Assembly: GCF_038967635.1 (NCBI RefSeq)
Contig: NZ_CP152413.1
Span: forward strand, 4,216,001-4,280,000
DNA length: 64,000 nucleotides
From: Bradyrhizobium sp. B124
GTDB taxonomy: Bacteria > Pseudomonadota > Alphaproteobacteria > Rhizobiales > Xanthobacteraceae
Direction of reading: 5' to 3'
In this document: positions 1 to 64,000 of the stretch, one piece after another
Layout: every line of letters starts with the position of its first letter
Position numbering within the stretch: position 1 is the first letter of the stretch
The notes under the pieces: generated by a model
Told to the model about the DNA's origin: nothing
What the model saw: only the letters and a program-made list of their open reading frames with translations
Databases searched by the model: none
Made by a program: the position numbers and the translations under genes

Positions 1-460
1 CGATCACGGCGCAACCTTGGAGCGCGGCCGCCCCCAAACCTCGGCTGCCTTTTTTCCAGGCCTCGTTGAAGAGCACCATGCCGACGCCGTACTCGCCGCC
101 GAGACCGATGCCGGTGATCAAGCGCAGCGCGGCAAGAGACCAGTAATTCCATGCGAACGCCGAAACAATCGCGGCGACAGAAAACAGTGCGATTGTGAGC
201 TGAAGCGAAGTCTTTCGGCCAAATCGATCACCGATAACGCCGAATAGCGCTCCACCGATGGCCGATCCGAACAATGTAAGCCCTTGCAGTGAGCCGACCT
301 CGGTGAGCGATAGCGACATCGATCGCTGGATCGCAGGCAAGAGGAACGGGAATATCAGAACGTCATAGAAATCGAGTATGTAGCCCAGCATCGCCGATAT
401 CATGATCGAGTACCGTTGCCCCGGGGTGTAGTCTTCCGAACTCGAGGTGGCTGCCGACAT
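1..460 (-). CDS. MFS transporter, probable nicotinate/aromatic acid:H+ symporter (N-terminal part, runs off window)
   Basis: The frame is open from an ATG at 460 to the window edge, giving the first 153 residues of a major facilitator superfamily permease. The N-terminus carries the LDFYD motif typical of the metabolite:H+ symporter branch, followed by the loop 2-3 signature GDRFGRK near residue 75 and a helix 4-5 motif RLITGIGLGGEYG near residue 115. It lies on the same strand as and just downstream of nicX, separated by about 170 bases, so it may be the last-but-one or last gene of the nic operon and import nicotinate or a hydroxylated derivative, like P. putida NicT. The substrate is inferred from context only. 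The C-terminal half is outside the window. Confidence 0.85.
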   Translation of the reverse strand, partial: MSAATSSSEDYTPGQRYSIMISAMLGYILDFYDVLIFPFLLPAIQRSMSLSLTEVGSLQGLTLFGSAIGGALFGVIGDRFGRKTSLQLTIALFSVAAIVSAFAWNYWSLAALRLITGIGLGGEYGVGMVLFNEAWKKGSRGLGAAALQGCAVI

Positions 461-628
461 GTGACGCGTTCCTGTTGGAGGATTGAGATTGATAGACTTG
501 CCGAGACGCTTGCTGCGTCTTTGAGAGTCGAACGGCGACTTCGGCATTTATTGGAGGTCACAAGCGCGACCCCGATATCATTCGGAGCGCATTCGAGGCT
601 CCGGACTTGCGCGCGTGATGCGCAGGGC

Positions 629-1681
629 CTAGCGGCCCGGTGCCTTCAACTCCGGATAAGCAAAATTGCCCTTGTCGAGGATGTGGATATCGTCGAGCCA
701 CAGGCTGCAGCCGCGAAGCGGAATGTCCAAATGACACGGCGTGTCATTCGTACCGCCAAGCTCCGTGTTCGGACCCGTCGAGAACAGGACGTTCCCGTAG
801 AAGGAGAGCGCATTCATGATGTGCTCCGACGAAAGTTCCTGGGAAGCGGCGATGTGGTGCCAGGTGGCGCGCTCGTTCGCCCCCCAGCCGATATGCGAGA
901 TTGCCCAGCCGCGCGTATCGCCGAAGCTGTCGATATAATTCTTGATGAGCAACGCATCGGTGCCTTCGCCCTTGAGGTCGACGATGTAGCCATCCTTGAT
1001 GGTCAGCGTGACCGGCGACTGGATGTAACGCTTAAACGCGCAGAGGATGTCACCGGGCATCAGCACCACGGTGCCGTTGACCTCGCCGTCGGTCGCCTGA
1101 GTAAAGGCAAAACCTGACGGGAAGTGATCCCAGCGCCCGGGTTCATCGGTGTATCCGTATTCGGAAATGACCGGGTATTGCTTCAGGCCATAGATGACGT
1201 CCGTTCCGCCCGGCGACGTGATCCGCATTTTGCTGGCCGACTGCAGCAGGGTTCGAGAGAGCTCCGTTCGCCGGCGCAGATCTTCGGTCGGGAACATCTT
1301 CTTGAGGATGTGGAACGGCTCCATCACACGCAGGATGCGCGTGCCTGCCTCCTGAATTTCGAGTTGCTCACGGGAGAACAGCAGCCCCAGAAGATCAATC
1401 ACCATATCCACGCGCTTGAGCGTATCGATCGCCGGCTGGTTGCCGGCGAGCGCATGCCGGCCCTGCACGCCCGCGACCTTGCCCTGGCCGTACTTCGGCA
1501 CGTTGAGATGAAAGGTCGTTGCGCCCAGGCTTTGCGCAGCGAGCATGAAAGCCTGGGCGTATTCCTGCTGATCCTCGCCGCCGCTCAGGACCGCAACAAT
1601 TTCGCCCTTCTTCACCTTGCAGAGTGTCAACTCGGCCTTGAAAAGCTCTAGCATGTCAACATCAACGATCTGTCGGGACAT
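629..1681 (-). CDS. nicX: 2,5-dihydroxypyridine 5,6-dioxygenase (NicX)
   Basis: 350 residues, the same length as P. putida NicX. This Fe(II) extradiol-type dioxygenase opens 2,5-dihydroxypyridine to N-formylmaleamate in the cytosol. The fold is related to aminopeptidase T rather than to classical ring-cleavage enzymes. The expected iron ligands are visible: a histidine in SHIGWGANE near residue 263 and the pair in PCHLDIPLRG near residues 317 and 319. The ATG at 1681 is preferred to an in-frame GTG at 1687 because a GGAG lies ten bases upstream. It directly follows nicD (stop at 1684-1686), so the two are probably translationally coupled. Family and role are secure from the motifs and the surrounding pathway genes. 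Confidence 0.93.
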   Translation of the reverse strand: MSRQIVDVDMLELFKAELTLCKVKKGEIVAVLSGGEDQQEYAQAFMLAAQSLGATTFHLNVPKYGQGKVAGVQGRHALAGNQPAIDTLKRVDMVIDLLGLLFSREQLEIQEAGTRILRVMEPFHILKKMFPTEDLRRRTELSRTLLQSASKMRITSPGGTDVIYGLKQYPVISEYGYTDEPGRWDHFPSGFAFTQATDGEVNGTVVLMPGDILCAFKRYIQSPVTLTIKDGYIVDLKGEGTDALLIKNYIDSFGDTRGWAISHIGWGANERATWHHIAASQELSSEHIMNALSFYGNVLFSTGPNTELGGTNDTPCHLDIPLRGCSLWLDDIHILDKGNFAYPELKAPGR

Positions 1682-1683
1682 CT

Positions 1684-2544
1684 TCACTGATCTCCTGTTT
1701 GCTGGACGTGGACGCGCGTCGGTCGAACCGGTCGCGCTAGAAGCTCTTCAACGATCGAAAGAAAGCCCTCCGTATCGTCGATCTGCATTTGGTGCCCCGC
1801 GCTCTCCAGCGTCCTGATCGCGATCGACGGCAGCAATCTGCGAATTTCTGTTTCATCTTCGGGCCGAATGACCCCTCCCCGCCCCGCAACGATTAATGCG
1901 GTCGGAACGCTGAGGTGGGCGACGTCGCGATGAATGTCATCGTGATGAAAGCCCTTGTGACCTTCGATGAGCGCGCGCTCGTCGCAAGTATGCATCCACT
2001 CCGCCCTGGCGCGGATGTGCTGCTCAGGCCACTGGGGCGCGGAAGGGCTTCGCAGCACTGCGTCGATCTCGCCAAGCTTTGCGCTATGAAGCAGTTTGAG
2101 GAGGGGTTCGATCGGAATCGGGTAGGCCCGGCGTCCCGGACCAGAGACCGGTGGATCGATCAATATCAGCTGTTCAACAGATGATGGCCGCCAGCGTGCA
2201 GCACGTATTCCGATGCGGCCGCCCATTGAGTGGCCCATCAGTGTGTACGGACCAAGTCCGAGCGCTTCAGCGAACGAGACGAGATCGGATGCGCACGCGT
2301 CGAGAGAGTAATTGAGATGCGGGCCACTTTCGGACAGGCCGCGGCCGCGGACATCGAGCACGTATACGTCGTGTCCGATGCACAATCGCTCCGCGATGAA
2401 AGCCCATTGCGCCGCGGTCGTCGATATGCCCGGCACAATCACGATAGCAGGTCCTGTTCCGCCGAAACGCAGATAGTGCTGACGGATGCCGTTGGCACGC
2501 ACATGTGCCCCATACAGAAGTCCGGAGGCTGGGGTGCGGCTCAT
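1684..2544 (-). CDS. nicD: N-formylmaleamate deformylase (NicD), alpha/beta hydrolase
   Basis: 286-residue alpha/beta hydrolase. It should hydrolyse N-formylmaleamate, the NicX product, to maleamate and formate. Features shared with P. putida NicD are the N-terminal ANGIRQHYLRFGG, the YVLDVRGRGLSESGP strand, the nucleophile elbow GHSMGGR with Ser106, the acid region LILIDPPVSGPGRRAYP (Asp130) and the catalytic His in SAGHQ near residue 253. The start is the ATG at 2544, which overlaps the nicF stop as ATGA; a TTG nine bases upstream is less likely. Its position between nicF and nicX matches the reaction order. The alternative of a general esterase is unlikely given the pathway context. Confidence 0.92.
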   Translation of the reverse strand: MSRTPASGLLYGAHVRANGIRQHYLRFGGTGPAIVIVPGISTTAAQWAFIAERLCIGHDVYVLDVRGRGLSESGPHLNYSLDACASDLVSFAEALGLGPYTLMGHSMGGRIGIRAARWRPSSVEQLILIDPPVSGPGRRAYPIPIEPLLKLLHSAKLGEIDAVLRSPSAPQWPEQHIRARAEWMHTCDERALIEGHKGFHHDDIHRDVAHLSVPTALIVAGRGGVIRPEDETEIRRLLPSIAIRTLESAGHQMQIDDTEGFLSIVEELLARPVRPTRVHVQQTGDQ

Positions 2545-3257
2545 GTCGGCCAATCCTCTGTGCGGAAGTCCGACAGCGGACGAAGGCGCTCGATTGCGAC
2601 TTCCGTCGGCACCACATCTGCGTATTTGCTGGCGATATCGAACAGGTTGACGGCGTGCGACGTGGGCGAGCGGTCATAGACGGCATCGCTCGGCACGATT
2701 GATTTGAAGTTCAGCGCGCACGCATCTACGACCGAGGCCCGCACGCAGCCGCTGGTCGTGCAGCCCGTCACCACAAGCGAGTCGACGGCGGCCCCGATCA
2801 GATACGTCGCAAGCGGAGTACCGAAGAATGCGCTTGCCTGCGTCTTCGGCAGCAGCAACTCGCCGGGCTCCGGAGCCACCTCACGGACGAACCCATAGCC
2901 CTCGGGCGGGATCCGCATGATACCGGGGATCTTCGCGGAGAACGCGCCCTGGTCCTGGCCCACCTTCCGCGCGACATGCGGGAAAATCACCGACCACCTC
3001 TTCTCGCGGAACAACCGCACCAATTCGGCGATGTGTGCAACGGCATGCCAACCAGCCTCGCCGCAGCTGGTGGGGTATTGCTTGATCGCTTCGCGGATCG
3101 GCATCGGCCGGTCGCCGACCGAACGATACTGCACGTCGATGACCAGCAACGCCGGTCGTTTGCCGAATCCCGCTGCGCCACCCAGCCCGGCGAGAGCATA
3201 GGTCTCGCGCTCATCGAGGGGTATCACATCGTCCCAAGGTTGCTTGATGCCAGTCAC
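2541..3257 (-). CDS. nicF: maleamate amidohydrolase (NicF), isochorismatase-like cysteine hydrolase
   Basis: 238 residues of the isochorismatase/N-carbamoylsarcosine amidase family. It would deamidate maleamate to maleate and ammonium, the step that releases the ring nitrogen of nicotinate. The Asp-Lys-Cys triad is visible: Asp41 in LVIDVQ, Lys138 in LPKTQASAF, and Cys171 in TTSGCVRAS. The start is GTG at 3257 with GGAG eleven bases upstream. The stop overlaps the nicD start by four bases. An arylmalonate or carbamoylsarcosine amidase would share the fold, but the neighbours nicC, nicD and nicX fix the assignment. Confidence 0.92.
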   Translation of the reverse strand: MTGIKQPWDDVIPLDERETYALAGLGGAAGFGKRPALLVIDVQYRSVGDRPMPIREAIKQYPTSCGEAGWHAVAHIAELVRLFREKRWSVIFPHVARKVGQDQGAFSAKIPGIMRIPPEGYGFVREVAPEPGELLLPKTQASAFFGTPLATYLIGAAVDSLVVTGCTTSGCVRASVVDACALNFKSIVPSDAVYDRSPTSHAVNLFDIASKYADVVPTEVAIERLRPLSDFRTEDWPT

Positions 3258-3290
3258 TGTTGTGCTCCAGCGGTCATACTCGCGGGGATG

Positions 3291-4502
3291 TCAGTGAAGC
3301 GGCACGGTGGTCGCGTCGTACCGGTAAATCCAATCGTATCGCGCAGCCGACGCCTCCGGCGCCCACTGAGTCTTGATGTAATCACTCGCCGTCTCCGGCG
3401 TGCTCAGCTCTTGGCTATGGAAGATCGGCAGCATGCTGGCCGCGGACTTCGTGACCACCGTGGTACGATCGAGCCGTAGGCTCTGATAGGTCTTGAATGC
3501 TACCGGGAGGTCATCGGGTTGCTCCTCGAAACAACGTGCGAGGACGGATGCATCCTCCAGGGCCATGTTCACACCCTGCCCGAGGTATGGGAGCATCGAA
3601 TGGCAAGCGTCGCCGAGCAGGGTGACACGTCCCATTGACCACGTATCCAGCGACGGCCGCACGAACAGGCCCCACTTGTTCAGCGTATCCACGTTCTTGA
3701 CCAGTTCGATGATGTCCGGATGCCAACCCTCGAAGTCCTTCAGGCACTCCTCGGCCGAGCCCTTCTCCGACCAGGATTCGAGCAGCCAGTCGTTATGGTC
3801 GACCTGGCCCGAAAAGGTCATCATGACCGTGTTCTGCCAGCGGACCGGATAGGCCGTGACATGCGCAGTGGGCCCAATCCAGGTTGCCACCTCGGGTTCG
3901 CGCTGATGCGGTGCAAGGCGGTCGACCGGCACGAGACCACGCCAGGCGATGGTCTTCGTGTACTGGCTCTCGATCTTGCCGATAAGGCCAAGACGGACCT
4001 TCGAATGAGCACCGTCAGCGCCGATCAGGGCGCGCCCTTCGACCTCGGAGCCGTCGGCGAGCTTGGCCCGAACCCCTTCGTCGTTTTGACTGAACCCGAC
4101 AACGTGGGCGTTCAGATGAATGGCACCCGGCTTCAACTGGCGCACGCCGTCAACGAGAAGCTTCAGCAGGTGAGCGCGGAGCAGCAGATAGGGCTGATTA
4201 CGCGCTGCATCGGAGCTGCGGTTGTAGAGCGGCCACCTATCCCCGGTGTTCCACAGCCGAATCGAGCGTCGCTCGGCCGCTATGCAGTTTTGCTCGACCT
4301 GTTCGGTGAGGCCAAGATCCCGAAGAACGCGCACGCCGTTCATGGAGACCCAAAGGCCGGCTCCTACCTCACGCAACTCGGACGCTTGCTCGAATACATC
4401 ACAATCGATGCCGCGACGGAGCAACGATAGCGCCATCGCCAAGCCTCCAATGCCGGCGCCGGCAATGAGGACGCTCGATTTACTGACCCGTTCAATACTC
4501 AT
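3291..4502 (-). CDS. nicC: 6-hydroxynicotinate 3-monooxygenase (NicC), FAD-dependent
   Basis: 403-residue class A flavoprotein monooxygenase that would convert 6-hydroxynicotinate to 2,5-dihydroxypyridine with decarboxylation, using NADH and O2. The dinucleotide-binding motif GAGIGG is near residue 15, a DG motif (IGADGAHSKVR) is in the middle, and the FAD ribityl-binding GDACHSMLPYLGQGVN is near residue 310. The C-terminus WIYRYD resembles the WVYGYD end of P. putida NicC. The ATG at 4502 is chosen because GGAG lies just upstream and the GAGIGG motif then sits at the usual distance from the N-terminus; the frame is open further upstream but without family-like sequence. A salicylate hydroxylase-type activity is the main alternative. 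Confidence 0.87.
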   Translation of the reverse strand: MSIERVSKSSVLIAGAGIGGLAMALSLLRRGIDCDVFEQASELREVGAGLWVSMNGVRVLRDLGLTEQVEQNCIAAERRSIRLWNTGDRWPLYNRSSDAARNQPYLLLRAHLLKLLVDGVRQLKPGAIHLNAHVVGFSQNDEGVRAKLADGSEVEGRALIGADGAHSKVRLGLIGKIESQYTKTIAWRGLVPVDRLAPHQREPEVATWIGPTAHVTAYPVRWQNTVMMTFSGQVDHNDWLLESWSEKGSAEECLKDFEGWHPDIIELVKNVDTLNKWGLFVRPSLDTWSMGRVTLLGDACHSMLPYLGQGVNMALEDASVLARCFEEQPDDLPVAFKTYQSLRLDRTTVVTKSAASMLPIFHSQELSTPETASDYIKTQWAPEASAARYDWIYRYDATTVPLH

Positions 4503-4540
4503 GACATCTCCAAACGATAAGTACGCTGTCTCGCGATCGG

Positions 4541-5029
4541 TTAAGCGGCATCTTCGGAGACTTGCCCGGCGGCAAGGCTCCTTACGGCTTCGAAAATCTT
4601 GGTGTATCCCGTGCAACGGCATAGGTTGCCGTGCAGGTAGTGACGGATTTCTTCGTCGGTCGGGTGCGGCGTCGCCTTCAGCAGCGCTGTGACCGCCATA
4701 ATGAAGCCTGGCGTGCAGAAGCCGCACTGAAGGCCGCCGTGAAGCACGAACGCCTTCTGAATCCGTGACAGGCCATCGGGCGGCGTCACGCCCTCAATGG
4801 TCGTGACCTCCCGCCGATCGACATCGACGGCGAGTGTGGTGCAACTCGAAATCGGTTCACCGTCGAGCAGAACGGTGCACGCGCCGCATACTTCCATGTC
4901 GCAGGAACGCTTGGTTCCCTTCAGACCAAGGCGATCCCGGATCAGATCGATCAACAGCGTATGGGTCGGGACGTCGATCGCGGTCGCCTGGCCGTTCAAC
5001 GAGAATGAAATGGGCAGCACATGTATCAT
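4541..5029 (-). CDS. molybdenum hydroxylase small subunit with two [2Fe-2S] clusters (probable nicotinate hydroxylase)
   Basis: 162 residues with the standard two-cluster layout: a plant-type ferredoxin motif CDMEVCGACTVLLDG near residues 45-60 and a helical second cluster with CGFC and CRC in QCGFCTPGF and NLCRCTGY near residues 105-145. It passes electrons from the molybdenum site to FAD in the xanthine dehydrogenase/CO dehydrogenase family. The ATG at 5029 follows the FAD-subunit stop within two bases and has GGGAG upstream. With nicC, nicX, nicD and nicF next to it, nicotinate to 6-hydroxynicotinate is the likely reaction, but nothing in this subunit proves the substrate. Confidence 0.9.
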   Translation of the reverse strand: MIHVLPISFSLNGQATAIDVPTHTLLIDLIRDRLGLKGTKRSCDMEVCGACTVLLDGEPISSCTTLAVDVDRREVTTIEGVTPPDGLSRIQKAFVLHGGLQCGFCTPGFIMAVTALLKATPHPTDEEIRHYLHGNLCRCTGYTKIFEAVRSLAAGQVSEDAA

Positions 5030-5030
5030 G

Positions 5031-5900
5031 TCATGCGCTCCCGCCTGCCGCGATGGCCTCTTCGGCGTTTCGCAGCAGCAAGACACCTGCAAGGTGGCGC
5101 TTATAGTCGGCGCCGCCATGCCTATCCTCATTGACTTCAAGCTCATCCAGTGCCGTCGGGAGCACCGCCTCGATAGCCGGGCGAACCTCGGCGACGGATA
5201 TGTCCTGGAGAGCTTTTTCAACTGCCTTCAAGGGCTGAGGTCGCGAACCGAGCGCTCCGACCCGCACGCGGGCGCTTCTGATCCTCCTTCCGTTGGCGTC
5301 CAGCGACCAGGCCATGGCGACGTTCACCGAGGGCCTCTCACCGTGCTTGAACCGCCGATAGGTCACGGGCCCAGAGGGGCGCGGAAACACCACGCGCGTC
5401 AGCAACTCGTCGGGTTCCCGCACCGTTTCCAGCTCGCTCCGGATAAAATCGTCGGCGTGAACAAGGCGGGTGCCGCTCGGACCTTGAAGCACAAGCCGCG
5501 CATCCAACGCGCCGAGCATCGTTGGCGGATCTGCATGCGGCTCGCCGAAGCACAGATTGCCGCCGATTGTTCCGACGCTGCGGACCCGGACGTTCGCCAC
5601 GTTGGCACAGAGCGAGGCCAGCGCCGGCACGTGTTCGAGAATGATGGAATCGCCCGCGATCTTCTTGTGTGTGCAGCGCGAGCCGATTTCCAGCTCGTTC
5701 GCGTCGTTCAGGACGATGCGATCGAGGCCGGGGATTCCTTTGATGTCGATAAGCCGCTCGGTATGGATGACGCGCATCTTCATCGCCAGCAGCAATTCGG
5801 TGCCGCCGGAATAAAACATGCCGTCGCCCTCCTGCCCGACCGCCCTGATGGCGTCGGCGATGGTGGATGCCCTCTCAAATTCGAAAGGAGTCGGCAGCAT
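5031..5900 (-). CDS. molybdenum hydroxylase FAD-binding medium subunit
   Basis: 289 residues of the CoxM/XdhB-like FAD subunit. The FAD pyrophosphate-binding segments are the YSGGTELLLAMK region near residue 30 and VRSVGTIGGNLCFGEPHAD near residue 105; the C-terminal CO dehydrogenase flavoprotein domain follows (RRFKHGERPSVNVAMAW). It would reoxidise the iron-sulfur subunit and hand electrons to an acceptor. The ATG at 5900 lies two bases from the stop of the CoxG-like gene, and the gene ends two bases before the small subunit, so all four hydroxylase genes form one tightly packed unit. Confidence 0.9.
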   Translation of the reverse strand: MLPTPFEFERASTIADAIRAVGQEGDGMFYSGGTELLLAMKMRVIHTERLIDIKGIPGLDRIVLNDANELEIGSRCTHKKIAGDSIILEHVPALASLCANVANVRVRSVGTIGGNLCFGEPHADPPTMLGALDARLVLQGPSGTRLVHADDFIRSELETVREPDELLTRVVFPRPSGPVTYRRFKHGERPSVNVAMAWSLDANGRRIRSARVRVGALGSRPQPLKAVEKALQDISVAEVRPAIEAVLPTALDELEVNEDRHGGADYKRHLAGVLLLRNAEEAIAAGGSA

Positions 5901-5902
5901 GA

Positions 5903-6352
5903 TCAGGCCGCGCCCAGCAGGTTTTTGAGTCGCGTCTCGAATTCCTCGAAATTCTGGTCAACGCGGCGTCTGATGATCCCGAGTCCCATGGTCGCCAGGC
6001 GCCCCTGGATGTCGACCTTCGCGTCGACGGCCAGCTTGGAGCCCGAGTCTTCCGGAATCACGCTGACGTCGAGGATGACCGCGAGCCTGGTCCCGGTGAT
6101 TTTGTCGCGGCCCGTGGCACGAGTGCGGACGTGAGACGGCTCCGTCACCGACTCGACAAGGATCTCAGCCGGCACTTCGAGCTTGAAAGGCCCGATCTTC
6201 TGCTTGACCGTCGCCTTGTAGGATTCCAGCCGCGCGATCTCTTCGACGTCCTCGCATCCGGGGATGCAGGACGAGATGCTGGGCACGTCGATCAACGTCT
6301 TCCAGAGATCCTCTGGCGTCGCCGGCACCAGCATCGACATATTGAATTCCAT
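5903..6352 (-). CDS. CoxG-like SRPBCC-domain protein (carbon monoxide dehydrogenase subunit G family)
   Basis: 149 residues. CoxG family features are the N-terminal VPATPEDLWKTLIDV, the SSCIPGCEDVE motif near residue 30 and KQKIGPFKLEVP in the middle. In Oligotropha, CoxG helps to anchor CO dehydrogenase to the inner face of the membrane and to couple it to quinones. Its presence inside this operon suggests that the nicotinate hydroxylase is recruited to the membrane in the same way. It sits between the FAD and molybdenum subunits with gaps of two to four bases. A Shine-Dalgarno-like AGGAAG precedes the ATG. Confidence 0.85.
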   Translation of the reverse strand: MEFNMSMLVPATPEDLWKTLIDVPSISSCIPGCEDVEEIARLESYKATVKQKIGPFKLEVPAEILVESVTEPSHVRTRATGRDKITGTRLAVILDVSVIPEDSGSKLAVDAKVDIQGRLATMGLGIIRRRVDQNFEEFETRLKNLLGAA

Positions 6353-6356
6353 GAAC

Positions 6357-8615
6357 TCACTTCCTCTTCTGCAGGGCGCGCCATACCTTTTCAGGCGTCA
6401 TCGGGAGATCGGTAATCCGGACGCCGTAGGCCGAGAACAGCGCGTTGGCGATTGCCGGCGCGACGGGCAGGATCGCTCCTTCGCCCATTCCTTTGGCGCC
6501 GCTCGGACCCGGCCCGTCGCCATTCTCGATCAGGATGGTATCGAACACCGGCGGCACGTCCGAAATGCGCGGGATCGTGTAGTCGATCGGCGTCGCATTG
6601 ACGGGCTGACCGTCCTCGAATTCCAGCTGTTCGTAGAGCGCGTGTCCGAAGCCCATGGTGGCGGCGCCCTCGTCCTGCCCTTCGGCGGCGACGCGATTGA
6701 TCACGCGCCCGACGTCGGCGGCGCTCGCGTAACGGGGCACGCGAATCTCGCCGGTGTCCTCATCGACGACGATTTCGGCAAGGCCCGCGGATGTTTCCCA
6801 GAACAGCGGTGACTCGGCCAGCGCGCCTTTCTTCGAACGCGGCGTGATCGCGCCACGCCCGACGACCTCCCCGGAGTCGACGCCGAGCGTGCGGTGGAAA
6901 ATCTGATGGAAGGTCAGAACCTCCGACCCGGTAGAGACGCCCCCCTCGACGAGCGACAGACTCTCTTTGGGAAGCTCCCAGACATCCATGACCATGTCGA
7001 GGATCTGATCGGCGGCATCGAGCGCAGCGTTCTCGACCGACAGGCCGACCACGACGGTCGATCGGCTCGCGCCCGTGCCCCAGTCGTATGGGGCGACGGC
7101 CGTATCTGCGCGCAAGGTGCTGACTGCGGAGAACGGCTGCTTCAGCGTCTGCGCGGCGATCCGGGCCATGGTTGCATGCGCGCCCTGGCCGACTTCGACG
7201 CTGGAGACCGAAACCAGGATCGATCCATCGATCTTGAGACGGACGATCGCGTTGGCGATCGGCGTGTTCGCCGGATCGGTCGCGGCGACCGCCATTCCGC
7301 GAGACCGCCGATTCGAGGCCTGCGAGTCCGATGCGAACGACTGGGTCACACGGCCCATCAGCTCACTCATGTCCATGTCGAGCGCACGCAGATCGGGTCG
7401 CGTGCGCTCGCCACGGGCCGCGAGGTTCTTCAACCGGAACTCGGCCGGATCCATGCCGATGGCCGCAGCGACATTGTCCATGTGGGATTCTTTGGCCCAG
7501 ACAGCCTGCGGCCCGCCGATAGAACGGAAGGCAGCGCCGGGCACGGTGTTGGTGTAAACGGCCGAAGCCTCGAGGCGCAGGTTCGGCACCGCGTAGGGAC
7601 CGATGATGCGATTGGCCGATTTGGTGGCGACAGCGGAGCCCGTGTCGGAATAGGCGCCACCATCGAGCAGCAGTTTGGCGCTCTTGGCGAGGATTCGCCC
7701 CTTTGCGTCCACGGCCGTGCGAATCGCGATCTCGGCCCCGAGCCTTCGGCAGGTCAGCATTGAATCGGAAATGGATTGGGCCACGCGGACAGCGCGCTGC
7801 ACTTTCCACGACGCGGCCGCCACCAGCGGCTCGATCTTCACCGACGCCTTGCCGCCGAAGCCGCCGCCGACGAAAGGGACGATCACGCGGACCTTGGCCA
7901 ACTGCAGACCGAACAGGCGCGACAGCACCTTTTGAACAGCGGTCGGCGTCTGCGCACCGGACCAGACCGTGAGGGAATCGCCGTTGAAGTCCGCGATGAC
8001 CGCGTGCGGCTCCATCGCAAAGTGAGAGATGGCCGGGAACGTGAAGTGATCCTCGTGAACGTAGGCAGCGGCCGCCTCGGCGGCGTCGACGTCGCCGACA
8101 TTGCTGCGGTAGGTGTGGAAGATGTTGCGGCCTTGCGTCGGCTTGGCGCCACCCTTGAAATAGAAGTCCTGAAGATTTTCGTGGCGCTCGTGGATCAGCG
8201 GCGCGCCGTCCGCCATGGCCTCCTGTATGCTCGTTGCCCGCGGAAGCTCCTCGTAACTGACATCAATGAGCTCTGCGGCGTTTTCCGCGATCTCGATGGT
8301 TTCAGCGATTACCACGGCGACGGGTTCGCCTACATATCGCACGCGGTCCGTGGCAATGATCGGCCGGTCCTTGAGCACAACGCCCCAGCGCCCGAACGAG
8401 GCAACATCCTCACCGATCAGCACGTCCACGACACCGTCCGTGGAACGGGCGGCGCCCGCTTCGATCGAAACGATGCGGGCATGAACGGCCGGCGAGCGAA
8501 CCACAAATCCGTGCAGCATCCCCGGGACCATCAGGTCGGTAATGTATTCGGCGCGCCCGGTGACCTTCTCGATCAGGTCTGGTCGAACGGAGCTCATTTG
8601 GTCAATTGCCGACAT
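6357..8615 (-). CDS. molybdenum hydroxylase large subunit, molybdopterin cytosine dinucleotide-binding (probable nicotinate hydroxylase)
   Basis: About 752 residues of the xanthine dehydrogenase molybdopterin-subunit family. The a/b hammerhead domain is N-terminal, the cofactor motif VGGGFGGKASVK is near residue 250, the substrate-channel loop AFRSIGGPQAVWA is near residue 355, and the catalytic-glutamate loop GAKGMGEGAILP is near the C-terminus. There are no extra cytochrome c domains, unlike NicB of Pseudomonas. The ATG at 8615 was chosen; ATG at 8597 is equally possible and neither has a strong ribosome site. As the first gene of the minus-strand operon it lies below a palindromic operator candidate at 8678. 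The substrate is inferred from the pathway context. Confidence 0.88.
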   Translation of the reverse strand: MSAIDQMSSVRPDLIEKVTGRAEYITDLMVPGMLHGFVVRSPAVHARIVSIEAGAARSTDGVVDVLIGEDVASFGRWGVVLKDRPIIATDRVRYVGEPVAVVIAETIEIAENAAELIDVSYEELPRATSIQEAMADGAPLIHERHENLQDFYFKGGAKPTQGRNIFHTYRSNVGDVDAAEAAAAYVHEDHFTFPAISHFAMEPHAVIADFNGDSLTVWSGAQTPTAVQKVLSRLFGLQLAKVRVIVPFVGGGFGGKASVKIEPLVAAASWKVQRAVRVAQSISDSMLTCRRLGAEIAIRTAVDAKGRILAKSAKLLLDGGAYSDTGSAVATKSANRIIGPYAVPNLRLEASAVYTNTVPGAAFRSIGGPQAVWAKESHMDNVAAAIGMDPAEFRLKNLAARGERTRPDLRALDMDMSELMGRVTQSFASDSQASNRRSRGMAVAATDPANTPIANAIVRLKIDGSILVSVSSVEVGQGAHATMARIAAQTLKQPFSAVSTLRADTAVAPYDWGTGASRSTVVVGLSVENAALDAADQILDMVMDVWELPKESLSLVEGGVSTGSEVLTFHQIFHRTLGVDSGEVVGRGAITPRSKKGALAESPLFWETSAGLAEIVVDEDTGEIRVPRYASAADVGRVINRVAAEGQDEGAATMGFGHALYEQLEFEDGQPVNATPIDYTIPRISDVPPVFDTILIENGDGPGPSGAKGMGEGAILPVAPAIANALFSAYGVRITDLPMTPEKVWRALQKRK

Positions 8616-9016
8616 TGGTGAAGCCGATGGTGCCTTGGTGCCCCGCTGAGGCGATCTGCGGACACTACGGCATTTATCACTTGTATGCAAGTGCTGCACT
8701 TGTACACACGATGATGCACCGCACCGCGAATGAGGGAAGCCCGTCCAACAGCTCGCGGCCGAATGTTGAGCGCCGCACGGGCTTCAGTCCTCAAAGCTGT
8801 AGATGTCCGCCACCCGGACGACCGAGGAGCCGGGAAGCGGGCAGCTCGTGCCGGATCACCTCAGCACGGCGGTGGGACGATAAAGTTGGTCTCCGGCCAA
8901 CAAAGATGGATTCCTGAGTTCAACGAATGTAGACAAATGATCGGCGCCGAAGACTTCGGAGCTGATCAGCCAAAGCTCTCTCGGCGAGATGCGGCAACCG
9001 CAAGGGAACGAAAGTC
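8616..9016. other. divergent regulatory region of the nic operon and marR gene (no gene)
   Basis: 401 bases without a convincing reading frame between the first nic gene on the minus strand and the GTG-started regulator on the plus strand. The left part, within 100 bases of the large subunit start, holds an inverted repeat and a repeated half-site (see the operator entry). The remainder shows no structure that I can assign. Confidence 0.6.
8678..8693. promoter_or_regulatory. candidate NicR operator, 6-4-6 inverted repeat
   Basis: CACTTG-TATG-CAAGTG is a perfect six-base-arm inverted repeat, and the half-site with flank CACTTGTA recurs in direct orientation at 8697-8704, 19 bases further on. 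It lies 63-80 bases upstream of the large subunit start. MarR proteins bind short dyads of this size. The link to the adjacent regulator is inferred from position. Confidence 0.5.
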
Positions 9017-9484
9017 GTGCAAACGAAAACGAAGCGGCGCTCGGTGGAAAAGCAAAAAGAAGCTGCACAGTCATACAGGCTGGATGACGCACCGGGCTTC
9101 TTGCTGCGCGTCGCGCTCCGTACTCACACAGCCATCTTTGCCGCGAAGATGATTGAAGAATTGACGGCGCCCCAATTCTCAACGCTGGCGAAATTGAGGG
9201 AGGTCGGACCTTGTTCGCAAAACCATTTGGGACGCCTGATACACTACGACTCAGCTACCATTACCGGCGTTATTAATCGTCTCAAATTACGCGGCCTTAT
9301 AACGAGTTCCGAGGATCCTTTGGATCCGCGACGGCGGGAGGTCGATTTGACCGACAAGGGCAGACGAGTGGCGGACGCCGCAATCGAAACGGTCGGTGAG
9401 ATTTCAAGCGAGACGTTCGCTCCCTTGACCCGGGAAGAATTTCGAACACTTACCGAAATCCTCAAGAAGATCATACGCCGCTGA
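9017..9484 (+). CDS. nicR: MarR-family transcriptional regulator, NicR-like
   Basis: 155-residue winged-helix regulator starting at GTG. The recognition region reads CSQNHLGRL then ATITGVINRLKLRGLI, and the wing is DPRRREVDLTDKG. The VGPCSQNHLGRL stretch resembles P. putida NicR, which represses nic genes and is released by 6-hydroxynicotinate. It is divergent from the nicotinate hydroxylase operon, the usual place for a local repressor. The effector is inferred. A few codons near the N-terminus are lysine-rich (TKTKRR), so the exact start is less certain. Confidence 0.85.
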   Translation: MQTKTKRRSVEKQKEAAQSYRLDDAPGFLLRVALRTHTAIFAAKMIEELTAPQFSTLAKLREVGPCSQNHLGRLIHYDSATITGVINRLKLRGLITSSEDPLDPRRREVDLTDKGRRVADAAIETVGEISSETFAPLTREEFRTLTEILKKIIRR

Positions 9485-9543
9485 GCCCGTGCCCGTCCGG
9501 GGTCGAGGATTTGCGCCTGATCCGGCACGCGATGCCGCCTCCG

Positions 9544-9573
9544 AAAAAAATCGGCGGCCCACAGGCCGCCGAT
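9544..9573 (-). terminator. rho-independent terminator of the binding-protein gene
   Basis: Read on the minus strand, an ATCGGCGGCC / GGCCGCCGAT stem with a four-base loop is followed by a run of seven T. It starts 20 bases after the stop at 9594, so it ends the minus-strand transcript of the binding protein; on the plus strand it lies 60 bases beyond the marR stop but lacks a T tract. Confidence 0.85.
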
Positions 9574-9593
9574 TGGATCGCAGAACTCAGCAA

Positions 9594-10751
9594 CTAGCCC
9601 GCAGGCCCCGCGACCTCCAGGATTGGGCCGAACAGCTCCCAGCGTTCGCCGTTGAACCGCGTCATCTGCAACCGTTTGTGGAGGCGGTAGTCGGTCGGCG
9701 AGGTGTCGATCGTGATCCCGGGCAGCGCGAGGTCGCCCGTGACATTCTTGAGCGAGGCCGCCTGCTTCATGACGTTCTCGCGCGTCAGGTCGTCGCCGCA
9801 CTGCTGCAACACGTGGACCAGAAGCTGTGCCGCACTGTAGGCATAGGTGTTGAAGTTCGAGCTCTTGTCCCCGTCCGGATCGTACTTCTCCATGAAGGCC
9901 AGATAGCGCTTTATGCCCGGATCGTCCTTCCATTGCGGATCGAGCGGCTCCTTGCCGTAATTGGTGCTGATGAGACCCTTGGCGTTTTCAGGCCCGGCCG
10001 GTTTCAGGACGCTGCCGACCGAGCTAGCCTTCATGTCGACGATCTGGACCGGATGCCACCCGATCTCAGCGGTCTTCTTGATTGCCTGCGCCGTCTGCTT
10101 CGGGGTGGCGGCGATGAAGAACAGGTCGGCGCCGGCATCCTTGATCCTGAGGACTTGCGAGTCGACGGCCGGATCGGTCACCTCGTAGGCAGCTTCCGCG
10201 ACCACCATCTTGGCGGCATTGTCTCCGAGCCCCGCCTTGATGCCGTTCAGATAATCCTTGCCGAAGTCGTCATTCTGATAAAGCACGCCGATCCTGGCGT
10301 CCGGATGCTCCTTCAGGATGAACTGGCCGTAGATGCGCCCCTCGACAAAGTTGTTCGGGTCATAGCCCATGGTCCACGGAAAGTCTTTCGGATCGGAGAA
10401 CCTCGAGGCGCTGGCGGCCGCGAACAGCTGTGGCACCTTCCTGGAATTGAGATATTTCTGCACGGCTGCGTTCGAAGGCGTGCCGAGGATCTGGAAAGTC
10501 AGGAGCACCTCGTCGCTCTCAATGAGCTTGCGCACCTGCTCCACCGCCTTCGGCGGCGAATAGGCGTCGTCATACTGAATCAGGTTGATCTTGCGGCCGT
10601 TGATACCGCCCTGATCGTTGATCATCTTGAAATAGGCGGCCTCTGTCTTGCCGATCGAGGCATAGGCCGATGCCGGCCCCGAGAATGGCATGGTCTGACC
10701 GACCTTGATCTCCGCATCGCTGGCGCCGGGGTCGCGCCAACCGATTTGCAC
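9594..10751 (-). CDS. branched-chain amino acid-type ABC transporter substrate-binding protein, N-terminally truncated
   Basis: 385 residues of the type I periplasmic binding fold (Peripla_BP_6): DAEIKVGQTMPFSGPAS at the very start, then NDQGGINGRKINLIQYDD, YQNDDFGKDYLNG and RFNGERWELFGPI at the end. Family members carry a signal peptide of 20-30 residues before the DPGASD segment; here the only possible start is a GTG sixteen codons or fewer before the mature domain, followed by no hydrophobic stretch. The protein would stay in the cytosol. No permease or ATPase genes are nearby. The break in homology lies at about 10745, close to the recombinase remnant, so this is probably a gene truncated by integration or deletion. 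Confidence 0.75.
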   Translation of the reverse strand: MQIGWRDPGASDAEIKVGQTMPFSGPASAYASIGKTEAAYFKMINDQGGINGRKINLIQYDDAYSPPKAVEQVRKLIESDEVLLTFQILGTPSNAAVQKYLNSRKVPQLFAAASASRFSDPKDFPWTMGYDPNNFVEGRIYGQFILKEHPDARIGVLYQNDDFGKDYLNGIKAGLGDNAAKMVVAEAAYEVTDPAVDSQVLRIKDAGADLFFIAATPKQTAQAIKKTAEIGWHPVQIVDMKASSVGSVLKPAGPENAKGLISTNYGKEPLDPQWKDDPGIKRYLAFMEKYDPDGDKSSNFNTYAYSAAQLLVHVLQQCGDDLTRENVMKQAASLKNVTGDLALPGITIDTSPTDYRLHKRLQMTRFNGERWELFGPILEVAGPAG

Positions 10752-11038
10752 GCCACGCTTTCTGATTGTACGGCAGAAAGTATTCTGAGCTTCCGGCGGA
10801 ATGCGCGCGGATTCATGCTTCGCACATGGATAGAGATAGTATCAGCATTGGTGGCGCGGTTCGCCCTCATGAACCTAAGTTCTTCCGAGCTTTTGATCGT
10901 TCGATCATGCTGTGCATCTGCGAGCGAGCAGTTTGATCGTGCGTCCCAGAATTCCCAAATTACCCTTGCAGTTGATTCCGGACGAGGCGATTCTACGCCT
11001 TGCACGGGCATTGGCACGCCAGGCGGCAAGGGAAGATC

Positions 11039-12700
11039 ATGAACGAGATCAGGCCAGCATCGAAACTGTCAATAAAGAAAGCGGTGATCTACGCCCGGTT
11101 CTCGACCGACCCGCAAAACGAAAGATCGATCGAGGACCAAATCGCGCTCTGTCGAGGCTACGCCTCGCGCGAGGGCATAAACATCATCGAAGTGTATGAG
11201 GATAGAGCCCGTTCTGGCGGCTCCATCATGGGACGGGGTGGCTTGCTTCGTCTATTGGATCAAGCAAGAGACCTGTCTTTCAATGTCGTGGTCGTCGAGG
11301 CTCTCGATCGCCTCTCGCGCGATATGGAAGACCTCGCTGGTATCCATAAGCGGCTTTCATTCCTCGGTATTGAAATACGAGCGGTCCATGAAGGCGTCGT
11401 AAACACAGTCCTGGTCGGACTTCGCGGGCTGGTGGGTCAGCTGTATCGCGAGGACAACGCTCACAAGGTGCGCAGAGGTCTGGCGGGTCGCGTCGGCCAA
11501 GGCCTCAATGCAGGCGGGAGGGCCTACGGCTATGCTCCCGCCGTCGGCGAGAAGGGCAAGCGGATCATTGTCGAAGCTGAAGCTAACATCGTCCAGCGCA
11601 TTTTCGAAGAATACGTTGCTGGTAGGACGCCTCGTGAAATCGCCTACGATCTGAACAATGAAGGCATATCGCCGCCACGCGGGCGCGCATGGAACGCCTC
11701 GACAATTAATGGCAATATGCAGCGTGGCACAGGCATACTCTAGAACGGACTCTACGCGGGGCGCCTCGTCTGGAATAAAGTGAGGATGGTCAAAGATCCT
11801 GACACCGGAAAGCGACTGTCGCGTCCGAACGCCAAGAACGACTGGCAGGCCACGGACGTGCCGGACCTTCGCATTATCTCTCAAGAGCTGTTTGACGCCG
11901 CGCAGAGTCGCAAGCAGGCGCGCGGCAATACCCATCCGAATTATCAGAGGCGGCCGCGCCACATGCTGTCGGGCCTCCTCCGCTGCGGAGCATGCGGGTC
12001 AGGAATGTCAACGAACGGCAGGGATAAGTCGGAACGTATTCGCATCCGCTGTTCAGCCGCCACGGAGAGTGGTGTGTGTCGCGATGCAAAGACATTTTAT
12101 CTCACAGCGGTGGAGAGTGCAGTTCTTGCCGGGTTGGAGGCCGAGATGCGGCATCCAAGCGTGATCGCTGAGTACGTGCACACTTATCACGAAGAGCGGA
12201 AACGTCTCTCAGCCAAGGCGAACGCTAAACGGGCTCACCTTGAAATGCGGCTCGGCGAGCTCAATCGCGAGATTAGCCGGCTCGTCGACGCGATAGCAAA
12301 AGGGCACGGTGACCCAGCGGTGCTCGGTCCGCGCTCAAGCGCCTTAGACGAAGAGCGAAAGCAGGTAGCAAACGAGCTGAACGCCGAACCTGCTGTTGGC
12401 GATGTTATCTCGCTCCACCCGGCGGTACTGGCGCGCTATGAGCAACAACTCGTCCATCTTCAGGACGCTTTGTCCAAGGGCGTGAATGCTGGGGATTCTG
12501 AGGCAGCGGAAGCAGTCAGGGATCTCGTTGAGACCGTAACGGTATTTCGAAACGGCTCGCATCCAGGCGGGGTCACCGTTGAGATTGTGGGACGTTTGAA
12601 CGCACTGCTGGGTGAGCAGGCCTACCCCCACAACGTCCGAGGAGTGTGGGGAAAGATGGTAGCGGGAGAGGGACTCGAACCCCCGACCCCAGGATTATGA
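11039..12700 (+). pseudogene. large serine recombinase interrupted by an in-frame amber codon
   Basis: One continuous reading frame of 553 codons apart from a TAG at 11741-11743. The resolvase domain starts AVIYARFSTDPQNERSIEDQ, where the Ser of YARFS is the nucleophile, and includes EALDRLSRDMEDL. The recombinase domain follows (GRAYGYAP, IVQRIFEEYVAGRTPREIA), then the amber codon, then a zinc ribbon (LRCGACGSGMS ... RCSAATESGVC) and a coiled coil near 12190-12400. The stop sits in the conserved GIL-x-NGLYAGRLVW motif, so one base change (for example GAG to TAG) explains it. The final fourteen codons are antisense to the tRNA gene at 12657. ATG at 11039 with GGGAAG upstream is the start. It is probably the decayed integrase of an element that used this tRNA as its target. 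Confidence 0.88.
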
Positions 12701-12733
12701 TTCCCGTGCTCTAACCAGCTGAGCTACCCCGCC
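12657..12733 (-). tRNA. tRNA-Met (CAT anticodon)
   Basis: A complete cloverleaf with encoded CCA: acceptor GGCGGGG paired with TCCCGCT (two G-T pairs), D arm GCTC/GAGC, anticodon stem CGGGA/TCCTG with loop ATCATAA (anticodon CAT), and T arm GGGGG-TTCGAGT-CCCTC. It lacks the C1-A72 mismatch and the GGG/CCC anticodon pairs of initiator tRNA, so elongator Met is likely; a lysidine-modified Ile-2 tRNA has the same anticodon and cannot be fully excluded. The serine recombinase frame enters its 3' half antisense. Confidence 0.93.
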
Positions 12734-12848
12734 ATGGGCTCGCGATCGGCGGCGTAGAGCCGCGGGTGCGAACGCGCGGCATATAAAGAGTGGCACGCAC
12801 GCCTGTCAAGCAAACCCGGACGAGACCGCAAACCATTGCAGATAGAGG

Positions 12849-13205
12849 CTATTTTGGCCTCACCGAGGGGTCGCCACCGGGGCTGCCGGGCGGCGGAATC
12901 ACCGGCGTGTTGCCGCCTTGCGGGGTCGGCGCACGCATTTCGGGGTCGACGCCGGCCGGCGGACACAGCACGCCGTCGGATCTGGCGAGCTTGTCGCCCA
13001 AAGCCTGCCCGGTGGTGGTTCCTTCCGGAACCGCAACACCCGGATGCGAAGGCTGCTGCGGCGCGCAATTCGCGGCGGCGCGCTGCGGCGCCGGCGGCGC
13101 CGTCTGTGCCGGCGGCGTGGCGGGCGTCGGCGGCGCCTGCGCCGCGGCAACGACGGGCGCCATGATCAGGGCGCAGGATAAAGCGAGCGTTCGATTGATC
13201 CTCAT
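12849..13205 (-). CDS. small secreted proline/alanine-rich protein of unknown function
   Basis: 118 residues starting MRINRTLALSCALIMAPVV, a typical Sec signal peptide with cleavage probably after AAAQA. The mature part is very rich in Pro, Ala, Gln and Gly and has two cysteines about 40 residues apart (ANCAPQ and VLCPPAG). There are no catalytic motifs. The ATG at 13205 is preferred over an upstream in-frame start because the signal peptide then begins at residue 1. Its neighbours on the same strand are pmtA and mnmA. Function unknown. Confidence 0.65.
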   Translation of the reverse strand: MRINRTLALSCALIMAPVVAAAQAPPTPATPPAQTAPPAPQRAAANCAPQQPSHPGVAVPEGTTTGQALGDKLARSDGVLCPPAGVDPEMRAPTPQGGNTPVIPPPGSPGGDPSVRPK

Positions 13206-13257
13206 GACGAGAAAACCGTGACGACGCGCCGATGTTCCAGTCAAAATCGCCGCAGCC

Positions 13258-13896
13258 TCACGATTTGCGGAAGCGGATCAGCGAGAAATGCCCCATCGGC
13301 GGCATCGGCCGCCGTTCCGCAAGGCTGACGCCGCCATGCTTCGCGGCCCAATTGGTCAGCCGCTCCCACGGAAATTCCGGACGCCAGCCGAGCCGCCGCG
13401 CCAGCGGCGCGAAGGCGAGCTCGAAGATGCGGCGCGGGCCGCTCTCGGCGCCGATGTGATTGACCAGGATCAGCTCGCCGCCCGGCTTCAGCACGCGGAT
13501 GAAATCATCCAGCGTGGCTTCGGGATCGGGCACTGCGGTGATGACGTATTGCGCGACCACCGCGTCGAAGAATGAATCCGGAAATGCGAGGTGCTTGGCG
13601 TCCATCACCGCCAGCGTCTCGACATTGCTGAGGCCCAGCGCGCGCACGCGCTTGAGCGCCCGCCGCAGCATCGGCTCGGAAATATCGACGCCGCACAGCT
13701 TTGTGGTGCGCGCATATTCCGACAGCGACAGCCCGGTCCCGACGCCGACGTCGAGCACGCGTCCGCCGATCCGGTCGGCCTCCGCGATCGTCGACTGACG
13801 GCCCTGATCGAACACCTTGCCGAACACGAGATCGTAGATCGGTGCCCAGCGGCCATACGCCTTTTCGACCCCCTCGCGGTCGATGTCCCCAGCCAT
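13258..13896 (-). CDS. pmtA: phosphatidylethanolamine N-methyltransferase, Rhodobacter-type PmtA
   Basis: 212-residue class I SAM-dependent methyltransferase. It begins VEKAYGRWAPIYDLVFGKVF, a signature of this phospholipid methyltransferase branch, then SAM motif I VLDVGVGTGLSL near residue 50, VDISEPMLRRA, and the post-I motif LAVMDAKHLAFPDSFFD; LKPGGELILVNH closes the Rossmann core. It would methylate phosphatidylethanolamine stepwise towards phosphatidylcholine at the membrane. Bradyrhizobium needs phosphatidylcholine for efficient symbiosis and has several such enzymes, so the exact product is not certain. The ATG at 13896 has GGGG-rich ribosome-site sequence and matches the family N-terminus. 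Confidence 0.82.
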   Translation of the reverse strand: MAGDIDREGVEKAYGRWAPIYDLVFGKVFDQGRQSTIAEADRIGGRVLDVGVGTGLSLSEYARTTKLCGVDISEPMLRRALKRVRALGLSNVETLAVMDAKHLAFPDSFFDAVVAQYVITAVPDPEATLDDFIRVLKPGGELILVNHIGAESGPRRIFELAFAPLARRLGWRPEFPWERLTNWAAKHGGVSLAERRPMPPMGHFSLIRFRKS

Positions 13897-13921
13897 TCCC
13901 CTGCCCCGATGCTTCTTCTGT

Positions 13922-15118
13922 CTAGCCGCGAACCGCTTCCGCGAGCGGCGCCATCGCATCCTGCGTCGCGGCCCGCGCCATGCGGCTCGCGCTCGCACTT
14001 CTGATGAAGCCGCCGCCGAGCACACGCGCCTGCCCGGAGGCCGCGTCGTAGAACACGCAGGCCTGGCCGGGCGACACGCCCTCCTCGCCCGCGACGAGCT
14101 CGACCTCATAGCCGCCATCCGTGGCGCGCAACCATGCCGGCTGCGGCGCGCGCGTCGAACGCACGCGGACATAGATCTCGATACCCTCGCCGATCACGCG
14201 GTCCAGCGCGCCGTTGCCGATCCAGTTGACGTCGCGCAGCGCGATGCGATCCATCCGCAGCGCCTCGCGCGGCCCGACCACGACCCGGCGCGTCGCCGCG
14301 TCGAGCTTGACCACATAGAGCGGATGGCCCGAGGCGATGCCGAGGCCCTTGCGCTGGCCGACGGTGAAATGAACGATGCCCTGGTGCTGGCCGATGACGT
14401 TGCCGGCGAGATCGACGATGTCGCCGGGCGCGATCGCATTCGGCTTCAGCCGTCCGATGATGTCGGTGTAGCGGCCGGTCGGCACGAAGCAGATGTCCTG
14501 GCTGTCCTGCTTGTCAGCGACCTCGAGATCGAAGCGCCGCGCCAGCTCGCGGGTCTGCGGCTTGGTCATGTCGCCGAGCGGGAAGCGGAGGAAGTCGAGC
14601 TGCTCGCGCGTGGTCGCGAACAGGAAATAGCTCTGGTCGCGATCGGCATCCGCCGCGCAAGTCAGCGAGCGCGATCCGTCGGCAAGCCGACGCGAGGCGA
14701 CGTAATGTCCGGTAGCGAGCGCCTGCGCGCCGAGCTCGCGCGAGGTCGAGAGCAGATCGCGGAACTTGACCGAACGGTTGCACTCAATGCACGGCACCGG
14801 CGTCTCGCCGAGCGCGTAGCTGTCGGCGAAATTGTCGATCACGGATTGCTTGAAGCGGCTTTCGTAATCGAGCACATAATGCGGGATGCCGATCCGCTCC
14901 GCCACATTGCGCGCATCGTGAATGTCGCGGCCGGCGCAGCAGGCGCCCTTGCGATGGGTCGCGGCACCATGGTCGTAGAGCTGCAGCGTGATCCCGACCA
15001 CGTCATAGCCCTGCGACTTCAACAGCGCAGCCGTCACCGACGAGTCGACGCCGCCGGACATGGCAACGACGATCCGTGTGTCTTCAGGGCGGCCTTCAAG
15101 ATCCAGACTGTTGAGCAT
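13922..15118 (-). CDS. mnmA: tRNA-specific 2-thiouridylase MnmA
   Basis: 398 residues. The PP-loop [15 protein letters not shown] is near residue 20; catalytic cysteines are in [12 protein letters not shown] near residue 115 and [11 protein letters not shown] near residue 215. The TATGHY-like motif is ALATGHYVA, and the C-terminal region has [10 protein letters not shown]. The enzyme thiolates U34 of tRNA-Lys, -Glu and -Gln using sulfur relayed by IscS/Tus proteins. The ATG at 15118 was chosen over a GTG at 15139. It lies 25 bases upstream of pmtA and may be cotranscribed with it. Confidence 0.95.
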
Positions 15119-15477
15119 CTCTAAGCGGTCATTGGTCACTGTCGCGGCGAGCTTATGCGCTCCGCGACGAAATTGGAAAAAGCCTTTGTCCAGAAAGCCT
15201 TAGAACGCGTCCAAGGCCGGTTCGGTCGGTTCGGGACGCGTCGGAGGCCACCTTTAATATAGGCCGTATTCCGGCGAAGCAATCCGGCGGAATCCGTGTC
15301 TTGCCGTGCGCGGACGGCAAATCTTGCCGCCGGGCAAAAAGGAGGCCTGTCCGGAACCCGTTCCAGGCCGCGCGCACGACTCTTAACCAATTGAAATAAC
15401 TTATCATTTGTCACGCTCCATGGTTGGCCCGCTCCTTGCTGACAATACGCCGGAAGTCTCATTTGCGAGGGTTGGCA
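15119..15477. other. intergenic region between mnmA and fliK
   Basis: About 359 bases separating divergent genes. It contains AT-richer sequence around 15375-15415, just upstream of fliK, with one TTAACC half-site at 15383, reminiscent of CtrA sites but without a second half. No gene or hairpin that I can support. Confidence 0.4.
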
Positions 15478-17073
15478 GTGGTCAGCGTGACGTCGGAAGC
15501 ATTGGCAAGCCGGTCTTTTCAGGGCTCGACGCCGCGATCGGCGCGGCCCGACCCCGCCCCGCAGGCGGGGAACGACGGCTTTGCCGCGCTGGTCGACAGC
15601 AATTCTGCGTCCACGAGCGACAACAACAGGTACGACGCCCAACCGGCGCCCGCGCGCCGGTCCGACGATTCGACCTCGACGACCGATGCACGCTCCCGCG
15701 ACACCAGCACGGCCCCCGACCGGACGTCGCGCGATTCCGGCAGCTCGCGCGACGACCACAAGGTCGATAGCGACAGCGACGCGCCGCCCAAGACCAAGTC
15801 GAAATCGAAATCGGACGACTCGAAGTCGAGCACCGATGCGCAATCCACCGGCGACAAGGCCACGACGCAAGCCGTGCCGCAGCCGGATCCAGCCAATGCG
15901 GCAGCGGCCAGCGCGGTGGTTGCCGTCCCCGTCGCCGCCGCACCGGCGACTGATCCGGCAGCGGCGACCGCGCCAGCCGGCCAGCCGGCCGCACCGCTTG
16001 CGATCGCGGCTGCCGCCATCGCGGCAAGCTCCGCCATCGCCGCCACCGGTGCGCCGGCCGGCAGCGGCGCGCCTGCCGGCGCCGACACCGCAACAGCGGC
16101 GACCACCGCGGCGAATGCCGACAAGGTCGCCAAGGCGGCTGGCGTCAAGACCGAGGGACAGGTCATCACGACGGATGCGGCAACGGTTTCCGGCGCAGCG
16201 ACGGCGACCGGCGATGCGACACTCGCCGCCACGGTTGCCGCCGGAACGCCCGCCACGAAGACGACGACGCAAGCCAAGACACAGGTGGCCGCAAAGGACG
16301 CGACCGCGACAACGCCAACCGACCAGGACGGCGCAACTCAAGGCAACGCCAACACCGCGCAGGCTGCTCCGACCACCATCGTTCCCGCAGCCACGCAGCC
16401 GGCGGCCGTTGCCGGCAAGGCGAAGGCCACCGCGAACGGCGCAGCCGATGCCATCAAGGCCGATGCAAGCGGCGACGGCAACGCCGCGCCGACGCCGACG
16501 GCCGGCGGCCACGCGGCTGCGCAGGCCCAGCTCACGACGCCCGATCCCGGCGCGCAGGCGGCGAACGCACTCCAGGCGCAACTGCCGACCAGCCAGACGA
16601 CGCCGTCTGCGACCGCGCAATTGACCGTGACCAACGCCGCGCAGACCGCCGCCGTGCCGCTCAGCGGGCTTGCGATGCAGATCGCCGCCTCCGCCAAGAG
16701 CGGCAAGAGCCGCTTCGAGATCCGGCTCGATCCCGCCGAGCTCGGCCGCATCGATGTCCGCATCGACGTCGATCGCAACGGCCAGGTGACCTCGCATCTC
16801 ACCGTCGAACGCCCGGAAACGCTGTCGATGCTGCGCCAGGACGCCAACCAGCTGCAGCGCGCGCTCGACAATGCCGGCCTGTCGACCGGCAATGGCGGAT
16901 TGCAGTTCAGCCTGCGCGACCAGTCGCAGTCGGGCCAGAACAACAACGGCCAGTCCAATCCGAACGCCCATCGTTTGATCGTCACTGAGGAGGACAGCGT
17001 CCCCGCCGCAGCGGCGGGCCGCTCCTATGGCCGCGCAACCGGCGCCCTCGGCGGCGTCGATATCAGAGTGTAA
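15478..17073 (+). CDS. fliK: flagellar hook-length control protein FliK-like
   Basis: About 531 residues. The first 400 are low-complexity Ala/Thr/Pro/Asp-rich sequence, typical of the molecular-ruler part of FliK. The conserved C-terminal Flg_hook domain is FEIRLDPAELGRIDVRIDV near residue 410, followed by LTVERPETLSMLRQDANQLQRALDNAGL. It is secreted by the flagellar export apparatus, measures hook length and switches export specificity. The GTG at 15478 with GAGG upstream is preferred; an earlier ATG at 15424 adds 18 residues without family character. flgD follows after ten bases, so the two are one transcript. Confidence 0.87.
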   Translation: MVSVTSEALASRSFQGSTPRSARPDPAPQAGNDGFAALVDSNSASTSDNNRYDAQPAPARRSDDSTSTTDARSRDTSTAPDRTSRDSGSSRDDHKVDSDSDAPPKTKSKSKSDDSKSSTDAQSTGDKATTQAVPQPDPANAAAASAVVAVPVAAAPATDPAAATAPAGQPAAPLAIAAAAIAASSAIAATGAPAGSGAPAGADTATAATTAANADKVAKAAGVKTEGQVITTDAATVSGAATATGDATLAATVAAGTPATKTTTQAKTQVAAKDATATTPTDQDGATQGNANTAQAAPTTIVPAATQPAAVAGKAKATANGAADAIKADASGDGNAAPTPTAGGHAAAQAQLTTPDPGAQAANALQAQLPTSQTTPSATAQLTVTNAAQTAAVPLSGLAMQIAASAKSGKSRFEIRLDPAELGRIDVRIDVDRNGQVTSHLTVERPETLSMLRQDANQLQRALDNAGLSTGNGGLQFSLRDQSQSGQNNNGQSNPNAHRLIVTEEDSVPAAAAGRSYGRATGALGGVDIRV

Positions 17074-17083
17074 GGAGTTCACC

Positions 17084-17803
17084 ATGGCAGTCGACGCAAC
17101 CATGCCGACGCCGGTCGTCTCAGCACCGGGCACCAGCAACGGAACGAGCTCCGGAAGCGGCAGCAGCACCGGCAGCGGCCTGACGACCTCGTCGCAGGGC
17201 ATCGCCGACAATTTCCAGACCTTCCTGACGCTGCTGACCACGCAGTTGCAGCATCAGAACCCGCTCGACCCGCTCGACACCAACCAGTTCACCCAGCAGC
17301 TCGTGCAGTTCGCCGGCGTCGAGCAGCAGCTGAAATCCAACGATCAGCTCAAGCAGCTGATCGCGATCGAGAAGAGCGCGCAATCGACCCAGGCGCTGGT
17401 CTATGTCGGCAACACGGTCGCGGTCGACGGCAGCAAGACGCAGTTCAACAAATCCGCGACCTGGAATCTGGTGTCGCCGCAAGCCACCAGCGCCACCATC
17501 ACGATCACCAGCGCGTCCGGCCAGACCGCCTATTCCGGCAATTTCAACCTGAAGCAGGGCAATGCCAGCTTCGTCTGGGACGGCAAGGGCACGGACGGCA
17601 CGCAATGGCCGGCCGGCACCTACACGCTGACCGCGACCGGCAAGGATTCCAAGGGCAACGACCTCGCCATCTCGACCGAGATTCAGGGCGTCGTCGACTC
17701 CGTCGACCTGACCGCCTCCCCGCCGCTGCTCTCGATCGGCGGCCAGACCTATACCACCGACAAGATCAAGCGCGTGGTGCGCGGCGCGACGGGCAGCAGC
17801 TAA
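17084..17803 (+). CDS. flgD: flagellar hook capping (scaffolding) protein FlgD
   Basis: 239 residues. After a Ser/Gly/Thr-rich leader comes the FlgD core FQTFLTLLTTQLQHQNPLDPLDTNQFTQQLVQF (split here: FQTFLTLLTTQLQ, NPLDPLDTNQFTQQLVQ) near residues 40-75. The FlgD Ig-like/tudor part follows, with FVWDGKGTDGTQWPAGTYT near residue 165. It caps the growing hook and guides FlgE assembly. The start ATG at 17084 has AAGGAG seven bases upstream. It pairs with fliK, the usual arrangement in Alphaproteobacteria. Confidence 0.93.
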   Translation: MAVDATMPTPVVSAPGTSNGTSSGSGSSTGSGLTTSSQGIADNFQTFLTLLTTQLQHQNPLDPLDTNQFTQQLVQFAGVEQQLKSNDQLKQLIAIEKSAQSTQALVYVGNTVAVDGSKTQFNKSATWNLVSPQATSATITITSASGQTAYSGNFNLKQGNASFVWDGKGTDGTQWPAGTYTLTATGKDSKGNDLAISTEIQGVVDSVDLTASPPLLSIGGQTYTTDKIKRVVRGATGSS

Positions 17804-17898
17804 GCTAAGGCTTCGCTGCATCCAACCAATCCGGGCGTTCAGCTTCGCGGGAATTGCGCGTGCGCTTTTGCGCGTCGCGAGTTGCCGCATACACACCT

Positions 17899-18024
17899 GT
17901 CGTCCCTGCATTCGGAAGCAGGGACCCATACTCCGCGGCGGGTGTTGTTGACGGGACTCGTCATAGCAGCAACGCACAACAAAGAACTTCGGTGGTTATG
18001 GGTCCCTGCTTTCGCAGGGACGAC
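17899..18024. repeat. palindromic intergenic repeat, family A, copy 1
   Basis: Inverted repeat about 126 bases long. The arms run from GTCGTCCCTG...GGACCCATA on the left to TATGGGTCC...CAGGGACGAC on the right, each arm containing a small hairpin of its own. The same design recurs at 18184-18305 and 38920-39040. It lies downstream of flgD in a non-coding stretch of 863 bases (17804-18666) that is otherwise empty of genes. Confidence 0.75.
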
Positions 18025-18059
18025 ACTGAGTGTGTGACGCGATCTCGGGCAAGTTCGGT

Positions 18060-18161
18060 GTCATCGCCCGCGCATGCGGGCGATCCAGTATTCCAGAGAC
18101 GCCCGTGCTTGAGCCGAGAGGCCGCGGCGTACAGGATCGCCCGGTCGAGCCGGGCGATGAC
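18060..18161. repeat. palindromic intergenic repeat, family B, copy 1
   Basis: Inverted repeat with ends GTCATCGCCC and GGGCGATGAC and an internal CCAGTATTCCAGAGACG segment. A second copy in the opposite orientation lies at 61114-61213. The left end is also part of a direct repeat: a block of about 60 bases ending CGCATGCGGG at 18018-18080 is repeated at 18299-18359 with a few changes. Confidence 0.7.
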
Positions 18162-18183
18162 AGTGCGGGTATCATATGCGATC

Positions 18184-18305
18184 GTCGTCCTGGCGAAAGC
18201 CAGGACCCATAACCACAGGGTTGTGTTGTTGGAGAGGGCCGTGGCCCCAGCGTCGCGTAACGATCGAGATTTAGGGTAATTGGTCCTGGCTTTCGCCAGG
18301 ACGAC
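18184..18305. repeat. palindromic intergenic repeat, family A, copy 2
   Basis: Inverted repeat with ends GTCGTCCTGG and CCAGGACGAC; inner arms GGCGAAAGCCAGGACC and GGTCCTGGCTTTCGCC can pair with each other or fold locally. It is nearly identical in design to the copy at 38920-39040. Confidence 0.75.
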
Positions 18306-18666
18306 ACTGAATGTGTGGCGATCTCGGGCAAGTTCGGTGTCATCACCCGCGCATGCGGGTCGCAACACCCGTGACGATGCGCAGCGCCCCTCGATCGGGT
18401 GAGACGGGCAATCCTTATACTGAGTTTCATTTCGGATAACGCTAAATACTTTTGCGACGGGGGCCTGCGCCGTCGGGCAAATCAGTGCCAGGGCCCCATG
18501 CTTCCCAAGCGACATCGGCAGACATAAACAGCAATAAATTGCGACACGTCAGCTTCCTGTAAGCAAGCGGACGTTATCTTCATATTCCGCGTTTGAACGC
18601 CGCTTCCCTCCTGAAACTCCGCAGCTGCCCGGGCTGCGCGCCTTGACCGCCGGCAAGAGCTAGCCT

Positions 18667-18849
18667 GTGACCCCGACACGCCCGACACCGCCAGAACGCA
18701 CCCAGACCACTCCAGGCCATGCCGGGGCACCCCACCCGCAGCTTGCCGAGACAATGACCGAGAATGCGCGCCTCAGGACCATCGCCATCACCGTCATGCT
18801 CGAGATCGCAGCGCTTCGGGAACGGCTGCCGCCGGCTGCCCGCGAGTAG
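18667..18849 (+). CDS. possible small protein of unknown function
   Basis: A 60-codon frame starting at GTG. The C-terminal half (MTENARLRTIAITVMLEIAALRERLPPAARE, quoted in part: ENARLRTIAITV, LEIAALRERL) could form a short amphipathic helix; the N-terminal half is Pro/Thr-rich. There is no clear ribosome site and no recognisable family. An internal ATG at 18754 would leave 31 residues. It may be real but the support is weak. Confidence 0.3.
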   Translation: MTPTRPTPPERTQTTPGHAGAPHPQLAETMTENARLRTIAITVMLEIAALRERLPPAARE

Positions 18850-18986
18850 CAACGCAGCCGGAGTGGAACGACCGGGTGCGAGGCTGTCTCGCCGCGCTCA
18901 CGAACCCCGAACGCCAGTCAAGGCTGACAAGGTCTGGCCTGCGCCGGCCGCGCAACCGGCGCGGCCCGCTCCATGTGCGCGCCGCA

Positions 18987-19274
18987 TCAATAGATGCGGA
19001 CGTGATTGGCCTCGAACGTCACCGGAAAGTTGTTGCGATTCTGCAAGGTCAGGATCAGCACGACGCCGACGCCGCCGCGGTGATCCCAGTACACGGCCCG
19101 GTCGGTTTCGTGCAGGGGCTCCATCGAGGTCTGGTTCTTCTCGAAATGCGGCGCGATCGATACGTCGAAAAACTCGTTCGGCGCTTTCGAATCCTTGCCC
19201 CACCAGAACGTGAACGACTGGCTCGAATTGGCGGCGATCGTATAGGTGCCTTGCTTGTGGTCGATGTTGGCCAT
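18987..19274 (-). CDS. small beta-rich protein of unknown function
   Basis: 95 residues from ATG at 19274. The sequence alternates in the manner of a beta-sandwich: GTYTIAANSSQSFTFWWG near the N-terminus and GVGVVLILTLQNRNNFPVTF near the C-terminus. There is no signal peptide and no cysteine. The amino-acid composition is that of a real protein (few Arg/Ala runs), in contrast to the reading frames on the other strand. No family recognised. It stands alone between repeat-rich DNA and a small membrane protein gene. Confidence 0.6.
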   Translation of the reverse strand: MANIDHKQGTYTIAANSSQSFTFWWGKDSKAPNEFFDVSIAPHFEKNQTSMEPLHETDRAVYWDHRGGVGVVLILTLQNRNNFPVTFEANHVRIY

Positions 19275-19506
19275 GATGTCGGGGTCCTTCGTTTTCCATT
19301 CGCCGCTCCGATGCGACGCCCCGACAATGATGCGTGACGCCCACACACGCCGTGATCTAGCTCACTCTGCTTTGCAACCGATTCACCCGCGTCAACGGGG
19401 GCGTGGTCTCTTGCAAGGGATGTCTTGCAAAGAGCGGCCTGGCTGAGCGACACTTCCGGTTCCAGGTATTGCCGACCTCAATATTCGCGCGCAATGAGTT
19501 GATCGA

Positions 19507-19647
19507 ATGAAGCGAGTTCCGAGCGATCGACGCCCCATCCATCACTCGCCGGTTTTCTGGATAGGCATAGCCCTGTGCCTGGCGGCGATCGCGATCTACC
19601 TTTGGTCCGACGACCTTTCCTGGCGGCCGACACCGAGCCCCCGGTGA
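19507..19647 (+). CDS. small single-pass membrane protein (46 aa)
   Basis: Starts MKRVPSDRRPIHHSPVFW and has one hydrophobic segment, FWIGIALCLAAIAIYLW (residues 17-34), followed by a short polar tail ending PTPSPR. The positive N-terminus and the hydrophobic segment suggest an N-in, single-helix inner-membrane protein. No strong ribosome site is visible. It resembles short hypothetical proteins that I recall from Bradyrhizobium, but this is memory and not a search. Confidence 0.6.
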   Translation: MKRVPSDRRPIHHSPVFWIGIALCLAAIAIYLWSDDLSWRPTPSPR

Positions 19648-19701
19648 AGAACCGGCCGTCGATGGCCTTATAATCTCTCGTGCCGATCACGTTAGCACGG
19701 C

Positions 19702-20679
19702 TCAGCTGGCCGCCTTTCGGGCAAGCCGAACGCCGCGCGGAGAATCGCCGAAACGAATTCGGAACAAGCGATTGAAATGCGAAACATCCGAGAAACCAAC
19801 CTCCAGCGCGATGTCGGAAATCCGCTGAGGGCCGGCGTGAGACCCAGTTAGCAATTCGAGCGCGCGCTGAAGACGCAATTCATTCAGGCGCTCGGTGAAC
19901 GACGTTCCCGATGACGCCATCAGGCGCTGTAGATAGCGCGGCGAGATGCCCTGACAACGGGCGACCGTTTGAACGCTGAGCCCAGGCTCCTGAAAGTGTA
20001 TGGTGATGTAGTCGAGGGCTGCATTGTGCCGCGCAGCCACGACGGCGCTCGCGCCGCTCTCGCCCAAGGCAGGACACTCGCTGATCGCGAGTGCGACGAG
20101 ATCATGGATGTGGGTCACGACCGTATGACGAAGTTTCGGGGCGGTCAGTGCTCTCGCCTTGAGCACCGACTTCAGATATGTCGCGAATAGCCGGAATGCT
20201 TCCGTTCGGTGCCCGATCGGCCGCATGGCCAGGCTTTCGACATCCGATACGCGCTGTTCAAGCTCAGCGCGCGGCACCGCCAGACCGAATTGCAATCCAT
20301 CGACATAGATAACGCTGGCGGGCTCGGAATGCAGAATTGCGATTGCATCGCCCGCGCGAAGCTCAACTTCGCGGCCGCGCTGCGATAGCTGACTTCTGCC
20401 GGGAGAGCAGAAGATGAGGCCGACGGAATCATCGCCATCGGCAAGGTTCGCCTGCAAGCGCTTGAAGCGCATCGAAGTGCCCTTTAGCGCGAGCATGCGC
20501 AGACCCTGAATCGCCTGCAGCGACGCATCGGCCTGGATCGGAGTGTTCGACAGCGGCTCGATGTCGGCGTGCACGACGCATCGCCCAAAGTGCTCGCACC
20601 ATAGAGGGAGACGAATACGCTCCGGAAGGTCGCGCGTCGAAAATCGATACGATGCAAAATCGGCTGCGTCCGTAGGCAT
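19702..20679 (-). CDS. AraC-family transcriptional regulator
   Basis: 325 residues. The C-terminal AraC/XylS double helix-turn-helix is clear: LSVQTVARCQGISPRYLQRL near residue 240 and ISDIALEVGFSDVSHFNRLF near residue 290, ending in RFGDSPRGVR. The N-terminal region has the AraC-binding-like (cupin) layout with ELRAGDAIAIL. The ATG at 20679 is preferred over 20697. It is divergent from the small gene at 21231; a 14-base inverted repeat at 20846 lies in between. Effector unknown. Confidence 0.88.
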   Translation of the reverse strand: MPTDAADFASYRFSTRDLPERIRLPLWCEHFGRCVVHADIEPLSNTPIQADASLQAIQGLRMLALKGTSMRFKRLQANLADGDDSVGLIFCSPGRSQLSQRGREVELRAGDAIAILHSEPASVIYVDGLQFGLAVPRAELEQRVSDVESLAMRPIGHRTEAFRLFATYLKSVLKARALTAPKLRHTVVTHIHDLVALAISECPALGESGASAVVAARHNAALDYITIHFQEPGLSVQTVARCQGISPRYLQRLMASSGTSFTERLNELRLQRALELLTGSHAGPQRISDIALEVGFSDVSHFNRLFRIRFGDSPRGVRLARKAAS

Positions 20680-21230
20680 GGGACCTCCAGCCTTCACAGA
20701 GCATCAGGATGAAATGCTGCGGCACACCATTTTCAGTGTCTGCATTTTGCAATTCACGCACCGGCGTTCTCTCGATCCGTGCGCGCAAGTCCAAGAAGCC
20801 ATGCTATCGATCTGCTAGTCTGATTTGCCTGTGATCGATGCTGATGTGAACTGGTTCACGTACCGGTCAGAATATTACGTTTATACTGATCGTGAAAGTC
20901 GCGGCCTTTATTTTCTCCCTTAGGAGGAGATGGCCGTAAGGGCTCTATCTGTAATTGCCGCCAACGGATTCATTGGACATCCCTGGCGGCGCGCAAGGGT
21001 AGAGCGGTTGATGCCCCTGTTCGCAATTGATCCGGTTTACGGAGCCGCGGGCAGGTCATTTTTGAAAGATTGCAGATACCGATCTTATTTCGCTGCTTTA
21101 GCCAAAATCGCTAAGCAGAATTTGTCGGACATAAAGTGCCTGCGGCACTGCTGGCTTTTGGCCGCCGGTTGAAATGGTCGAAATCTGTCACGTGGGAAGT
21201 CAACCTCAGTGATCAGGAAGGCGTTCGATC
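20680..21230. other. 551-base region between the AraC gene and the 59-aa gene
   Basis: Relatively AT-rich DNA without a gene that I can support. A frame at 20930-21172 has an AGGAGG just before its ATG, but the product is arginine/alanine/leucine-rich with no family character and the spacing is too short. The stretch holds the dyad at 20846-20859. Confidence 0.4.
20846..20859. promoter_or_regulatory. 14-base inverted repeat, possible operator
   Basis: GTGAAC-TG-GTTCAC, perfect six-base arms, lies 167 bases upstream of the AraC start on an AT-rich background. AraC proteins normally bind direct repeats, so the ligand could be another regulator. Confidence 0.3.
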
Positions 21231-21410
21231 ATGTCCACCATATTCGACATGCTTTATCACGAGTACTGTCGTGCCCGCCTCGCCGAAATGCGAAAGCAGC
21301 TTTCGATACCGCTCGTCGGCGAAGTCCTGCAGGCGCCGCCGGAAGACGGCGATCGTTCCGGGCCTCGTGACTGCGGCTGGCAGGCAAAAGCGCCGCCAAC
21401 CCTCGGGTAG
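21231..21410 (+). CDS. small conserved-looking protein (59 aa)
   Basis: Begins MSTIFDMLYHEYCRARLAEM, continues with KQLSIPLVGEVLQ and ends APPTLG. An AGGAAGG ribosome site stands about ten bases before the ATG. The N-terminal 30 residues are predicted to be an amphipathic helix. The composition (Tyr, His, Cys, Met, Glu) is unlike an accidental frame in high-GC DNA. Function unknown; it lies 125 bases upstream of opgC and could share its transcript. Confidence 0.65.
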   Translation: MSTIFDMLYHEYCRARLAEMRKQLSIPLVGEVLQAPPEDGDRSGPRDCGWQAKAPPTLG

Positions 21411-21535
21411 CTGGAGCGTCCAATCCCATGGCTTGGCCGGAGGCTGATCCGGCACGCGCACGCCCTGGAGCATCAAAGGCGTCCCGTGGACCTGTGCCCG
21501 ACGGGGAGCCGTGCGCGCGCCAGACAGATCGACAA

Positions 21536-22786
21536 ATGCATGATCGAACCCACACCTCGAAGCGATTGATCGGCGAAACTCCGCCGGAATTCAGATCGAC
21601 GGATCGCGACCTGCGCATCGACGTCTGCCGCGGGATCGCGTTATGGTGGATATTTCTCGACCACATTCCAAACAACGTCGGAAGCTGGCTGACGCTGCGC
21701 AACTACGGCTTCTGCGATGCGGCCGAGATCTTCATGTTCATCTCGGGCGTGACTTGCGCGCTGGCCTACGGCAGAGCCCGTCAACGTGACGGCTGGAGAG
21801 GCATGATCGGCCGTTCGCTGCGGCGGGGATGGGACATCTACGTCGCGTTCCTCCTGCTTGTGTTCGCTTGCGCTGTGCTCGTCTATGTCGCGGGCGGCGA
21901 TCTTGCCGACGAGAGCAATACAACGGTTCTGTTCGAGCGCCCGGGCGCGACGCTCGCTCACGCCGCAATCCTGCAGTTCCGCCCTGTCAATACCGATGTC
22001 TTGCCGGTCTTTGTGATCTGTCACGTCTTGTTCGCACCGTTGTTGTGGCTGCTGCTGCGCGCACCAAACGTGACGCTTGGCGTTTCGCTGCTGCTTTATG
22101 CGCTGGCGCATGTCTTCGGCTGGCGTGTTCCTGCCTGGCCTGACGGCTTCTGGTTCTTCAATCCGCTGGCATGGCAGTTTCTGGTCGTGCTGGGTGCATG
22201 GTACGTCGTCGAAGGGAAGACAATCCGGGAATGGATAACGTCGCGCCCTGCGCTGGTCCTTTCCACTCTCTTTCTGGGGATGAGCCTCGTCTTCGCGCTC
22301 GGCAAGGACATCAAGGCGCTGCCGCAGGCCGTGACGGATCTGCTATTTCCATTGGACAAATCGAATCTGAGCCCGTTGCGGCTACTGCATTTCCTGGCTC
22401 TTGCGATCGTGACGTCATGGCTCGTTCCCGCCGGTTGGCGAGGACTATCGACGCCGATCCTGCGCAGCGCGCGGTGCTGCGGCGAGAATTCGCTGCCGAT
22501 CTATTGTCTTGGCGTTCTGCTGGCGCTGGTTAGCCAGCTTGATCTGCTCGACATTTCGAACCGGCTTTCGATGCAGATCGCGGTCAGTCTCGGAGGCGTC
22601 TTGATGATGATCGCCGCCGCGGCGCTCCTGAACGCGCTCAGCACCAAGCGCAAGCCTGCGGTGGGCGCAGTTGATCGGAAAATGCCCACCGCCGCTACAA
22701 ATCGGAAAGTCGAGGATCGCGCACGCAGGACCGTTCTTGATGCACAGCTGAGAGCCGTCACCGCTCCGTCGACGTACTGCCCTTGA
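21536..22786 (+). CDS. opgC: OpgC-family membrane protein (acyltransferase-3-like)
   Basis: 416 residues with about ten membrane helices. The N-terminal DLRIDVCRGIALWWIFLDHIPNN region (quoted in part: RIDVCRGIALWWIFLDHIP), then WLTLRNYGFCDAAEIFMFISG, is the OpgC family signature. OpgC proteins add succinyl groups to osmoregulated periplasmic glucans, and related proteins act on cyclic beta-glucans in rhizobia. The start is ATG at 21536; the open frame upstream is proline/arginine-rich. The C-terminal 60 residues are polar and poorly conserved. No glucan synthesis genes are nearby, so the acceptor is unknown. Confidence 0.82.
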   Translation: MHDRTHTSKRLIGETPPEFRSTDRDLRIDVCRGIALWWIFLDHIPNNVGSWLTLRNYGFCDAAEIFMFISGVTCALAYGRARQRDGWRGMIGRSLRRGWDIYVAFLLLVFACAVLVYVAGGDLADESNTTVLFERPGATLAHAAILQFRPVNTDVLPVFVICHVLFAPLLWLLLRAPNVTLGVSLLLYALAHVFGWRVPAWPDGFWFFNPLAWQFLVVLGAWYVVEGKTIREWITSRPALVLSTLFLGMSLVFALGKDIKALPQAVTDLLFPLDKSNLSPLRLLHFLALAIVTSWLVPAGWRGLSTPILRSARCCGENSLPIYCLGVLLALVSQLDLLDISNRLSMQIAVSLGGVLMMIAAAALLNALSTKRKPAVGAVDRKMPTAATNRKVEDRARRTVLDAQLRAVTAPSTYCP

Positions 22787-22862
22787 TGAAATTTGGATCG
22801 TGCCGGACATCGGCTGTTTGCCACGTTCGGGCGCACGCGCATTCGCAACGCAACCATTCCGA

Positions 22863-22886
22863 CCTCTCCCCGCAGCCGGGGAGAGG
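22863..22886. repeat. short hairpin repeat, family D
   Basis: CCTCTCCCCG-cagc-CGGGGAGAGG, a perfect ten-base stem, 76 bases after the opgC stop. A near-identical stem with a different loop lies at 56299-56325. It may attenuate transcription but lacks a T tract. Confidence 0.6.
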
Positions 22887-22924
22887 CGAAACCGATCTCG
22901 CTGCCGAAGCACGCTTGGCAACAC

Positions 22925-23698
22925 TCACTCCGACCTGCCCGCGGCCTCGAGGATCAGCCGCGCAATCGGCTCAGGCTGTGAAATCAATGCGAGATGGCTG
23001 GCCTTCACCTCGATCGTGGTGGCGCCCATCCGCTTGGCCATGAAGCGTTCGAGATCCGGATTGATGGTGCGGTCCTCGGTCGAGACGGCGTAGTAGCTCG
23101 GCTTGCTGCGCCAGGCCGCGTGGCTGGTCATGCCTGCCAGCAGTTGCTTGTGGAAAGGCTGCTGCACGGCATAGAGCACTTTTGCTTTCGCTTCCGGGAT
23201 GTCACCGGCGAAGTCGCGCAGGAACGCGGCTTCGCTCAGCCGGCCCTCGTCGCCATCGAACACAATGCCGGCGCTCGCGGGCGGCGTCGGATAGGTCTTG
23301 GCCAGCGCAGTGTAGTCCTCATCCGCATCGGGTGCGCGCGCGGCGACATAGACCAGCGCCGAGACATTCGGATGCACGCCGGCCTCAGTGACGATCATGC
23401 CTGAGAAGGAATGGCCGACCAGAACGGTCGGGCCGTCCTGACGATCGAGCACCCGCTGCGCCGATGTGACCGCTTCCGGCAGCGTGGTCAGCGGATTTTG
23501 CACGGACGTCACATTGAGCCCCGCGGCCTGCAGGCGCGGAATGACTTCGGACCAGCACGAGCCGTCGGCGAACAGGCCGTGCACCAGCACGACGTTGCGT
23601 GCCTTCACCGGCGGCTGCGTTGCGGCGATGCCGCGCGAAGACACCAGCGAAGCTGCCGCTCCGGCAAGCAAGGCGGTCGAGAAGGTGCGTCTGTTCAT
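22925..23698 (-). CDS. exported alpha/beta hydrolase
   Basis: 257 residues. The N-terminus MNRRTFSTALLAGAAASLV is a twin-arginine-like signal with a hydrophobic core. The hydrolase core has NVVLVHGLFADGSCW near residue 40, the nucleophile elbow VGHSFSGMI near residue 100 and a histidine in ASHLALISQP near the end, so Ser, Asp and His are all available. It resembles the EstC/hydroxynitrile lyase-like branch often annotated only as alpha/beta hydrolase. An ATG two codons upstream is possible. Substrate unknown; it is a single gene with no operon partner. Confidence 0.83.
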   Translation of the reverse strand: MNRRTFSTALLAGAAASLVSSRGIAATQPPVKARNVVLVHGLFADGSCWSEVIPRLQAAGLNVTSVQNPLTTLPEAVTSAQRVLDRQDGPTVLVGHSFSGMIVTEAGVHPNVSALVYVAARAPDADEDYTALAKTYPTPPASAGIVFDGDEGRLSEAAFLRDFAGDIPEAKAKVLYAVQQPFHKQLLAGMTSHAAWRSKPSYYAVSTEDRTINPDLERFMAKRMGATTIEVKASHLALISQPEPIARLILEAAGRSE

Positions 23699-23918
23699 GA
23701 TCATGACAAGTGCTCGGATGGAGTGATTGGGGAAACGCGCCCACCTGCAGTGAGCGGACAATCTCTTCTACGCAAGCAAAGGCGGTTGGTTACGCGCGAC
23801 GTCACCGTGGAGATCAAGGATATTTGAACAAGTGGGAAGCTCGACGATCATTCACGTTCCGCGACGCGAAGCCCTGATTGCGCGAGCAGGCCAAGATCGA
23901 TCATCTCGCCCGGGGCTT

Positions 23919-24070
23919 ACCCCTCTCCCCAACCCTCCCCCGCAAGGAGGGAGGGAGCCTGAGTGACGTGCTCACCTCACGTAGCGCTATTCTTTACACC
24001 TGAGAGATGTGAGGGACGCACAGGCGGGAGGGTTCCCTCCCCCTTGCGGGGGAGAGTTAGGGAGAGGGGT
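23919..24070. repeat. palindromic intergenic repeat, family C
   Basis: Inverted repeat about 152 bases long with outer arms ACCCCTCTCCC and GGGAGAGGGGT and inner arms CCTCCCCCGCAAGGAGGGAGG and CCCTCCCCCTTGCGGGGGAG, enclosing about 70 bases. It fills much of the 562-base gap (23699-24260) between the hydrolase and sciP; no gene is seen in the rest. Confidence 0.7.
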
Positions 24071-24260
24071 GCCGCTTGCTCCACTACCCGACAAGAGGCG
24101 CACAGCCGGCAGCGCGCGGCTCCCAAGCGCCCAATCCGCCGCCCTGTTCCCGGCCGTTCCAACGAGATTCGTATTGAACGCTTGGGCTTAGGCAAATTTT
24201 AAACCGGTGGGCGTAGGTTACCTCCTGCGAGTTCAGTGGTTGAGAGTTTGTGAGTACGCC

Positions 24261-24536
24261 ATGACAGAACCCCATCGCCCGAGGGTGAAATACGTCATCG
24301 GGCCTGACGGCAGCCCGTTAACGATTGCGGACCTGCCGGCCCCCGGTACCAAGCGGTGGGTCATCCGCCGCAAGGCTGAAGTCGTCGCTGCGGTCCGCGG
24401 CGGCCTGCTCTCCCTTGAGGAGGCCTGCAGCCGCTACACGTTGACCGTCGATGAGTTCCTTTCCTGGCAGTTCTCGATCGACCAGCATGGTCTGGCCGGA
24501 CTGCGCACCACACGTATCCAGCAGTACCGGCAGTAA
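24261..24536 (+). CDS. sciP: SciP, CtrA-inhibitory transcription factor (DUF1153)
   Basis: 91 residues, nearly the length of Caulobacter SciP and very similar: RVKYVIGPDGSPLTIADLP, KRWVIRRKAEVVAAVRGGLL, then the helix-turn-helix part LSLEEACSRYTLTVDEFLSW. SciP binds CtrA and DNA and blocks transcription from CtrA-dependent promoters, including flagellar and chemotaxis genes. The ATG at 24261 gives the family N-terminus MTEPHRP. It lies 174 bases upstream of fliF, separated by a terminator and a CtrA-like site. Confidence 0.95.
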   Translation: MTEPHRPRVKYVIGPDGSPLTIADLPAPGTKRWVIRRKAEVVAAVRGGLLSLEEACSRYTLTVDEFLSWQFSIDQHGLAGLRTTRIQQYRQ

Positions 24537-24565
24537 GTTTCGCCTAAACCGTGGTATTTGACGAA

Positions 24566-24597
24566 AACCGGCCTCGCTTTGCGAAGCCGGTTTTTTT
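24566..24597 (+). terminator. rho-independent terminator after sciP
   Basis: Stem AACCGGCCTCGC / GCGAAGCCGGTT with a three-base loop, followed by a run of T. It starts 30 bases after the sciP stop and isolates sciP from the fliF operon. Confidence 0.9.
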
Positions 24598-24622
24598 CAT
24601 GTCCGCGTTTTTGCCGCGGTTC

Positions 24623-24640
24623 TTAACCTTCGTTAACCAT
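24623..24640. promoter_or_regulatory. CtrA-like binding site upstream of fliF
   Basis: TTAACCTTCGTTAACCAT contains two TTAACC half-sites in direct repeat ten bases apart, the second extended to TTAACCAT. The canonical CtrA box is TTAA-N7-TTAA; here the spacing is N6. It is 70 bases upstream of the fliF start, the expected promoter zone, on the only AT-rich patch between sciP and fliF. Confidence 0.6.
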
Positions 24641-24709
24641 ATGGAAACCATACCCTAGGCAATATTTGCCCAGTCGGACCCGCGTGGGCCGAATCCCTGG
24701 GGGCCGTTG

Positions 24710-26341
24710 GTGCAAAGTCTGGTTGCTTTCTTCCGAGGTCTTGGTGCGGCCCGCCTCGCGGCCATGGTTGCGGTCACCGCAGCCCTCATCGGTTTCTTCG
24801 CGTTCGTCATCATGCGCGTCACCACGCCACAGATGACCACCCTCTTCACCGACCTGTCGACCGAGGATTCCTCGGCCATTATCAAGGAGCTGGAGCGCCA
24901 GGCGATCCCGTTCGAGCTGCGCAGCGACGGCGCCGCGATCATGGTGCCGAAAGACAAGGTGACGCGGCTCCGGATGAAGCTCGCCGAGGGCGGCATGCCC
25001 AAGGGCGGCGGCGTCGGCTACGAGATCTTCGACAAATCGGACGCGCTCGGCACCACGAGCTTCGTCCAGAACATCAATCATTTGAGGGCGCTGGAGGGCG
25101 AGCTCGCCCGCACCATCCGCGCCATCGACCGCGTCCAGGCCGCGCGCGTCCACCTCGTGCTGCCGGAAAAGCCGCTGTTCTCGCGCGAGACGCCGGAACC
25201 ATCCGCCTCGATCGTGCTCAGGGTGCGCGGCGCGCTGGAGCCGCAGCAGATCCGCGCGATCCGCCATGTCGTCGCCTCCGCCGTCAACGGGCTGAAGCCG
25301 CAGCGGGTCTCGATCGTCGACGAGGCCGGCCAGCTGCTCGCCGACGGCGCCCAATCCGATGCCGATGCCGCGGTCGGCGACGAGCGCCGCGCCGCCTTCG
25401 AGAAGCGGATGCGCAAGCAGGTCGAGGACATCGTCTCCTCGGTGGTCGGCGCCGGTCGCGCCCGCGTCCAGCTCTCCGCCGACTTCGACTACAACAAGAT
25501 CACCCAGACCTCGGACAAGTTCGACCCCGAAGGTCGGGTGCTGCGCTCGACCCAGACCCGCGAGGAATCGAGCCTCACCGCCGACAATTCCGGCCAGGTC
25601 ACCGTCAACAACGAATTGCCGGGCAACCAGAACCAGGACAACGCCGCCCGCGCCCGCGACCAGAGCAAGAAGAGCGAGGAAACCAACAATTACGAGATTT
25701 CCCGCACCACCAAGACCGAGGTGACCGAGGCCGGCCGCGTCAATCGCATCTCGGTCGCGGTGCTCGTCGACGGCGCCTACGCCAAGAACGAAAAAGGCGA
25801 GATGGTCTACCAGGACCGCACCAAGGAGCAGCTCGACCGCATCGCCGCCCTGGTCCGCTCCGCGATCGGCTTCGACCAGAAGCGCGGCGACCAGGTCGAG
25901 GTCGTCAACCTCCGTTTCGCCGAGCCGCCGACCGCGCAGCCGATCGCCGAGCCGACCGGCCTGCTCGGCATGCTGCAATTCACCAAGGACGACGTCATGT
26001 ATGTCATCGAGCTCGGCGTCATGATGATGCTCGGCCTCGTCGTGCTGTTCATGGTGGTGCGCCCGCTGGTCAAGCGCATCGTGGCGGCCGACGTGATCCC
26101 GGCGCTCGGCGGCGGCGCGGGCCTGCCCGCACTGGCCGAAGCCCATGCCGAGAGCGCCGGTGCACCTGGCCAGGCGCTGATCCCGAGCAGCAGCGGCGCA
26201 GCGCAATTGATCGACGTCGCCCAGATCCAGGGCCAGGTCCACGCCCAGGCCGTGCACCGGGTCGGCGAACTCGCCGAGCGCAATCCGAACGAAACCGTCT
26301 CCATCGTCCGACAATGGCTGAGCGAGCCGGTAGAGAACTGA
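24710..26341 (+). CDS. fliF: flagellar MS-ring protein FliF
   Basis: 543 residues. The first transmembrane helix is [19 protein letters not shown] near residue 25. The YscJ/FliF ring-building motif [16 protein letters not shown] and the [21 protein letters not shown] segment follow. The beta-collar region carries [12 protein letters not shown], the second transmembrane helix is [19 protein letters not shown] near residue 435, and the C-terminal tail [15 protein letters not shown] binds FliG. It forms the MS ring in the inner membrane. The start is GTG at 24710 (or TTG at 24707). It heads the operon fliF-fliG-fliH-fliN-flbD. Confidence 0.95.
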
Positions 26342-26342
26342 C

Positions 26343-27428
26343 ATGGCCGCCGTACCCCAGACCACCAACGCCAACGACATCGCCACCGTCCTCTCGACGC
26401 TGGCGAACCGGCAAAGCGCCCGGCCCAAGGGCAAGCCGCTGCCCGGCCCGAAGCGCGCCGCGATCCTGATGCTCGCCCTCGGCGAGCAGTATGGCGGCAA
26501 GATCTGGTCGATGCTCGACGACGAGGAGGTCCGCGAGCTGTCGGTCCACATGTCGACGCTCGGCACCGTCGAGGCCGACGTGGTCGAGGACCTGATGCTG
26601 GAATTCGTGTCGCGGATGTCGGCCTCCGGCGCGCTGATGGGCAATTTCGACGCCACCGAACGGCTGCTGCAGCAATATCTGCCGGCCGAACGCGTCACCG
26701 GCATCATGGACGAGATCCGCGGCCCCGCCGGGCGCAACATGTGGGAGAAGCTCTCCAACGTGCAGGAAGAGGTGCTCGCCAACTACCTCAAGAACGAATA
26801 CCCGCAGACCATCGCCGTGGTGCTGTCGAAACTGAAGCCGGAGCACGCCGCGCGCGTGCTGGCGATCCTGCCCGAGGACATCGCGCTCGACGTGGTCGGC
26901 CGCATGCTGCGGATGGAGGCGGTGCAGAAGGAAGTGATCGAGCGCGTCGAGCAGACGCTGCGCACCGAGTTCATGTCGAACCTGTCGCAGACCCGCCGCC
27001 GCGACGCCCATGAGGTGATGGCCGAGATCTTCAACAATTTTGACCGCCAGACCGAGACCCGCTTCATCACCTCGCTGGAAGAGGAAAACCGCGAATCCGC
27101 CGAGCGCATCAAGGCGCTGATGTTCACCTTCGACGACCTGATCAAGCTCGATTCCGCCTCGGCCCAGACGCTGATGCGCAACATCGACAAGGACAAGCTC
27201 GGCGTCGCGCTGAAGAGCGCCAACGAGGAGGTGCGCAGCTTCTTCCTCGGCAACATGTCCTCGCGCGCCGGCAAGATGCTGATGGACGACATGGCCGCGA
27301 TGGGCCCGGTGCGCCTGCGCGACGTCGACGAGGCCCAGGCCCTGCTGGTCAACCTTGCCAAGGACCTCGCCGCCCGCGGCGAGATCACCCTGACCAAGAA
27401 CCGCGCCGACGACGAGCTGGTGTACTGA
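26343..27428 (+). CDS. fliG: flagellar motor switch protein FliG
   Basis: 361 residues. FliG domains in order: [19 protein letters not shown] at residue 40, the middle domain with the EHPQ-like motif written here [14 protein letters not shown] near residue 157, and the C-terminal torque domain with charged helix [23 protein letters not shown] split over residues 262-290, and [18 protein letters not shown]. It couples stator ion flow to rotor rotation. The start overlaps nothing but follows the fliF stop by one base; the stop overlaps the next start (TGATG type). Confidence 0.96.
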
Positions 27429-28051
27429 TGGCCGCACCCGCAAAATTCCTGTTCGACACGGACTTTTCGGCACCGGACCGTTCGCGCGAGCGTGCCCCGA
27501 CCCCGGCCGAGGTCGCGCAGAAGGTCGCCGACGCCGAGGCGCGGGCCTATCGTGCCGGCTACGAGGCCGCGCTGCGCGAGGCCAAGGTCGAGAGCGACCA
27601 CCGCGCGGCGCAGGCGCTGGAAGAGATCGGCACCGCGATCAAGGGCATCGCCGCCCGCTTTGCCGGCATCGAGACCCGAATGGAGACCGAGGCCGTCGAT
27701 GTCGCGGTCGCGGTCGCCCGCAAGCTCTGCTCCGAACTGGTTGCACGCGAGCCGCTCGGCGAGATCACCGCGCTGGTATCCGACTGCTTCTCGCATCTGG
27801 TGGCGACGCCGCATCTCGTGGTCCGCATCAATGACGCGCTCTACGAGGCGGCGCAGGACAATATCGAGCGGGTGGCGGCGCATTCCGGCTTCCAGGGCCG
27901 GCTGGTCATCCTCGCCGAGCCCACGATTGCGACCGGCGACTGCCGGATCGAATGGGCCGACGGCGGCGTGGTGCTGGAGCGCGGCGCGATCGAAGGCAAG
28001 ATCAACGAACTCGTCGGGCGCTATCTGGCGTCCCGCGGCCAGGCCGGCTGA
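27428..28051 (+). CDS. fliH: flagellar assembly protein FliH / FlbE
   Basis: 207 residues. The N-terminal AAPAKFLFDTDFSAP is the hallmark of the alphaproteobacterial FlbE/FliH branch. An Ala/Glu-rich coiled-coil segment at residues 28-75 is followed by a FliH-like C-terminal domain with VVRINDALYEAAQDNIERV and GDCRIEWADGGVVLERGAIEGKI (in part GDCRIEWADGGVVLERG). FliH regulates the FliI export ATPase and links it to FliN. Caulobacter has flbE in exactly this slot between fliG and fliN. Its ATG overlaps the fliG stop. Confidence 0.88.
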   Translation: MAAPAKFLFDTDFSAPDRSRERAPTPAEVAQKVADAEARAYRAGYEAALREAKVESDHRAAQALEEIGTAIKGIAARFAGIETRMETEAVDVAVAVARKLCSELVAREPLGEITALVSDCFSHLVATPHLVVRINDALYEAAQDNIERVAAHSGFQGRLVILAEPTIATGDCRIEWADGGVVLERGAIEGKINELVGRYLASRGQAG

Positions 28052-28069
28052 AGGATTGAGGGCTGAACC

Positions 28070-28420
28070 ATGAGCGACACCGACACCCAAGTCCCGCTTC
28101 CCGATCTCAACGCCGCCGACGCGCCCGGGATCGACGACATCGGCTACAACGAGGACGAAAATGCCGCGCGCATCGCCGCCGACCTCGAGGCCGTGTTCGA
28201 CGTGCCGGTGCAGGTCTCGGCGGTGCTCGGCCGCTCCAAGATGGACGTCGGCGACCTCCTGAAGCTCGGACCGGGCACCGTGCTCGAGCTCGACCGCCGC
28301 GTCGGCGAGGCGATCGACATCTACGTCAACAACCGCCTGGTAGCGCGTGGTGAAGTGGTGCTGGTGGAAGACAAGCTCGGCGTGACCATGACCGAAATCA
28401 TCAAGGCAGAACGCTCGTAA
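28070..28420 (+). CDS. fliN: flagellar motor switch protein FliN
   Basis: 116 residues. An acidic N-terminal tail precedes the SpoA/surface presentation domain: FDVPVQVSAVLGRSKMDVGD, LLKLGPGTVLELDRRVGEAI and NNRLVARGEVVLVEDKLGV near the C-terminus. It builds the C-ring with FliM and FliG. It lies 18 bases after fliH and 53 bases before flbD in the same operon. Confidence 0.95.
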   Translation: MSDTDTQVPLPDLNAADAPGIDDIGYNEDENAARIAADLEAVFDVPVQVSAVLGRSKMDVGDLLKLGPGTVLELDRRVGEAIDIYVNNRLVARGEVVLVEDKLGVTMTEIIKAERS

Positions 28421-28473
28421 CAACCAGACGGTAGCGCGCGGAACCTGCGCGACCAGACGAACAGGAGATCATC

Positions 28474-29859
28474 ATGCGGCTTCTCATCGTTGGCACCCTC
28501 AAGGGCCAGCTCACGACCGCGACCAAGATCGCGATGGACAACGGCGCCTCGGTGACCCACGCCGAGGCCGCCGAGCAGGCGATGAACGTGCTGCGCAGCG
28601 GCAAGGGCGCCGACCTCCTGCTGGTCGATGTCGGCCTCGATATCCGCGACCTCGTGATGCGGCTCGAGGCCGAACACATCCACGTGCCGATCGTCGCCTG
28701 CGGTATCTCCAACGACGCCCGCGCCGCGGTCGCCGCGATCCACGCCGGCGCCAAGGAATACATCCCGCTGCCGCCCGACCCCGAGCTGATCGCAGCGGTG
28801 CTCGCCGCGGTCGCCAACGACGCCCGCGATCTGATCTATCGCGACGAGGCGATGGGCCGGGTGATCAAGCTCGCGCAGCAGATCGCGGGCTCGGACGCCT
28901 CCGTGATGATCACCGGCGAGTCCGGCACCGGCAAGGAGGTGCTGGCGCGCTATGTCCATTCCCGCTCGGCCCGCGCCAAGCGGCCGTTCATCTCGATCAA
29001 CTGCGCGGCGATCCCGGAGCACTTGCTGGAATCCGAGCTGTTCGGCCATGAGAAGGGTGCCTTCACCGGCGCGGTGGCGCGCCGCATCGGCAAATTCGAG
29101 GAAGCGACCGGCGGCACGCTGCTGCTCGACGAAATCTCCGAGATGGATGTCCGCCTGCAGTCCAAGCTGCTGCGCGCGATCCAGGAGCGCGTGATCGACC
29201 GCGTCGGCGGCACCAAGCCGGTTCCGGTCGACATCCGCATCATCGCGACCTCGAACCGCAATCTGTCGGAGGCGGTGCGCGAAGGCAGCTTCCGCGAGGA
29301 CCTGCTGTTCCGCCTCAACGTCGTCAACCTGAAGATCCCGCCGCTGCGCGATCGTCCGGCCGACATCCTCGAATTGGCGCAGCATTTCGCCAAGAAATAT
29401 GCCGAAGCCAACGGCGTGGCCGTCCGTCCGATCTCTGCCGACGCCCGCCGCGTCCTGACCGCGAACCGCTGGCAGGGCAACGTCCGTGAGCTCGAGAACA
29501 CCATCCATCGCTCGGTCCTGATGGCGCAGGGCGACGAGATCGGTGCCGACGCGATCCTGACCCCCGACGGCGACCGTCTCGACCTCGCCAAGACCGCGCC
29601 CGCGGTCGCGCACGCCACGCTGGCCGCCGAGCAGGTCACCCGCGCGCTGGTCGGCCGCACCGTTGCCGACGTCGAACGCGATTTGATCCTGGAAACGCTG
29701 AAGCACTGCCTCGGCAACCGCACCCATGCCGCCAACATCCTCGGCATCTCGATCCGCACGCTGCGCAACAAGCTGAACGAATATGCCGATGGCGGCATCC
29801 CCATCACCCCTGCCGGCAATGGCGCGCCCGACTATCAGCGCATGGCGAGCGCCGGCTGA
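28474..29859 (+). CDS. flbD: sigma-54-dependent flagellar transcriptional activator FlbD
   Basis: 461 residues. An N-terminal receiver-like domain (MRLLIVGTLKGQ, LLLVDVGLDI) lacks the usual DD acidic pair after the first strand, as in Caulobacter FlbD, which is controlled by FliX rather than by a kinase. The AAA+ domain has the Walker A GESGTGKE near residue 149, the sigma-54 contact GAFTGA near residue 197, Walker B GGTLLLDEI and the arginine finger region FREDLLFRLNV. The C-terminal Fis-type helix-turn-helix is HAANILGISIRTLRNKL. It activates late flagellar sigma-54 promoters and is the last gene of the fliF operon. GGAG precedes its ATG. Confidence 0.95.
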   Translation: MRLLIVGTLKGQLTTATKIAMDNGASVTHAEAAEQAMNVLRSGKGADLLLVDVGLDIRDLVMRLEAEHIHVPIVACGISNDARAAVAAIHAGAKEYIPLPPDPELIAAVLAAVANDARDLIYRDEAMGRVIKLAQQIAGSDASVMITGESGTGKEVLARYVHSRSARAKRPFISINCAAIPEHLLESELFGHEKGAFTGAVARRIGKFEEATGGTLLLDEISEMDVRLQSKLLRAIQERVIDRVGGTKPVPVDIRIIATSNRNLSEAVREGSFREDLLFRLNVVNLKIPPLRDRPADILELAQHFAKKYAEANGVAVRPISADARRVLTANRWQGNVRELENTIHRSVLMAQGDEIGADAILTPDGDRLDLAKTAPAVAHATLAAEQVTRALVGRTVADVERDLILETLKHCLGNRTHAANILGISIRTLRNKLNEYADGGIPITPAGNGAPDYQRMASAG

Positions 29860-29901
29860 GAAAGGGGAAGCGGCGGGCGATCCCGCCGCGACTGCCGCGC
29901 C

Positions 29902-30081
29902 TCACGAATAGTTGGGCGCATCGGGCTTGCGAAAGATCCGGATCGGATCGCCGGGTGTGATGTCTCTGCCGGTGAAGGTCACATACGCATAGAGCGCGAG
30001 ATAAGCGACGGCGATTGCGCCGACGAGATAGAACAGCCAGGCTCCCACGCGCTTCATCGAACCGTCACGTCTGCGAAACAT
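29902..30081 (-). CDS. small single-pass membrane protein (59 aa, or 51 from an internal ATG)
   Basis: Begins MFRRRDGSMKRVGAWLF, then the hydrophobic segment LFYLVGAIAVAYLALYAYV, then a polar tail with GDPIRIFRKPDAPNYS. The internal ATG at 30057 gives a 51-residue product starting MKRVGAW. The layout of basic N-terminus, one helix and Pro/Asp tail is that of a genuine small inner-membrane protein. It converges with flbD. Function unknown. Confidence 0.65.
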   Translation of the reverse strand: MFRRRDGSMKRVGAWLFYLVGAIAVAYLALYAYVTFTGRDITPGDPIRIFRKPDAPNYS

Positions 30082-30238
30082 CCGCGGCTTTTAGTGCGCT
30101 TGCCGGCAAAGCGCCACGGCCAACATGCCGCGCCGGCCCCCTTGCCGTTCCCCTTGCCATTCATCCCTTGAGTCTCGCGGGCAGTTGCCGTATTCAATCT
30201 CCTATTGCGCTTTTATATTTTGACAACTGGAGAGTGAA

Positions 30239-30616
30239 ATGGCCCTTTACGCGCAGACCGCCGGCACGTTGTCCACCAACTCCGGGACTTTCACGGCGAT
30301 GCAAGGCCTCAGCCTGACGATCCCGGAGGGCGTCGGCACCACCGCGATCATCACCCTCAACGTTCCGAATCCCTACGCCACGGGCAACGATATCCCGGGC
30401 GGCATGTTCGGCGTCACCGTCAATGGCGCGGTCTCGCCGGTGGTCGCGAGCTTCACCTATAACGAGACCCCGTCGAGCTTTGGCCGCATCCCGACCACGC
30501 TCGTCGTCGGCATTCCGCTGGGCAATTCGGCTCAGACCATCCAGGCCGTATGGGCCGGCGTCCGCGGCAGCACCGTGATCATCGACAGCCCGGCGTCGCT
30601 GAGCGCAGTCTTCTGA
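30239..30616 (+). CDS. hypothetical beta-sheet-rich protein (125 aa)
   Basis: Begins MALYAQTAGTLSTNSGTF and has alternating polar/hydrophobic strands throughout: GTTAIITLNVPNPYA, GMFGVTVNGAVSPVVASFTY, TTLVVGIPLGN and GSTVIIDSPASLSAVF. There is no signal peptide and no Cys. A GGAGAG ribosome site stands eight bases upstream. The regular strands suggest a beta-sandwich or a lectin-like fold. No family recognised. It converges on the flavin reductase gene. Confidence 0.65.
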   Translation: MALYAQTAGTLSTNSGTFTAMQGLSLTIPEGVGTTAIITLNVPNPYATGNDIPGGMFGVTVNGAVSPVVASFTYNETPSSFGRIPTTLVVGIPLGNSAQTIQAVWAGVRGSTVIIDSPASLSAVF

Positions 30617-30641
30617 CGCCCTGATCCGGACAAGCGGCGCG

Positions 30642-31226
30642 CTAGCGCACGCCATGGACGTGACGTGACGGCAGGCTGACCTCGGCCAGCCTGGCGGCGT
30701 CTTCGTTGCGGTCGATCGCGACATATTCGCCGTGCCAATACGCCAGCGCTGCGGTGCGCTCCGATGCGATTACATCGAGCACGCGACCGATGACGATCGC
30801 GTGCGAATGCCGCTCGATGACCTCCTCGACCTCACAGTCGATCGCAGCCAGTGCGCCGACCAGCAACGGCACGCCCGAGGCGCGCGTCGTCCATTCGGCT
30901 CCAGTGAACCGGTCGGCGCCCTTCAGGCCGCCCTTGCCGGTAAAGCGCTCGGCGATGTCGAGCTGATCCGCGGTCAGGATGTTGACGCCGAACACGCCAT
31001 GGCGCGCGATCAGCGGCCATGAGGAGGCAGCGCGGTTGACGCTGACTATCAGCGACGGCGGCTCGACCGACAGCGACGACACCGAGGTCACCGTCATTCC
31101 CGAGATCTCCTTGCCCCGGCCGGCCGTGATGACGCTGACGCCGCCGGTGAGATGGCGCATCGCGCCACGGAATTCATCGGCCGCCACCGCGGGCTCGATC
31201 GAAACATTGCGGACGATGGAATTCAT
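30642..31226 (-). CDS. NAD(P)H:flavin reductase of the HpaC/DIM6-NTAB type
   Basis: 194 residues of the flavin reductase-like family. Motifs are RHLTGGVSVITAG near residue 25, SVSSLSVEPPSLIVSVNRAASSW (in part SLSVEPPSLIVSVNRAAS) and FGVNILTADQ, ending with FGVN-like and a His-rich region ERHSHAIVIGRV. It would supply FMNH2 to the SsuD monooxygenase. It takes the place of SsuE, which belongs to an unrelated flavodoxin-like fold, at the end of the ssu operon, seven bases after ssuB. It is the last gene of the minus-strand unit. Confidence 0.82.
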   Translation of the reverse strand: MNSIVRNVSIEPAVAADEFRGAMRHLTGGVSVITAGRGKEISGMTVTSVSSLSVEPPSLIVSVNRAASSWPLIARHGVFGVNILTADQLDIAERFTGKGGLKGADRFTGAEWTTRASGVPLLVGALAAIDCEVEEVIERHSHAIVIGRVLDVIASERTAALAYWHGEYVAIDRNEDAARLAEVSLPSRHVHGVR

Positions 31227-31233
31227 GGCGACC

Positions 31234-32085
31234 TCACAGACCGGACGTGTCTTCGCTGCCCTCGAGCAGGTGCTTCAGGATCTCGCCTTCGAGCGCGGCG
31301 AGCTCGGCCGAACCACGCCGGCGCGGCCGCGGCAGGTCAATCGTGACATCCTCGGCGATCCGGCCGTCCTCGATAACCAGCACGCGGTCGGCGAGCGCGA
31401 CCGCCTCGGCGACATCGTGCGTCACCAGGATCGCGGTAAAGCCCTGGTCGCGCCAGACCCGCTCCAGCAATTGCTGCATCGAAATGCGGGTCAGCGCATC
31501 GAGCGCGCCGAGCGGCTCGTCGAACGCCAGCACGCGCGGCTGGCTGACCAGCGCCCGCGCCAGAGCCACGCGCTGCTTCTGGCCGCCTGAAAGCACCGAG
31601 GGCCACTCCCCGCGCTTGTCGCCGAGGCCGACCTCGACCAGCGCGCGCTCGGCGCGCGCCTGCGCGTCCGCAGACGAGCGCTCGCGCCCTAGCCCCACCT
31701 CGACATTGGACAGCACCCGCGCCCAGGGCAGCAGGCGCGGCTCCTGGAACATGACGCGGACGTCCTGCGCCCGGGGTTGTTCACCGAAGGCGATGCTTCC
31801 CGCCGTCGGCGCGTCGAGGCCCGCGATCAGACGCAGCAGCGTGCTCTTGCCGCAGCCGCTGCGGCCGACGATCGCGACGAACTGGCCGGCCGGGATGTGC
31901 AGGTCGATGCCGCGCAGCACCTCATTGTCGCCGAACGCCTTGCGCAAGCCGCGGATGGTCAGCGACAGGCCGCGGGCCGCGCCTTCCGTCACGCGCCGCA
32001 AATGCCGAGCCTTCACGACGACGTCGGCGTGGTCGACCGGTTCGGCGTCGACCGGCTGGAAACGAAGCGCTTCTTGCATTCTCAT
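31234..32085 (-). CDS. ssuB: aliphatic sulfonate ABC transporter ATP-binding protein SsuB
   Basis: 283 residues. Walker A is [13 protein letters not shown] near residue 80, Q-loop [14 protein letters not shown] near residue 120, ABC signature [15 protein letters not shown] near residue 175, Walker [14 protein letters not shown], and H-loop [10 protein letters not shown]. The RLLPW Q-loop variant is typical of the taurine/nitrate/sulfonate importers. The ATG at 32085 is two bases after the ssuC stop. It energises uptake through SsuC. Confidence 0.92.
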
Positions 32086-32087
32086 TC

Positions 32088-32996
32088 TCACTTCTTCTGA
32101 AAGGCGGGGTGCCACGACAAAGTAAGCCGCTCCAGCGCCCGCGAGGCGCTGTCGGCAAGCTTGCCGAGCAAGGCGTAGATCAGGATCGAGAGCACGACGA
32201 CGTCGATCAGCATGAATTCGCGCGCCTGCATCGCCATGTAGCCGAGGCCCGACGAGGCCGCGATGGTCTCGGCCACGATCAGCGTCAGCCACATGATGCC
32301 GAGCGCAAAGCGCAGCCCGACGAAGATCGAGGGCAGCGCGCCCGGGAAGATCACTCGGCGGAACAGTTCGCCGTCGGTCATGCCGTAGATGCGGCCCATC
32401 TCGATCAGCTGCGGATCGACGGTGCGGATGCCGTGCAGCGTGTTGAGATAGATCGGGAAGAACACGCCGAGCGCGACCAGGAACAGCTTGGCCGACTCGT
32501 CGATGCCGAACCACAGGATGACGAGCGGGATCAACGCCAGATGCGGGATGTTGCGCACCATCTGCAGCGTGGTGTCGGTGAGCTTCGCCGACAGCTGCGA
32601 CAGCCCGTTGGCGAGCCCGAACGCGAAGCCGATGCCGCCACCGATCACAAAGCCGATCGATGCGCGCCAGAAGCTGACCCAGATGTTGCGGACCAGCTCG
32701 CCGGACAGCAATAGCTTCCACCCGGCCAGCGCGACATCGGTCGGCGCCGGCAGCACGCGCGAGGGCACAAAGCCGGTGACACAGGCAAGTTGCCAGATCA
32801 GAACGATGCCAAGCGGCACGATCCACGGAATCAGGCCGTCGACCTTGGGTAATTTCGGTGCGCTGGAGCTATTTCCGTTCCGATGGGATCGGAACGGAGC
32901 TCCAGATTTTTGTTTCGACGCGTTTTCTTCACGCGAACCGGCATCCACTTCGCTCGAAAACGCTTTGCGGCGCGGGAGACTGTCGATGAGACTCAT
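32088..32996 (-). CDS. ssuC: aliphatic sulfonate ABC transporter permease SsuC with a repeat-encoded N-terminal insert
   Basis: 302 residues, about 35 longer than typical SsuC. Six membrane helices start at [20 protein letters not shown] near residue 54; the EAA loop is [25 protein letters not shown] (in part [16 protein letters not shown]) near residue 205. The extra N-terminal residues, about 11-45 (Ser, Arg, Glu, Asn-rich), are encoded by a palindromic repeat that also occurs in intergenic DNA at 51164. The ATG at 32996 overlaps the ssuD stop. The permease core is intact, so it probably functions, with the insert exposed in the cytoplasm. Confidence 0.9.
32863..32964. repeat. palindromic repeat family E inside the ssuC coding sequence
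   Basis: The left half is a hairpin (CTGGAGCT ... AGCTCCAG with inner CGTTCCGAT/ATCGGAACG). The right half reads TTGTTTCGACGCG, then TTCACGCGAACCGG, then ATCCACTTCGCTCGAAAACG. Copies: 51164-51261 (whole) and 44442-44463 (22 identical bases of the right half). In ssuC it is in frame and read through. Confidence 0.8.
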
Positions 32997-34159
32997 GATT
33001 GCGATGCCTGCTTCTGCGGACGATAGTCGTTGCCGATGGTCTCGCCGAACGGCCCGGTGTTGACGCGGATCGGCGTTACGTTGCCGGGCTGCGCCAGCGA
33101 CAGCAGCGGGAACACCAGCTCGGCGAACCGATAGGCTTCCTCGAGATGCGGGTAGCCCGACATGATGAAGGTATCGACGCCGACGTCCTGATACTCCTTG
33201 ATCCGCGCGGCGACGGTCTGGGGATCGCCGACCAGCGCGGTGCCGGCCCCACCGCGCACCAGGCCGACACCGGCCCAGAGGTTCGGGCTGATCTCGAGCT
33301 TGTCGCGCCGTCCGCCATGCAGCTGCGCCATGCGCTGCTGGCCGACCGAATCCATCCGCGCAAAGATCTTCTGCGCGGCAATAATGGTGTCGTCGGTGAC
33401 GTACTGGATCAATTCGTCGGCGGCCTTCCAGGCCTCCGCGTTGGTCTCGCGCACGATCACATGCAGGCGGATGCCGAAAGACAGCTTGCGGCCGCGTTGC
33501 GCGGCAACGGCCTTCACCCTGGCGATCTTCTCGGCGACCTGCGCCGGCGGCTCGCCCCAGGTCAGATATTTGTCGACGGTATCGACCGCGACGTCGATGC
33601 CGGCGTCCGACGAGCCGCCGAAATAGAGCGGCGGCCGCGGCGACTGCACCGGATTGAACAGCAGGCGGCCATCCTCGATCCGGATGTGCTTGCCTTCGAC
33701 ATTGACCGTCTTGCCTGCGAGCAGATCGCTATAGACGTTGAGGAACTCGCGCGTCACCGCGTAGCGTTCGTCGTGGTCGAGGAAGATGCCGTCGCCCTTG
33801 TTCTCGATCGGATCGCCGCCGGTGACGACGTTGATCAAGAGACGGCCGTTCGACAGCCGGTCCAAGGTCGCGGTCATGCGGGCGGCAACGCTCGGCGACT
33901 GCAGGCCGGGCCGGACCGCCACGAGATAGCGCAGGCGCTCGGTCCAGGGCGCGACGGCTGACGCCACCACCCAGGAATCCTCGCAGCTCCGTCCCGTCGG
34001 CAGCAGCACGCCGTAATAGCCGAGCTGATCCGCGGCCTGGGCGATCTGGCGCAGATAGTTGAAGTTCACCTCGCGGCCGCCGATCGACGTGCCGAGATAG
34101 CGGCTGTCGCCGTGGGTCGGCAGGAACCAGAGGATGTTGGCGTTGGTTGGGGTGCTCAC
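32993..34159 (-). CDS. ssuD: FMNH2-dependent alkanesulfonate monooxygenase SsuD
   Basis: 388 residues of the luciferase-like monooxygenase family. SsuD features are [17 protein letters not shown] at the N-terminus, [12 protein letters not shown] near residue 50 with the conserved cysteine, [24 protein letters not shown] near residue 105 and [19 protein letters not shown] near the end. It cleaves C1 and longer alkanesulfonates to aldehyde and sulfite. The GTG start at 34159 overlaps the ssuA stop; its own stop overlaps ssuC. Reduced flavin probably comes from the reductase at 30642. Confidence 0.93.
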
Positions 34160-35109
34160 GTGCCCGGCCTCCATGCGACGTCGGAAATCTTGATTTGTTT
34201 GGGGATCAGGCCGAGCGCGAAGAAGGTGTCGGCGACCTGTTGCTGATCCGCGATCACGGCGTCGGTGACCGGCTTGATGCCGTACGCCTGCCGCTTCAGC
34301 GCGACCTCGACCACCGGCACCGACAGGCCGATGCTCGGCGCGAGTTGTTCGGCGACGGCGTGGATGTCGCCCTTGGCCCAGTCATCGACCTCGCTGAGCT
34401 GCGCCAGCACGAGCTCGACGACCTTCGGATCGGTCTGCAGGAACTTCTTCGAGGCGAAGTAGAACTGATAGTTGGCGACGATGCCGATGCCGTCGGCGAC
34501 GGTGCGTGCGCCGGTCGCAGCTTCCGCCGCGGCCTGGAACGGATCCCAGATCACCCAGGCATCGACCGCGCCGCGCTCGAACGCCGCGCGCGCATCGGCC
34601 GGCGCCAGGAACACCGGCTCGATCTCGGAATATTTGACGCCGGCCTTCTCCAGCGCCTTCACCAGGAGATAGTGGACGTTGGAGCCCTTGTTCAGCGCGA
34701 CCTTCTTGCCCTTCAAATCAGAAACCGACTTGATCGGGCTGTCCTTCGGCACCAGGATCGCCTCACCCTTCGGCGCCGGCGGCTCGTAGGCGACATACTG
34801 GATCGGCGCTCCGGCGGCCTGCGCGAAGATCGGCGGCGCCTCGCCGGTGTTGCCGAAATCGATCGCACCGACATTGAGCGCTTCGAGCAGCGGCGGCCCC
34901 GACGGAAACTCGGTCCACACCACCTTGGTGCCGACCGATTTCAGCTTCTCCTCGAGCGAACCCTTGCTCTTCAAGAGCACCAGCTTGCCGTATTTCTGAT
35001 AGCCGATGCGAACGACCTTGTCCTGGCCGTAGGAGGCGCCGACGGTCGCCGCGACGATGCTGACCGAGAGCACCGCGCGGGCGACCCAGCGCCGAAACAA
35101 ACGCGTCAT
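34156..35109 (-). CDS. ssuA: aliphatic sulfonate ABC transporter substrate-binding protein SsuA (copy 1)
   Basis: 317 residues. A Sec signal peptide, [21 protein letters not shown], ends near residue 27. The mature SsuA/TauA fold shows [40 protein letters not shown] (in part [17 protein letters not shown]) and [12 protein letters not shown]. It delivers sulfonates to SsuBC in the periplasm. It is paralogous to the next gene upstream (same GYQK, SGPP, WDP motifs). It overlaps ssuD by four bases. Confidence 0.92.
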
Positions 35110-35150
35110 GGGAATGTCCTCTGCATATGAATTGACCAAACGCGCGCCGA

Positions 35151-36101
35151 TCAGGTCTGGGTGTTGCGCCAGACGATGTCGCGGATCGCGATTTGCTTCG
35201 GGACCAGGCCGAGCTTGAAGAAGCGGTCGGCGACGCCTTGCTGGGTCGCGATGATGTCGTCGGTCACGGGGCCGACCGAGAAGCCGGCGCGCTTTGCCGC
35301 GATGGTCTGGATATCGAGCGGCACGCCGGTGACCGCGGCCAGCGATTTCGCGACCTCGTCGGGGTGCGCCTCGGCCCACTTCGCCGTCGATGTCGTGACA
35401 TCGACGATCTGCTGCAGCAGAGCACCGTGCTTGTTCGCGAAATCGCGGTTGGCGATGTAGAACGCGTTGGTCTTGGTGATATCGCTGCTCTTGACCAGAA
35501 TGCGGCCGTTCTGCCTGGTCTCGGCGATCGCGAAATACGGATCCCAGATCGCCCAGGCGTCGATGCCGCCATTGGCAAATGCAGGACCCGCGTCCGGCGG
35601 CGTCAGATAGACCGGCGTGATGTCGCCGTAGGTCAGCCCGGCCTTCTCCAGCGTCTGGATCACGACGTTGTGCGCGCTGGATCCCTTGGTGAAGCCGACC
35701 CGCTTGCCCTTGAGATCGGCGATGGCTGTGATTGCCGAATTCTGCGGCACCAGGATGCCGGAGCCATTGATGATAGGCTGCGCGGCGGCATAGACGATGG
35801 CCGCGCCCGCCGCCTGCGCGAAGATCGGCGGGGAATCGCCGACCGCGCCGTAATCGACGCTGCCGACATTCATTGCCTCCATCATCGGCGGACCCGAGGA
35901 GAACTCGACCCATTTCACGCTGACGCCCTGCGGCTTGAAATGGTTTTCCAAGGCCTCACGCTGGCGCGTGATAACGAGCACGCCGTTCTTCTGGTAGCCG
36001 ATACGAATTTCCTTCGCGTCCGCCTGGGCCTGCGCGTTTCGTGACAGCGCGGCAGTGGCGGCTGCGACGAGCGACAGGTGGAGGAACTCACGACGCTTCA
36101 T
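35151..36101 (-). CDS. ssuA: aliphatic sulfonate ABC transporter substrate-binding protein SsuA (copy 2)
   Basis: 316 residues. The N-terminus MKRREFLHLSLVAAATAAL is a twin-arginine-style signal, unlike the Sec-type leader of copy 1. The mature part has RIGYQKNGVLVITRQREALE, EFSSGPPMMEAMNVGSVDYG and DAWAIWDPYFAIAETR. It is the first gene of the ssu operon and lies 41 bases before copy 1. The two copies may have different sulfonate preferences. The 216 bases upstream should hold the operon promoter; I could not assign its elements. Confidence 0.9.
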   Translation of the reverse strand: MKRREFLHLSLVAAATAALSRNAQAQADAKEIRIGYQKNGVLVITRQREALENHFKPQGVSVKWVEFSSGPPMMEAMNVGSVDYGAVGDSPPIFAQAAGAAIVYAAAQPIINGSGILVPQNSAITAIADLKGKRVGFTKGSSAHNVVIQTLEKAGLTYGDITPVYLTPPDAGPAFANGGIDAWAIWDPYFAIAETRQNGRILVKSSDITKTNAFYIANRDFANKHGALLQQIVDVTTSTAKWAEAHPDEVAKSLAAVTGVPLDIQTIAAKRAGFSVGPVTDDIIATQQGVADRFFKLGLVPKQIAIRDIVWRNTQT

Positions 36102-36317
36102 TCCAAGACTCTCCTGACGATCAAGCGCGTTTCTCAACACGCGATCATGCGATGTCAGGATGATGGGGCGCGCGAATGAAGCTGTCGAGCACCGCACAAA
36201 AATAGCGATATCAGCACTTCGGTGCAGGCATCGCGCGGGCCGTTTCGTTCAAGGCGCAGGTCGCGCGTAGCGAATTATTTTCTTCACGCGATCGCGAGGT
36301 CGCTGCACAGCAATCGA

Positions 36318-37523
36318 TCACCCAGCGGCCGCGGTCTTCGGGCCGACATTGACCGCGAGTTTACCATAGCGGTCCGAGAACGCCTGGGTGTCGATCTCCT
36401 CGAGCTGGATCGAGCCGTCAAGCACGCCCTTCTTCCAGGCATCGTGTTCGGGATCGTGCTGGAACTCCGGCATCACTTCCTTGCCGAACAATTCGAGCGA
36501 CTCGCAGATGTGCTCATGGGTGTTCTTGCCGGCCTGGTTGAGCAGGATCACCTGATCGATATGCGAGGCGCGGAAGCGTCGCAGCTTCTTGCGCAAGGTT
36601 TCCGGCGAGCCGATCAGGCCGCCGCGCAATGCGGCCTCCTGCGCCTCGGGATTCTCGCGCTTCCACTTGTTGTACTCGTCCCACATGTTGACGGTGCCGG
36701 GCGCCGGCCGCTGCCGGTTCTGCGCCTGGCCGTAATAGCGCAGCGCGAACTGGAAGAAGGTCGCGCCGTCGGCGCGCTTGCGCGCCTCCTCATCCGTCTC
36801 GGCGCACATGAAGAACGACACCAGCGCCATGTTGGGATTGATCTCGTAGTCGGCGAGCTTGTTCAGCCGCTTGGTGATCGCATTGTAGTAGGCGTGCACC
36901 CAGGCATGCGCCGCCTCGGCGCTGACGAACTGAAAGCCGAGCGCACCAAATCCGTTTTGCCCGGCGCGCTCGATCGTCGGCAGTTGCGAGCACGCCATCC
37001 AGAGCGGCGGATGCGGCTTCTGTACCGGCTTCGGCACGACATTGCGCAGCGGGATGTCGAAATATTTGCCGTGGTGTTCGGTGCCGACCTTGGTGAACAT
37101 CGGGAAGATCGCTGCGACAGCCTCCTCGAACACCTCGCGCTTGGTCTCCATGTCACGGCCGAACGGCGTCAGCTCGGTGATCGAGGCGCTCTCGCCCATA
37201 CCGAATTCACAACGACCGTTGGAGAGCAGATCGAGCACCGCGACCCGCTCGGCGACGCGCGCGGGATGATTGGTGGTGAGCTGGAAGATGCCGTGGCCGA
37301 GTCGGATGTTTTTAGTGCGCTGGCTCGCGGCGGCGAGGAAGGATTCCGGCGCCGGCGAGTGCGAATATTCCTCGAGGAAATGATGCTCGACGACCCAGGC
37401 GTAGTCGTAAGCGAGCCGGTCGGCGGTCTCCAATTGTGTCAGCGCGTTCTGGTAGAGCCGGAGCTCGTCGCCGTCGTTCCAGGGGCGCGGCAGTTGCAGC
37501 TCGTAAAAGATGCCGAATTTCAT
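36318..37523 (-). CDS. LLM-class (luciferase-like) flavin-dependent monooxygenase
   Basis: 401 residues. The N-terminus MKFGIFYELQLPRPW, then DYAWVVEHHFLEEYSHSPAPE near residue 45, IRLGHGIFQLTTNHPARVAERVAVLD (in part HGIFQLTTNHPARVAE) and LDLLSNGRCEFGMGES, identify the bacterial luciferase family. It uses FMNH2 and O2; the substrate is unknown. It lies 216 bases upstream of ssuA copy 2 on the same strand and could draw FMNH2 from the same reductase, which suggests a sulfur-related substrate, but this is inference. The ATG at 37523 matches the family start. Confidence 0.85.
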   Translation of the reverse strand: MKFGIFYELQLPRPWNDGDELRLYQNALTQLETADRLAYDYAWVVEHHFLEEYSHSPAPESFLAAASQRTKNIRLGHGIFQLTTNHPARVAERVAVLDLLSNGRCEFGMGESASITELTPFGRDMETKREVFEEAVAAIFPMFTKVGTEHHGKYFDIPLRNVVPKPVQKPHPPLWMACSQLPTIERAGQNGFGALGFQFVSAEAAHAWVHAYYNAITKRLNKLADYEINPNMALVSFFMCAETDEEARKRADGATFFQFALRYYGQAQNRQRPAPGTVNMWDEYNKWKRENPEAQEAALRGGLIGSPETLRKKLRRFRASHIDQVILLNQAGKNTHEHICESLELFGKEVMPEFQHDPEHDAWKKGVLDGSIQLEEIDTQAFSDRYGKLAVNVGPKTAAAG

Positions 37524-37740
37524 GGCGTCACTCCCAAGGTCGTCCCCGACCACCTGTGGTGGTCCCGACCGCTTGTTGTTTTCGGTCAGTCTAGTGGCGC
37601 CCCGGGTCAAGTCTAGCCTCGGGCGCGAAACCCCAATTCCGCGCGGCGGGAGACGGCTTGCTTGGGACGCATGAATGTTTAGCTTGTGCGGGTGTGAGTC
37701 GCGGCGCTATCGGTCGCGCGCTCATTCTTCCGAAAGCCAC

Positions 37741-38850
37741 ATGACCACCTTTACGCCGCACCAGGATTCCGCGCTGAAAGCTGTTGCCGACTGGCTGAAA
37801 GCCAAGCCCGGCCAGAACGGGACGCCGCAGGTATTCCGCCTGTTCGGCTATGCCGGAACCGGCAAGACCACGCTTGCCCAGCACATCGCCGAAGGCGTCG
37901 ATGGCGAGGTGAAGTTCGCGGCCTTCACCGGCAAGGCGGCGCTGGTGATGCGCAACAAGGGCTGCGACAGCGCCTCCACGATCCATTCCCTGATCTACCG
38001 TGCCCGCGAGTCCGGCGTCGAGCAGCCGAGTTTTGAGCTGTGGGACGACGCGCCAGCATCAAAAGCGAAGCTGATCGTGATCGACGAATGTTCGATGGTC
38101 GACGCCGAGCTCGGCCGCGACCTGATGTCGTTCGACTGCCCGCTGCTGGTGCTCGGCGACCCCGCGCAATTGCCGCCGATCCAGGGCGGCGGCTTCTTCA
38201 CCGACGCCGAGCCGGACGCGATGCTGACCGAGGTGCACCGCCAGGCGCAGGACGATCCGATCGTGCGGATGTCGATGGATATCCGCGAGGGCCGCGAGCT
38301 CGAGATCGGCCGCCATGGCGAGAGTGAGGTCGTCTCGCGCAAGGAGCTCGATCCGGACCGCGTGATGAGCGCCGATCAGGTGCTGGTCGGCCGCAACAAC
38401 ACCCGCCGCGCCTACAACATGCGGATGCGGCAGCGGCTAAAGATCGAGGATCCTCTCCCCGTTGCCGGCGACAAGCTGGTCTGCCTGCGCAACAACCGCA
38501 AGAAGGCGCTGTTCAACGGCGGGCTGTGGCGGGTCAAGGCGCGCGCGCAGTCGAAGTCCAAGATCATTACCATGCGCGTCATGCCGGACGAGGATTTCGG
38601 CCACAAGGTCACCAAGGTGTCGGTGCGCGGTGAATGTTTCGACGGCGGCATCGAGGGCATTCCGTGGGAGCAGCGCAAGCCCTATGACGAGTTCGACTAC
38701 GGATACATACTGACCGTCCATAAGTCGCAGGGTTCGCAATGGGACGACGTCGTGCTGTTCGACGAGAGTTTTGCGTTCCAGGACTCGCGCGCGAGGTGGC
38801 TGTATACGGGCATCACGCGCGCCGCGAAGCGGCTCAGCATCGTGGTGTGA
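37741..38850 (+). CDS. RecD-like superfamily 1 ATP-dependent helicase/exonuclease
   Basis: 369 residues. Helicase motifs in order: Walker A RLFGYAGTGKTTLAQ near residue 40, motif Ia FTGKAA, Walker B LIVIDECSMVDAEL near residue 115, motif III LLVLGDPAQLPPIQGGG, and near the C-terminus motif V TVHKSQGSQWD and motif VI WLYTGITRAAKRL. There is no N-terminal RecD2 accessory domain. These short RecD-like proteins are common in Rhizobiales; their role in repair or phage biology is not established. Single gene. Confidence 0.87.
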   Translation: MTTFTPHQDSALKAVADWLKAKPGQNGTPQVFRLFGYAGTGKTTLAQHIAEGVDGEVKFAAFTGKAALVMRNKGCDSASTIHSLIYRARESGVEQPSFELWDDAPASKAKLIVIDECSMVDAELGRDLMSFDCPLLVLGDPAQLPPIQGGGFFTDAEPDAMLTEVHRQAQDDPIVRMSMDIREGRELEIGRHGESEVVSRKELDPDRVMSADQVLVGRNNTRRAYNMRMRQRLKIEDPLPVAGDKLVCLRNNRKKALFNGGLWRVKARAQSKSKIITMRVMPDEDFGHKVTKVSVRGECFDGGIEGIPWEQRKPYDEFDYGYILTVHKSQGSQWDDVVLFDESFAFQDSRARWLYTGITRAAKRLSIVV

Positions 38851-38919
38851 TCGTCCCGCAGGCGCCGACGTCATCCTGACAGTGAGTATATGGCTCGCAG
38901 GCGACACCAAATATTCAGC

Positions 38920-39040
38920 GTCGTCCTGGCGAAAGCCAGGACCCATTACCCCGGCTGCTTGTTGTTGCGGGACGCTGGGGCCACGATCCCGCCTACAGTT
39001 ACATTTGGTGGTTATGGGTCCTGGCTTTCGCCAGGACGAC
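38920..39040. repeat. palindromic intergenic repeat, family A, copy 3
   Basis: Ends GTCGTCCTGG and CCAGGACGAC with inner GGCGAAAGCCAGGACCCAT / ATGGGTCCTGGCTTTCGCC, the same design as 18184-18305. It occupies a third of the 387-base gap (38851-39237) between the helicase and msrA; no gene is seen in the rest. Confidence 0.75.
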
Positions 39041-39237
39041 GGGCGTGGAGCGGCCGCGGCAAAAATCCGGCACCGTCACCGCTGAACTTCGCTGATTTCC
39101 CTCACGAAACCGTGTGGCTGGCGCCGTAACAAAACGCCCCCTCGCCCGTATTTTGAAGCGTCGGAGCAGCCCGGCCGGTTTGCCAATGCCGGCTGCCGCT
39201 CTAGACTGACCCCCAATTGCGATCCCACGAGGAACCC

Positions 39238-39954
39238 ATGCCCAAAAGCTCCCTCAGCCGCCTCTCGCTTTGCGCCGCCGCGATCGGCGCGCTGGCCGTT
39301 GCCGCTTTTGCCGTTGCGCCCTCGCTTGCCGCCGAGGACGCCGTGGTCATCCCGGCGCCGGCCGCGAGCGCGCCGGAAACCGGTATCAAGACCGCGGTGC
39401 TCGCCGGCGGCTGCTTCTGGGGTGTGCAGGGCGTGTTCCAGCACACCGCCGGCATCGTCAGCGCGGTGTCCGGCTACTCCGGCGGCAGCAAGGCCAATGC
39501 CGACTACGAGAAGGTCTCGACCGGCACCACCGGCCACGCGGAATCCGTCGAAATCAAGTACGACCCGCAGAAGATCTCCTACGGCAAGATCCTGCAGATC
39601 TTCTTCTCCGTCGTGCATGACCCGACCCAGCTGAACCGCCAGGGCCCCGACTCCGGCACGCAGTATCGCTCGGCGATCTTCACGACCAGCGACGAGCAGA
39701 AGAAGGTGGCGGATGCCTATATCGCCCAGCTCAACGCGGCCAAGGTCTACAAGAAGCCGATCGTCACCAAGGTCGGCGCGCTGGAGGCGTTCTATCCGGC
39801 GGAGGGCTACCACCAGGACTATCTGACGCTGCACCCGAGCCAACCCTATATTGCGTATAACGACATCCCGAAGGTCGAGAACTTGAAGAAGATCTTCGCG
39901 GAGGACTACATCGAGAAGCCGACGCTGGTGAGCAGCACCAAGGTCACCAACTGA
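39238..39954 (+). CDS. msrA: exported peptide-methionine (S)-S-oxide reductase MsrA
   Basis: 238 residues. A Sec signal peptide (LSLCAAAIGALAVAAFAVAPSLAA, in part AAAIGALAVAAFAVAPSLAA) precedes the MsrA domain. The active site AGGCFWGVQGVFQHT is near residue 60 and the conserved GYSGG, ESVEIKYDP, FFSVVHDPTQLNRQGPD and YHQDY motifs follow. It reduces methionine-S-sulfoxide in envelope proteins. The ATG at 39238 is chosen because the signal then starts at once. msrB follows after 115 bases. Confidence 0.93.
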   Translation: MPKSSLSRLSLCAAAIGALAVAAFAVAPSLAAEDAVVIPAPAASAPETGIKTAVLAGGCFWGVQGVFQHTAGIVSAVSGYSGGSKANADYEKVSTGTTGHAESVEIKYDPQKISYGKILQIFFSVVHDPTQLNRQGPDSGTQYRSAIFTTSDEQKKVADAYIAQLNAAKVYKKPIVTKVGALEAFYPAEGYHQDYLTLHPSQPYIAYNDIPKVENLKKIFAEDYIEKPTLVSSTKVTN

Positions 39955-39966
39955 GGCGACGCTTCC

Positions 39967-40050
39967 CGTCATTGCGAGCGAAGCGAAGCAATCCATGTCG
40001 CGGCAAGCGGAAAGATGGATTGCTTCGTCGCTTTGCTCCTCGCAATGACG
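39967..40050. repeat. palindromic intergenic repeat, family F
   Basis: Inverted repeat: CGTCATTGCGAGCGAAGCGA and TCGCTTTGCTCCTCGCAATGACG-type right arm, with inner GCAATCCAT/ATGGATTGC. It lies between msrA and msrB and ends 20 bases before the msrB start, so it may affect readthrough from msrA. Confidence 0.75.
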
Positions 40051-40069
40051 ATCAAACCAAGGAGGTTGA

Positions 40070-40483
<414 letters not shown>

Positions 40484-40500
40484 CGGCCGCAGCTCCGCTC

Positions 40501-40583
40501 GTCATGCGCGGGCTCGACCGGCGCATCCATCAAGCAATGAGTTTTTCGTCACGATGGATTGCCGGGTCGAGCCCGGCAATGAC
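40501..40583. repeat. palindromic intergenic repeat, family G
   Basis: Ends GTCATGCGCGGGCTCGACC and GGGTCGAGCCCGGCAATGAC pair over nearly 20 bases with one or two mismatches; inner GCATCCATCA/TGATGGATTGC-like arms. It lies in the gap after msrB. Confidence 0.65.
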
Positions 40584-40713
40584 GACGGTGGATTTGGCAA
40601 ATATCCCGCTCTCCCATCGAACGTTTGATCCGCCCGCGCGACCAAGAACCGGTCGCGCGGGGTTTTGTTTGGCCCGGCCGTCCGTCCGCGCACGTAAACA
40701 AAAGGAAATTTTG

Positions 40714-41091
40714 ATGTCACCAATTCCAGCAAAGCTTTTGTTTGGTCTCGGCCTTGCCAGCTTCGTCATCGGGAGTGCGGTGAGCATGCCGGCGCTCGCC
40801 GCCGACAAGATCTCGCTGTTCAAGGCCATCACCTCCAAGGACGAAATCGTCATCGGCCTGACGGACGCCGACCTCGCGCAGGTCGAGGGCCAGAATGCCG
40901 GCGGCATCGCCAAGATGCTGGTCGCCAAGGGCTCGATGAGCGTCTGGCAATATGCCGTGCACAAATCCGCTTCCGGCGAGCTCGAACAGGCGCCGCTGCA
41001 CAAGATCGGCCTGATCGCCAGCGACTCGCTGCGGGTCGAGCCCTACCCGACCCCGCTGAAGGTGCTCCCGATCGACGAGAGCAAGAAATAG
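40714..41091 (+). CDS. small exported protein of unknown function
   Basis: 125 residues. A signal peptide (LLFGLGLASFVIGSAVSMPAL, cleaved after ALA near residue 29) is followed by DKISLFKAITSKDEIVIGLT and a stretch with EGQNAGGIAKMLVAKGSMSVWQY (in part GGIAKMLVAKGSMSVWQY), then LRVEPYPTPLKVLPID. AAGGAAA precedes the ATG. Composition is that of a stable globular periplasmic protein. No family recognised. Confidence 0.7.
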   Translation: MSPIPAKLLFGLGLASFVIGSAVSMPALAADKISLFKAITSKDEIVIGLTDADLAQVEGQNAGGIAKMLVAKGSMSVWQYAVHKSASGELEQAPLHKIGLIASDSLRVEPYPTPLKVLPIDESKK

Positions 41092-41228
41092 CCGCCCCGG
41101 CGCCCAACAACATCCTCGTGATCGGCCGGCGGCCTTAACGACTCGCGCCCCGGAATGTGCTTTGCTCCGAATTCGCGGGGCCGTAGGCGTCTCGCCGTGC
41201 GGCTGCCGCCTGTTCTGAGGAGGGCGCC

Positions 41229-41393
41229 ATGTCGCTTGGACTGATCCTCATCATCCTCCTGCTGATTATCCTGCTGGGCGGCTATAGCGGCCGCATCCGC
41301 GGCTATGGCTATGGTCTCGGCCACTCCGGAATGGGCCTTTTTGGGGTGATTTTGATCGTGGTCGTGATCCTGGCCTTGCTCGACAAGATTTAA
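41229..41393 (+). CDS. DUF3309-type tiny membrane protein (54 aa)
   Basis: The N-terminal helix LGLILIILLLIILLGG is followed by a Gly/Tyr/Arg-rich loop (YSGRIRGYGYGLGHSG) and a second helix GLFGVILIVVVILALL. This two-helix, glycine-linker layout is that of the DUF3309 family found across Proteobacteria. A GAGGAGG ribosome site stands just upstream. Function unknown; such proteins are often stress-induced. Confidence 0.8.
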   Translation: MSLGLILIILLLIILLGGYSGRIRGYGYGLGHSGMGLFGVILIVVVILALLDKI

Positions 41394-41615
41394 TGGCTGT
41401 AAGCCATTGAAATTGATGGAGTTATTTTGATTGACCGCGTGCCATGCGCGGATTCGGCATGTGCCCTGCCGGGGGCGCTTCTGGGGTCGCATTTTTGTCA
41501 AAGAGGCCTATATTAGGGATCGAAATGACATGTACGGCGCGCCGCCGATTATAGGCCGCCGTCCCCCAAAATCCCTTTCGCCGCTCTATGCCAAGAACAC
41601 AAGAGGTCGTCGACC

Positions 41616-41906
41616 ATGCGTCCCCTGCGTCCGTTCAACTATAACACGTCCGCCGAACTGTTCCCTGCCGCGATCCGCAAGAAGAAGCGGGCCGGCTTTG
41701 CCTACCGCCGTTTCGGCACTGCTGCCGAGGCCGTGCAGTTCGCGATGGAGCAGCTGCCAGCGGATTCGCTGAACGGCGCCTATCTCCAGGTCGAGGAAGC
41801 CCGTTTCGACCAGAACGGCATCCGTTCGCTGTATGAGAGCGAAGGCTTCCCGCTGCCGCGCCGTCCGCGCACTGAGCCGGCCCAGACCGACGCGGACGCC
41901 GCATAA
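41616..41906 (+). CDS. conserved hypothetical protein (96 aa)
   Basis: Begins [18 protein letters not shown], then [20 protein letters not shown] and [20 protein letters not shown], ending in an acidic Ala/Asp tail. It looks like a cytosolic alpha/beta protein. Similar short proteins are frequent in Bradyrhizobium as far as I recall. A clear terminator follows at 41930. Function unknown. Confidence 0.7.
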
Positions 41907-41929
41907 AGCTTTCTGCTCGTCGCCCAACG

Positions 41930-41959
41930 AAAAGCCCTCGGACCGATCCGGGGGCTTTT
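41930..41959 (+). terminator. rho-independent terminator
   Basis: AAAAGCCCTCGG / CCGGGGGCTTTT stem with a short loop and T-rich downstream sequence, 23 bases after the 96-aa gene. It is near-symmetrical and could also serve the convergent DUF4112 gene. Confidence 0.85.
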
Positions 41960-41968
41960 GTTTTGAAG

Positions 41969-42529
41969 TTATAGCCTCGGCTGCTTGTCGAGCCAGCGCC
42001 GCAGCATCCGCACATTGCGCATATTGGCGCGGAACATGACGTCGAAGGCATCGCCCGCCACCGGCACCATGCCGACCACGCCGTCGACGGCGACATTGGC
42101 AAGCATCCGCGCGGTGATGTGCCAGGGCGCACCCAGCAGACGGGCCTCGCGCACCAGCCACAATGAGATCGCGGTGGTGATGAGATCGCCGATCACCGGG
42201 ATCAGGCCGATCAACCCGTCGATGCCGTAGCGGACATTGGTACCCGGCACGACGAAGGCGACGTCGAGCAGCTTTGCGATCATCTCCAGCCGCGCGAGCC
42301 GCTCCTCGCGCGTCAGATTGCCGAACGGGTTGGCGGTGGAGTTGCGGAAGTCGAAGCTGAAGCCTTCCGGAAAGGCTCCCTGAAAACCTTGGAACTGCGG
42401 ATGCAGCGGGCCATCGCCGAGCTCGCGCCCGTCCTGATCGATGACCTTGCCGCGCGCCTGCGCCCCGCCGAAAGGCGGCCGCGATCGCGTGGCGTGGGGG
42501 GAGAAAATGTCGTCCTCGGGCATGGCCAT
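41969..42529 (-). CDS. DUF4112 domain protein
   Basis: 186 residues. The N-terminal 70 are polar. The DUF4112 domain starts at ARLEMIAKLLDVAFVVPGTN and includes YGIDGLIGLIPVIGDLITTA, a membrane-associated hairpin, and VVGMVPVAGDAFDVMFRANM. The paired GLIPVIGD/GMVPVAGD motifs are diagnostic. Function unknown. The start is ATG at 42529; an ATG two codons later is possible. Confidence 0.85.
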   Translation of the reverse strand: MAMPEDDIFSPHATRSRPPFGGAQARGKVIDQDGRELGDGPLHPQFQGFQGAFPEGFSFDFRNSTANPFGNLTREERLARLEMIAKLLDVAFVVPGTNVRYGIDGLIGLIPVIGDLITTAISLWLVREARLLGAPWHITARMLANVAVDGVVGMVPVAGDAFDVMFRANMRNVRMLRRWLDKQPRL

Positions 42530-42605
42530 CACATGGTAACGCAGGCAGGTGGTTCAAGTTGCGTCACATTACCACTGTGTCACATTCAAGGCCGTTCAAG
42601 CCGCA

Positions 42606-43568
42606 TCACGTGCCCCGCGCCGCCGATGGCGTCAGACCGAAGCGGCGGCGGAAGCAGCGGTTGAAGTAGGACAGATCGTTGAACCCGCAATCGAAGGCGA
42701 TGTCGCTGATCCGCCGCTCGGCGTCATGGACCAGCATCTCGGCAGCTTTCGTCAGCCGCAATTCGGTCAGCCGCATGGTGAAGCTCGCGCCCGCCTCGTA
42801 GAGCAGCTCGTTGACGTAGCGCTCCGACAGGCCGGTCGCGGCGGCGAGCTTGTGCGCGGAGAAATCCGGCTCGGTGAAGCGCTTGGCGAGGATCATCAGC
42901 AGCGACTTCAGCCTGACCGCGCGAAGCCCGCGGCGTTGTGCTGCGGCCGCAAGATCGCCGCGGGCGCCGAGGCCGAGGGCTGCGAGATCCAACAGATGCG
43001 CCGCGATGGCGAAGCCGGCCTCATCGACGGCATCGGGCGATTGCAGCAGCAGGTCGCTATAGTCCATCGCCAGCGACAGCGCGCCGCCCGGCGCGAGCTC
43101 GCGGCCGACCAGGTCGTCGACCCCGGTGACCATGGATCGCAAGGTCGCCATCGGCAGATGGACGTTGGTGAAGCGCTTGTGGTGGGCGCCGTCGGCGGTG
43201 AAGAACGGCTCGTCGAGCTTGAGCAGCACCATCGCGCCCGGCCGCATCTGGAATTCGCGCCCGCGATGCGTCACGGTCGAGGCGCGGTCGCCGGTGTTGC
43301 GCGCCAGGCAGTAACGGTCGTCATTGGTCGCCAGCACCTGGCGCCGCTCGCGCCGCACGGTGGTGAAGCTGCCGTTGCAACGGCCGAGCAGGGTGGTGCC
43401 GATATGGATCGAGTTCATCGTCGCGCGAAACGGCACCGCCGGTGACGGGTCGAGCTCGCCGGTGTTGGAGAAATGCTCGAACAGTTCGGCGAAGAACATG
43501 TAGCGCTGCCGCTCACCCAGACCGGGCGGCAGCATGTCGGTCGACAGCCTTTTTTTGATGACGGACAT
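42606..43568 (-). CDS. AraC-family transcriptional regulator (AraC-binding-like N-terminal domain)
   Basis: 320 residues. The C-terminal double HTH reads FSAHKLAAATGLSERYVNEL near residue 235 and ISDIAFDCGFNDLSYFNRCF near residue 290, ending FGLTPSAAR. The N-terminal half is of the AraC_binding_2 type with ATVTHRGREF-like sequence TVTHRGREFQMRPGAMVLLK. The ATG at 43568 gives the family-like start MSVIKKRLST. It is divergent from the small exported protein at 43806. Effector unknown. Confidence 0.88.
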   Translation of the reverse strand: MSVIKKRLSTDMLPPGLGERQRYMFFAELFEHFSNTGELDPSPAVPFRATMNSIHIGTTLLGRCNGSFTTVRRERRQVLATNDDRYCLARNTGDRASTVTHRGREFQMRPGAMVLLKLDEPFFTADGAHHKRFTNVHLPMATLRSMVTGVDDLVGRELAPGGALSLAMDYSDLLLQSPDAVDEAGFAIAAHLLDLAALGLGARGDLAAAAQRRGLRAVRLKSLLMILAKRFTEPDFSAHKLAAATGLSERYVNELLYEAGASFTMRLTELRLTKAAEMLVHDAERRISDIAFDCGFNDLSYFNRCFRRRFGLTPSAARGT

Positions 43569-43805
43569 CGGAAGGACGGGACCAAGGTGCTGGCCGGCAG
43601 TCTGGCCACCACGAGATGAACGGAAGGTGAAAGCCACCGGCCCTGTGCACAGCGCCGGACAGTCCAAGTCCGGAATCCTCCGGCGCTTCCCAGTCCAAGA
43701 CGCGTGTGCCGCGAGGGGCTTACCGATGGCACCGGCTCGCAGCCGGCAAAGACCACTCAAAGTGAGCCCCCGCACACAAGCGGGCCAGCCAGAGGAGACC
43801 AAGAG

Positions 43806-44048
43806 ATGAAGACTTCCGCGATCCGCAAGGTGCTGCTCGGGGTTGCGATCACCACCAGCATGGGGATCGGCTACGCGATCGGCGCCCAGCCGCACATGGA
43901 CGAGAGCCTTGCGATGCTGCAATCGGCGCGCGCCGAGCTCACCAGGGCGACGCCGAACAAGGGCGGCCACCGAGAGCGTGCGCTCGGCCTGATCGATCAG
44001 GCGATGGGCGAGGTGCGTGCCGGCATCGCGTTCGCTGGCGGCGGCTAG
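43806..44048 (+). CDS. small exported helical protein (80 aa)
   Basis: A signal-like hydrophobic segment, IRKVLLGVAITTSMGIGYAI, is followed by a helical region SLAMLQSARAELTRATPNKG and RALGLIDQAMGEVRAGIAFA. The repeat of hydrophobic heptads and the GGHRERALGLID motif suggest a helical hairpin. A GGAGACC ribosome site precedes the ATG. Function unknown. Confidence 0.7.
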   Translation: MKTSAIRKVLLGVAITTSMGIGYAIGAQPHMDESLAMLQSARAELTRATPNKGGHRERALGLIDQAMGEVRAGIAFAGGG

Positions 44049-44127
44049 CGCACGAATTGGAGAAGCGCGCAGCGAATTTTTGAAGAGATCAACGAATGAC
44101 TTTTGACATCAGCAGAGGACGACACTC

Positions 44128-44373
44128 ATGACCAGATTGATTGCGGCCGCCTTCCTTCTCGCCTCGCTCGGCAGCGCCGGCGCCATGCCGCTCGCACCGG
44201 TTACACCCACGCAGAATTCCGATGTCATCGTGGTCGCCGGCGGCTGTGGCGGCGGCTGGCATCGCGGTCCCTATGGCGGCTGCCGCCGCAACTACGCGCG
44301 GCCGTGGATGCACGCCTGTCCGCGCGGCTGGTATCTCGGCCCGGGCGGCCGCTGCCGCGCCAACGGCACCTGA
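44128..44373 (+). CDS. GCG_CRPN-type small exported protein
   Basis: 81 residues. A signal peptide (LIAAAFLLASLGSAGAMPLA) is followed by the GCG motif VVAGGCGGGWHRGPYGGC and a CRPN-like CRRNYARPWMHACPRGWYLG stretch (in part CRRNYARPWMHACPRGW). Four cysteines flank Gly/Trp-rich segments. Such short Rhizobiales proteins are of unknown function; the domain name describes the motif only. A perfect terminator follows. Confidence 0.75.
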   Translation: MTRLIAAAFLLASLGSAGAMPLAPVTPTQNSDVIVVAGGCGGGWHRGPYGGCRRNYARPWMHACPRGWYLGPGGRCRANGT

Positions 44374-44406
44374 GCATTTCGGCACCCAGGCCTTTTCATC
44401 ACGCCG

Positions 44407-44434
44407 GCGGCGGACGGAAACGTCCGCCGCTTTT
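44407..44434 (+). terminator. rho-independent terminator
   Basis: GCGGCGGACG-gaaa-CGTCCGCCGC is a perfect ten-base stem with a GNRA-type loop, followed by TTTT. It lies 33 bases after the GCG_CRPN gene. Confidence 0.85.
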
Positions 44435-44463
44435 GCGTTCGATCCACTTCGCTCGAAAACGCT

Positions 44464-44832
44464 CTAGAAGACGCCCTTGTTCATGGTTCTGAGCCGCTGG
44501 GCCAGTGTCCTCATCACCTTCAGCGCGAAATGCGGCGTCTGGCTGACGAGGAAGAGAAACTGCTTTTCCGAGACCGGGACGAGCTCGACATCGGTGAGCG
44601 CCGTGGCGGTCGCACTCCTCGGCTCGTTGTCGATCAATGCCATTTCGCCAAAGATCGTGTCGGCCGGCAGGTCCGTTATGGTCTTGTTGCCGACCTGAAT
44701 GCGCACATAGCCGCTCTTGATCACGAACAGCTCGTTGGCCTCCTCGCCCTCGCGAAAAATAATGCCACCGGCTCGGACCAGGCGGGTTTCGATATCGTTG
44801 CCCGTCAGAAGGCTGAAGCTTGCATCTGCCAC
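44464..44832 (-). CDS. cyclic nucleotide-binding domain protein
   Basis: 122 residues that are almost entirely one CAP_ED domain: GGIIFREGEEANELFVIKSG (in part FREGEEANELFVIKSGYV), then the phosphate-binding cassette FGEMALIDNEPRSATATAL with the conserved Arg, and a C-terminal helix TPHFALKVMRTLAQRLR. There is no DNA-binding or effector domain. A GTG at 44832 with GGAAAGGA upstream is the likely start. It lies 63 bases after the phosphate transporter gene on the same strand, so cotranscription is possible. Its ligand and partner are unknown. Confidence 0.82.
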   Translation of the reverse strand: MADASFSLLTGNDIETRLVRAGGIIFREGEEANELFVIKSGYVRIQVGNKTITDLPADTIFGEMALIDNEPRSATATALTDVELVPVSEKQFLFLVSQTPHFALKVMRTLAQRLRTMNKGVF

Positions 44833-44895
44833 TCGAGATTCCTTTCCCCGAACCCGGATGCAGATCCCTTGCATCCGGTTGTCTTGCTGCTCCGG

Positions 44896-46518
44896 CTAAA
44901 ACAAATGCGCGAACACGAAGTAGAGAATGCCAGAGATCAGCATCGCCACCGGCAAGGTCAGAACCCAGGCCATGGCGATGTTGCGGATTGTCGACCATTG
45001 CAGGCCGGACCCGTTTGCGGTCATGGTGCCTGCGATGCCGGATGACAGCACATGCGTCGTCGACACCGGCAGGCCGTATCCGTCTGCCGCGGCGATGGTC
45101 GCCGCCGCCGTGATCTCGGCGCAGGCGCCCTGCGCATAGGTCAGATGGGTCTTGCCGATCTTCTCACCCACCGTCACGACGATCCGCTTCCAGCCGACCA
45201 TCGTGCCGAGGCCGAGCGCGATGGCGACCGCGATCTTCACCCAGGACGGGATGAATTTGGTCGCGGCATCCAGCGAGCCCTTGTAGCGATTGAGCGTCGC
45301 GACATCGGCATCGTTCAGCCCGCTGTCGCTGCTCTTCATGAGCGAGCGCAGCGCCTCCGATACCAGATACATGTCGTTACGCGTGTTGCCGACGGTCTCG
45401 GCCGGGAATTTCGCCAGCGAACCGTACTGAATGACCTGGTCGCTGATTTCGCCGACGAGAACGGCGAGTGACGGATAGGTATCGTCGGTGAGTTGTCGAA
45501 GCGCGATGTAGTTCGTCACCGCCGGACGCGGATTGCCCGTCACCTTGCGATCGGCTCCCCTATCCTCGATCACCTTGCTCGCCGCCGCCGAATTCGCGGT
45601 GAATGCCGCGATCTGGCTCGCAGGCATCGCGCGGTTGAGTGCGTAAGCGGTCGGGACCACGCCGATCAAGATGAGCATGATGAGACCCATGCCCTTTTGA
45701 CCGTCGTTCGACCCGTGAAAGAAGCTGACCATGGTACAGGTCAGGATCAGGATGCCGCGGATCCACCACGGCGGCGGCTGATCGCCTTTCGGCTCGCCGA
45801 ACAGCGCCGGCGTTGCGCGCAACAGCGCGGTTTTCAGCCCGTAGAGCAGGATGGCAGCGAGCGCAAATCCGAACAGCGGCGACAGCAGCAGCGCCTTGCC
45901 GGTGTTGACGGCCTGCGACCAATCCACGCCGGACGTCCCCTCCCGTCCATGCATCAGCGCATTCGCGATCCCCACGCCCATGATCGATCCGATCAGGGTG
46001 TGCGAACTCGAGGCGGGCAATCCGAAATACCAGGTGCCCACGTTCCAGATGATGGCGGCGATCAGCAGCGCAAACACCATGGCGAAGCCGGCACTGCTGC
46101 CGACCTGAAGGATCAGTTCGACCGGCAACAACGAGACGATGCCGAAGGCAACGGCACCGCTGGAGAGCAGGACGCCGATCAGATTGAAGAGGCCCGACCA
46201 GACCACGGCAATGTGGGCCGGCATCGAGCGCGTGTAGATTACGGTCGCGACGGCGTTCGCCGTGTCGTGAAAGCCGTTGACGAATTCGAAGCCGAGCGAG
46301 ATCAACAGCGCCACGAACAGCAGCAGGAACGCCGCATAAGAGGTCTTGCCCGCGCCCGTCGCGCCGACGTCCGCGTAGATGCTGTAGGCCACGAACAGCA
46401 GCGCGGCTCCGATCACGCCGAGATAGATGATGCCGGTAAGAGGATGAAAGCCCTTCTCGAGATCGGGGCCGCGGCGCCGCGCGGGCTCAATCGAACCAGG
46501 TAACGCTACATCGCTCAT
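44896..46518 (-). CDS. pit: low-affinity inorganic phosphate transporter, PiT family
   Basis: 540 residues with ten or more membrane helices. The duplicated PiT signature is seen as FEFVNGFHDTANAVATVIYT near residue 95 and FFHGSNDGQKGMGLI near residue 280 (the second repeat). GLPASSSHTLIGSIMGVG and GLPVSTTHVLSSG are the two paired Pro/Ser/Thr loops. It imports phosphate by proton symport. The ATG at 46518 is preferred over 46548. A three-repeat PHO box about 65-90 bases upstream suggests PhoB control. Confidence 0.93.
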   Translation of the reverse strand: MSDVALPGSIEPARRRGPDLEKGFHPLTGIIYLGVIGAALLFVAYSIYADVGATGAGKTSYAAFLLLFVALLISLGFEFVNGFHDTANAVATVIYTRSMPAHIAVVWSGLFNLIGVLLSSGAVAFGIVSLLPVELILQVGSSAGFAMVFALLIAAIIWNVGTWYFGLPASSSHTLIGSIMGVGIANALMHGREGTSGVDWSQAVNTGKALLLSPLFGFALAAILLYGLKTALLRATPALFGEPKGDQPPPWWIRGILILTCTMVSFFHGSNDGQKGMGLIMLILIGVVPTAYALNRAMPASQIAAFTANSAAASKVIEDRGADRKVTGNPRPAVTNYIALRQLTDDTYPSLAVLVGEISDQVIQYGSLAKFPAETVGNTRNDMYLVSEALRSLMKSSDSGLNDADVATLNRYKGSLDAATKFIPSWVKIAVAIALGLGTMVGWKRIVVTVGEKIGKTHLTYAQGACAEITAAATIAAADGYGLPVSTTHVLSSGIAGTMTANGSGLQWSTIRNIAMAWVLTLPVAMLISGILYFVFAHLF

Positions 46519-46579
46519 ATGATCGCCCTCACGGCCGCGGGAGGACAAAAGCGGCCATGTGACATTGGGACTACGTTTA

Positions 46580-46607
46580 CATGACGCCCATATGACAGTT
46601 CCATGAA
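46580..46607 (-). promoter_or_regulatory. PHO box upstream of pit
   Basis: On the minus strand TTCATGGAAC, TGTCATATGGG and CGTCATGTAAA place TCAT three times at exact 11-base intervals (complement positions 46603, 46592, 46581). The rhizobial PHO box consensus is CTGTCAT-N4-CTGTCAT; here the best pair is CTGTCAT-ATGG-GCGTCAT. It is upstream of pit and in the right orientation for PhoB. Confidence 0.8.
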
Positions 46608-46799
46608 GGGCAATGCCCCCGGCTTTCAGCCGACGTCTAATACATTGACAAAATTACTATAATTGCGCGACCGACTGCTCGCCATGCGTTGGCATGGCCA
46701 CCTGTCCGGCTGCGATGCGCTCAATGTGCCGCCCGTCAGAAATCGCCGATCATGTCAAAGCCGGCGACTTCTGTTTTCCCGAGGCAATGCGTACATGCC

Positions 46800-47234
46800 C
46801 TAATGCTGGGATGCCGGCTGTGCCGGCACGTGCTGCTCTTCGGCATATTTGTGCGCCAGCCAGGACGTGATCACGCCCGGGATGAAGCCGACCAGCCCGT
46901 AGAGGATGAACTGCACGGCGCCGCTTTCGGAGCCGTGCGAGGCGTAGGTCAGCGCCGCGCCGACGAACGCCACGAGACCTACGATCAGCATCCGCACCGT
47001 CGGTGTGATCCGCCGCATATGCATCAGGATGTCGTCGATCGCGCCGAACATCAGCGACGGCACGATGCCGAACAGATAATTGTATTGCAGCGACTTCACG
47101 AACACGACGAACAGCTTCGCCACTTCGCCGCCATTGGTCTCGGTCCAGTAGCCGGACTGATAGGTGGTCATGAGCAGCAGCAGGAAGCCGCCGATGAACG
47201 GCCCGATGGCTGCGAAGATCAGATAGCGTTTCAT
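46800..47234 (-). CDS. DUF5413-like multi-pass membrane protein
   Basis: 144 residues with about four hydrophobic segments: LIFAAIGPFIGGFLLLLMTT, YNYLFGIVPSLMFGAIDDIL, VRMLIVGLVAFVGAALTY and FILYGLVGFIPGVITSWLA. The start KRYLIFAAIGPFIGG is characteristic of a small Bradyrhizobium family that I remember as DUF5413. No active-site motifs. The ATG at 47234 has GGGGCA upstream. Confidence 0.65.
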   Translation of the reverse strand: MKRYLIFAAIGPFIGGFLLLLMTTYQSGYWTETNGGEVAKLFVVFVKSLQYNYLFGIVPSLMFGAIDDILMHMRRITPTVRMLIVGLVAFVGAALTYASHGSESGAVQFILYGLVGFIPGVITSWLAHKYAEEQHVPAQPASQH

Positions 47235-47421
47235 GGCGTGCCCCTGCCCGACATCAGGCGAGTGTAACGCAGTCACGCGACGGTTCTAGGGAAATTCGAA
47301 AGCGCCCGGTAATGTTCCGGGATCATCGCGTCGATGCGCTGCAACAGTTCGCTGCGATACGGAATCGCCCGGACTCAGCCGGGCGATGAGATCGTGAGGA
47401 CCGAGGTGAGCGCTGAAGCTG

Positions 47422-49005
47422 TTACTCACCCCACGCCGCGAAGGCGTCGTTGAAGGCGCGCTCGCCGGGGGCGCCCTTTTCGATCGCGATGATGGCACGG
47501 CGCTGGTTGGTGTAGACCAGCGGCACGTCGAACCAGGAGCGCTCCTTCAAGAGCTGCAGATTGCGCGAACGGTCGGCGTCGACATTGGAGAGGCCGACCA
47601 GGAAGAAGCCGTCGGTGACCTTGACCGCGAGCCCGGCCAGCGGCGTGCCGCGCGCCTGCTCGTTGGACTTCATCAGGATGCCCGGCACGTTGCCGACGCC
47701 GCCATTGGCGAAGTCCTGCGGCAGGATGAAGGTCAATTCCGCGGTATGGCTCGCCGGCAGCGATGAATCGGTGTTGCGGCGGAACGACATCGTCATCTTG
47801 AACTTGCGATCGGGGATGTCGATGTCAGCGCGCACGGCGATGTCGGGCTTCTGGTTGCCCGATCCCTTGACCTGCTCGGTGCGCCAGACCACCGAACCGA
47901 CATATTGCTTGCCCTTCGGATCCGACGGGTCCTCGTCATAGAGCACCACGCGCTGCGCCACCGGGGCGACCGGCTCGCCGGACGACGACGGCTGGCCGAC
48001 GCGGTCGGTGATCTTCTTGCTCGAAGGCGTCGCCGTGGCGTCCTTCGGCGCCTCGACGGGGGCCGAGGATTTGAACAGGCTGCTGACAAGGGTAGCGGCC
48101 TGCTGGTGGAACAGAAAGCCGGTGCCGACCAGGATCAGCAGGATGCCGATCGCGATCGCGGTCTTGAACGGGAACATCGAACCGACACGCGGCCGCTTCG
48201 GCTCGCGCTCGGCATTGCTGACCCGCGAGCGTGGCGGCGGCGGCGCCTGGGGCGGCTGCGGGGCGTAGCGCTCCGCCTCCTCGATCGACTCGTCGTAGGA
48301 ATACGGCGCCTCAGGATCGCCGCCGCGATTTTCGAGGCTCGGCTCGAGCCGGTCGAATTCCGGCGAGGGCGACGGCACGTTGGCGTAGGTCTTGCGCGCG
48401 TTGCGGCTGGCTTGCGCCGCGGCACGGCCGAGATCGTCGGCGTCGGCGGTGATATCGCGGAAGCCGCGCACGCCCGGGGCGGCCGGCGGCGTCGGGGGCT
48501 GCGCGCCTTCGGGGCCCCGGCGCGGCGCAGCCGGCCGGGCCTGCGGCGCCTGGGTATCGGGGCCAGCAGGGGCCTGCGGGTTCTGCGGCCGCGGCGGGGC
48601 CGGCGGCGGCGCATCGGGGCGCAAATTGCGCGGCGGGCGCGGTTCGGCCGGCGGCCGCGGGCGCGCGGCATTGTCGGCGGAATTGGCCTCGGGCGGCCTT
48701 GCACTTGCCTCCGGCGGCCTTGGATTGGCCCGGCGCAGCGGGTCGCTGCTGCGGGCCGCCCCGCCGCCGGGGCGCGAGGCCTCGCGGGCGCGCTGCGCGG
48801 CCTCGGACTCGACCTTGCGCACCGCCTCTTCCAGCGACAGCCGCTCGCGGGTGATCTCGGATTCGGAGAGCGGCGGCTGCACGCCGCGGAGCTGCTGGAT
48901 CAACGCCGTCCGCGCCCGCGCATACAGCGCACGGCGGGCTTCGCCGGGGGCGTTGGGGTCCAGTCCGGCGATGGCACGGGCGATCAGCGGGTAGTAGTCA
49001 GCCAT
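47422..49005 (-). CDS. large proline/arginine-rich membrane-anchored protein of unknown function
   Basis: 527 residues. The N-terminal helical domain MADYYPLIARAIAGL, RRALYARARTALIQQLRGVQ is followed by a long Pro/Arg/Ala-rich disordered segment (residues 85-270), one transmembrane helix AIAIGILLILVGTGFLFHQ near residue 290, and a C-terminal globular domain with VVWRTEQVKGSGNQKPDIAVRADIDIPD (in part QKPDIAVRADIDIPD) and YTNQRRAIIAIEKGAPGERAF. The layout of cytosolic N-domain, linker, helix and periplasmic domain is clear. Conserved in Bradyrhizobium as far as I recall; no known function. It lies 35 bases after purA. Confidence 0.7.
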   Translation of the reverse strand: MADYYPLIARAIAGLDPNAPGEARRALYARARTALIQQLRGVQPPLSESEITRERLSLEEAVRKVESEAAQRAREASRPGGGAARSSDPLRRANPRPPEASARPPEANSADNAARPRPPAEPRPPRNLRPDAPPPAPPRPQNPQAPAGPDTQAPQARPAAPRRGPEGAQPPTPPAAPGVRGFRDITADADDLGRAAAQASRNARKTYANVPSPSPEFDRLEPSLENRGGDPEAPYSYDESIEEAERYAPQPPQAPPPPRSRVSNAEREPKRPRVGSMFPFKTAIAIGILLILVGTGFLFHQQAATLVSSLFKSSAPVEAPKDATATPSSKKITDRVGQPSSSGEPVAPVAQRVVLYDEDPSDPKGKQYVGSVVWRTEQVKGSGNQKPDIAVRADIDIPDRKFKMTMSFRRNTDSSLPASHTAELTFILPQDFANGGVGNVPGILMKSNEQARGTPLAGLAVKVTDGFFLVGLSNVDADRSRNLQLLKERSWFDVPLVYTNQRRAIIAIEKGAPGERAFNDAFAAWGE

Positions 49006-49040
49006 TTCCACACAATTGGTGGGATATAGGTAATATCCCG

Positions 49041-50333
49041 TTAAGCCTCGAACGGATTCTGTACCAGAATAGTATCTTCACGTTCCGGACTGGTGGAAAG
49101 CAGGGTGACCGGGCACCCCACCAGCTCCTCGACCCGGCGGACATACTTGATGGCCTGGGCCGGCAGGTCCGCCCAGGACCGTGCATGGGCGGTCGGCTGC
49201 TTCCAGCCCTCGATGATCTCATAGATAGGCTCGATGCGGGCCTGCGCGCCCTCGCCTGCCGGCAGGTGGTCGATTTCCTTGCCGTCGAGCTTGTAGCCGA
49301 TGCAGACCTTGATGCTGTCGAACCCGTCGAGAATATCGAGCTTGGTCAGCGCCAGCCCGGCAATTCCGCAGGTGCGGACGGTCTGCCGCACCAGCATCGC
49401 GTCGAACCAGCCGACCCGGCGCTTGCGCCCGGTGTTGACGCCGAATTCCTTGCCGCGGCGGCCGATTTCCTCGCCGATCTCGTCGTTCAGCTCGGTCGGG
49501 AACGGACCCTGGCCGACCCGGGTGGTGTAGGCCTTGCAGATGCCGAGCACATAGCCGACGGCGCCCGGACCCATGCCGGTGCCGGTCGCGGCCTGTGCCG
49601 CCACCGTATTGGACGATGTCACATAGGGATAGGTGCCGTGGTCGACGTCGAGCAGCGCGCCCTGCGCGCCCTCGAACAGGATGCGCTTGCCCTCGCGGCG
49701 CTTGATATCCAGCAGCCGCCACACCGTCTCGGCATAGGGCAGCAGTTTCGGTGCGAACGCCGTCAGTTCGGCGAGGATGCCTTTGCCGTCGATCTCCTCC
49801 AGATTGTTGCCGCGGCGCAGCGCATTGTGGTGCGCCAGCAGGCGTTCGATCTTGTGCGGCAGGGTATCGAGATCGGCGAGATCCATCAGGCGGATGGCTC
49901 TACGGCCGACCTTGTCCTCATAGGCCGGGCCGATGCCGCGGCGGGTGGTGCCGATCGAGGTGACGGCGTTGGAGGATTCGCGCAGCGAGTCGAGCTCGCG
50001 ATGCAGCGGCAGGATCAGCGTGACGTTCTCGGCGATCCGCAGATTGTCCGGTCCGACCGCAACGCCCTGCCCCCTCAGCTTGGCGACCTCGTCGAGGAAG
50101 GCCTGCGGATCGAACACCACGCCGTTGCCGATCACCGCGAGCTTGTTCGGGCGCAGCACGCCGGAGGGCAGCAGCGCCAGCTTGTAAGTCTCGCCATTGA
50201 TCACGAGGGTATGGCCGGCATTGTGGCCGCCCTGGAAGCGCACGACGATGTCGGCCTGTTCCGACAGCCAGTCGACGATCTTGCCCTTCCCCTCGTCACC
50301 CCATTGGGCGCCGACGACGACAACATTGGCCAT
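49041..50333 (-). CDS. purA: adenylosuccinate synthetase PurA
   Basis: 430 residues. The GTP-binding P-loop [11 protein letters not shown] is at residues 8-18, the IMP site GGHNAGHT near residue 38, [13 protein letters not shown] near residue 130, [22 protein letters not shown] (in part [20 protein letters not shown]) near residue 225, and [11 protein letters not shown] near residue 300. It makes adenylosuccinate from IMP, aspartate and GTP. The ATG at 50333 is the canonical start MANVVVV; longer starts are not family-like. Confidence 0.97.
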
Positions 50334-50682
50334 TGCGAAGATGTTCCCTTCAGGTGTTTCAGAGACCATGATCGCGGCGAAAACGCGTCCGCCCACAGCG
50401 ACCATGCATGATATGCCCAGCCCAAACCGCGGCGCCCGGCCGCGCGCACGCAAGGCGCCTACCGGATAAAGGAAGCGGGTCGGCTGCGCAAGCAAGAAGG
50501 GGGTCGTTTGCGCCTTTTAGAGGGGCGACAAGCCTTTGATATCCCCTGAAAATTCCATGCCGCGCCCGGCCGCGCCGGACTGGCGGGAATTTAATGTTGG
50601 GGTGGCCTGACGCTGGCCGTACGGCCGATTGATCGCCGGGCCCATTGCGGCGATCATTCGCCCGTATCAACCGGCCCGGACC
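50334..50682. other. 349-base region between purA and ybaK
   Basis: Divergent promoter region of two housekeeping genes. I see no reading frame with family character, no obvious operator and no repeat; a TTTAGAGGGG stretch near 50515 is the only AT-leaning spot. Confidence 0.4.
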
Positions 50683-51165
50683 ATGCCCAATTCGACACAA
50701 GCGACGATTGCGCTGCGCAAGCTAGGCATTGCCTTCAAGCTCCACACCTATGTCTACGATTCCAGCGCCGAGAGCATCGGGCTGCAGGCGGCGGAGGCGC
50801 TCGGCGTCGACCCGAACCGCATGCTCAAGACGCTGATGGCGGAGGTCGACGGCAAGCCGGTCTGCGCCGTGGTGCCGTCCGACTGCGAGGTCAGCATGAA
50901 GAAGCTTGCCGCAGCCCTCGGCGGCAAGTCGGCCAGGATGATGCGCCCGGCCGATGCCGAGCGGCTGACCGGCTATCATGTCGGCGGCATCAGCCCGTTC
51001 GGCCAGAAAAAGAAGGTGCCGACCGCGATCGACGAGACCGCGCTCACCCATGTCACCGTGTTCGTCAATGGCGGCCAGCGCGGCCTGCAGATCGAGATCG
51101 ATCCGAACGACGCCGCGCTTGCCGCCGGCGCCACGATGAAGGCGCTGGTGGCGACGCAGGACTAG
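50683..51165 (+). CDS. ybaK: Cys-tRNA(Pro)/Cys-tRNA(Cys) deacylase YbaK
   Basis: 160 residues. The YbaK/EbsC fold shows YDSSAESIGLQAAEALGVDP near residue 25, LKTLMAEVDGKPVCAVVPSD (with the conserved lysine at about 50), KKLAAALGGKSARMM, and GYHVGGISPFGQKKKVPT near residue 100. It hydrolyses mischarged Cys-tRNA(Pro) in trans. The ATG at 50683 gives the family start. A family E palindromic repeat begins within its stop codon. Confidence 0.93.
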   Translation: MPNSTQATIALRKLGIAFKLHTYVYDSSAESIGLQAAEALGVDPNRMLKTLMAEVDGKPVCAVVPSDCEVSMKKLAAALGGKSARMMRPADAERLTGYHVGGISPFGQKKKVPTAIDETALTHVTVFVNGGQRGLQIEIDPNDAALAAGATMKALVATQD

Positions 51166-51261
51166 AGCTTCGGTTCCGATTGAATCAGAATCGAAGCTCT
51201 CGACTCTTGTTTTGACGCGTTTGCTTCACGCGAACCGGTGCCCACTTCGCGCGAAAACGCT
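51164..51261. repeat. palindromic repeat family E, intergenic copy
   Basis: The hairpin AGAGCTTCGGTTCCGAT ... AGAATCGAAGCTCT is followed by TTGTTTTGACGCGTTTGCTTC, ACGCGAACCGGTGCCCACTTC and GCGCGAAAACGCT (quoted piecewise). It is the intergenic counterpart of the sequence inside ssuC at 32863-32964. The first hairpin may terminate ybaK. Confidence 0.8.
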
Positions 51262-51269
51262 TCGCGCGA

Positions 51270-51530
51270 TCAATGCGAGGGCTTGTCCCTGTTGAACTCC
51301 GCGCCGACGTAGTCGGACAGGCCGGACAATTCCTCCGCCGAAATATCGTTGACGTTGAGCCTGAGCTGCATGATCGCGAGGTCGAGCAGATGTGCGGCGA
51401 AGGTCGCGCCGGCCGCCGTCACGATGCTGCGCTGCTCGATCAAGACAGCGATGACGTCGCGCAAGCTGCGCATTTGCACTTGATCCATGGCCCTCTGCCC
51501 GATGCTGGCCGTCGTGATGTGTGTTGTCAT
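51270..51530 (-). CDS. small protein of unknown function in the luxI-P450 operon (86 aa)
   Basis: 86 residues, mostly helical: MTTHITTASIGQRAMDQ, then RSLRDVIAVLIEQRSIVTAA, ATFAAHLLDLAIMQLRLN and ISAEELSGLSDYVGAEFN. Its ATG overlaps the P450 stop codon (ATGA), so it is almost certainly translationally coupled to the P450. There is no signal peptide, no cysteine pair and no iron-sulfur motif, so it is not a ferredoxin. The helical, leucine-rich pattern could suit a small regulatory or membrane-peripheral partner. No family recognised. Confidence 0.75.
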   Translation of the reverse strand: MTTHITTASIGQRAMDQVQMRSLRDVIAVLIEQRSIVTAAGATFAAHLLDLAIMQLRLNVNDISAEELSGLSDYVGAEFNRDKPSH

Positions 51531-52891
51531 TGGGATACCGATTGTAATGTGCTGATGGACGCCGCGCTGGCGGATGAAATGTATGGCAGCCGCTCGGCTT
51601 CCTCGCCGAGATGCAGGATGCGCGATGGCAGCTCGCGGACTTCGATGTCGATCGTCATCGGCGGCGGAATCAGCGTCACCGAGGCTTTCGGCCAGGGCGC
51701 CGGATTCGGGCTGACGGCGGTGAAGCGATAGGCGGCTGCGATCTCGAGCGCGAGCAATTGCAACTCGAGCATCGCAACCCCCATCCCGGCGCAGGCGCGC
51801 GGGCCGGCGCCGAACGGGATGTAGGCGTCGGTGTTGTAGCGCCGCGTCATCATGAAGCGGTCGGGATCCTCGAAATGCCTGGGATCGCGCTGCAATTGCC
51901 AGGGACAGATCAACAGCGAGGTGCCGACCTTGAGGTCGCGCCCGCCGATCGTCACCGGCTGCATCACCTCGCGCGAGAACCACCAGGCGCTGGGATAGAG
52001 CCGGCAGACCTCCTTGACAAACGTCGCGCTCAGATTGGCGCGTTTCACCGCATCAAGCCGGAGTTCGCCATCGTCGCCAAGGCACTCCGCCGCCTCGTCG
52101 GCAATGTCGTCCATCAGGGCGGGATCGGCGGCCATCTGGTAGAACATCCACGCCGCAGTCGAACCCGTGGTGTGATGGCCGGCCAGCAGCAGTGTCAGGA
52201 TCTCGTCCTCGAGATCGCGATCGCTCAGGCCGAGCGCCTCGAGATCGCGCAGCGCGCTGCTCGAGCCCGCCTTGCGGCGCAGGCGTTGCACCACCGTCGA
52301 CATGGCAAGCTTGGCGCAGACCCGGTTCTGCCGGCGCCGGTACCAAGCCACCGGACCGAACGGCAACGCGCGGAACATCTCCTCGGCCAGATCGTCCTCG
52401 ATCACGCCGACGGCCTGAACCAGCGCTTCCTCGTCGCCAGACGACATCACCTGGGAGCCGAAGATCGCGACGCAGATGGTCCGGAGCGCCAGCATCGCGG
52501 TGACATGGTGCGGATCGAACGATCCGAGCCGCGCCAGGCTGGCGCCGACCGCGCGGATTTCGGCGCACATATGCGGCAGGAATTTCTCGACGCTGCCCTT
52601 GGCCATGTGCTTCTGCAGCACCGTCCGGCGCCGCTTGTGCTCCTCGCCGCTCAGCATCAGCGAGCTGCGGCCGAGCACCGGCGTCAGCTTCTTGATCAGC
52701 TTGCCCTTTCCGATGTCGGTCTCCGGCGCCTTGAGGATCGGGCGCAGCAGATCGGGATCGTTCACCAGAAAGACCGGCGCAGGACCGAGCCGCAGGGGCA
52801 CGAGCCCCAGCTCGGCCTCGTTGCCGCGCGTCAGCAACAGACGCAGCGGGTCACGCTGGAATGCTCGAACGTCCGAGAACATGTGAGGCAT
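51527..52891 (-). CDS. cytochrome P450 monooxygenase, cotranscribed with luxI
   Basis: 454 residues. The oxygen-binding I-helix reads LLAGHHTTGSTAAW near residue 255, with His in the place of the usual acidic residue before Thr. The K-helix EXXR is KEVCRLYP near residue 300. The heme loop PFGAGPRACAG has Cys near residue 367. A region RRRTVLQKHMAKGSVEKFLP matches the C-helix. It resembles fatty-acid/terpenoid-type bacterial P450s; redox partners are not encoded nearby. The ATG at 52891 has TTGGAG upstream, so the gene begins 41 bases inside the end of luxI; an ATG at 52882 is an alternative. Its position implies control by quorum sensing. Confidence 0.9.
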   Translation of the reverse strand: MPHMFSDVRAFQRDPLRLLLTRGNEAELGLVPLRLGPAPVFLVNDPDLLRPILKAPETDIGKGKLIKKLTPVLGRSSLMLSGEEHKRRRTVLQKHMAKGSVEKFLPHMCAEIRAVGASLARLGSFDPHHVTAMLALRTICVAIFGSQVMSSGDEEALVQAVGVIEDDLAEEMFRALPFGPVAWYRRRQNRVCAKLAMSTVVQRLRRKAGSSSALRDLEALGLSDRDLEDEILTLLLAGHHTTGSTAAWMFYQMAADPALMDDIADEAAECLGDDGELRLDAVKRANLSATFVKEVCRLYPSAWWFSREVMQPVTIGGRDLKVGTSLLICPWQLQRDPRHFEDPDRFMMTRRYNTDAYIPFGAGPRACAGMGVAMLELQLLALEIAAAYRFTAVSPNPAPWPKASVTLIPPPMTIDIEVRELPSRILHLGEEAERLPYISSASAASISTLQSVSQ

Positions 52892-53507
52892 CGTGAATCT
52901 CCAATTGCCGTCCAAGGTCGAGGAATTTGGTCAGGCCGGGATTGTCGGCGAGACCAAGCGGGATTTCTCCGGCGAGCGCCGTCAGCGGGCGGCCCATGCG
53001 ATCATTGCCGATCACCTGCGGCGGGCCGTAGCGGCGGGTGCGGATCTCCATGCGGGTGAGAAAGCGCTCATAGGAAAGGTCGGCGAGCGCCACGAGCGCC
53101 GCCGCCCCGCGCAGCTCGGCGAAGCGGAACATCAGCGCGTAGTTGACGCGTGCCGTCCGCGACCTCGCGACACCAGGCAGCACGCCGAAACGGCTGATTT
53201 CCCAGGCGTCGCGGCGGCTCGGAAAGCGGCGCACCGCAAGCTGCGGGAACACCGACTTGGTCAGATAGGGATAGTCGGTGCGGATCGCCCGGAAGCCACC
53301 GACCAGCTCGGCGCCTGCGAACAACAGGCAGTGCTCGGTATACCAGCTGTCGAACTGATCGCGTTCGACGTCGCCGGTCGTGCTCAGAAGCCAGCCGCAA
53401 TGGTCGACGAACAGCCGCTTGCGCAGCCGCAACATCGCCCCGACATGCGCCGGATCAAGCTCTTCCCTGGTGATGAGTGCATGATATCCGTCCAATGAAT
53501 GCGGCAT
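52851..53507 (-). CDS. acyl-homoserine-lactone synthase (LuxI family)
   Basis: 218 residues. Conserved LuxI residues are Arg29, Phe33, Trp39 (RKRLFVDHCGW), Asp50 and Asp53 (VERDQFDSWY), Arg73 (GFRAIRTDYP), Glu103 and Arg106 (WEISRFGVL). It makes an acyl- or aryl-homoserine lactone from SAM and an acyl carrier or CoA donor. In Bradyrhizobium the relatives are BjaI (isovaleryl-HSL, CoA-dependent) and BraI (cinnamoyl-HSL); the sequence alone does not tell me which. A strong GGAGGAAAGG precedes the ATG. Its 3' end overlaps the P450 gene. Confidence 0.93.
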   Translation of the reverse strand: MPHSLDGYHALITREELDPAHVGAMLRLRKRLFVDHCGWLLSTTGDVERDQFDSWYTEHCLLFAGAELVGGFRAIRTDYPYLTKSVFPQLAVRRFPSRRDAWEISRFGVLPGVARSRTARVNYALMFRFAELRGAAALVALADLSYERFLTRMEIRTRRYGPPQVIGNDRMGRPLTALAGEIPLGLADNPGLTKFLDLGRQLEIHDASHVLGRSSIPA

Positions 53508-53559
53508 TATCCTTTCCTCCAAATGCGGAACATCTGGAACGAAAGGGGCCAAATGTGGT

Positions 53560-53578
53560 ACCCCCGGAAACCGGGGGT
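53560..53578. promoter_or_regulatory. lux-box-like dyad between luxI and luxR
   Basis: ACCCCCGG-AAA-CCGGGGGT is a perfect inverted repeat of eight-base arms. It is centred 62 bases upstream of the luxI start and ends eight bases before the luxR ATG. LuxR proteins bind 18-20-base dyads just upstream of the luxI -35 region, so this is the best operator candidate; it would also cover the luxR ribosome-binding region. Confidence 0.65.
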
Positions 53579-53586
53579 TTTAGTCA

Positions 53587-54360
53587 ATGGGCCTGGTAGA
53601 CGCGATTTCAACCATCGAGGCGTCGGATACCATCGACGAGCTCAGCTCGTCATTGCACCGTGTCATCCAGAACTACGGCTTCTCCGGCTTCGCCTTTGTC
53701 GATGCCGGCCGGCCCGACCTTGATCTGCCCTATCACATCGGCACCTTTCCCGACGCCTGGAAGCGGGCGTATGTGCAGAACGAGTTCGTCCATGCCGACC
53801 CGGCGCTGGCGCGGTCGCGACGCACCAACACGCCGTTCAGCTGGAGCAGCCTGAAGCTGCCGGAGCGCAGCGGACACAAGCGGGCGCCCGAGGCCAAGAC
53901 GATGGATGCCGCGCGCGAGTTCGGATTCAAGGACGGCTTCGTGGTGCCGTTCCATTATCGCGACCGGCTCGGCGCCGTGCATTCGAGCTCGACGGTGTTC
54001 TTCTGGGAAGACCAGCCGCGCGACTTCGACAGACTGTTCGTCTGCCATCGCCATGAACTGCATCTGTTGATGATCTACTGGGTGCAGCGGGCGATGGACA
54101 TCGTCAACCGCGACCAGCGCAACGCGCCGACCATCCTGAAGCCCGCCGACGCCGCCGAGACCATCAAGCTCACGGCACGGGAGAAGGAAGTGATCGCCTG
54201 GGCGGCGCGCGGCAAGACCGTGGCCGACACCGCGCAGATCCTCGGTATTTCGCCGGAGACGGTTGAAGGCTTCATCAAGCAGGCGCTGCGCAAGCTCGAG
54301 GCCTCCAACAAGACGCACGGGGTGGCGAAGAGCATCGCGCTCGGAATCATCGACCTGTAA
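53587..54360 (+). CDS. LuxR-family quorum-sensing regulator
   Basis: 257 residues. The autoinducer-binding domain keeps the LuxR invariant residues: Trp58 and Tyr62 (DAWKRAYV), Asp71-Pro72 (HADPALA), Trp86 (PFSWSS) and Gly117 (FKDGFVVP). The C-terminal GerE-type HTH is LTAREKEVIAWAARGKTVAD, ILGISPETVEGFIKQAL. It senses the signal made by the divergent luxI. The ATG at 53587 is eight bases from a perfect dyad, with no clear ribosome site of its own, so it may be translated inefficiently or from a leaderless message. Confidence 0.93.
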   Translation: MGLVDAISTIEASDTIDELSSSLHRVIQNYGFSGFAFVDAGRPDLDLPYHIGTFPDAWKRAYVQNEFVHADPALARSRRTNTPFSWSSLKLPERSGHKRAPEAKTMDAAREFGFKDGFVVPFHYRDRLGAVHSSSTVFFWEDQPRDFDRLFVCHRHELHLLMIYWVQRAMDIVNRDQRNAPTILKPADAAETIKLTAREKEVIAWAARGKTVADTAQILGISPETVEGFIKQALRKLEASNKTHGVAKSIALGIIDL

Positions 54361-54704
54361 GCGGCAACGCCGCGAACTGTAGCAAGGTCACACATCCGGG
54401 TTGGATTTGCCTCAATGATCGCCCCCAGATTGCATTCGCGTACGATCTTGATATTAAGGCTGCATAATTAAGGCTGCGGCCCGATGACAGGGATCTCAGA
54501 CCATGGGTGCGTATTGCAGTGCCCACACGGCGCGACTGCTTGGCTGTCGTGAAAACACGGATCGTCCTGCAGGTCGCCGGGACCGATTGTCGATCCGGGT
54601 CATCCGTAGAAGTCCCGTCGCGACGAACCGCCGTTCCATTTGCTACCAATCATCGTCGCGGACATGCTGTCGACGGACGTAGCTGGAGATCGCCCAGGCG
54701 CACC
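54361..54704. other. 344-base region after luxR
   Basis: No gene supported. It contains a tandem ATTAAGGCTGC pair near 54452-54475 with a TATTAA/TAATTAA-like core, possibly a promoter element for the gene at 54705. Confidence 0.35.
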
Positions 54705-55091
54705 ATGAGCACATCGCAGGACGACCAGATCGATCAACTGGTGCAGGCGCGCTGGCGCGCAATCGGGCTGTCGCAGGCAGATCTCGCCGAGATCCTGTGC
54801 GCGGGCGCCTCCCTGCAAAAGAACGGCGTGGACGGCACCGTCAAGATCGATACCGGCCGCCTGGCGACCGTCGCCGAGATGCTCGGGGTCGCCGCCGACA
54901 TCCTCAATCGCCGGCCCGCCACCCCGACGCAGACACACGGCGGCCATGCCTCGGAATCGCTGCAATCCTTGCTCGAGCTGCGCATGCTGCGGGTGTTCCG
55001 CGACGTCAAGGACCCCGACACCAAGCGGATCCTGATCGAGCTTGCCGAGCAGATCGTCAAGCGCCAGACCACGCCATCGGAGACCGGCTAG
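54705..55091 (+). CDS. small XRE-like helix-turn-helix protein
   Basis: 128 residues. The N-terminal part RWRAIGLSQADLAEILCAG and the sequence VKIDTGRLATVAEMLGVAAD follow the Cro/CI helix-turn-helix spacing, with a degenerate insert between helices 3 and 4. The C-terminal part is a helix with SLLELRMLRVFRDVKDPDTK and ILIELAEQIVKRQ, as in other short alphaproteobacterial XRE regulators. The ATG at 54705 was chosen; the frame upstream is not family-like. Targets unknown. Confidence 0.7.
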   Translation: MSTSQDDQIDQLVQARWRAIGLSQADLAEILCAGASLQKNGVDGTVKIDTGRLATVAEMLGVAADILNRRPATPTQTHGGHASESLQSLLELRMLRVFRDVKDPDTKRILIELAEQIVKRQTTPSETG

Positions 55092-55361
55092 AGCGCGATC
55101 CGGAAAGGTGCGAGGCGGTTTTCCGGGAAGAGGATGCTCAAGTAAGAAGCCGTACCGAGCGGCGCGTGCTGCCGCCGCTGAGCGGCCCGGCAAAGCGCCA
55201 TCGCGCCTTCCGTAAGGGGGCCTTCGCGCATGGTCGCGATGCGTCGATCACCATTGATAGAACGGCGGAATCCGTGTCTGTGACGGGTGCCGGGGCGATC
55301 CATACCGGCCCGGCGACGGCCGGGCAGGCGGGCCGCGGCGTCGTGAACCCGGGCCTTTCGC

Positions 55362-56288
55362 ATGTCTGCCACCGATTCCACCACATCGCCTGCGTCCGGC
55401 TCCTGGATCGCCAACCAGCCATATCTGCTGCTCTGCATCACCGCGATGTGCTGGGCCGGCAATGCGATCGTCGGCCGGCTCGCCGCCGGCCATATTCCGC
55501 CGGTGACGCTGTCGTTCCTGCGCTGGTTCGTGGCGTTCCTGATCATCCTGCCGTTTGCCAGGAAGCACCTCGCCAGCGACTGGCCTGCCATCCGCAAGAA
55601 TCTCGGCATCATGATGCTGCTGTCGATGACCGGCATCAGCGCCTTCAACACGCTGCAATACTGGGCGCTCGAGCACACCCAGGCGCTCAACACGCTGCTG
55701 CTGCAATCCTCCGTGCCGCTGATGGTCGCGCTGTGGTCGCTGATCCTGCTCGGCGCGCGGCTGACGCTGGCGCAGCTCTGCGGCGTCTTGCTGTCGCTCG
55801 CCGGCGTGCTGGTGATCCTGCTGCACGGCGATCTCACGACGCTGTCGAAGATCGAGTTCAACAAGGGCGACCTGATCTTCATCGCCGCGCTGGTGATCTT
55901 CGCGCTGTACTCGGTGCTGACCCTGAAGCGGCCCAAGATCCATGGCCTGTCGGTCGCGGCCTTCACCTTCGGCTGCGGCGCGCTGTTCCTGATCCCGTTC
56001 CTGATCTGGGAACTCGGCACGCGTCCGGTGATGCAGCTCACCACCAGCAATCTGCTGTCGCTGTTCTATGTCGCGGTATTCCCCTCGACGGTGGCCTATC
56101 TGTGCTTCAACCGCGGTGTGCAGCTGATCGGCGCCAACCGCGCCGCGCCGTTCTTCCACATGGTTCCGGTGTTCGGCACCATCATGTCGATCGTGTTCAT
56201 CGGCGAGCATCCGCAGGCCTTCCATTTCATCGGCTTCGCGCTGGTGCTGGCCGGCGTCTTCGCGGCGTCGCGGAGGCAGAGCGCATGA
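55362..56288 (+). CDS. EamA-domain drug/metabolite exporter (copy 1)
   Basis: 308 residues with ten helices and two EamA repeats: ANQPYLLLCITAMCWAGNAI at the start, LRWFVAFLIILPFARKHL, and in the second half STVAYLCFNRGVQLIGANRA and FFHMVPVFGTIMSIVFIGEH. It belongs to the DMT superfamily, secondary exporters of amino acids or other metabolites. A paralogue with the same length and motif order is at 61287. A short hairpin follows the stop. Confidence 0.9.
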   Translation: MSATDSTTSPASGSWIANQPYLLLCITAMCWAGNAIVGRLAAGHIPPVTLSFLRWFVAFLIILPFARKHLASDWPAIRKNLGIMMLLSMTGISAFNTLQYWALEHTQALNTLLLQSSVPLMVALWSLILLGARLTLAQLCGVLLSLAGVLVILLHGDLTTLSKIEFNKGDLIFIAALVIFALYSVLTLKRPKIHGLSVAAFTFGCGALFLIPFLIWELGTRPVMQLTTSNLLSLFYVAVFPSTVAYLCFNRGVQLIGANRAAPFFHMVPVFGTIMSIVFIGEHPQAFHFIGFALVLAGVFAASRRQSA

Positions 56289-56298
56289 CTCTCCACTC

Positions 56299-56325
56299 CC
56301 TCTCCCCGCTCTTCGCGGGGAGAGG
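56299..56325. repeat. short hairpin repeat, family D, copy 2
   Basis: CCTCTCCCCG-ctctt-CGCGGGGAGAGG-type stem (ten pairs), 11 bases after the exporter stop. The same stem occurs at 22863-22886 with another loop. Confidence 0.6.
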
Positions 56326-56403
56326 TGAAAGAAGAGGCGCGGTGACTATCGGCGGCAAATCCGCTATCTCTTGAGGTCTGCTTCGCGGACAGGTCCCCAA
56401 CGC

Positions 56404-57213
56404 ATGGCGCGCGCCAGCAATCTCGTGATCGGCACCCTGACGCTGGCTTTGATCGCCTGCTCGCTCGGCGGCTGGCTGGGCTATCAGCGCTATGCCGGCA
56501 TCAAGCGGATGGTGCCGTTCCGCGTCGTGTTCGAGGGCTCGGCGTCGGGCCTGCGCCGCGGCGGCAGCGTCAACTTCGCCGGCGTGCGGATCGGCGAGGT
56601 GGTCTCGATCAGGCTCGACCGTCACCGCGTGGTCGCGATGACGCGGATCGAGGGCAACGCCCCGATCAAGAAGGACACCCAGGTCGGCCTCGAATTCCAG
56701 GGCCTCACCGGGATCGCCTCGATCTCCTTCACCGGCGGCACCGACGATGCGCCGCCGCCGCCGCTCGGCGCCGACGGCATTCCCGAGCTGACCGCCGACG
56801 CCGAAGGCACGATGGGCATCCAGGAGAAACTGCGGGTCGCCCTGCGCAATGTCGACCGCGTCATCACAGAGAACGAGGCCGACATCAAGGACTCGCTGCT
56901 CGGGCTCGAGAACTTCACCAACTCGCTGTCCGGCAATGGCGAGCTGATCGCGGGCTTCATCGATGCCGCCGAGGACGGCGTCGACGCGGTCGACAGCAAG
57001 TTGACGTCCGCCGACAAGTTCCTGAAGAGCTTCGGCAGCGACAAATATGGTGGCGAGCTGCTGCCGACCGTGATCTCGTTGCGCGAGCTGATCCAGAGTT
57101 TTGACAAGAAATCCGGCGCCATGATCGCCGAAACCCGCAGGACGCTCAGCGACGTCAGCCAGTCCGTCAACAAGTTCAACGAAAAAATTGTCGGGCGCGG
57201 CGGCAGGCGCTAG
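56404..57213 (+). CDS. MlaD/MCE-domain lipid-transport protein
   Basis: 269 residues. One N-terminal transmembrane helix, LVIGTLTLALIACSLGGWLG, precedes the MCE domain: VFEGSASGLRRGGSVNFAGV, VRIGEVVSIRLD, and LEFQGLTGIASISFTGG near residue 100. The C-terminal part is a long coiled coil (VDRVITENEADIKDSLLG). MCE proteins bind lipids and bridge the periplasm, usually with MlaE and MlaF; neither is encoded nearby. The ATG at 56404 gives the usual topology. Confidence 0.87.
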   Translation: MARASNLVIGTLTLALIACSLGGWLGYQRYAGIKRMVPFRVVFEGSASGLRRGGSVNFAGVRIGEVVSIRLDRHRVVAMTRIEGNAPIKKDTQVGLEFQGLTGIASISFTGGTDDAPPPPLGADGIPELTADAEGTMGIQEKLRVALRNVDRVITENEADIKDSLLGLENFTNSLSGNGELIAGFIDAAEDGVDAVDSKLTSADKFLKSFGSDKYGGELLPTVISLRELIQSFDKKSGAMIAETRRTLSDVSQSVNKFNEKIVGRGGRR

Positions 57214-57257
57214 CCTCGCGTTCCAGCCAAGAACCAAGAACAACGGAAACACTCGAC

Positions 57258-58475
57258 GTGCACGACCGGACCGCAGCCCCTTCCCCGCCTCCCGCAACCG
57301 TCAACCGCGCGGCGAGCGCCGTGCCCCGGCATTTGCGGCGCTACCTCACGCTCGACGATTTCGAACCCCAGGCGCGGCGGCTGCTGCCGAAATTCCTCTA
57401 CGGCTACATCTCCGGCGGCGCCGAGACCGACGCGGCACGCACCGACAATCGCCGGGCCTTCGACGAATACGGCTTCGTGCCGCGGGTGCTGAAGGACGTC
57501 TCCGGCCGCGACCAGACCACGACGCTGTTCGGCAAGACCTACGCCTCGCCGTTCGGGATTCCGCCGATGGGCTCGTCCGCGCTGTGCGCCTATCGCGGCG
57601 ACATCGTGCTGGCGCGGGCCGCGGCCGCGGCCAACGTGCCGATGATCCTCTCGGCCTCCTCGCTGATCACGCTGGAGGACGTCCGCGCCGCCAACCAGCA
57701 GGCCTGGTACCAGGCCTATCTCGCCGGGCTCGACGAACGCATCGAGCCGCTGGTCGATCGCGTCGCGGCGGCCGGCTACGACACCTTCGTCGTCACCGCC
57801 GACGTGCCGGTGCCGCCCAACCGCGAGAACAACATCCGCAACGGCTTCCAGGTGCCGCTCGAGATCACGCCGCTTGTGTTCTGGGACACCATCACCCATC
57901 CGGACTGGCTGCTGAACACCTGGGCACGCACCGTGTTCAATCACGGCATGCCGCATTTCGAGAACATGGACGCCAAGCGGGGCCCGCCGGTGCTGTCCAA
58001 GAATTTGATGCGCAACATCGGCAGCCGCGACCAGCTTGCCTGGAAACACGTCGAGCTGATCCGCAAGCGCTGGCACGGCAAGCTCGTGATCAAGGGGCTG
58101 ATCTCGCCGGAGGATGCGCGGCTGGCGCGCGAGCATGGCTGCGATGGCGTGATGGTCTCCAACCATGGCGGCCGCCAGCTCGACCATACCGTCTCCGCGC
58201 TGCGCACTCTGCCGGAGATCGCGGCGCAGAAGGGCGGCATGACCGTGATGATGGACGGCGGCATCCGCCGCGGCACCGACGTGATCAAGGCGCTCGCGCT
58301 CGGTGCGGATTTCGTCTGGATCGGCCGCCCGTTCCTCTATGGCGCGGTGGTCGCAGGCGAAGCCGGCGTCTCGCGCGCGATCTCACTGCTGCACGCCGAG
58401 ATCGACCGCGACCTCGCGCTGCTCGGCATCCGCAGCCTGAAAGAGATCACGGCGGACCTGGTGCGGAAATATTGA
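57258..58475 (+). CDS. FMN-dependent alpha-hydroxy-acid oxidase/dehydrogenase (LldD-like)
   Basis: 405 residues of the lactate dehydrogenase/glycolate oxidase family. It starts at GTG. FMN and active-site motifs are LPKFLYGYISGGAETDAART (in part LYGYISGGAETDAART), SPFGIPPMGSSALCAY near residue 100, KGLISPEDARLAREHGCDGV (in part LISPEDARLAREHGCDG) and SNHGGRQLDHTVSAL with catalytic His near residue 310, then VMMDGGIRRGTDVIKALALG. It oxidises a 2-hydroxy acid such as L-lactate, glycolate or mandelate. The N-terminal 30 residues are an extra polar leader. It follows the MCE gene by 44 bases. Confidence 0.9.
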   Translation: MHDRTAAPSPPPATVNRAASAVPRHLRRYLTLDDFEPQARRLLPKFLYGYISGGAETDAARTDNRRAFDEYGFVPRVLKDVSGRDQTTTLFGKTYASPFGIPPMGSSALCAYRGDIVLARAAAAANVPMILSASSLITLEDVRAANQQAWYQAYLAGLDERIEPLVDRVAAAGYDTFVVTADVPVPPNRENNIRNGFQVPLEITPLVFWDTITHPDWLLNTWARTVFNHGMPHFENMDAKRGPPVLSKNLMRNIGSRDQLAWKHVELIRKRWHGKLVIKGLISPEDARLAREHGCDGVMVSNHGGRQLDHTVSALRTLPEIAAQKGGMTVMMDGGIRRGTDVIKALALGADFVWIGRPFLYGAVVAGEAGVSRAISLLHAEIDRDLALLGIRSLKEITADLVRKY

Positions 58476-58477
58476 GC

Positions 58478-58882
58478 TCAGGCGTAGCGCGCGGCGCCCA
58501 TGCAGAGCGCGGTGATCGCGAGCAGCCCGGCCGCGATGCGTTGGGCGACCGCGAGCCGCGAACGTGCGGCTGACGGTTCGGCCGCGCCATTGCGCAGCTG
58601 CCGGATAGCGCCGCCGCCGACGATGATCTGCACGGCAATGGCGGCCAGCGCGGCCAGCGCGCCGCCTGCCAGGATCTGCTCCGACAGCGCGAACGAACCT
58701 TCATGGACCAGCCGCCACAGCGTGGCACCGGTCACGATCGCAACCGTTGCCGCGCCGATTTGCGGCACCAGCAGCTTCTCGCCACCGAGGCCGCCGGTAC
58801 GCGCCAAAGTGAAGCTGGAGCCGGCCCAAAACACCGATGACAGGACGTGAAGGGACATGGCTATGATGAGGACGGTCTGCAT
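58478..58882 (-). CDS. small four-helix membrane protein of unknown function
   Basis: 134 residues: MQTVLIIAMSLHVLSSVFWA, GAATVAIVTGATLWRLV, ILAGGALAALAAIAVQIIVG and IAAGLLAITALCMGAARYA. The HVLSSVFWAGSSF motif at the first helix resembles copper-resistance D/cytochrome b561-like small membrane proteins, but the heme ligand pattern is incomplete. It is divergent from a TetR gene with a dyad between, so it is the probable TetR target. Confidence 0.75.
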   Translation of the reverse strand: MQTVLIIAMSLHVLSSVFWAGSSFTLARTGGLGGEKLLVPQIGAATVAIVTGATLWRLVHEGSFALSEQILAGGALAALAAIAVQIIVGGGAIRQLRNGAAEPSAARSRLAVAQRIAAGLLAITALCMGAARYA

Positions 58883-58913
58883 GATCTCGCTCCAAAGGGC
58901 ATTGGAAATTAGA

Positions 58914-58928
58914 TATACATAATGTATA
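58914..58928. promoter_or_regulatory. TetR-type operator dyad
   Basis: TATACAT-A-ATGTATA is a perfect 15-base inverted repeat in the 74-base gap between the divergent membrane protein (start 58882) and the TetR gene (start 58957). TetR operators are typically 15-base dyads in such gaps. Confidence 0.7.
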
Positions 58929-58956
58929 GTCAATCTGACGAAAGCAAGGCCAACGG

Positions 58957-59574
58957 ATGCCGCCGCGCAGTTATGTGAGCCCGGCGCGTAGCGCCGCCGC
59001 CGCCGAGACCCGCGAGCGCGTGATCGAGGCCGCCTCGCGCACGCTGCGCGAAGGCGAGAGCATTGCGCGCTTCTCGCTGGATACGGTGGCAAAGGCCGCC
59101 GGCGTGACGCGGCTGACGGTCTATAACCAGTTCGGCTCGCGGCGCGGACTGCTCGAAGCCGTGTTCGACGAGATCGCGCGCCATGGCGGGCTGCATCAGC
59201 TCGCCGACGCCATGGCGATGGCCGATCCGCGCGCCGCGCTCGACCGCATGGTCGAGATCTTCTGCGGCTTCTGGAGCCGCGATTCCGCGGTCGGACGCCT
59301 GCACGACGCGATGGCGACCGATCCCGAGTTCGCCGAAGCCGTGCGCGAGCGCAACGAACGCCGCCGCCGCGGCGTCACCGCATTGATCGACCGCATCGCG
59401 GGCAAGGGCGCGCCGCCGCAGGCCCGCAAGGACGCCGTCGACCTGATCTTCGCGCTGACAAGCTATCCGACCTTCGCCTCGCTGAGCGCGGGGCGGTCTC
59501 GGGATGAGGTCTGCCGGGTGGTGCAGGCGGCCTGCCGCGCGGCGTTGGGCCTGCTCTCAAACCCGTCATCCTGA
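58957..59574 (+). CDS. TetR-family transcriptional regulator
   Basis: 205 residues. The N-terminal TetR HTH is RERVIEAASRTLREG and FSLDTVAKAAGVTRLTVYNQF, followed by GSRRGLLEAVFDEIARHGG. The C-terminal ligand domain has FSRDSAVGRLHDAMATDPE-like sequence SRDSAVGRLHDAMATDPEFA. It probably represses itself and the divergent membrane protein through the dyad at 58914. Ligand unknown. Confidence 0.9.
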   Translation: MPPRSYVSPARSAAAAETRERVIEAASRTLREGESIARFSLDTVAKAAGVTRLTVYNQFGSRRGLLEAVFDEIARHGGLHQLADAMAMADPRAALDRMVEIFCGFWSRDSAVGRLHDAMATDPEFAEAVRERNERRRRGVTALIDRIAGKGAPPQARKDAVDLIFALTSYPTFASLSAGRSRDEVCRVVQAACRAALGLLSNPSS

Positions 59575-59704
59575 GGCGCGAGCGCAGCGAGCCTCGAAGG
59601 ATGAATCGGCCACAGCCGGGCCGTCGACCCTTCAAGGGCCGCTGAAGAAGCGGTGACGGAGATGGATTGGCGTACACGGGTTCAGTCAAGAGACGTGCGT
59701 CTTG

Positions 59705-60109
59705 CTACTCGCCGACCTTGAACTTGCTGTAGGCCTCGCGCGTCGCGATGATGACGTGCTCCTCGCAGCCGTTGCGGCGATGCGGGTCGCAGCGGGTCTC
59801 GTAGTCGGCCGAGGTCATCATGTCGAGGAAGGCCGCGACGCTCGGGTAATAGACCAGCGCAAGGTAATCCCAGCGCTGGCCGGCCGGCTCGCCCAGCGCG
59901 ACCGTCTCGGCGCTGCCGGTCCAGAGCAGCGTGCCGCCGCGTGCCTTGATCATGGGGACGGTGAGCGCGCTGTAGCGCAGATAGGCATCCCAGCCCGAGC
60001 CGTCGCCGTCGAGCGACCGCTGGCGAAATCGCATCAGATTGACCATCACGACCGGAGCCTCTTGATCCAGTTCGCCCAAGCCTTTGACGTTCAAGAGATC
60101 GACACCCAT
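59705..60109 (-). CDS. DUF1330-family protein
   Basis: 134 residues with the ferredoxin-like (dimeric alpha+beta) DUF1330 pattern: APVVMVNLMRFRQRSLDGDG, YLRYSALTVPMIKARGGTLLW, AGQRWDYLALVYYPSVAAFL and MMTSADYETRC. The start ATG at 60109 has GGGAGC upstream; a second ATG at 60127 is possible. Function unknown, often in detoxification or catabolic contexts. Confidence 0.82.
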   Translation of the reverse strand: MGVDLLNVKGLGELDQEAPVVMVNLMRFRQRSLDGDGSGWDAYLRYSALTVPMIKARGGTLLWTGSAETVALGEPAGQRWDYLALVYYPSVAAFLDMMTSADYETRCDPHRRNGCEEHVIIATREAYSKFKVGE

Positions 60110-60242
60110 CCACCAGCTCCCGCCCAAAGTCGCATCAGTCCTAGCCGGGTCGGACCGGCCGCAACGATTATGTCACATCGCGGGACTACCCTGAAATGCC
60201 GGCAGGCCGTAAGCTCGTCACCCGATCTCGGAGGTCAATGCC

Positions 60243-61088
60243 GTGATGACCCTTCCCGAACTTGCGGCCGACGCGCTCGGCAAATTCCTCGGCGAATACA
60301 TGCAGCGCCGGTTCGGCTCTTCGCAGACCCAGCTGGTCGAGATGGTGCCGTCGATCGCGCGGATCGCGATCGAATGCATCGGCAACAGCGACGCGCTGTA
60401 TCACAATGTCGAGCACACCATGCTGGTGACCCTGGCCGGCCACGCCATCCTGCGCGGCCGCGCGCTGCACTCGCACATGAGCGCCGAGGACTATGCGCAT
60501 GTCATCGTCGCCTGCCTCACCCATGACATCGGCTATGTGCGCGGGCTGTTCGATGCCGACGACCAGGACGGCTATCTGGTCGCAGCCGACGGCCGCAAGG
60601 TGATCCTGCCGCGCGGCTCGTCGGATGCGGCGCTGATGTCCTATCACGTCGACCGTTCGAAGATCTTCGTGATGGAGCGGCTCAAGGGCGTCGCCCAGCT
60701 CGACAAGGAGCGCATCGCGCGCGCCATCGAGGGCACCCGCTTTCCACAGAGCGCGCCGGACGGGAATGAGGAATTCGGCGAGGAGGCCATCCTGCTGCGG
60801 GCCGCCGACCTGATCGGCCAGCTCGGCGATCCCCATTACATCCGCAAGGCCAACGCGCTGTACCTCGAATTCGAGGAGGCCGGACTGAACCGCCAGCTCG
60901 GCTACGATTCGCCGGCCGACCTCGTCGACCTCTATCCGCGCTTCTACTGGGACAGCGTCGCGCCGCACGTGCAGAAGGCGATCCGCCACCTCAACATCAC
61001 CTCCAGCGGACGGCAATGGATCGCCAATCTCTACGGCAACGTGTTTCGCGCCGAGCGCGACATCTCGCTGTCGGGGCCGCAGAAATAG
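60243..61088 (+). CDS. HD-domain metal-dependent phosphohydrolase
   Basis: 281 residues. The HD superfamily metal site is visible as His in YHNVEHTMLVTL near residue 55 and HD in CLTHDIGYVRGLFD near residue 95, then an Asp in LLRAADLIGQLGD near residue 190. The C-terminal region is helical (RFYWDSVAPHVQKAIRHL). These proteins hydrolyse nucleotides or phosphodiesters; the substrate is unknown. The start is GTG at 60243 (GGAGG eight bases upstream) or ATG at 60246. A long antisense frame is not a gene. Confidence 0.85.
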   Translation: MMTLPELAADALGKFLGEYMQRRFGSSQTQLVEMVPSIARIAIECIGNSDALYHNVEHTMLVTLAGHAILRGRALHSHMSAEDYAHVIVACLTHDIGYVRGLFDADDQDGYLVAADGRKVILPRGSSDAALMSYHVDRSKIFVMERLKGVAQLDKERIARAIEGTRFPQSAPDGNEEFGEEAILLRAADLIGQLGDPHYIRKANALYLEFEEAGLNRQLGYDSPADLVDLYPRFYWDSVAPHVQKAIRHLNITSSGRQWIANLYGNVFRAERDISLSGPQK

Positions 61089-61113
61089 GTCGAAGGCCGC
61101 ACCGCACCAGGTC

Positions 61114-61213
61114 GTCATACCCCGCGAAAGCGGGGTATCCAGTACGCCGCAGCCTATCGATTGATCGCTGACGCCTCTGGAATACTGGATCACCCGCCTT
61201 CGCGGGTGATGAC
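61114..61213. repeat. palindromic intergenic repeat, family B, copy 2
   Basis: Ends GTCATACCCCGCGAAAGCGG and CCCGCCTTCGCGGGTGATGAC pair with a few mismatches, and the inner AATACTGGAT matches the inner part of 18060-18161 in the reverse orientation. It fills the gap between the HD gene and the second exporter gene. Confidence 0.7.
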
Positions 61214-61286
61214 ACCGCACGCATGGCTCCAATCCGCTCTTTCGTCTTGTGGCGGCGGCGGATTCGGGCACAACATCCACCCGATA

Positions 61287-62228
61287 ATGACCGCCTTGCC
61301 CGCACCTGCCACATCCCCGCGCTATCAGCCGCTGCACTGGCTCAACAACCAGCCTTATCTGCTGCTGAGCCTGACGTCGCTGTTCTGGGCCGCCAATATC
61401 GTGCTGGCGCGGCATGTCGGCAGCCATGTGCCGCCGGTCACGCTGACCACGATCCGCTGGTTCGGCGTGTTCCTGATCCTGCTGCCGTTCGCCTGGCCGC
61501 ATCTGAAGGAGGACTGGCCGAAGCTGCGCAAGGCGCTGCCGCTGATGCTGCTGTTGTCCGCGGTCGGCTTCGCGTTCAACAACGCGATCTCCTACTGGGC
61601 GATGCAATATACCGAGGCGTTGAACGCGCTCTTGATCCAGTCGGCGGGGCCGCTGTTCGTGGCGCTGTGGTCGCTGATCCTGTTCGGCGTCCGGTTGACG
61701 CCGGCGCAGCTTGCCGGCATCGCGATCTCGCTGGCCGGCGTGCTGACCATCATCCTGCGCGGCGATTTCTCGGCGCTCGCCAGCATCAGCTTCAACCGCG
61801 GTGACATCATGTTCGGCGCCTCGCTGGTGTCGTTCGGACTCTATTCGGCGCTGATCCCGCGGCGGCCGAAAATCCATCAGCTCTCGCTGATCTCGTTCAC
61901 CACCTGCTGCGGTGCGCTGATGCTGTTGCCGATGGCGGTCTGGGAATTCTTAAACGGCGTGACGCTGAAGCTCGACGTTCTGACCTTTGCCACGCTGGGC
62001 TACACGCTGATCTTCCCGTCCACGCTCGCCTATCTGTTCTTCAACCGCGGCGTCGCATTGATCGGCCCGAACCGCGCGGCGCCGTTCTTCCATCTGGTGC
62101 CGGTGTTCGGCTCGGCGATGGCGATCCTGCTGCTCGGCGAGACGCTCGCACCGTACCATCTGATCGGCTACGCGCTGGTGCTCGCCGGCGTCATCATCGC
62201 TTCGCGGCAAGGATCCGCGAAGGGTTAG
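61287..62228 (+). CDS. EamA-domain drug/metabolite exporter (copy 2)
   Basis: 313 residues, same architecture as the gene at 55362 and clearly paralogous: NNQPYLLLSLTSLFWAANIV, VPPVTLTTIRWFGVFLILLP, STLAYLFFNRGVALIGPNRA and FFHLVPVFGSAMAILLLGE align one to one. The two genes are 5 kb apart and in the same orientation. Substrate unknown. The ATG at 61287 was chosen from the alignment with copy 1. Confidence 0.9.
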   Translation: MTALPAPATSPRYQPLHWLNNQPYLLLSLTSLFWAANIVLARHVGSHVPPVTLTTIRWFGVFLILLPFAWPHLKEDWPKLRKALPLMLLLSAVGFAFNNAISYWAMQYTEALNALLIQSAGPLFVALWSLILFGVRLTPAQLAGIAISLAGVLTIILRGDFSALASISFNRGDIMFGASLVSFGLYSALIPRRPKIHQLSLISFTTCCGALMLLPMAVWEFLNGVTLKLDVLTFATLGYTLIFPSTLAYLFFNRGVALIGPNRAAPFFHLVPVFGSAMAILLLGETLAPYHLIGYALVLAGVIIASRQGSAKG

Positions 62229-62246
62229 CCGACGCCGCGGATACGG

Positions 62247-63203
62247 CTAGCCTGCCTTGCGCAAGCCGGCGGATTTGCGCGGCGATTGTGGCTTTGCCGC
62301 CAGCGTTTCCGTGATGAAGTCGATGAACCGCCTCACCTTGGCCGGCACGTGGCTACGCGAGGCGTAATAGACGTAGAGCGGAAAACGCTCGTCGGGCCAG
62401 TCCGGAAACAGCTCGATCAGCGCGCCGCTCCGCAGGTGATCGTCGAGGCCGAGATCAATCACCTGCGCGATGCCGAAGCCGGCCAGGCAAGCGCCGAGCT
62501 TGGTTCCTGAATCGGTCACGGTGAGCCGCCCGTTGACCGCGACCGGCACGACCTCGCCGCCGCGCCAAAACTCCCAATCGAAAGGACGCCCGGTCGCCGC
62601 GTCGATGGCCAGGATGCACTGATGATCGCGGCTCGCCAGCTCCCGCGGATCAAGCGGCCGGCCATGTCGTTCGAGATAGTTCGGCGAGGCCACGGTGAGC
62701 ACGCGCGCATCGAGGACGCGGCGCGCAATCAGCGCCGACGGCGCCGGCTCGCCGAAACGCACCGCCAGGTCAAAACCGTCGCTGACCAGATCCGCGATCC
62801 GGTCGCGGGTCTCGATGCGCAGCTCCATGCCTGGATTCTGCAGCAGGAACTCGCTCAGCTTCGGCGACAGCACCATGCGGGAGAACAGCGGGTCGACATT
62901 GACCCGCAGCCTGCCGCGGACCGCGTCGCGCGATTTCGAGGTCTCCGCCGCCGCCTCGCCGATCCCGGCCAGATGGGCGGCGACCCGTTCGACCAGCGCG
63001 CGTCCTTCCTCGGTGAGCTCGACGGCGCGGCTGGTGCGGTGAACCAGCCTGGCATCGAGGCGCGCCTCGAGCTTGGCGATCGCCTTGCTGACCCCGGATT
63101 GCGTCATGCCGAGCCGTGCGGCGGCCCGGCCAAAACTGCGCGCATCCGCCAGCGCCGCGAGGACCACCAGGCCGCCAACCAGCCGACCGTCAACTTCGTC
63201 CAT
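62247..63203 (-). CDS. LysR-family transcriptional regulator
   Basis: 318 residues. The winged HTH reads LVVLAALADARSFGRAAARL, GMTQSGVSKAIAKLEARLDA, RLVHRTSRAVELTEEG. The effector domain has LRVNVDPLFSRMVLSPKLSEF, DLVSDGFDLAVRFGEP and ELFPDWPDERFPLYVYYASR. It belongs to the large group with VRFGEP motifs (CrgA/DsdC-like). It is divergent from the NTF2-like gene, with about 100-190 bases between. Effector unknown. Confidence 0.9.
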   Translation of the reverse strand: MDEVDGRLVGGLVVLAALADARSFGRAAARLGMTQSGVSKAIAKLEARLDARLVHRTSRAVELTEEGRALVERVAAHLAGIGEAAAETSKSRDAVRGRLRVNVDPLFSRMVLSPKLSEFLLQNPGMELRIETRDRIADLVSDGFDLAVRFGEPAPSALIARRVLDARVLTVASPNYLERHGRPLDPRELASRDHQCILAIDAATGRPFDWEFWRGGEVVPVAVNGRLTVTDSGTKLGACLAGFGIAQVIDLGLDDHLRSGALIELFPDWPDERFPLYVYYASRSHVPAKVRRFIDFITETLAAKPQSPRKSAGLRKAG

Positions 63204-63389
63204 GCCGATGCCTCTCAGTCATCCAAGAGATGACCGCCCAGTCGTAGCACTCCGCCACCATATCGGCCACTGTCGGCGCAGATCACCGGCTCGATCCGGT
63301 GAGACCACCGCCACATCATCCGCTACGGAGATCTTGCAACGAGCGACATCCAGGCCATCGCATCCGCGATCGATGGATATTTCAACCTG

Positions 63390-63722
63390 ATGTATGACGT
63401 CGACGATAGCCGGTTCCGCGACGTCTTCTCCGATGCCTGCATCGTGCACGGCATCCGGGACGGCAAGCACACGGTGCGGTCGGCCGCGGAATTTCGCGAC
63501 TTTATCCGCAGCCGTCCCTCGCCGGCGTCGATGAAATCGCCGCGCGATGAGGCCATCATCAGCATCGACCAGACCGCGTCCGATCTGGCCATCGCCAAGG
63601 TGCGCGTCAGGGCCGGCCAAACCGGCTTCATCGATCATCTCGTGTTTCATCGGATCGACGGCAGGTGGCTCATCACCACCAAGGCGTTTCACGTCGCGCA
63701 GGTCTTCCCGGCGGGATTGTAG
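63390..63722 (+). CDS. NTF2-like (SnoaL/lumazine-binding-like) protein, start uncertain
   Basis: 110 residues from the first ATG: YDVDDSRFRDVFSDACIVHG, then TVRSAAEFRDFIRSRPSP and GFIDHLVFHRIDGRWLITTK, a typical NTF2-like cone fold. The reading frame is open for 29 more codons upstream to a TGA at 63300, and their translation (SDIQAIASAIDGYFNLMYD, partly shown) is exactly the expected first helix, but it holds no ATG, GTG or TTG. Either a rare start (ATC or CTG) is used or the 5' end has been lost. Function unknown. Confidence 0.7.
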   Translation: MYDVDDSRFRDVFSDACIVHGIRDGKHTVRSAAEFRDFIRSRPSPASMKSPRDEAIISIDQTASDLAIAKVRVRAGQTGFIDHLVFHRIDGRWLITTKAFHVAQVFPAGL

Positions 63723-63899
63723 CGTCGCCCACGGCTGGTTTTCGGAATATTAGAAATGTGACACTGATTTGCCCGACGTGTCAAGTCGGCTGGTCGCACG
63801 CCGGCCGTCACCGGCTACTTTGCATGGGGTTGTTTTCGATATTTTTGGCAGCGCGCCCCTGCAAAGCCTGCCAATTCCGTCACAGTCGTGGAATGCGCT

Positions 63900-63931
63900 G
63901 GGTGGGTTGCGCTTCGCAAGCTAACCCACCC
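63900..63931. repeat. short palindromic repeat
   Basis: GGGTGGGTT and AACCCACCC arms around gcgcttcgcaagct, just downstream of the partial gene at 63943 and readable as a hairpin in both directions. No T tract. Confidence 0.65.
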
Positions 63932-63942
63932 TACCCGATCCG

Positions 63943-64000
63943 TTACGCCGCACGCACCTTCTGCAGGAACTCGTCGACCGCGTTGCGCAGCATCCCCGAC
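63943..64000 (-). CDS. C-terminal end of a probable methyl-accepting chemotaxis protein (partial)
   Basis: Only the last 18 codons are in the window: SGMLRNAVDEFLQKVRAA and a TAA stop. The pattern LRxxVDxFLxxVRAA is the usual end of alphaproteobacterial chemotaxis receptors, following the signalling domain. This is a family guess from very little sequence. Confidence 0.5.
   Translation of the reverse strand, partial: SGMLRNAVDEFLQKVRAA

Follow-up and report, generated by a model that had tools for sequence, protein, structure and literature searches.

Small proteins and enzymes that work with LuxI-type synthases have been described in several bacteria, and the statements made here about them follow the available parts of each source. 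CinS of Rhizobium leguminosarum is a precedent for a small protein acting on PraR (PMC4149787), and an interaction between MmaP and PraR of Methylobacterium fujisawaense was found by pull-down (PMC10790750). In the R1-I1-crotonase circuit of Mesorhizobium japonicum, the signal requires a crotonase-family gene that is linked to luxI (PMC10470506). In Bradyrhizobium prioriisuperbiae BL16A, the first luxI/R locus has luxI with a downstream "monooxygenase" that the available text leaves unexplained (PMC13136126), and the marine Rhodobacteraceae strain MOLA 401 produces poly-hydroxylated acyl-homoserine lactones, whose acyl chain is hypothesised by the authors to be modified by a P450 (PMC5479921). 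Among the matches listed from the open-access literature, no paper explains a luxI-linked P450. The sequence-only reading of the present locus had stated that a trio of luxI, P450 and small gene has no described function; this stands for the luxI-linked P450 in those matches, but not for the luxI-co-expressed CinS and MmaP or the luxI-linked enzyme of Mesorhizobium, which are described. Here we compare these systems with a locus in a window of Bradyrhizobium sp. B124 (the host), the window being the whole stretch of 64,000 nucleotides that was analysed.

Organization of the operon and its signal genes

Table 1. Features of the luxI-P450 locus and its flanks (window positions)
Feature	Position	Strand	Length	Family or remark
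luxI, acyl-homoserine lactone synthase gene	ATG 53507 to stop 52851	-	218 aa	PF00765
Cytochrome P450 gene	ATG 52891 to stop 51527	-	454 aa	PF00067
Small gene	ATG 51530 to stop 51270	-	86 aa	Helical protein, below all family cut-offs
luxR, divergent from luxI	53587..54360	+	257 aa	PF03472 (autoinducer-binding) and PF00196 (GerE)
XRE/PraR-like regulator gene, adjoining luxR	54705..55091	+	128 aa	Similarity to the host's PraR-like protein
Flank: ybaK-type aminoacyl-tRNA editing protein gene, outside the system	50629..51165	+		PF04073
Flank: membrane-protein gene	55362..56288	+		Kept as flank in both cassette types
Inverted repeat between small gene and ybaK-type gene	51164..51200		18-nt arms
Lux-box-like dyad between luxR and luxI	53560..53578		8-bp arms	ACCCCCGG-AAA-CCGGGGGT, perfect

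The luxI gene is the sole PF00765 match in the host genome (53.3 bits, cut-off 24), and its product carries R..LF....GW (as RKRLFVDHCGW), E.D.FD (as ERDQFD) and EISRF, which belong to the conserved catalytic motifs of LuxI proteins that served as reference; LuxR carries the W...Y........DP motif. In a ranking by score against solved synthases, which is not a tree, LuxI scores higher with 3p2f (64.5 bits; an "AHL synthase" that we take to be TofI) and LasI (57.7) than with 6wn0 (4-coumaroyl type, 38.1) and 5w8a/5w8c (presumably BjaI, 35.2-35.3). An acyl-CoA-type synthase like BjaI, BraI or RpaI is therefore unsupported, and the same scores speak against the bja/bra-type locus that had been assumed from the sequence. 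Of the flanking genes, the ybaK-type gene possibly has its real start further downstream than position 50629, and the membrane protein is, by appearance, presumably a DMT-type transporter.

The overlaps proposed by the sequence-only reading were confirmed: luxI and the P450 gene share 41 bases in the window, and the P450 stop overlaps the start of the small gene by 4 bases (ATGA). Counted from the P450 start that aligns with that of the window, the first overlap spans 41 bases at 14 of the 22 named loci, including five loci with a LuxI only 42-49% identical, and 62 bases at the other 8; the second is 4 bases in 16 of the 17 window-type Bradyrhizobium loci. Judged from these aligned loci, both overlaps are old. 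By eye, a ribosome-binding-like sequence lies 5' of luxI and of the P450 gene, and none was seen 5' of the small gene, which fits coupling. No sigma-70-like match was found in 51100-53800, the three genes all lie on the same strand, and a single weak terminator-like match lies inside the operon, where shuffles give 1.7. The dyad between luxR and luxI has a p of 0.02 in the window (200 shuffles), and it reaches p≤0.05 by shuffle in only 4 of the 19 loci tested; it is therefore claimed for the window type and its close kin only, and rejected as a universal lux box. The overlaps agree with the earlier view of one coupled unit beside luxR, and we infer that the operon is under LuxR control. As that reading had also observed, no ferredoxin or reductase gene is seen adjoining the operon, which is unremarkable because the host genome has 36 Fer2 matches.

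The P450 and its tie to luxI

The P450 matches PF00067 with 178.7 bits (cut-off 22.8) and has the heme motif FGAGPRACAG, ExxR as EVCR and the I-helix motif AGHHTTG, in which a His occupies a position where P450s usually have an acid. The closest curated NCBIfam model is that of a terpene monooxygenase (139.1 bits, equivalog cut-off 700); on this score a terpene P450 of the albaflavenone/epi-isozizaene type is rejected.

In a sample of 149 genomes that includes the host (LuxI E≤1e-20, P450 E≤1e-40), window-type luxI is present in 14, window-type P450 is present in the same 14, and the two are adjacent in every one of them; the P450 is thus tied to the signal genes, as had been suggested. Among 397 genomes of the order, the LuxI clade occurs in 11 and the P450 profile (E≤1e-70) in those 11 and in one more (G219), where the P450 match is partial and a partial LuxI match lies on another contig. 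Other LuxI types also occur in the genus. Of the non-clade LuxI loci in the 397-genome sample (well over 100 matches), the 19 with the best scores, some of which end early at contig ends, have no P450 match within ~1.5 kb. The sequence-only reading had asked about the conservation of the trio and had named, as one half of an outcome against itself, relatives in which luxI mostly lacks these genes. This is not seen in this LuxI clade, where the P450 accompanies luxI in 14 of 14 relatives and in 22 of 22 named loci; the window-type small protein is missing beside the pair in 4 of the 14, and it is in other LuxI types (0/19, best-scoring) that the P450 is lacking. At class level, LuxI matches have a P450 match nearby in 7 of 15 loci (L124-L138, 22-40% identity), and a small ORF lies between luxI and P450 in L128, L129, L132 and L134.

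In a comparison of 17 loci, each about 9-13 kb long, the gene families of at least 100 aa that recur in more than 3 loci are luxI (17), P450 (17) and luxR (16) and nothing else, the remaining clusters being frames that overlap these three. By this comparison, luxR, luxI and P450 are the only genes of at least 100 aa common to the loci beyond close kin. Moreover, the correlation of distances is 0.94 for LuxI and P450 over 20 loci (0.895 over 16 loci, with four near-duplicates dropped) and 0.93 for P450 and LuxR (0.87 over the same 16), although linked genes of common descent are also expected to show it. The strict pairing with luxI, the lack of other shared genes and the correlated distances make it most likely that the P450 tailors the acyl-homoserine lactone read by LuxR, in the manner of the luxI-linked crotonase of Mesorhizobium.

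P450s under quorum control exist, and this P450 could make a separate metabolite that is merely regulated by the signal, its linkage to luxI providing co-expression. The rank of a terpene monooxygenase as the closest curated model would agree with such a role. However, no further gene of at least 100 aa recurs in more than 3 of the 17 loci, so no shared pathway is visible near the pair, and the P450 was not found without the LuxI clade in the 397 genomes of the order, except in G219, where both match only in part; we consider a separate metabolite unlikely. The P450 could also be a brake that is made together with LuxI and oxidises and inactivates the homoserine lactone, thereby limiting autoinduction. 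Oxidation of the acyl chains of these signals lowers their activity, and a dedicated brake would fit the strict pairing with luxI equally well. P450 oxidation of the aliphatic chains of these signals is on record (Chowdhary et al. 2007, as cited in the available text of PMC5479921). Nevertheless, the strong correlation between LuxR and P450 distances would be expected of a LuxR that recognises the oxidised product, and it would seem wasteful to place maker and destroyer on one overlapping message; a brake appears quite unlikely.

The small protein, the XRE gene and their slot

The small protein stays below every family cut-off, with a best Pfam score of 12.9 bits against 27 and no NCBIfam match. 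Its dN/dS values of 0.155, 0.231 and 0.297 in three comparisons show that the small gene is under purifying selection. AlphaFold2 predicts three helices, with a mean pLDDT of 80 and ten-residue blocks at 89-97 over residues 21-60, and a search of the model against PDB structures gave 56 matches at E≤10 and none at E≤0.001, an uninformative outcome for a predicted helical hairpin. The sequence has no cysteine, so the protein cannot be an iron-sulfur redox partner, and a ferredoxin-type partner of the P450 is rejected.

Small ORFs lie 3' of the P450 gene in distant luxI-P450 loci as well. A profile comparison between the window small-protein family and these ORFs scored 16.5 versus at most 12.8 in 60 column shuffles, at a probability of 2.6% and with rows picked by eye (11 of 13 ORFs or tails, L089 and L146 omitted), and against seven small ORFs taken by eye from other luxI loci the window profile did not beat shuffles; a sequence link to the distant ORFs is therefore suggestive only. 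In the L145 genome alone, the P450 continues at its C-terminus into a fused hairpin-like tail, which favors a link between small protein and P450. The window-type small protein is absent beside the pair in 4 of the 14 luxI-P450 genomes; in L069 and L181 the pair lies beside IS or transposase-like genes and a small gene is not evident.

The window-type small protein is found in 18 of the 149 genomes (E≤1e-13), all of which carry one of two cassettes in the same slot, luxI-P450 in 10 and LysR-GNAT-isochorismatase in 8. These 8 related genomes keep the small gene and the XRE gene and have no luxR, luxI or P450 there; their small proteins are 46-53% identical to that of the window (7 of 8 aligned), and an MFS gene follows the small gene. 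Because the pair of small and XRE genes is kept without the P450, the small protein is unlikely to be a partner of the P450, and the partner or inhibitor role first proposed for it finds no support here or in its lack of cysteine. More broadly, it could be an accessory of the P450 or of LuxI/LuxR, such as a chaperone, inhibitor, scaffold or anti-activator. The ATGA coupling, the L145 fusion and the small ORFs in distant loci would be in line with this, but the homologs in a slot without P450, LuxI and LuxR in 8 genomes, the small-protein paralogs that adjoin XRE genes and the missing cysteine for an iron-sulfur redox role make an accessory improbable.

The small gene also goes with the XRE gene: of 90 genomes, 12 have the XRE gene, and the same 12 have the small protein, a co-occurrence to which physical linkage and common ancestry contribute. 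Among paralogs of the small protein, a PraR-like XRE gene lies within ~1.5 kb in 8 of 12 loci (one of the 8 cut by the locus end), which apparently represent one orthologous place (XRE 96-100% identical). The XRE protein of the window is 27% identical to the host's PraR-like protein (E 8e-11) and has a degenerate recognition-helix region; it has no Pfam match at 0.05, no NCBIfam match at 0.01 and no match to an HTH family, and its structure model is poor (pLDDT 58) and unusable. The host also encodes a 140-aa HTH_3 protein at genome position 5774333, beside an lnt-like gene, which by eye and against published descriptions is PraR-like. On these similarities the genome has a probable PraR-family regulator, as in the CinS and MmaP systems, in the form of the 140-aa protein and of the XRE gene. 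By analogy, the small protein likely inhibits a regulator of this family in the manner of CinS and MmaP.

Proposed module and comparison with described systems

With moderate confidence, we propose a self-contained signalling module in which the P450 customises the LuxI signal for LuxR and the small protein disarms a PraR-family regulator; what the P450 does chemically and what the small protein binds are inferred. LuxR with its signal would turn on one coupled luxI-P450-small message, from which LuxI and the P450 would be made together; LuxI would produce an acyl-homoserine lactone, the P450 would oxidise its acyl chain or the acyl donor, and the mature signal would have an unusual oxygenated or desaturated chain recognised by the window LuxR. 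The helical-hairpin protein would bind and disarm an XRE regulator of the PraR family, which could be the protein encoded next to luxR or the PraR of the genome, and cell density would thereby be connected to a second regulon, as with CinS in Rhizobium and MmaP in Methylobacterium. A further idea, tentative and in our opinion rather doubtful, is a plug-in slot with the small protein and XRE as fixed output pair and swappable inputs, namely luxR-luxI-P450 with its P450-finished lactone or the GNAT cassette as an unrecognised non-LuxI signalling system.

If the signal is indeed finished by the P450, a whole Hyphomicrobiales LuxI clade, with many Bradyrhizobium from soil and nodules among its members, would use an oxidised dialect that escapes panels of standard homoserine lactones, and P450s would join crotonases as a second class of enzyme devoted to a LuxI. 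The exchange of cassettes lends itself to a clean test of whether one small protein gives a common output to different signals, and hints that a GNAT-domain protein could be a new signal synthase.

As in CinR-CinI-CinS with PraR, where the small gene is co-transcribed with a luxI-type gene under a LuxR-type regulator and a PraR-family XRE protein is encoded in the genome (PMC4149787, PMC5977203, available text), the locus probably combines these elements; unlike there, a P450 gene lies between luxI and the small gene and a second PraR-like gene beside luxR. In MmaR-MmaI-MmaP, likewise, the gene of a small protein without annotated domains is directly 3' of the synthase gene and co-transcribed with it, with no P450 in between according to the available text, and MmaP has 59 aa versus 86 aa here (PMC10790750). 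Both CinS and MmaP are likened to the window protein by description and gene order. The R1-I1-crotonase circuit shares a luxI-linked enzyme gene, with an enzyme that helps to make an unusual acyl-homoserine lactone, and differs in having a crotonase-family enzyme and an 8-bp gap versus a P450 and a 41-bp overlap (PMC10470506, available text). Here it is the P450 that is linked to synthase and receptor, by pairing and adjacency; the role of the Mesorhizobium enzyme in the signal is reported, whereas that of the window P450 is proposed. The BL16A locus is likened by its described gene neighborhood, and its available account mentions neither an overlap nor a small protein, and neither a pairing nor a mechanism; BL16A carries three luxI genes versus one in the host (PMC13136126). 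For MOLA 401, a P450 homolog is reported in the genome, with neither luxI linkage nor a test in the available account (PMC5479921).

The luxI-P450 operon and its distribution

The overlapping arrangement of luxI, a cytochrome P450 gene and an 86-codon small gene described in the sequence-only reading was borne out by the window coordinates (see table), with overlaps of 41 bases for luxI/P450 and 4 bases for P450/small gene. LuxI carries the motifs RKRLFVDHCGW, ERDQFD and EISRF and its gene is the sole PF00765 match in the genome; the P450 carries the heme motif and ExxR, and its I-helix (AGHHTTG) shows a histidine at the place of the usual acid. By eye, ribosome-binding-like sequences precede luxI (TTGGAGGAAAGGATA-ATG) and the P450 gene (TTGGAGATTCACG-ATG) and none lies upstream of the small gene, which suggests that translation of the small gene is coupled at the ATGA overlap. 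In line with the absence of a P450 redox partner stated in that reading, neither a ferredoxin nor a reductase gene was seen adjacent to the operon; the genome has 36 Fer2 matches. Control by LuxR is likely because of the locus anatomy. The luxR-luxI intergenic region contains a perfect dyad with 8-bp arms (shuffle P = 0.02), and dyads with P ≤ 0.05 were found in 4 of the 19 loci tested (the window, its close kin L084, and L090 and L148). Directly 3' of the small gene are inverted repeats, which we take to resemble a dispersed Bradyrhizobium repeat.

Features of the luxI-P450 locus in window coordinates
Feature	Position	Strand	Identification
luxI	53507-52851	minus	Pfam-confirmed LuxI
P450 gene	52891-51527	minus	Pfam-confirmed P450
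86-codon small gene	51530-51270	minus	below every Pfam cut-off
luxR	53587-54360	divergent from luxI-P450-small	Pfam, both domains
XRE gene	54705-55091	plus	
dyad	53560-53578		
inverted repeats	51164-51269		

In a survey of 149 genomes, the window's own included (luxI E ≤ 1e-20, P450 E ≤ 1e-40), luxI and the P450 are held by the identical 14 genomes, which span three genera, and are neighbors in all of them. Among 397 genomes of the order, LuxI profile scores are bimodal, with 11 genomes above 200 bits and the remaining matches at 102 or less, and the P450 profile (E ≤ 1e-70) matches in those 11 and in G219, where the P450 match is partial and LuxI, too, is matched only in part, on a separate contig. 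No P450 match was found within ~1.5 kb in any of 19 control loci, the best-scoring 19 of well over 100 LuxI matches outside the clade in these 397 genomes; some of the 19 loci have flanks that end with the contig. A LuxI alignment, used to scan named genomes, retrieved 22 loci, all bearing the P450: 17 window-type Bradyrhizobium loci (including B. altum, oropedii, viridifuturi, embrapense, uaiense, acaciae, macuxiense, mercantei, tropiciagri, pachyrhizi and semiaridum) and five distant ones, in Bradyrhizobium sp. Ghvi, Microvirga pudoricolor, Amorphus coralli and two metagenome-assembled genomes. When the P450 start is taken as that aligned to the window's start, luxI and P450 overlap by 41 bases in 14 of the 22, all five distant loci among these, and by 62 bases in the other eight, where luxI is seven codons longer. 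The 4-base P450/small-gene overlap is present in 16 of the 17 window-type loci; in the seventeenth, from a B. viridifuturi draft (L076, 5531-7148), the P450 match is broken near codon 404, with both luxI and the small gene left intact. Eight further clade loci (L143-L150) all have luxR, luxI and P450, with the aligned P450 start preceding the luxI stop, and a 573-kb B. japonicum plasmid typed as conjugative (p1S06B, L181, from a soybean nodule isolate) bears the pair with a 41-base overlap and an adjoining IS1380-like element. The window-type small protein is less strictly kept than the pair, being missing beside it in 4 of the 14 luxI-P450 genomes (G018, G041, G105 and G126).

Seven of 15 class-level LuxI loci (L124-L138) have a P450 match nearby, and in four of the seven luxI and P450 are separated by a small ORF; the trio may therefore be more widespread and occur in other gene orders. 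A P450 of this kind on a Methylosinus sp. C49 plasmid (L182, 5729-7151) is annotated in two pieces and preceded by IS66 genes, and no luxI is annotated within the stretch examined.

The luxR-luxI-P450 core

We clustered every reading frame of at least 100 aa in 17 loci of ~9-13 kb each (the window, L086, L089-L093, L143-L150, L181 and L069). Clusters of luxI and P450 cover all 17 loci and that of luxR covers 16, the contig of L069 ending before luxR. Beyond these, every cluster found in at least four loci consists of frames overlapping these three genes, and three-locus clusters reflect an overlapping frame or close kinship (L147/L149/L150); for genes of at least 100 aa, the conserved core is thus exactly luxR-luxI-P450. 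Protein distances are correlated among 20 of 21 loci (L069, having no luxR, was dropped), at 0.94 for LuxI-P450, 0.97 for LuxI-LuxR and 0.93 for P450-LuxR, and after removal of four near-duplicates (16 loci) at 0.895, 0.94 and 0.87, respectively. Such correlation would be predicted if LuxI and the P450 made a common chemical read by LuxR; it is supporting rather than decisive, because shared descent of linked genes predicts the same. It is most likely that the P450 is a signal-finishing enzyme. A P450 serving as a brake that destroys the signal, or one making a separate metabolite, would be less consistent with the strict luxI-P450 pairing, with the lack of any other gene common to the loci and with the LuxR distance correlation.

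In six loci (L080-L085), luxR, luxI and P450 show a synonymous divergence of 0.33-0.52 relative to the window, higher than the 0.10-0.19 of the purA, ybaK and membrane-protein genes (L081 without purA and ybaK), a pattern suggestive of block exchange of luxR-luxI-P450 alleles inside a more stable frame. The small gene and xre show 0.17-0.34 and 0.20-0.27.

The small gene and its PraR-like neighbor

The window locus is flanked by purA-ybaK on one side and by the XRE gene and then the membrane-protein gene on the other. The small protein, which AlphaFold2 models as three helices, with high confidence in a core spanning residues 21-60, reaches the cut-off of no Pfam family and has no NCBIfam match. 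Its window-type form occurs in 18 of the 149 genomes (E ≤ 1e-13; next match 6e-5), 10 of them with the luxI-P450 arrangement. The remaining eight (G012, G037, G041, G045, G051, G073, G081 and G085; L171-L180) carry an alternative cassette in the same slot, in the order MFS, small gene, isochorismatase-family hydrolase and GNAT protein (~405 aa), with a divergent LysR gene and then XRE. This cassette is split over contigs in G045 and G051; in G041, its MFS gene is matched only in part, no ybaK match was found, and an additional luxI-P450 pair with a different small ORF lies elsewhere. The GNAT protein is matched over at least 399 residues in seven of the eight genomes, its start being seen at a contig end in G045, and no match of that length was found in the other genomes of the 149; the remaining matches comprise a partial one in G045 and three to GNAT domains that belong to different families. 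Small proteins of the alternative cassettes are 46-53% identical to the window's (seven of eight aligned). The small gene is therefore retained in a slot that lacks LuxR, LuxI and P450 alike. The interpretation given in the sequence-only reading is partly supported: the strict pairing ties the P450 to the signal genes, but a small protein acting as partner or inhibitor of the P450 is not supported by these eight genomes. The alternative cassette is possibly a non-LuxI signal system.

In each of the five distant named loci, too, a small ORF comes after the P450 (95, 69, 65, 61 and 83 codons, with 65 as an alternative reading of the last), as it does in seven of L143-L150; none was seen after the P450 in L069 and L181, beside IS or transposase-like genes. 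Three groups recur in related genomes (L092/L093, L143/L144 and L147/L149/L150) and are thus likely genes; those occurring singly could be due to chance. In L145 (4958-6439), the P450 bears a hairpin-like C-terminal tail resembling the small protein, either a natural fusion or an assembly frameshift. A profile of 11 of the 13 distant ORFs or tails, chosen by eye (L089 and L146 left out), scored 16.5 against 14 window-family rows, exceeding all 60 column shuffles (12.8 at most), though its probability is 2.6%; we therefore claim a common position and a hairpin-like pattern rather than proven homology. Seven by-eye-chosen ORFs after other luxI genes scored 9.0 and did not rise above shuffles (up to 11.5).

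The XRE gene adjoining luxR in the window (E ≤ 1e-10) is present in 12 of 90 genomes, and these are precisely the ones in that set that carry the small protein (Fisher value 4e-15, overstated because the two genes are physically linked and of shared descent). Among 14 second-type matches, a second family of the small protein, 12 were examined as loci (L002, L020-L030). In eight of these, a PraR-like XRE gene lies no more than ~1.5 kb away, one of them being truncated where the locus ends; the features noted in L002 are at 1474-1725 and 455-847. Because the XRE genes of these paralog loci are 96-100% identical, the eight probably go back to a single orthologous place and do not stand for eight separate events. 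The luxR-adjacent XRE protein of the window shares 27% identity (E = 8e-11) with the genome's PraR-like protein, has a degenerate recognition-helix region and matches no HTH family in Pfam or NCBIfam. Its role may be that of a PraR-like partner and not of an ordinary repressor.

Two concrete and separable predictions follow: the P450 would finish the signal, and the small protein would inhibit a PraR-family protein in a density-dependent manner. For the small protein, the most likely mode of action is that of CinS, reported to inactivate PraR (PMC4149787), or of MmaP, reported to bind PraR (PMC10790750). For B. prioriisuperbiae BL16A, PMC13136126 reports a luxI-monooxygenase neighborhood without explanation, calling the gene a terpene-associated monooxygenase, and five unidentified lactones made in one medium; as this strain has three luxI genes, none of the five can be assigned. 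A precedent for the window P450 as a LuxI-linked signal enzyme is the Mesorhizobium R1-I1-crotonase circuit, in which, according to PMC10470506, a LuxI-linked enzyme is required for the signal.
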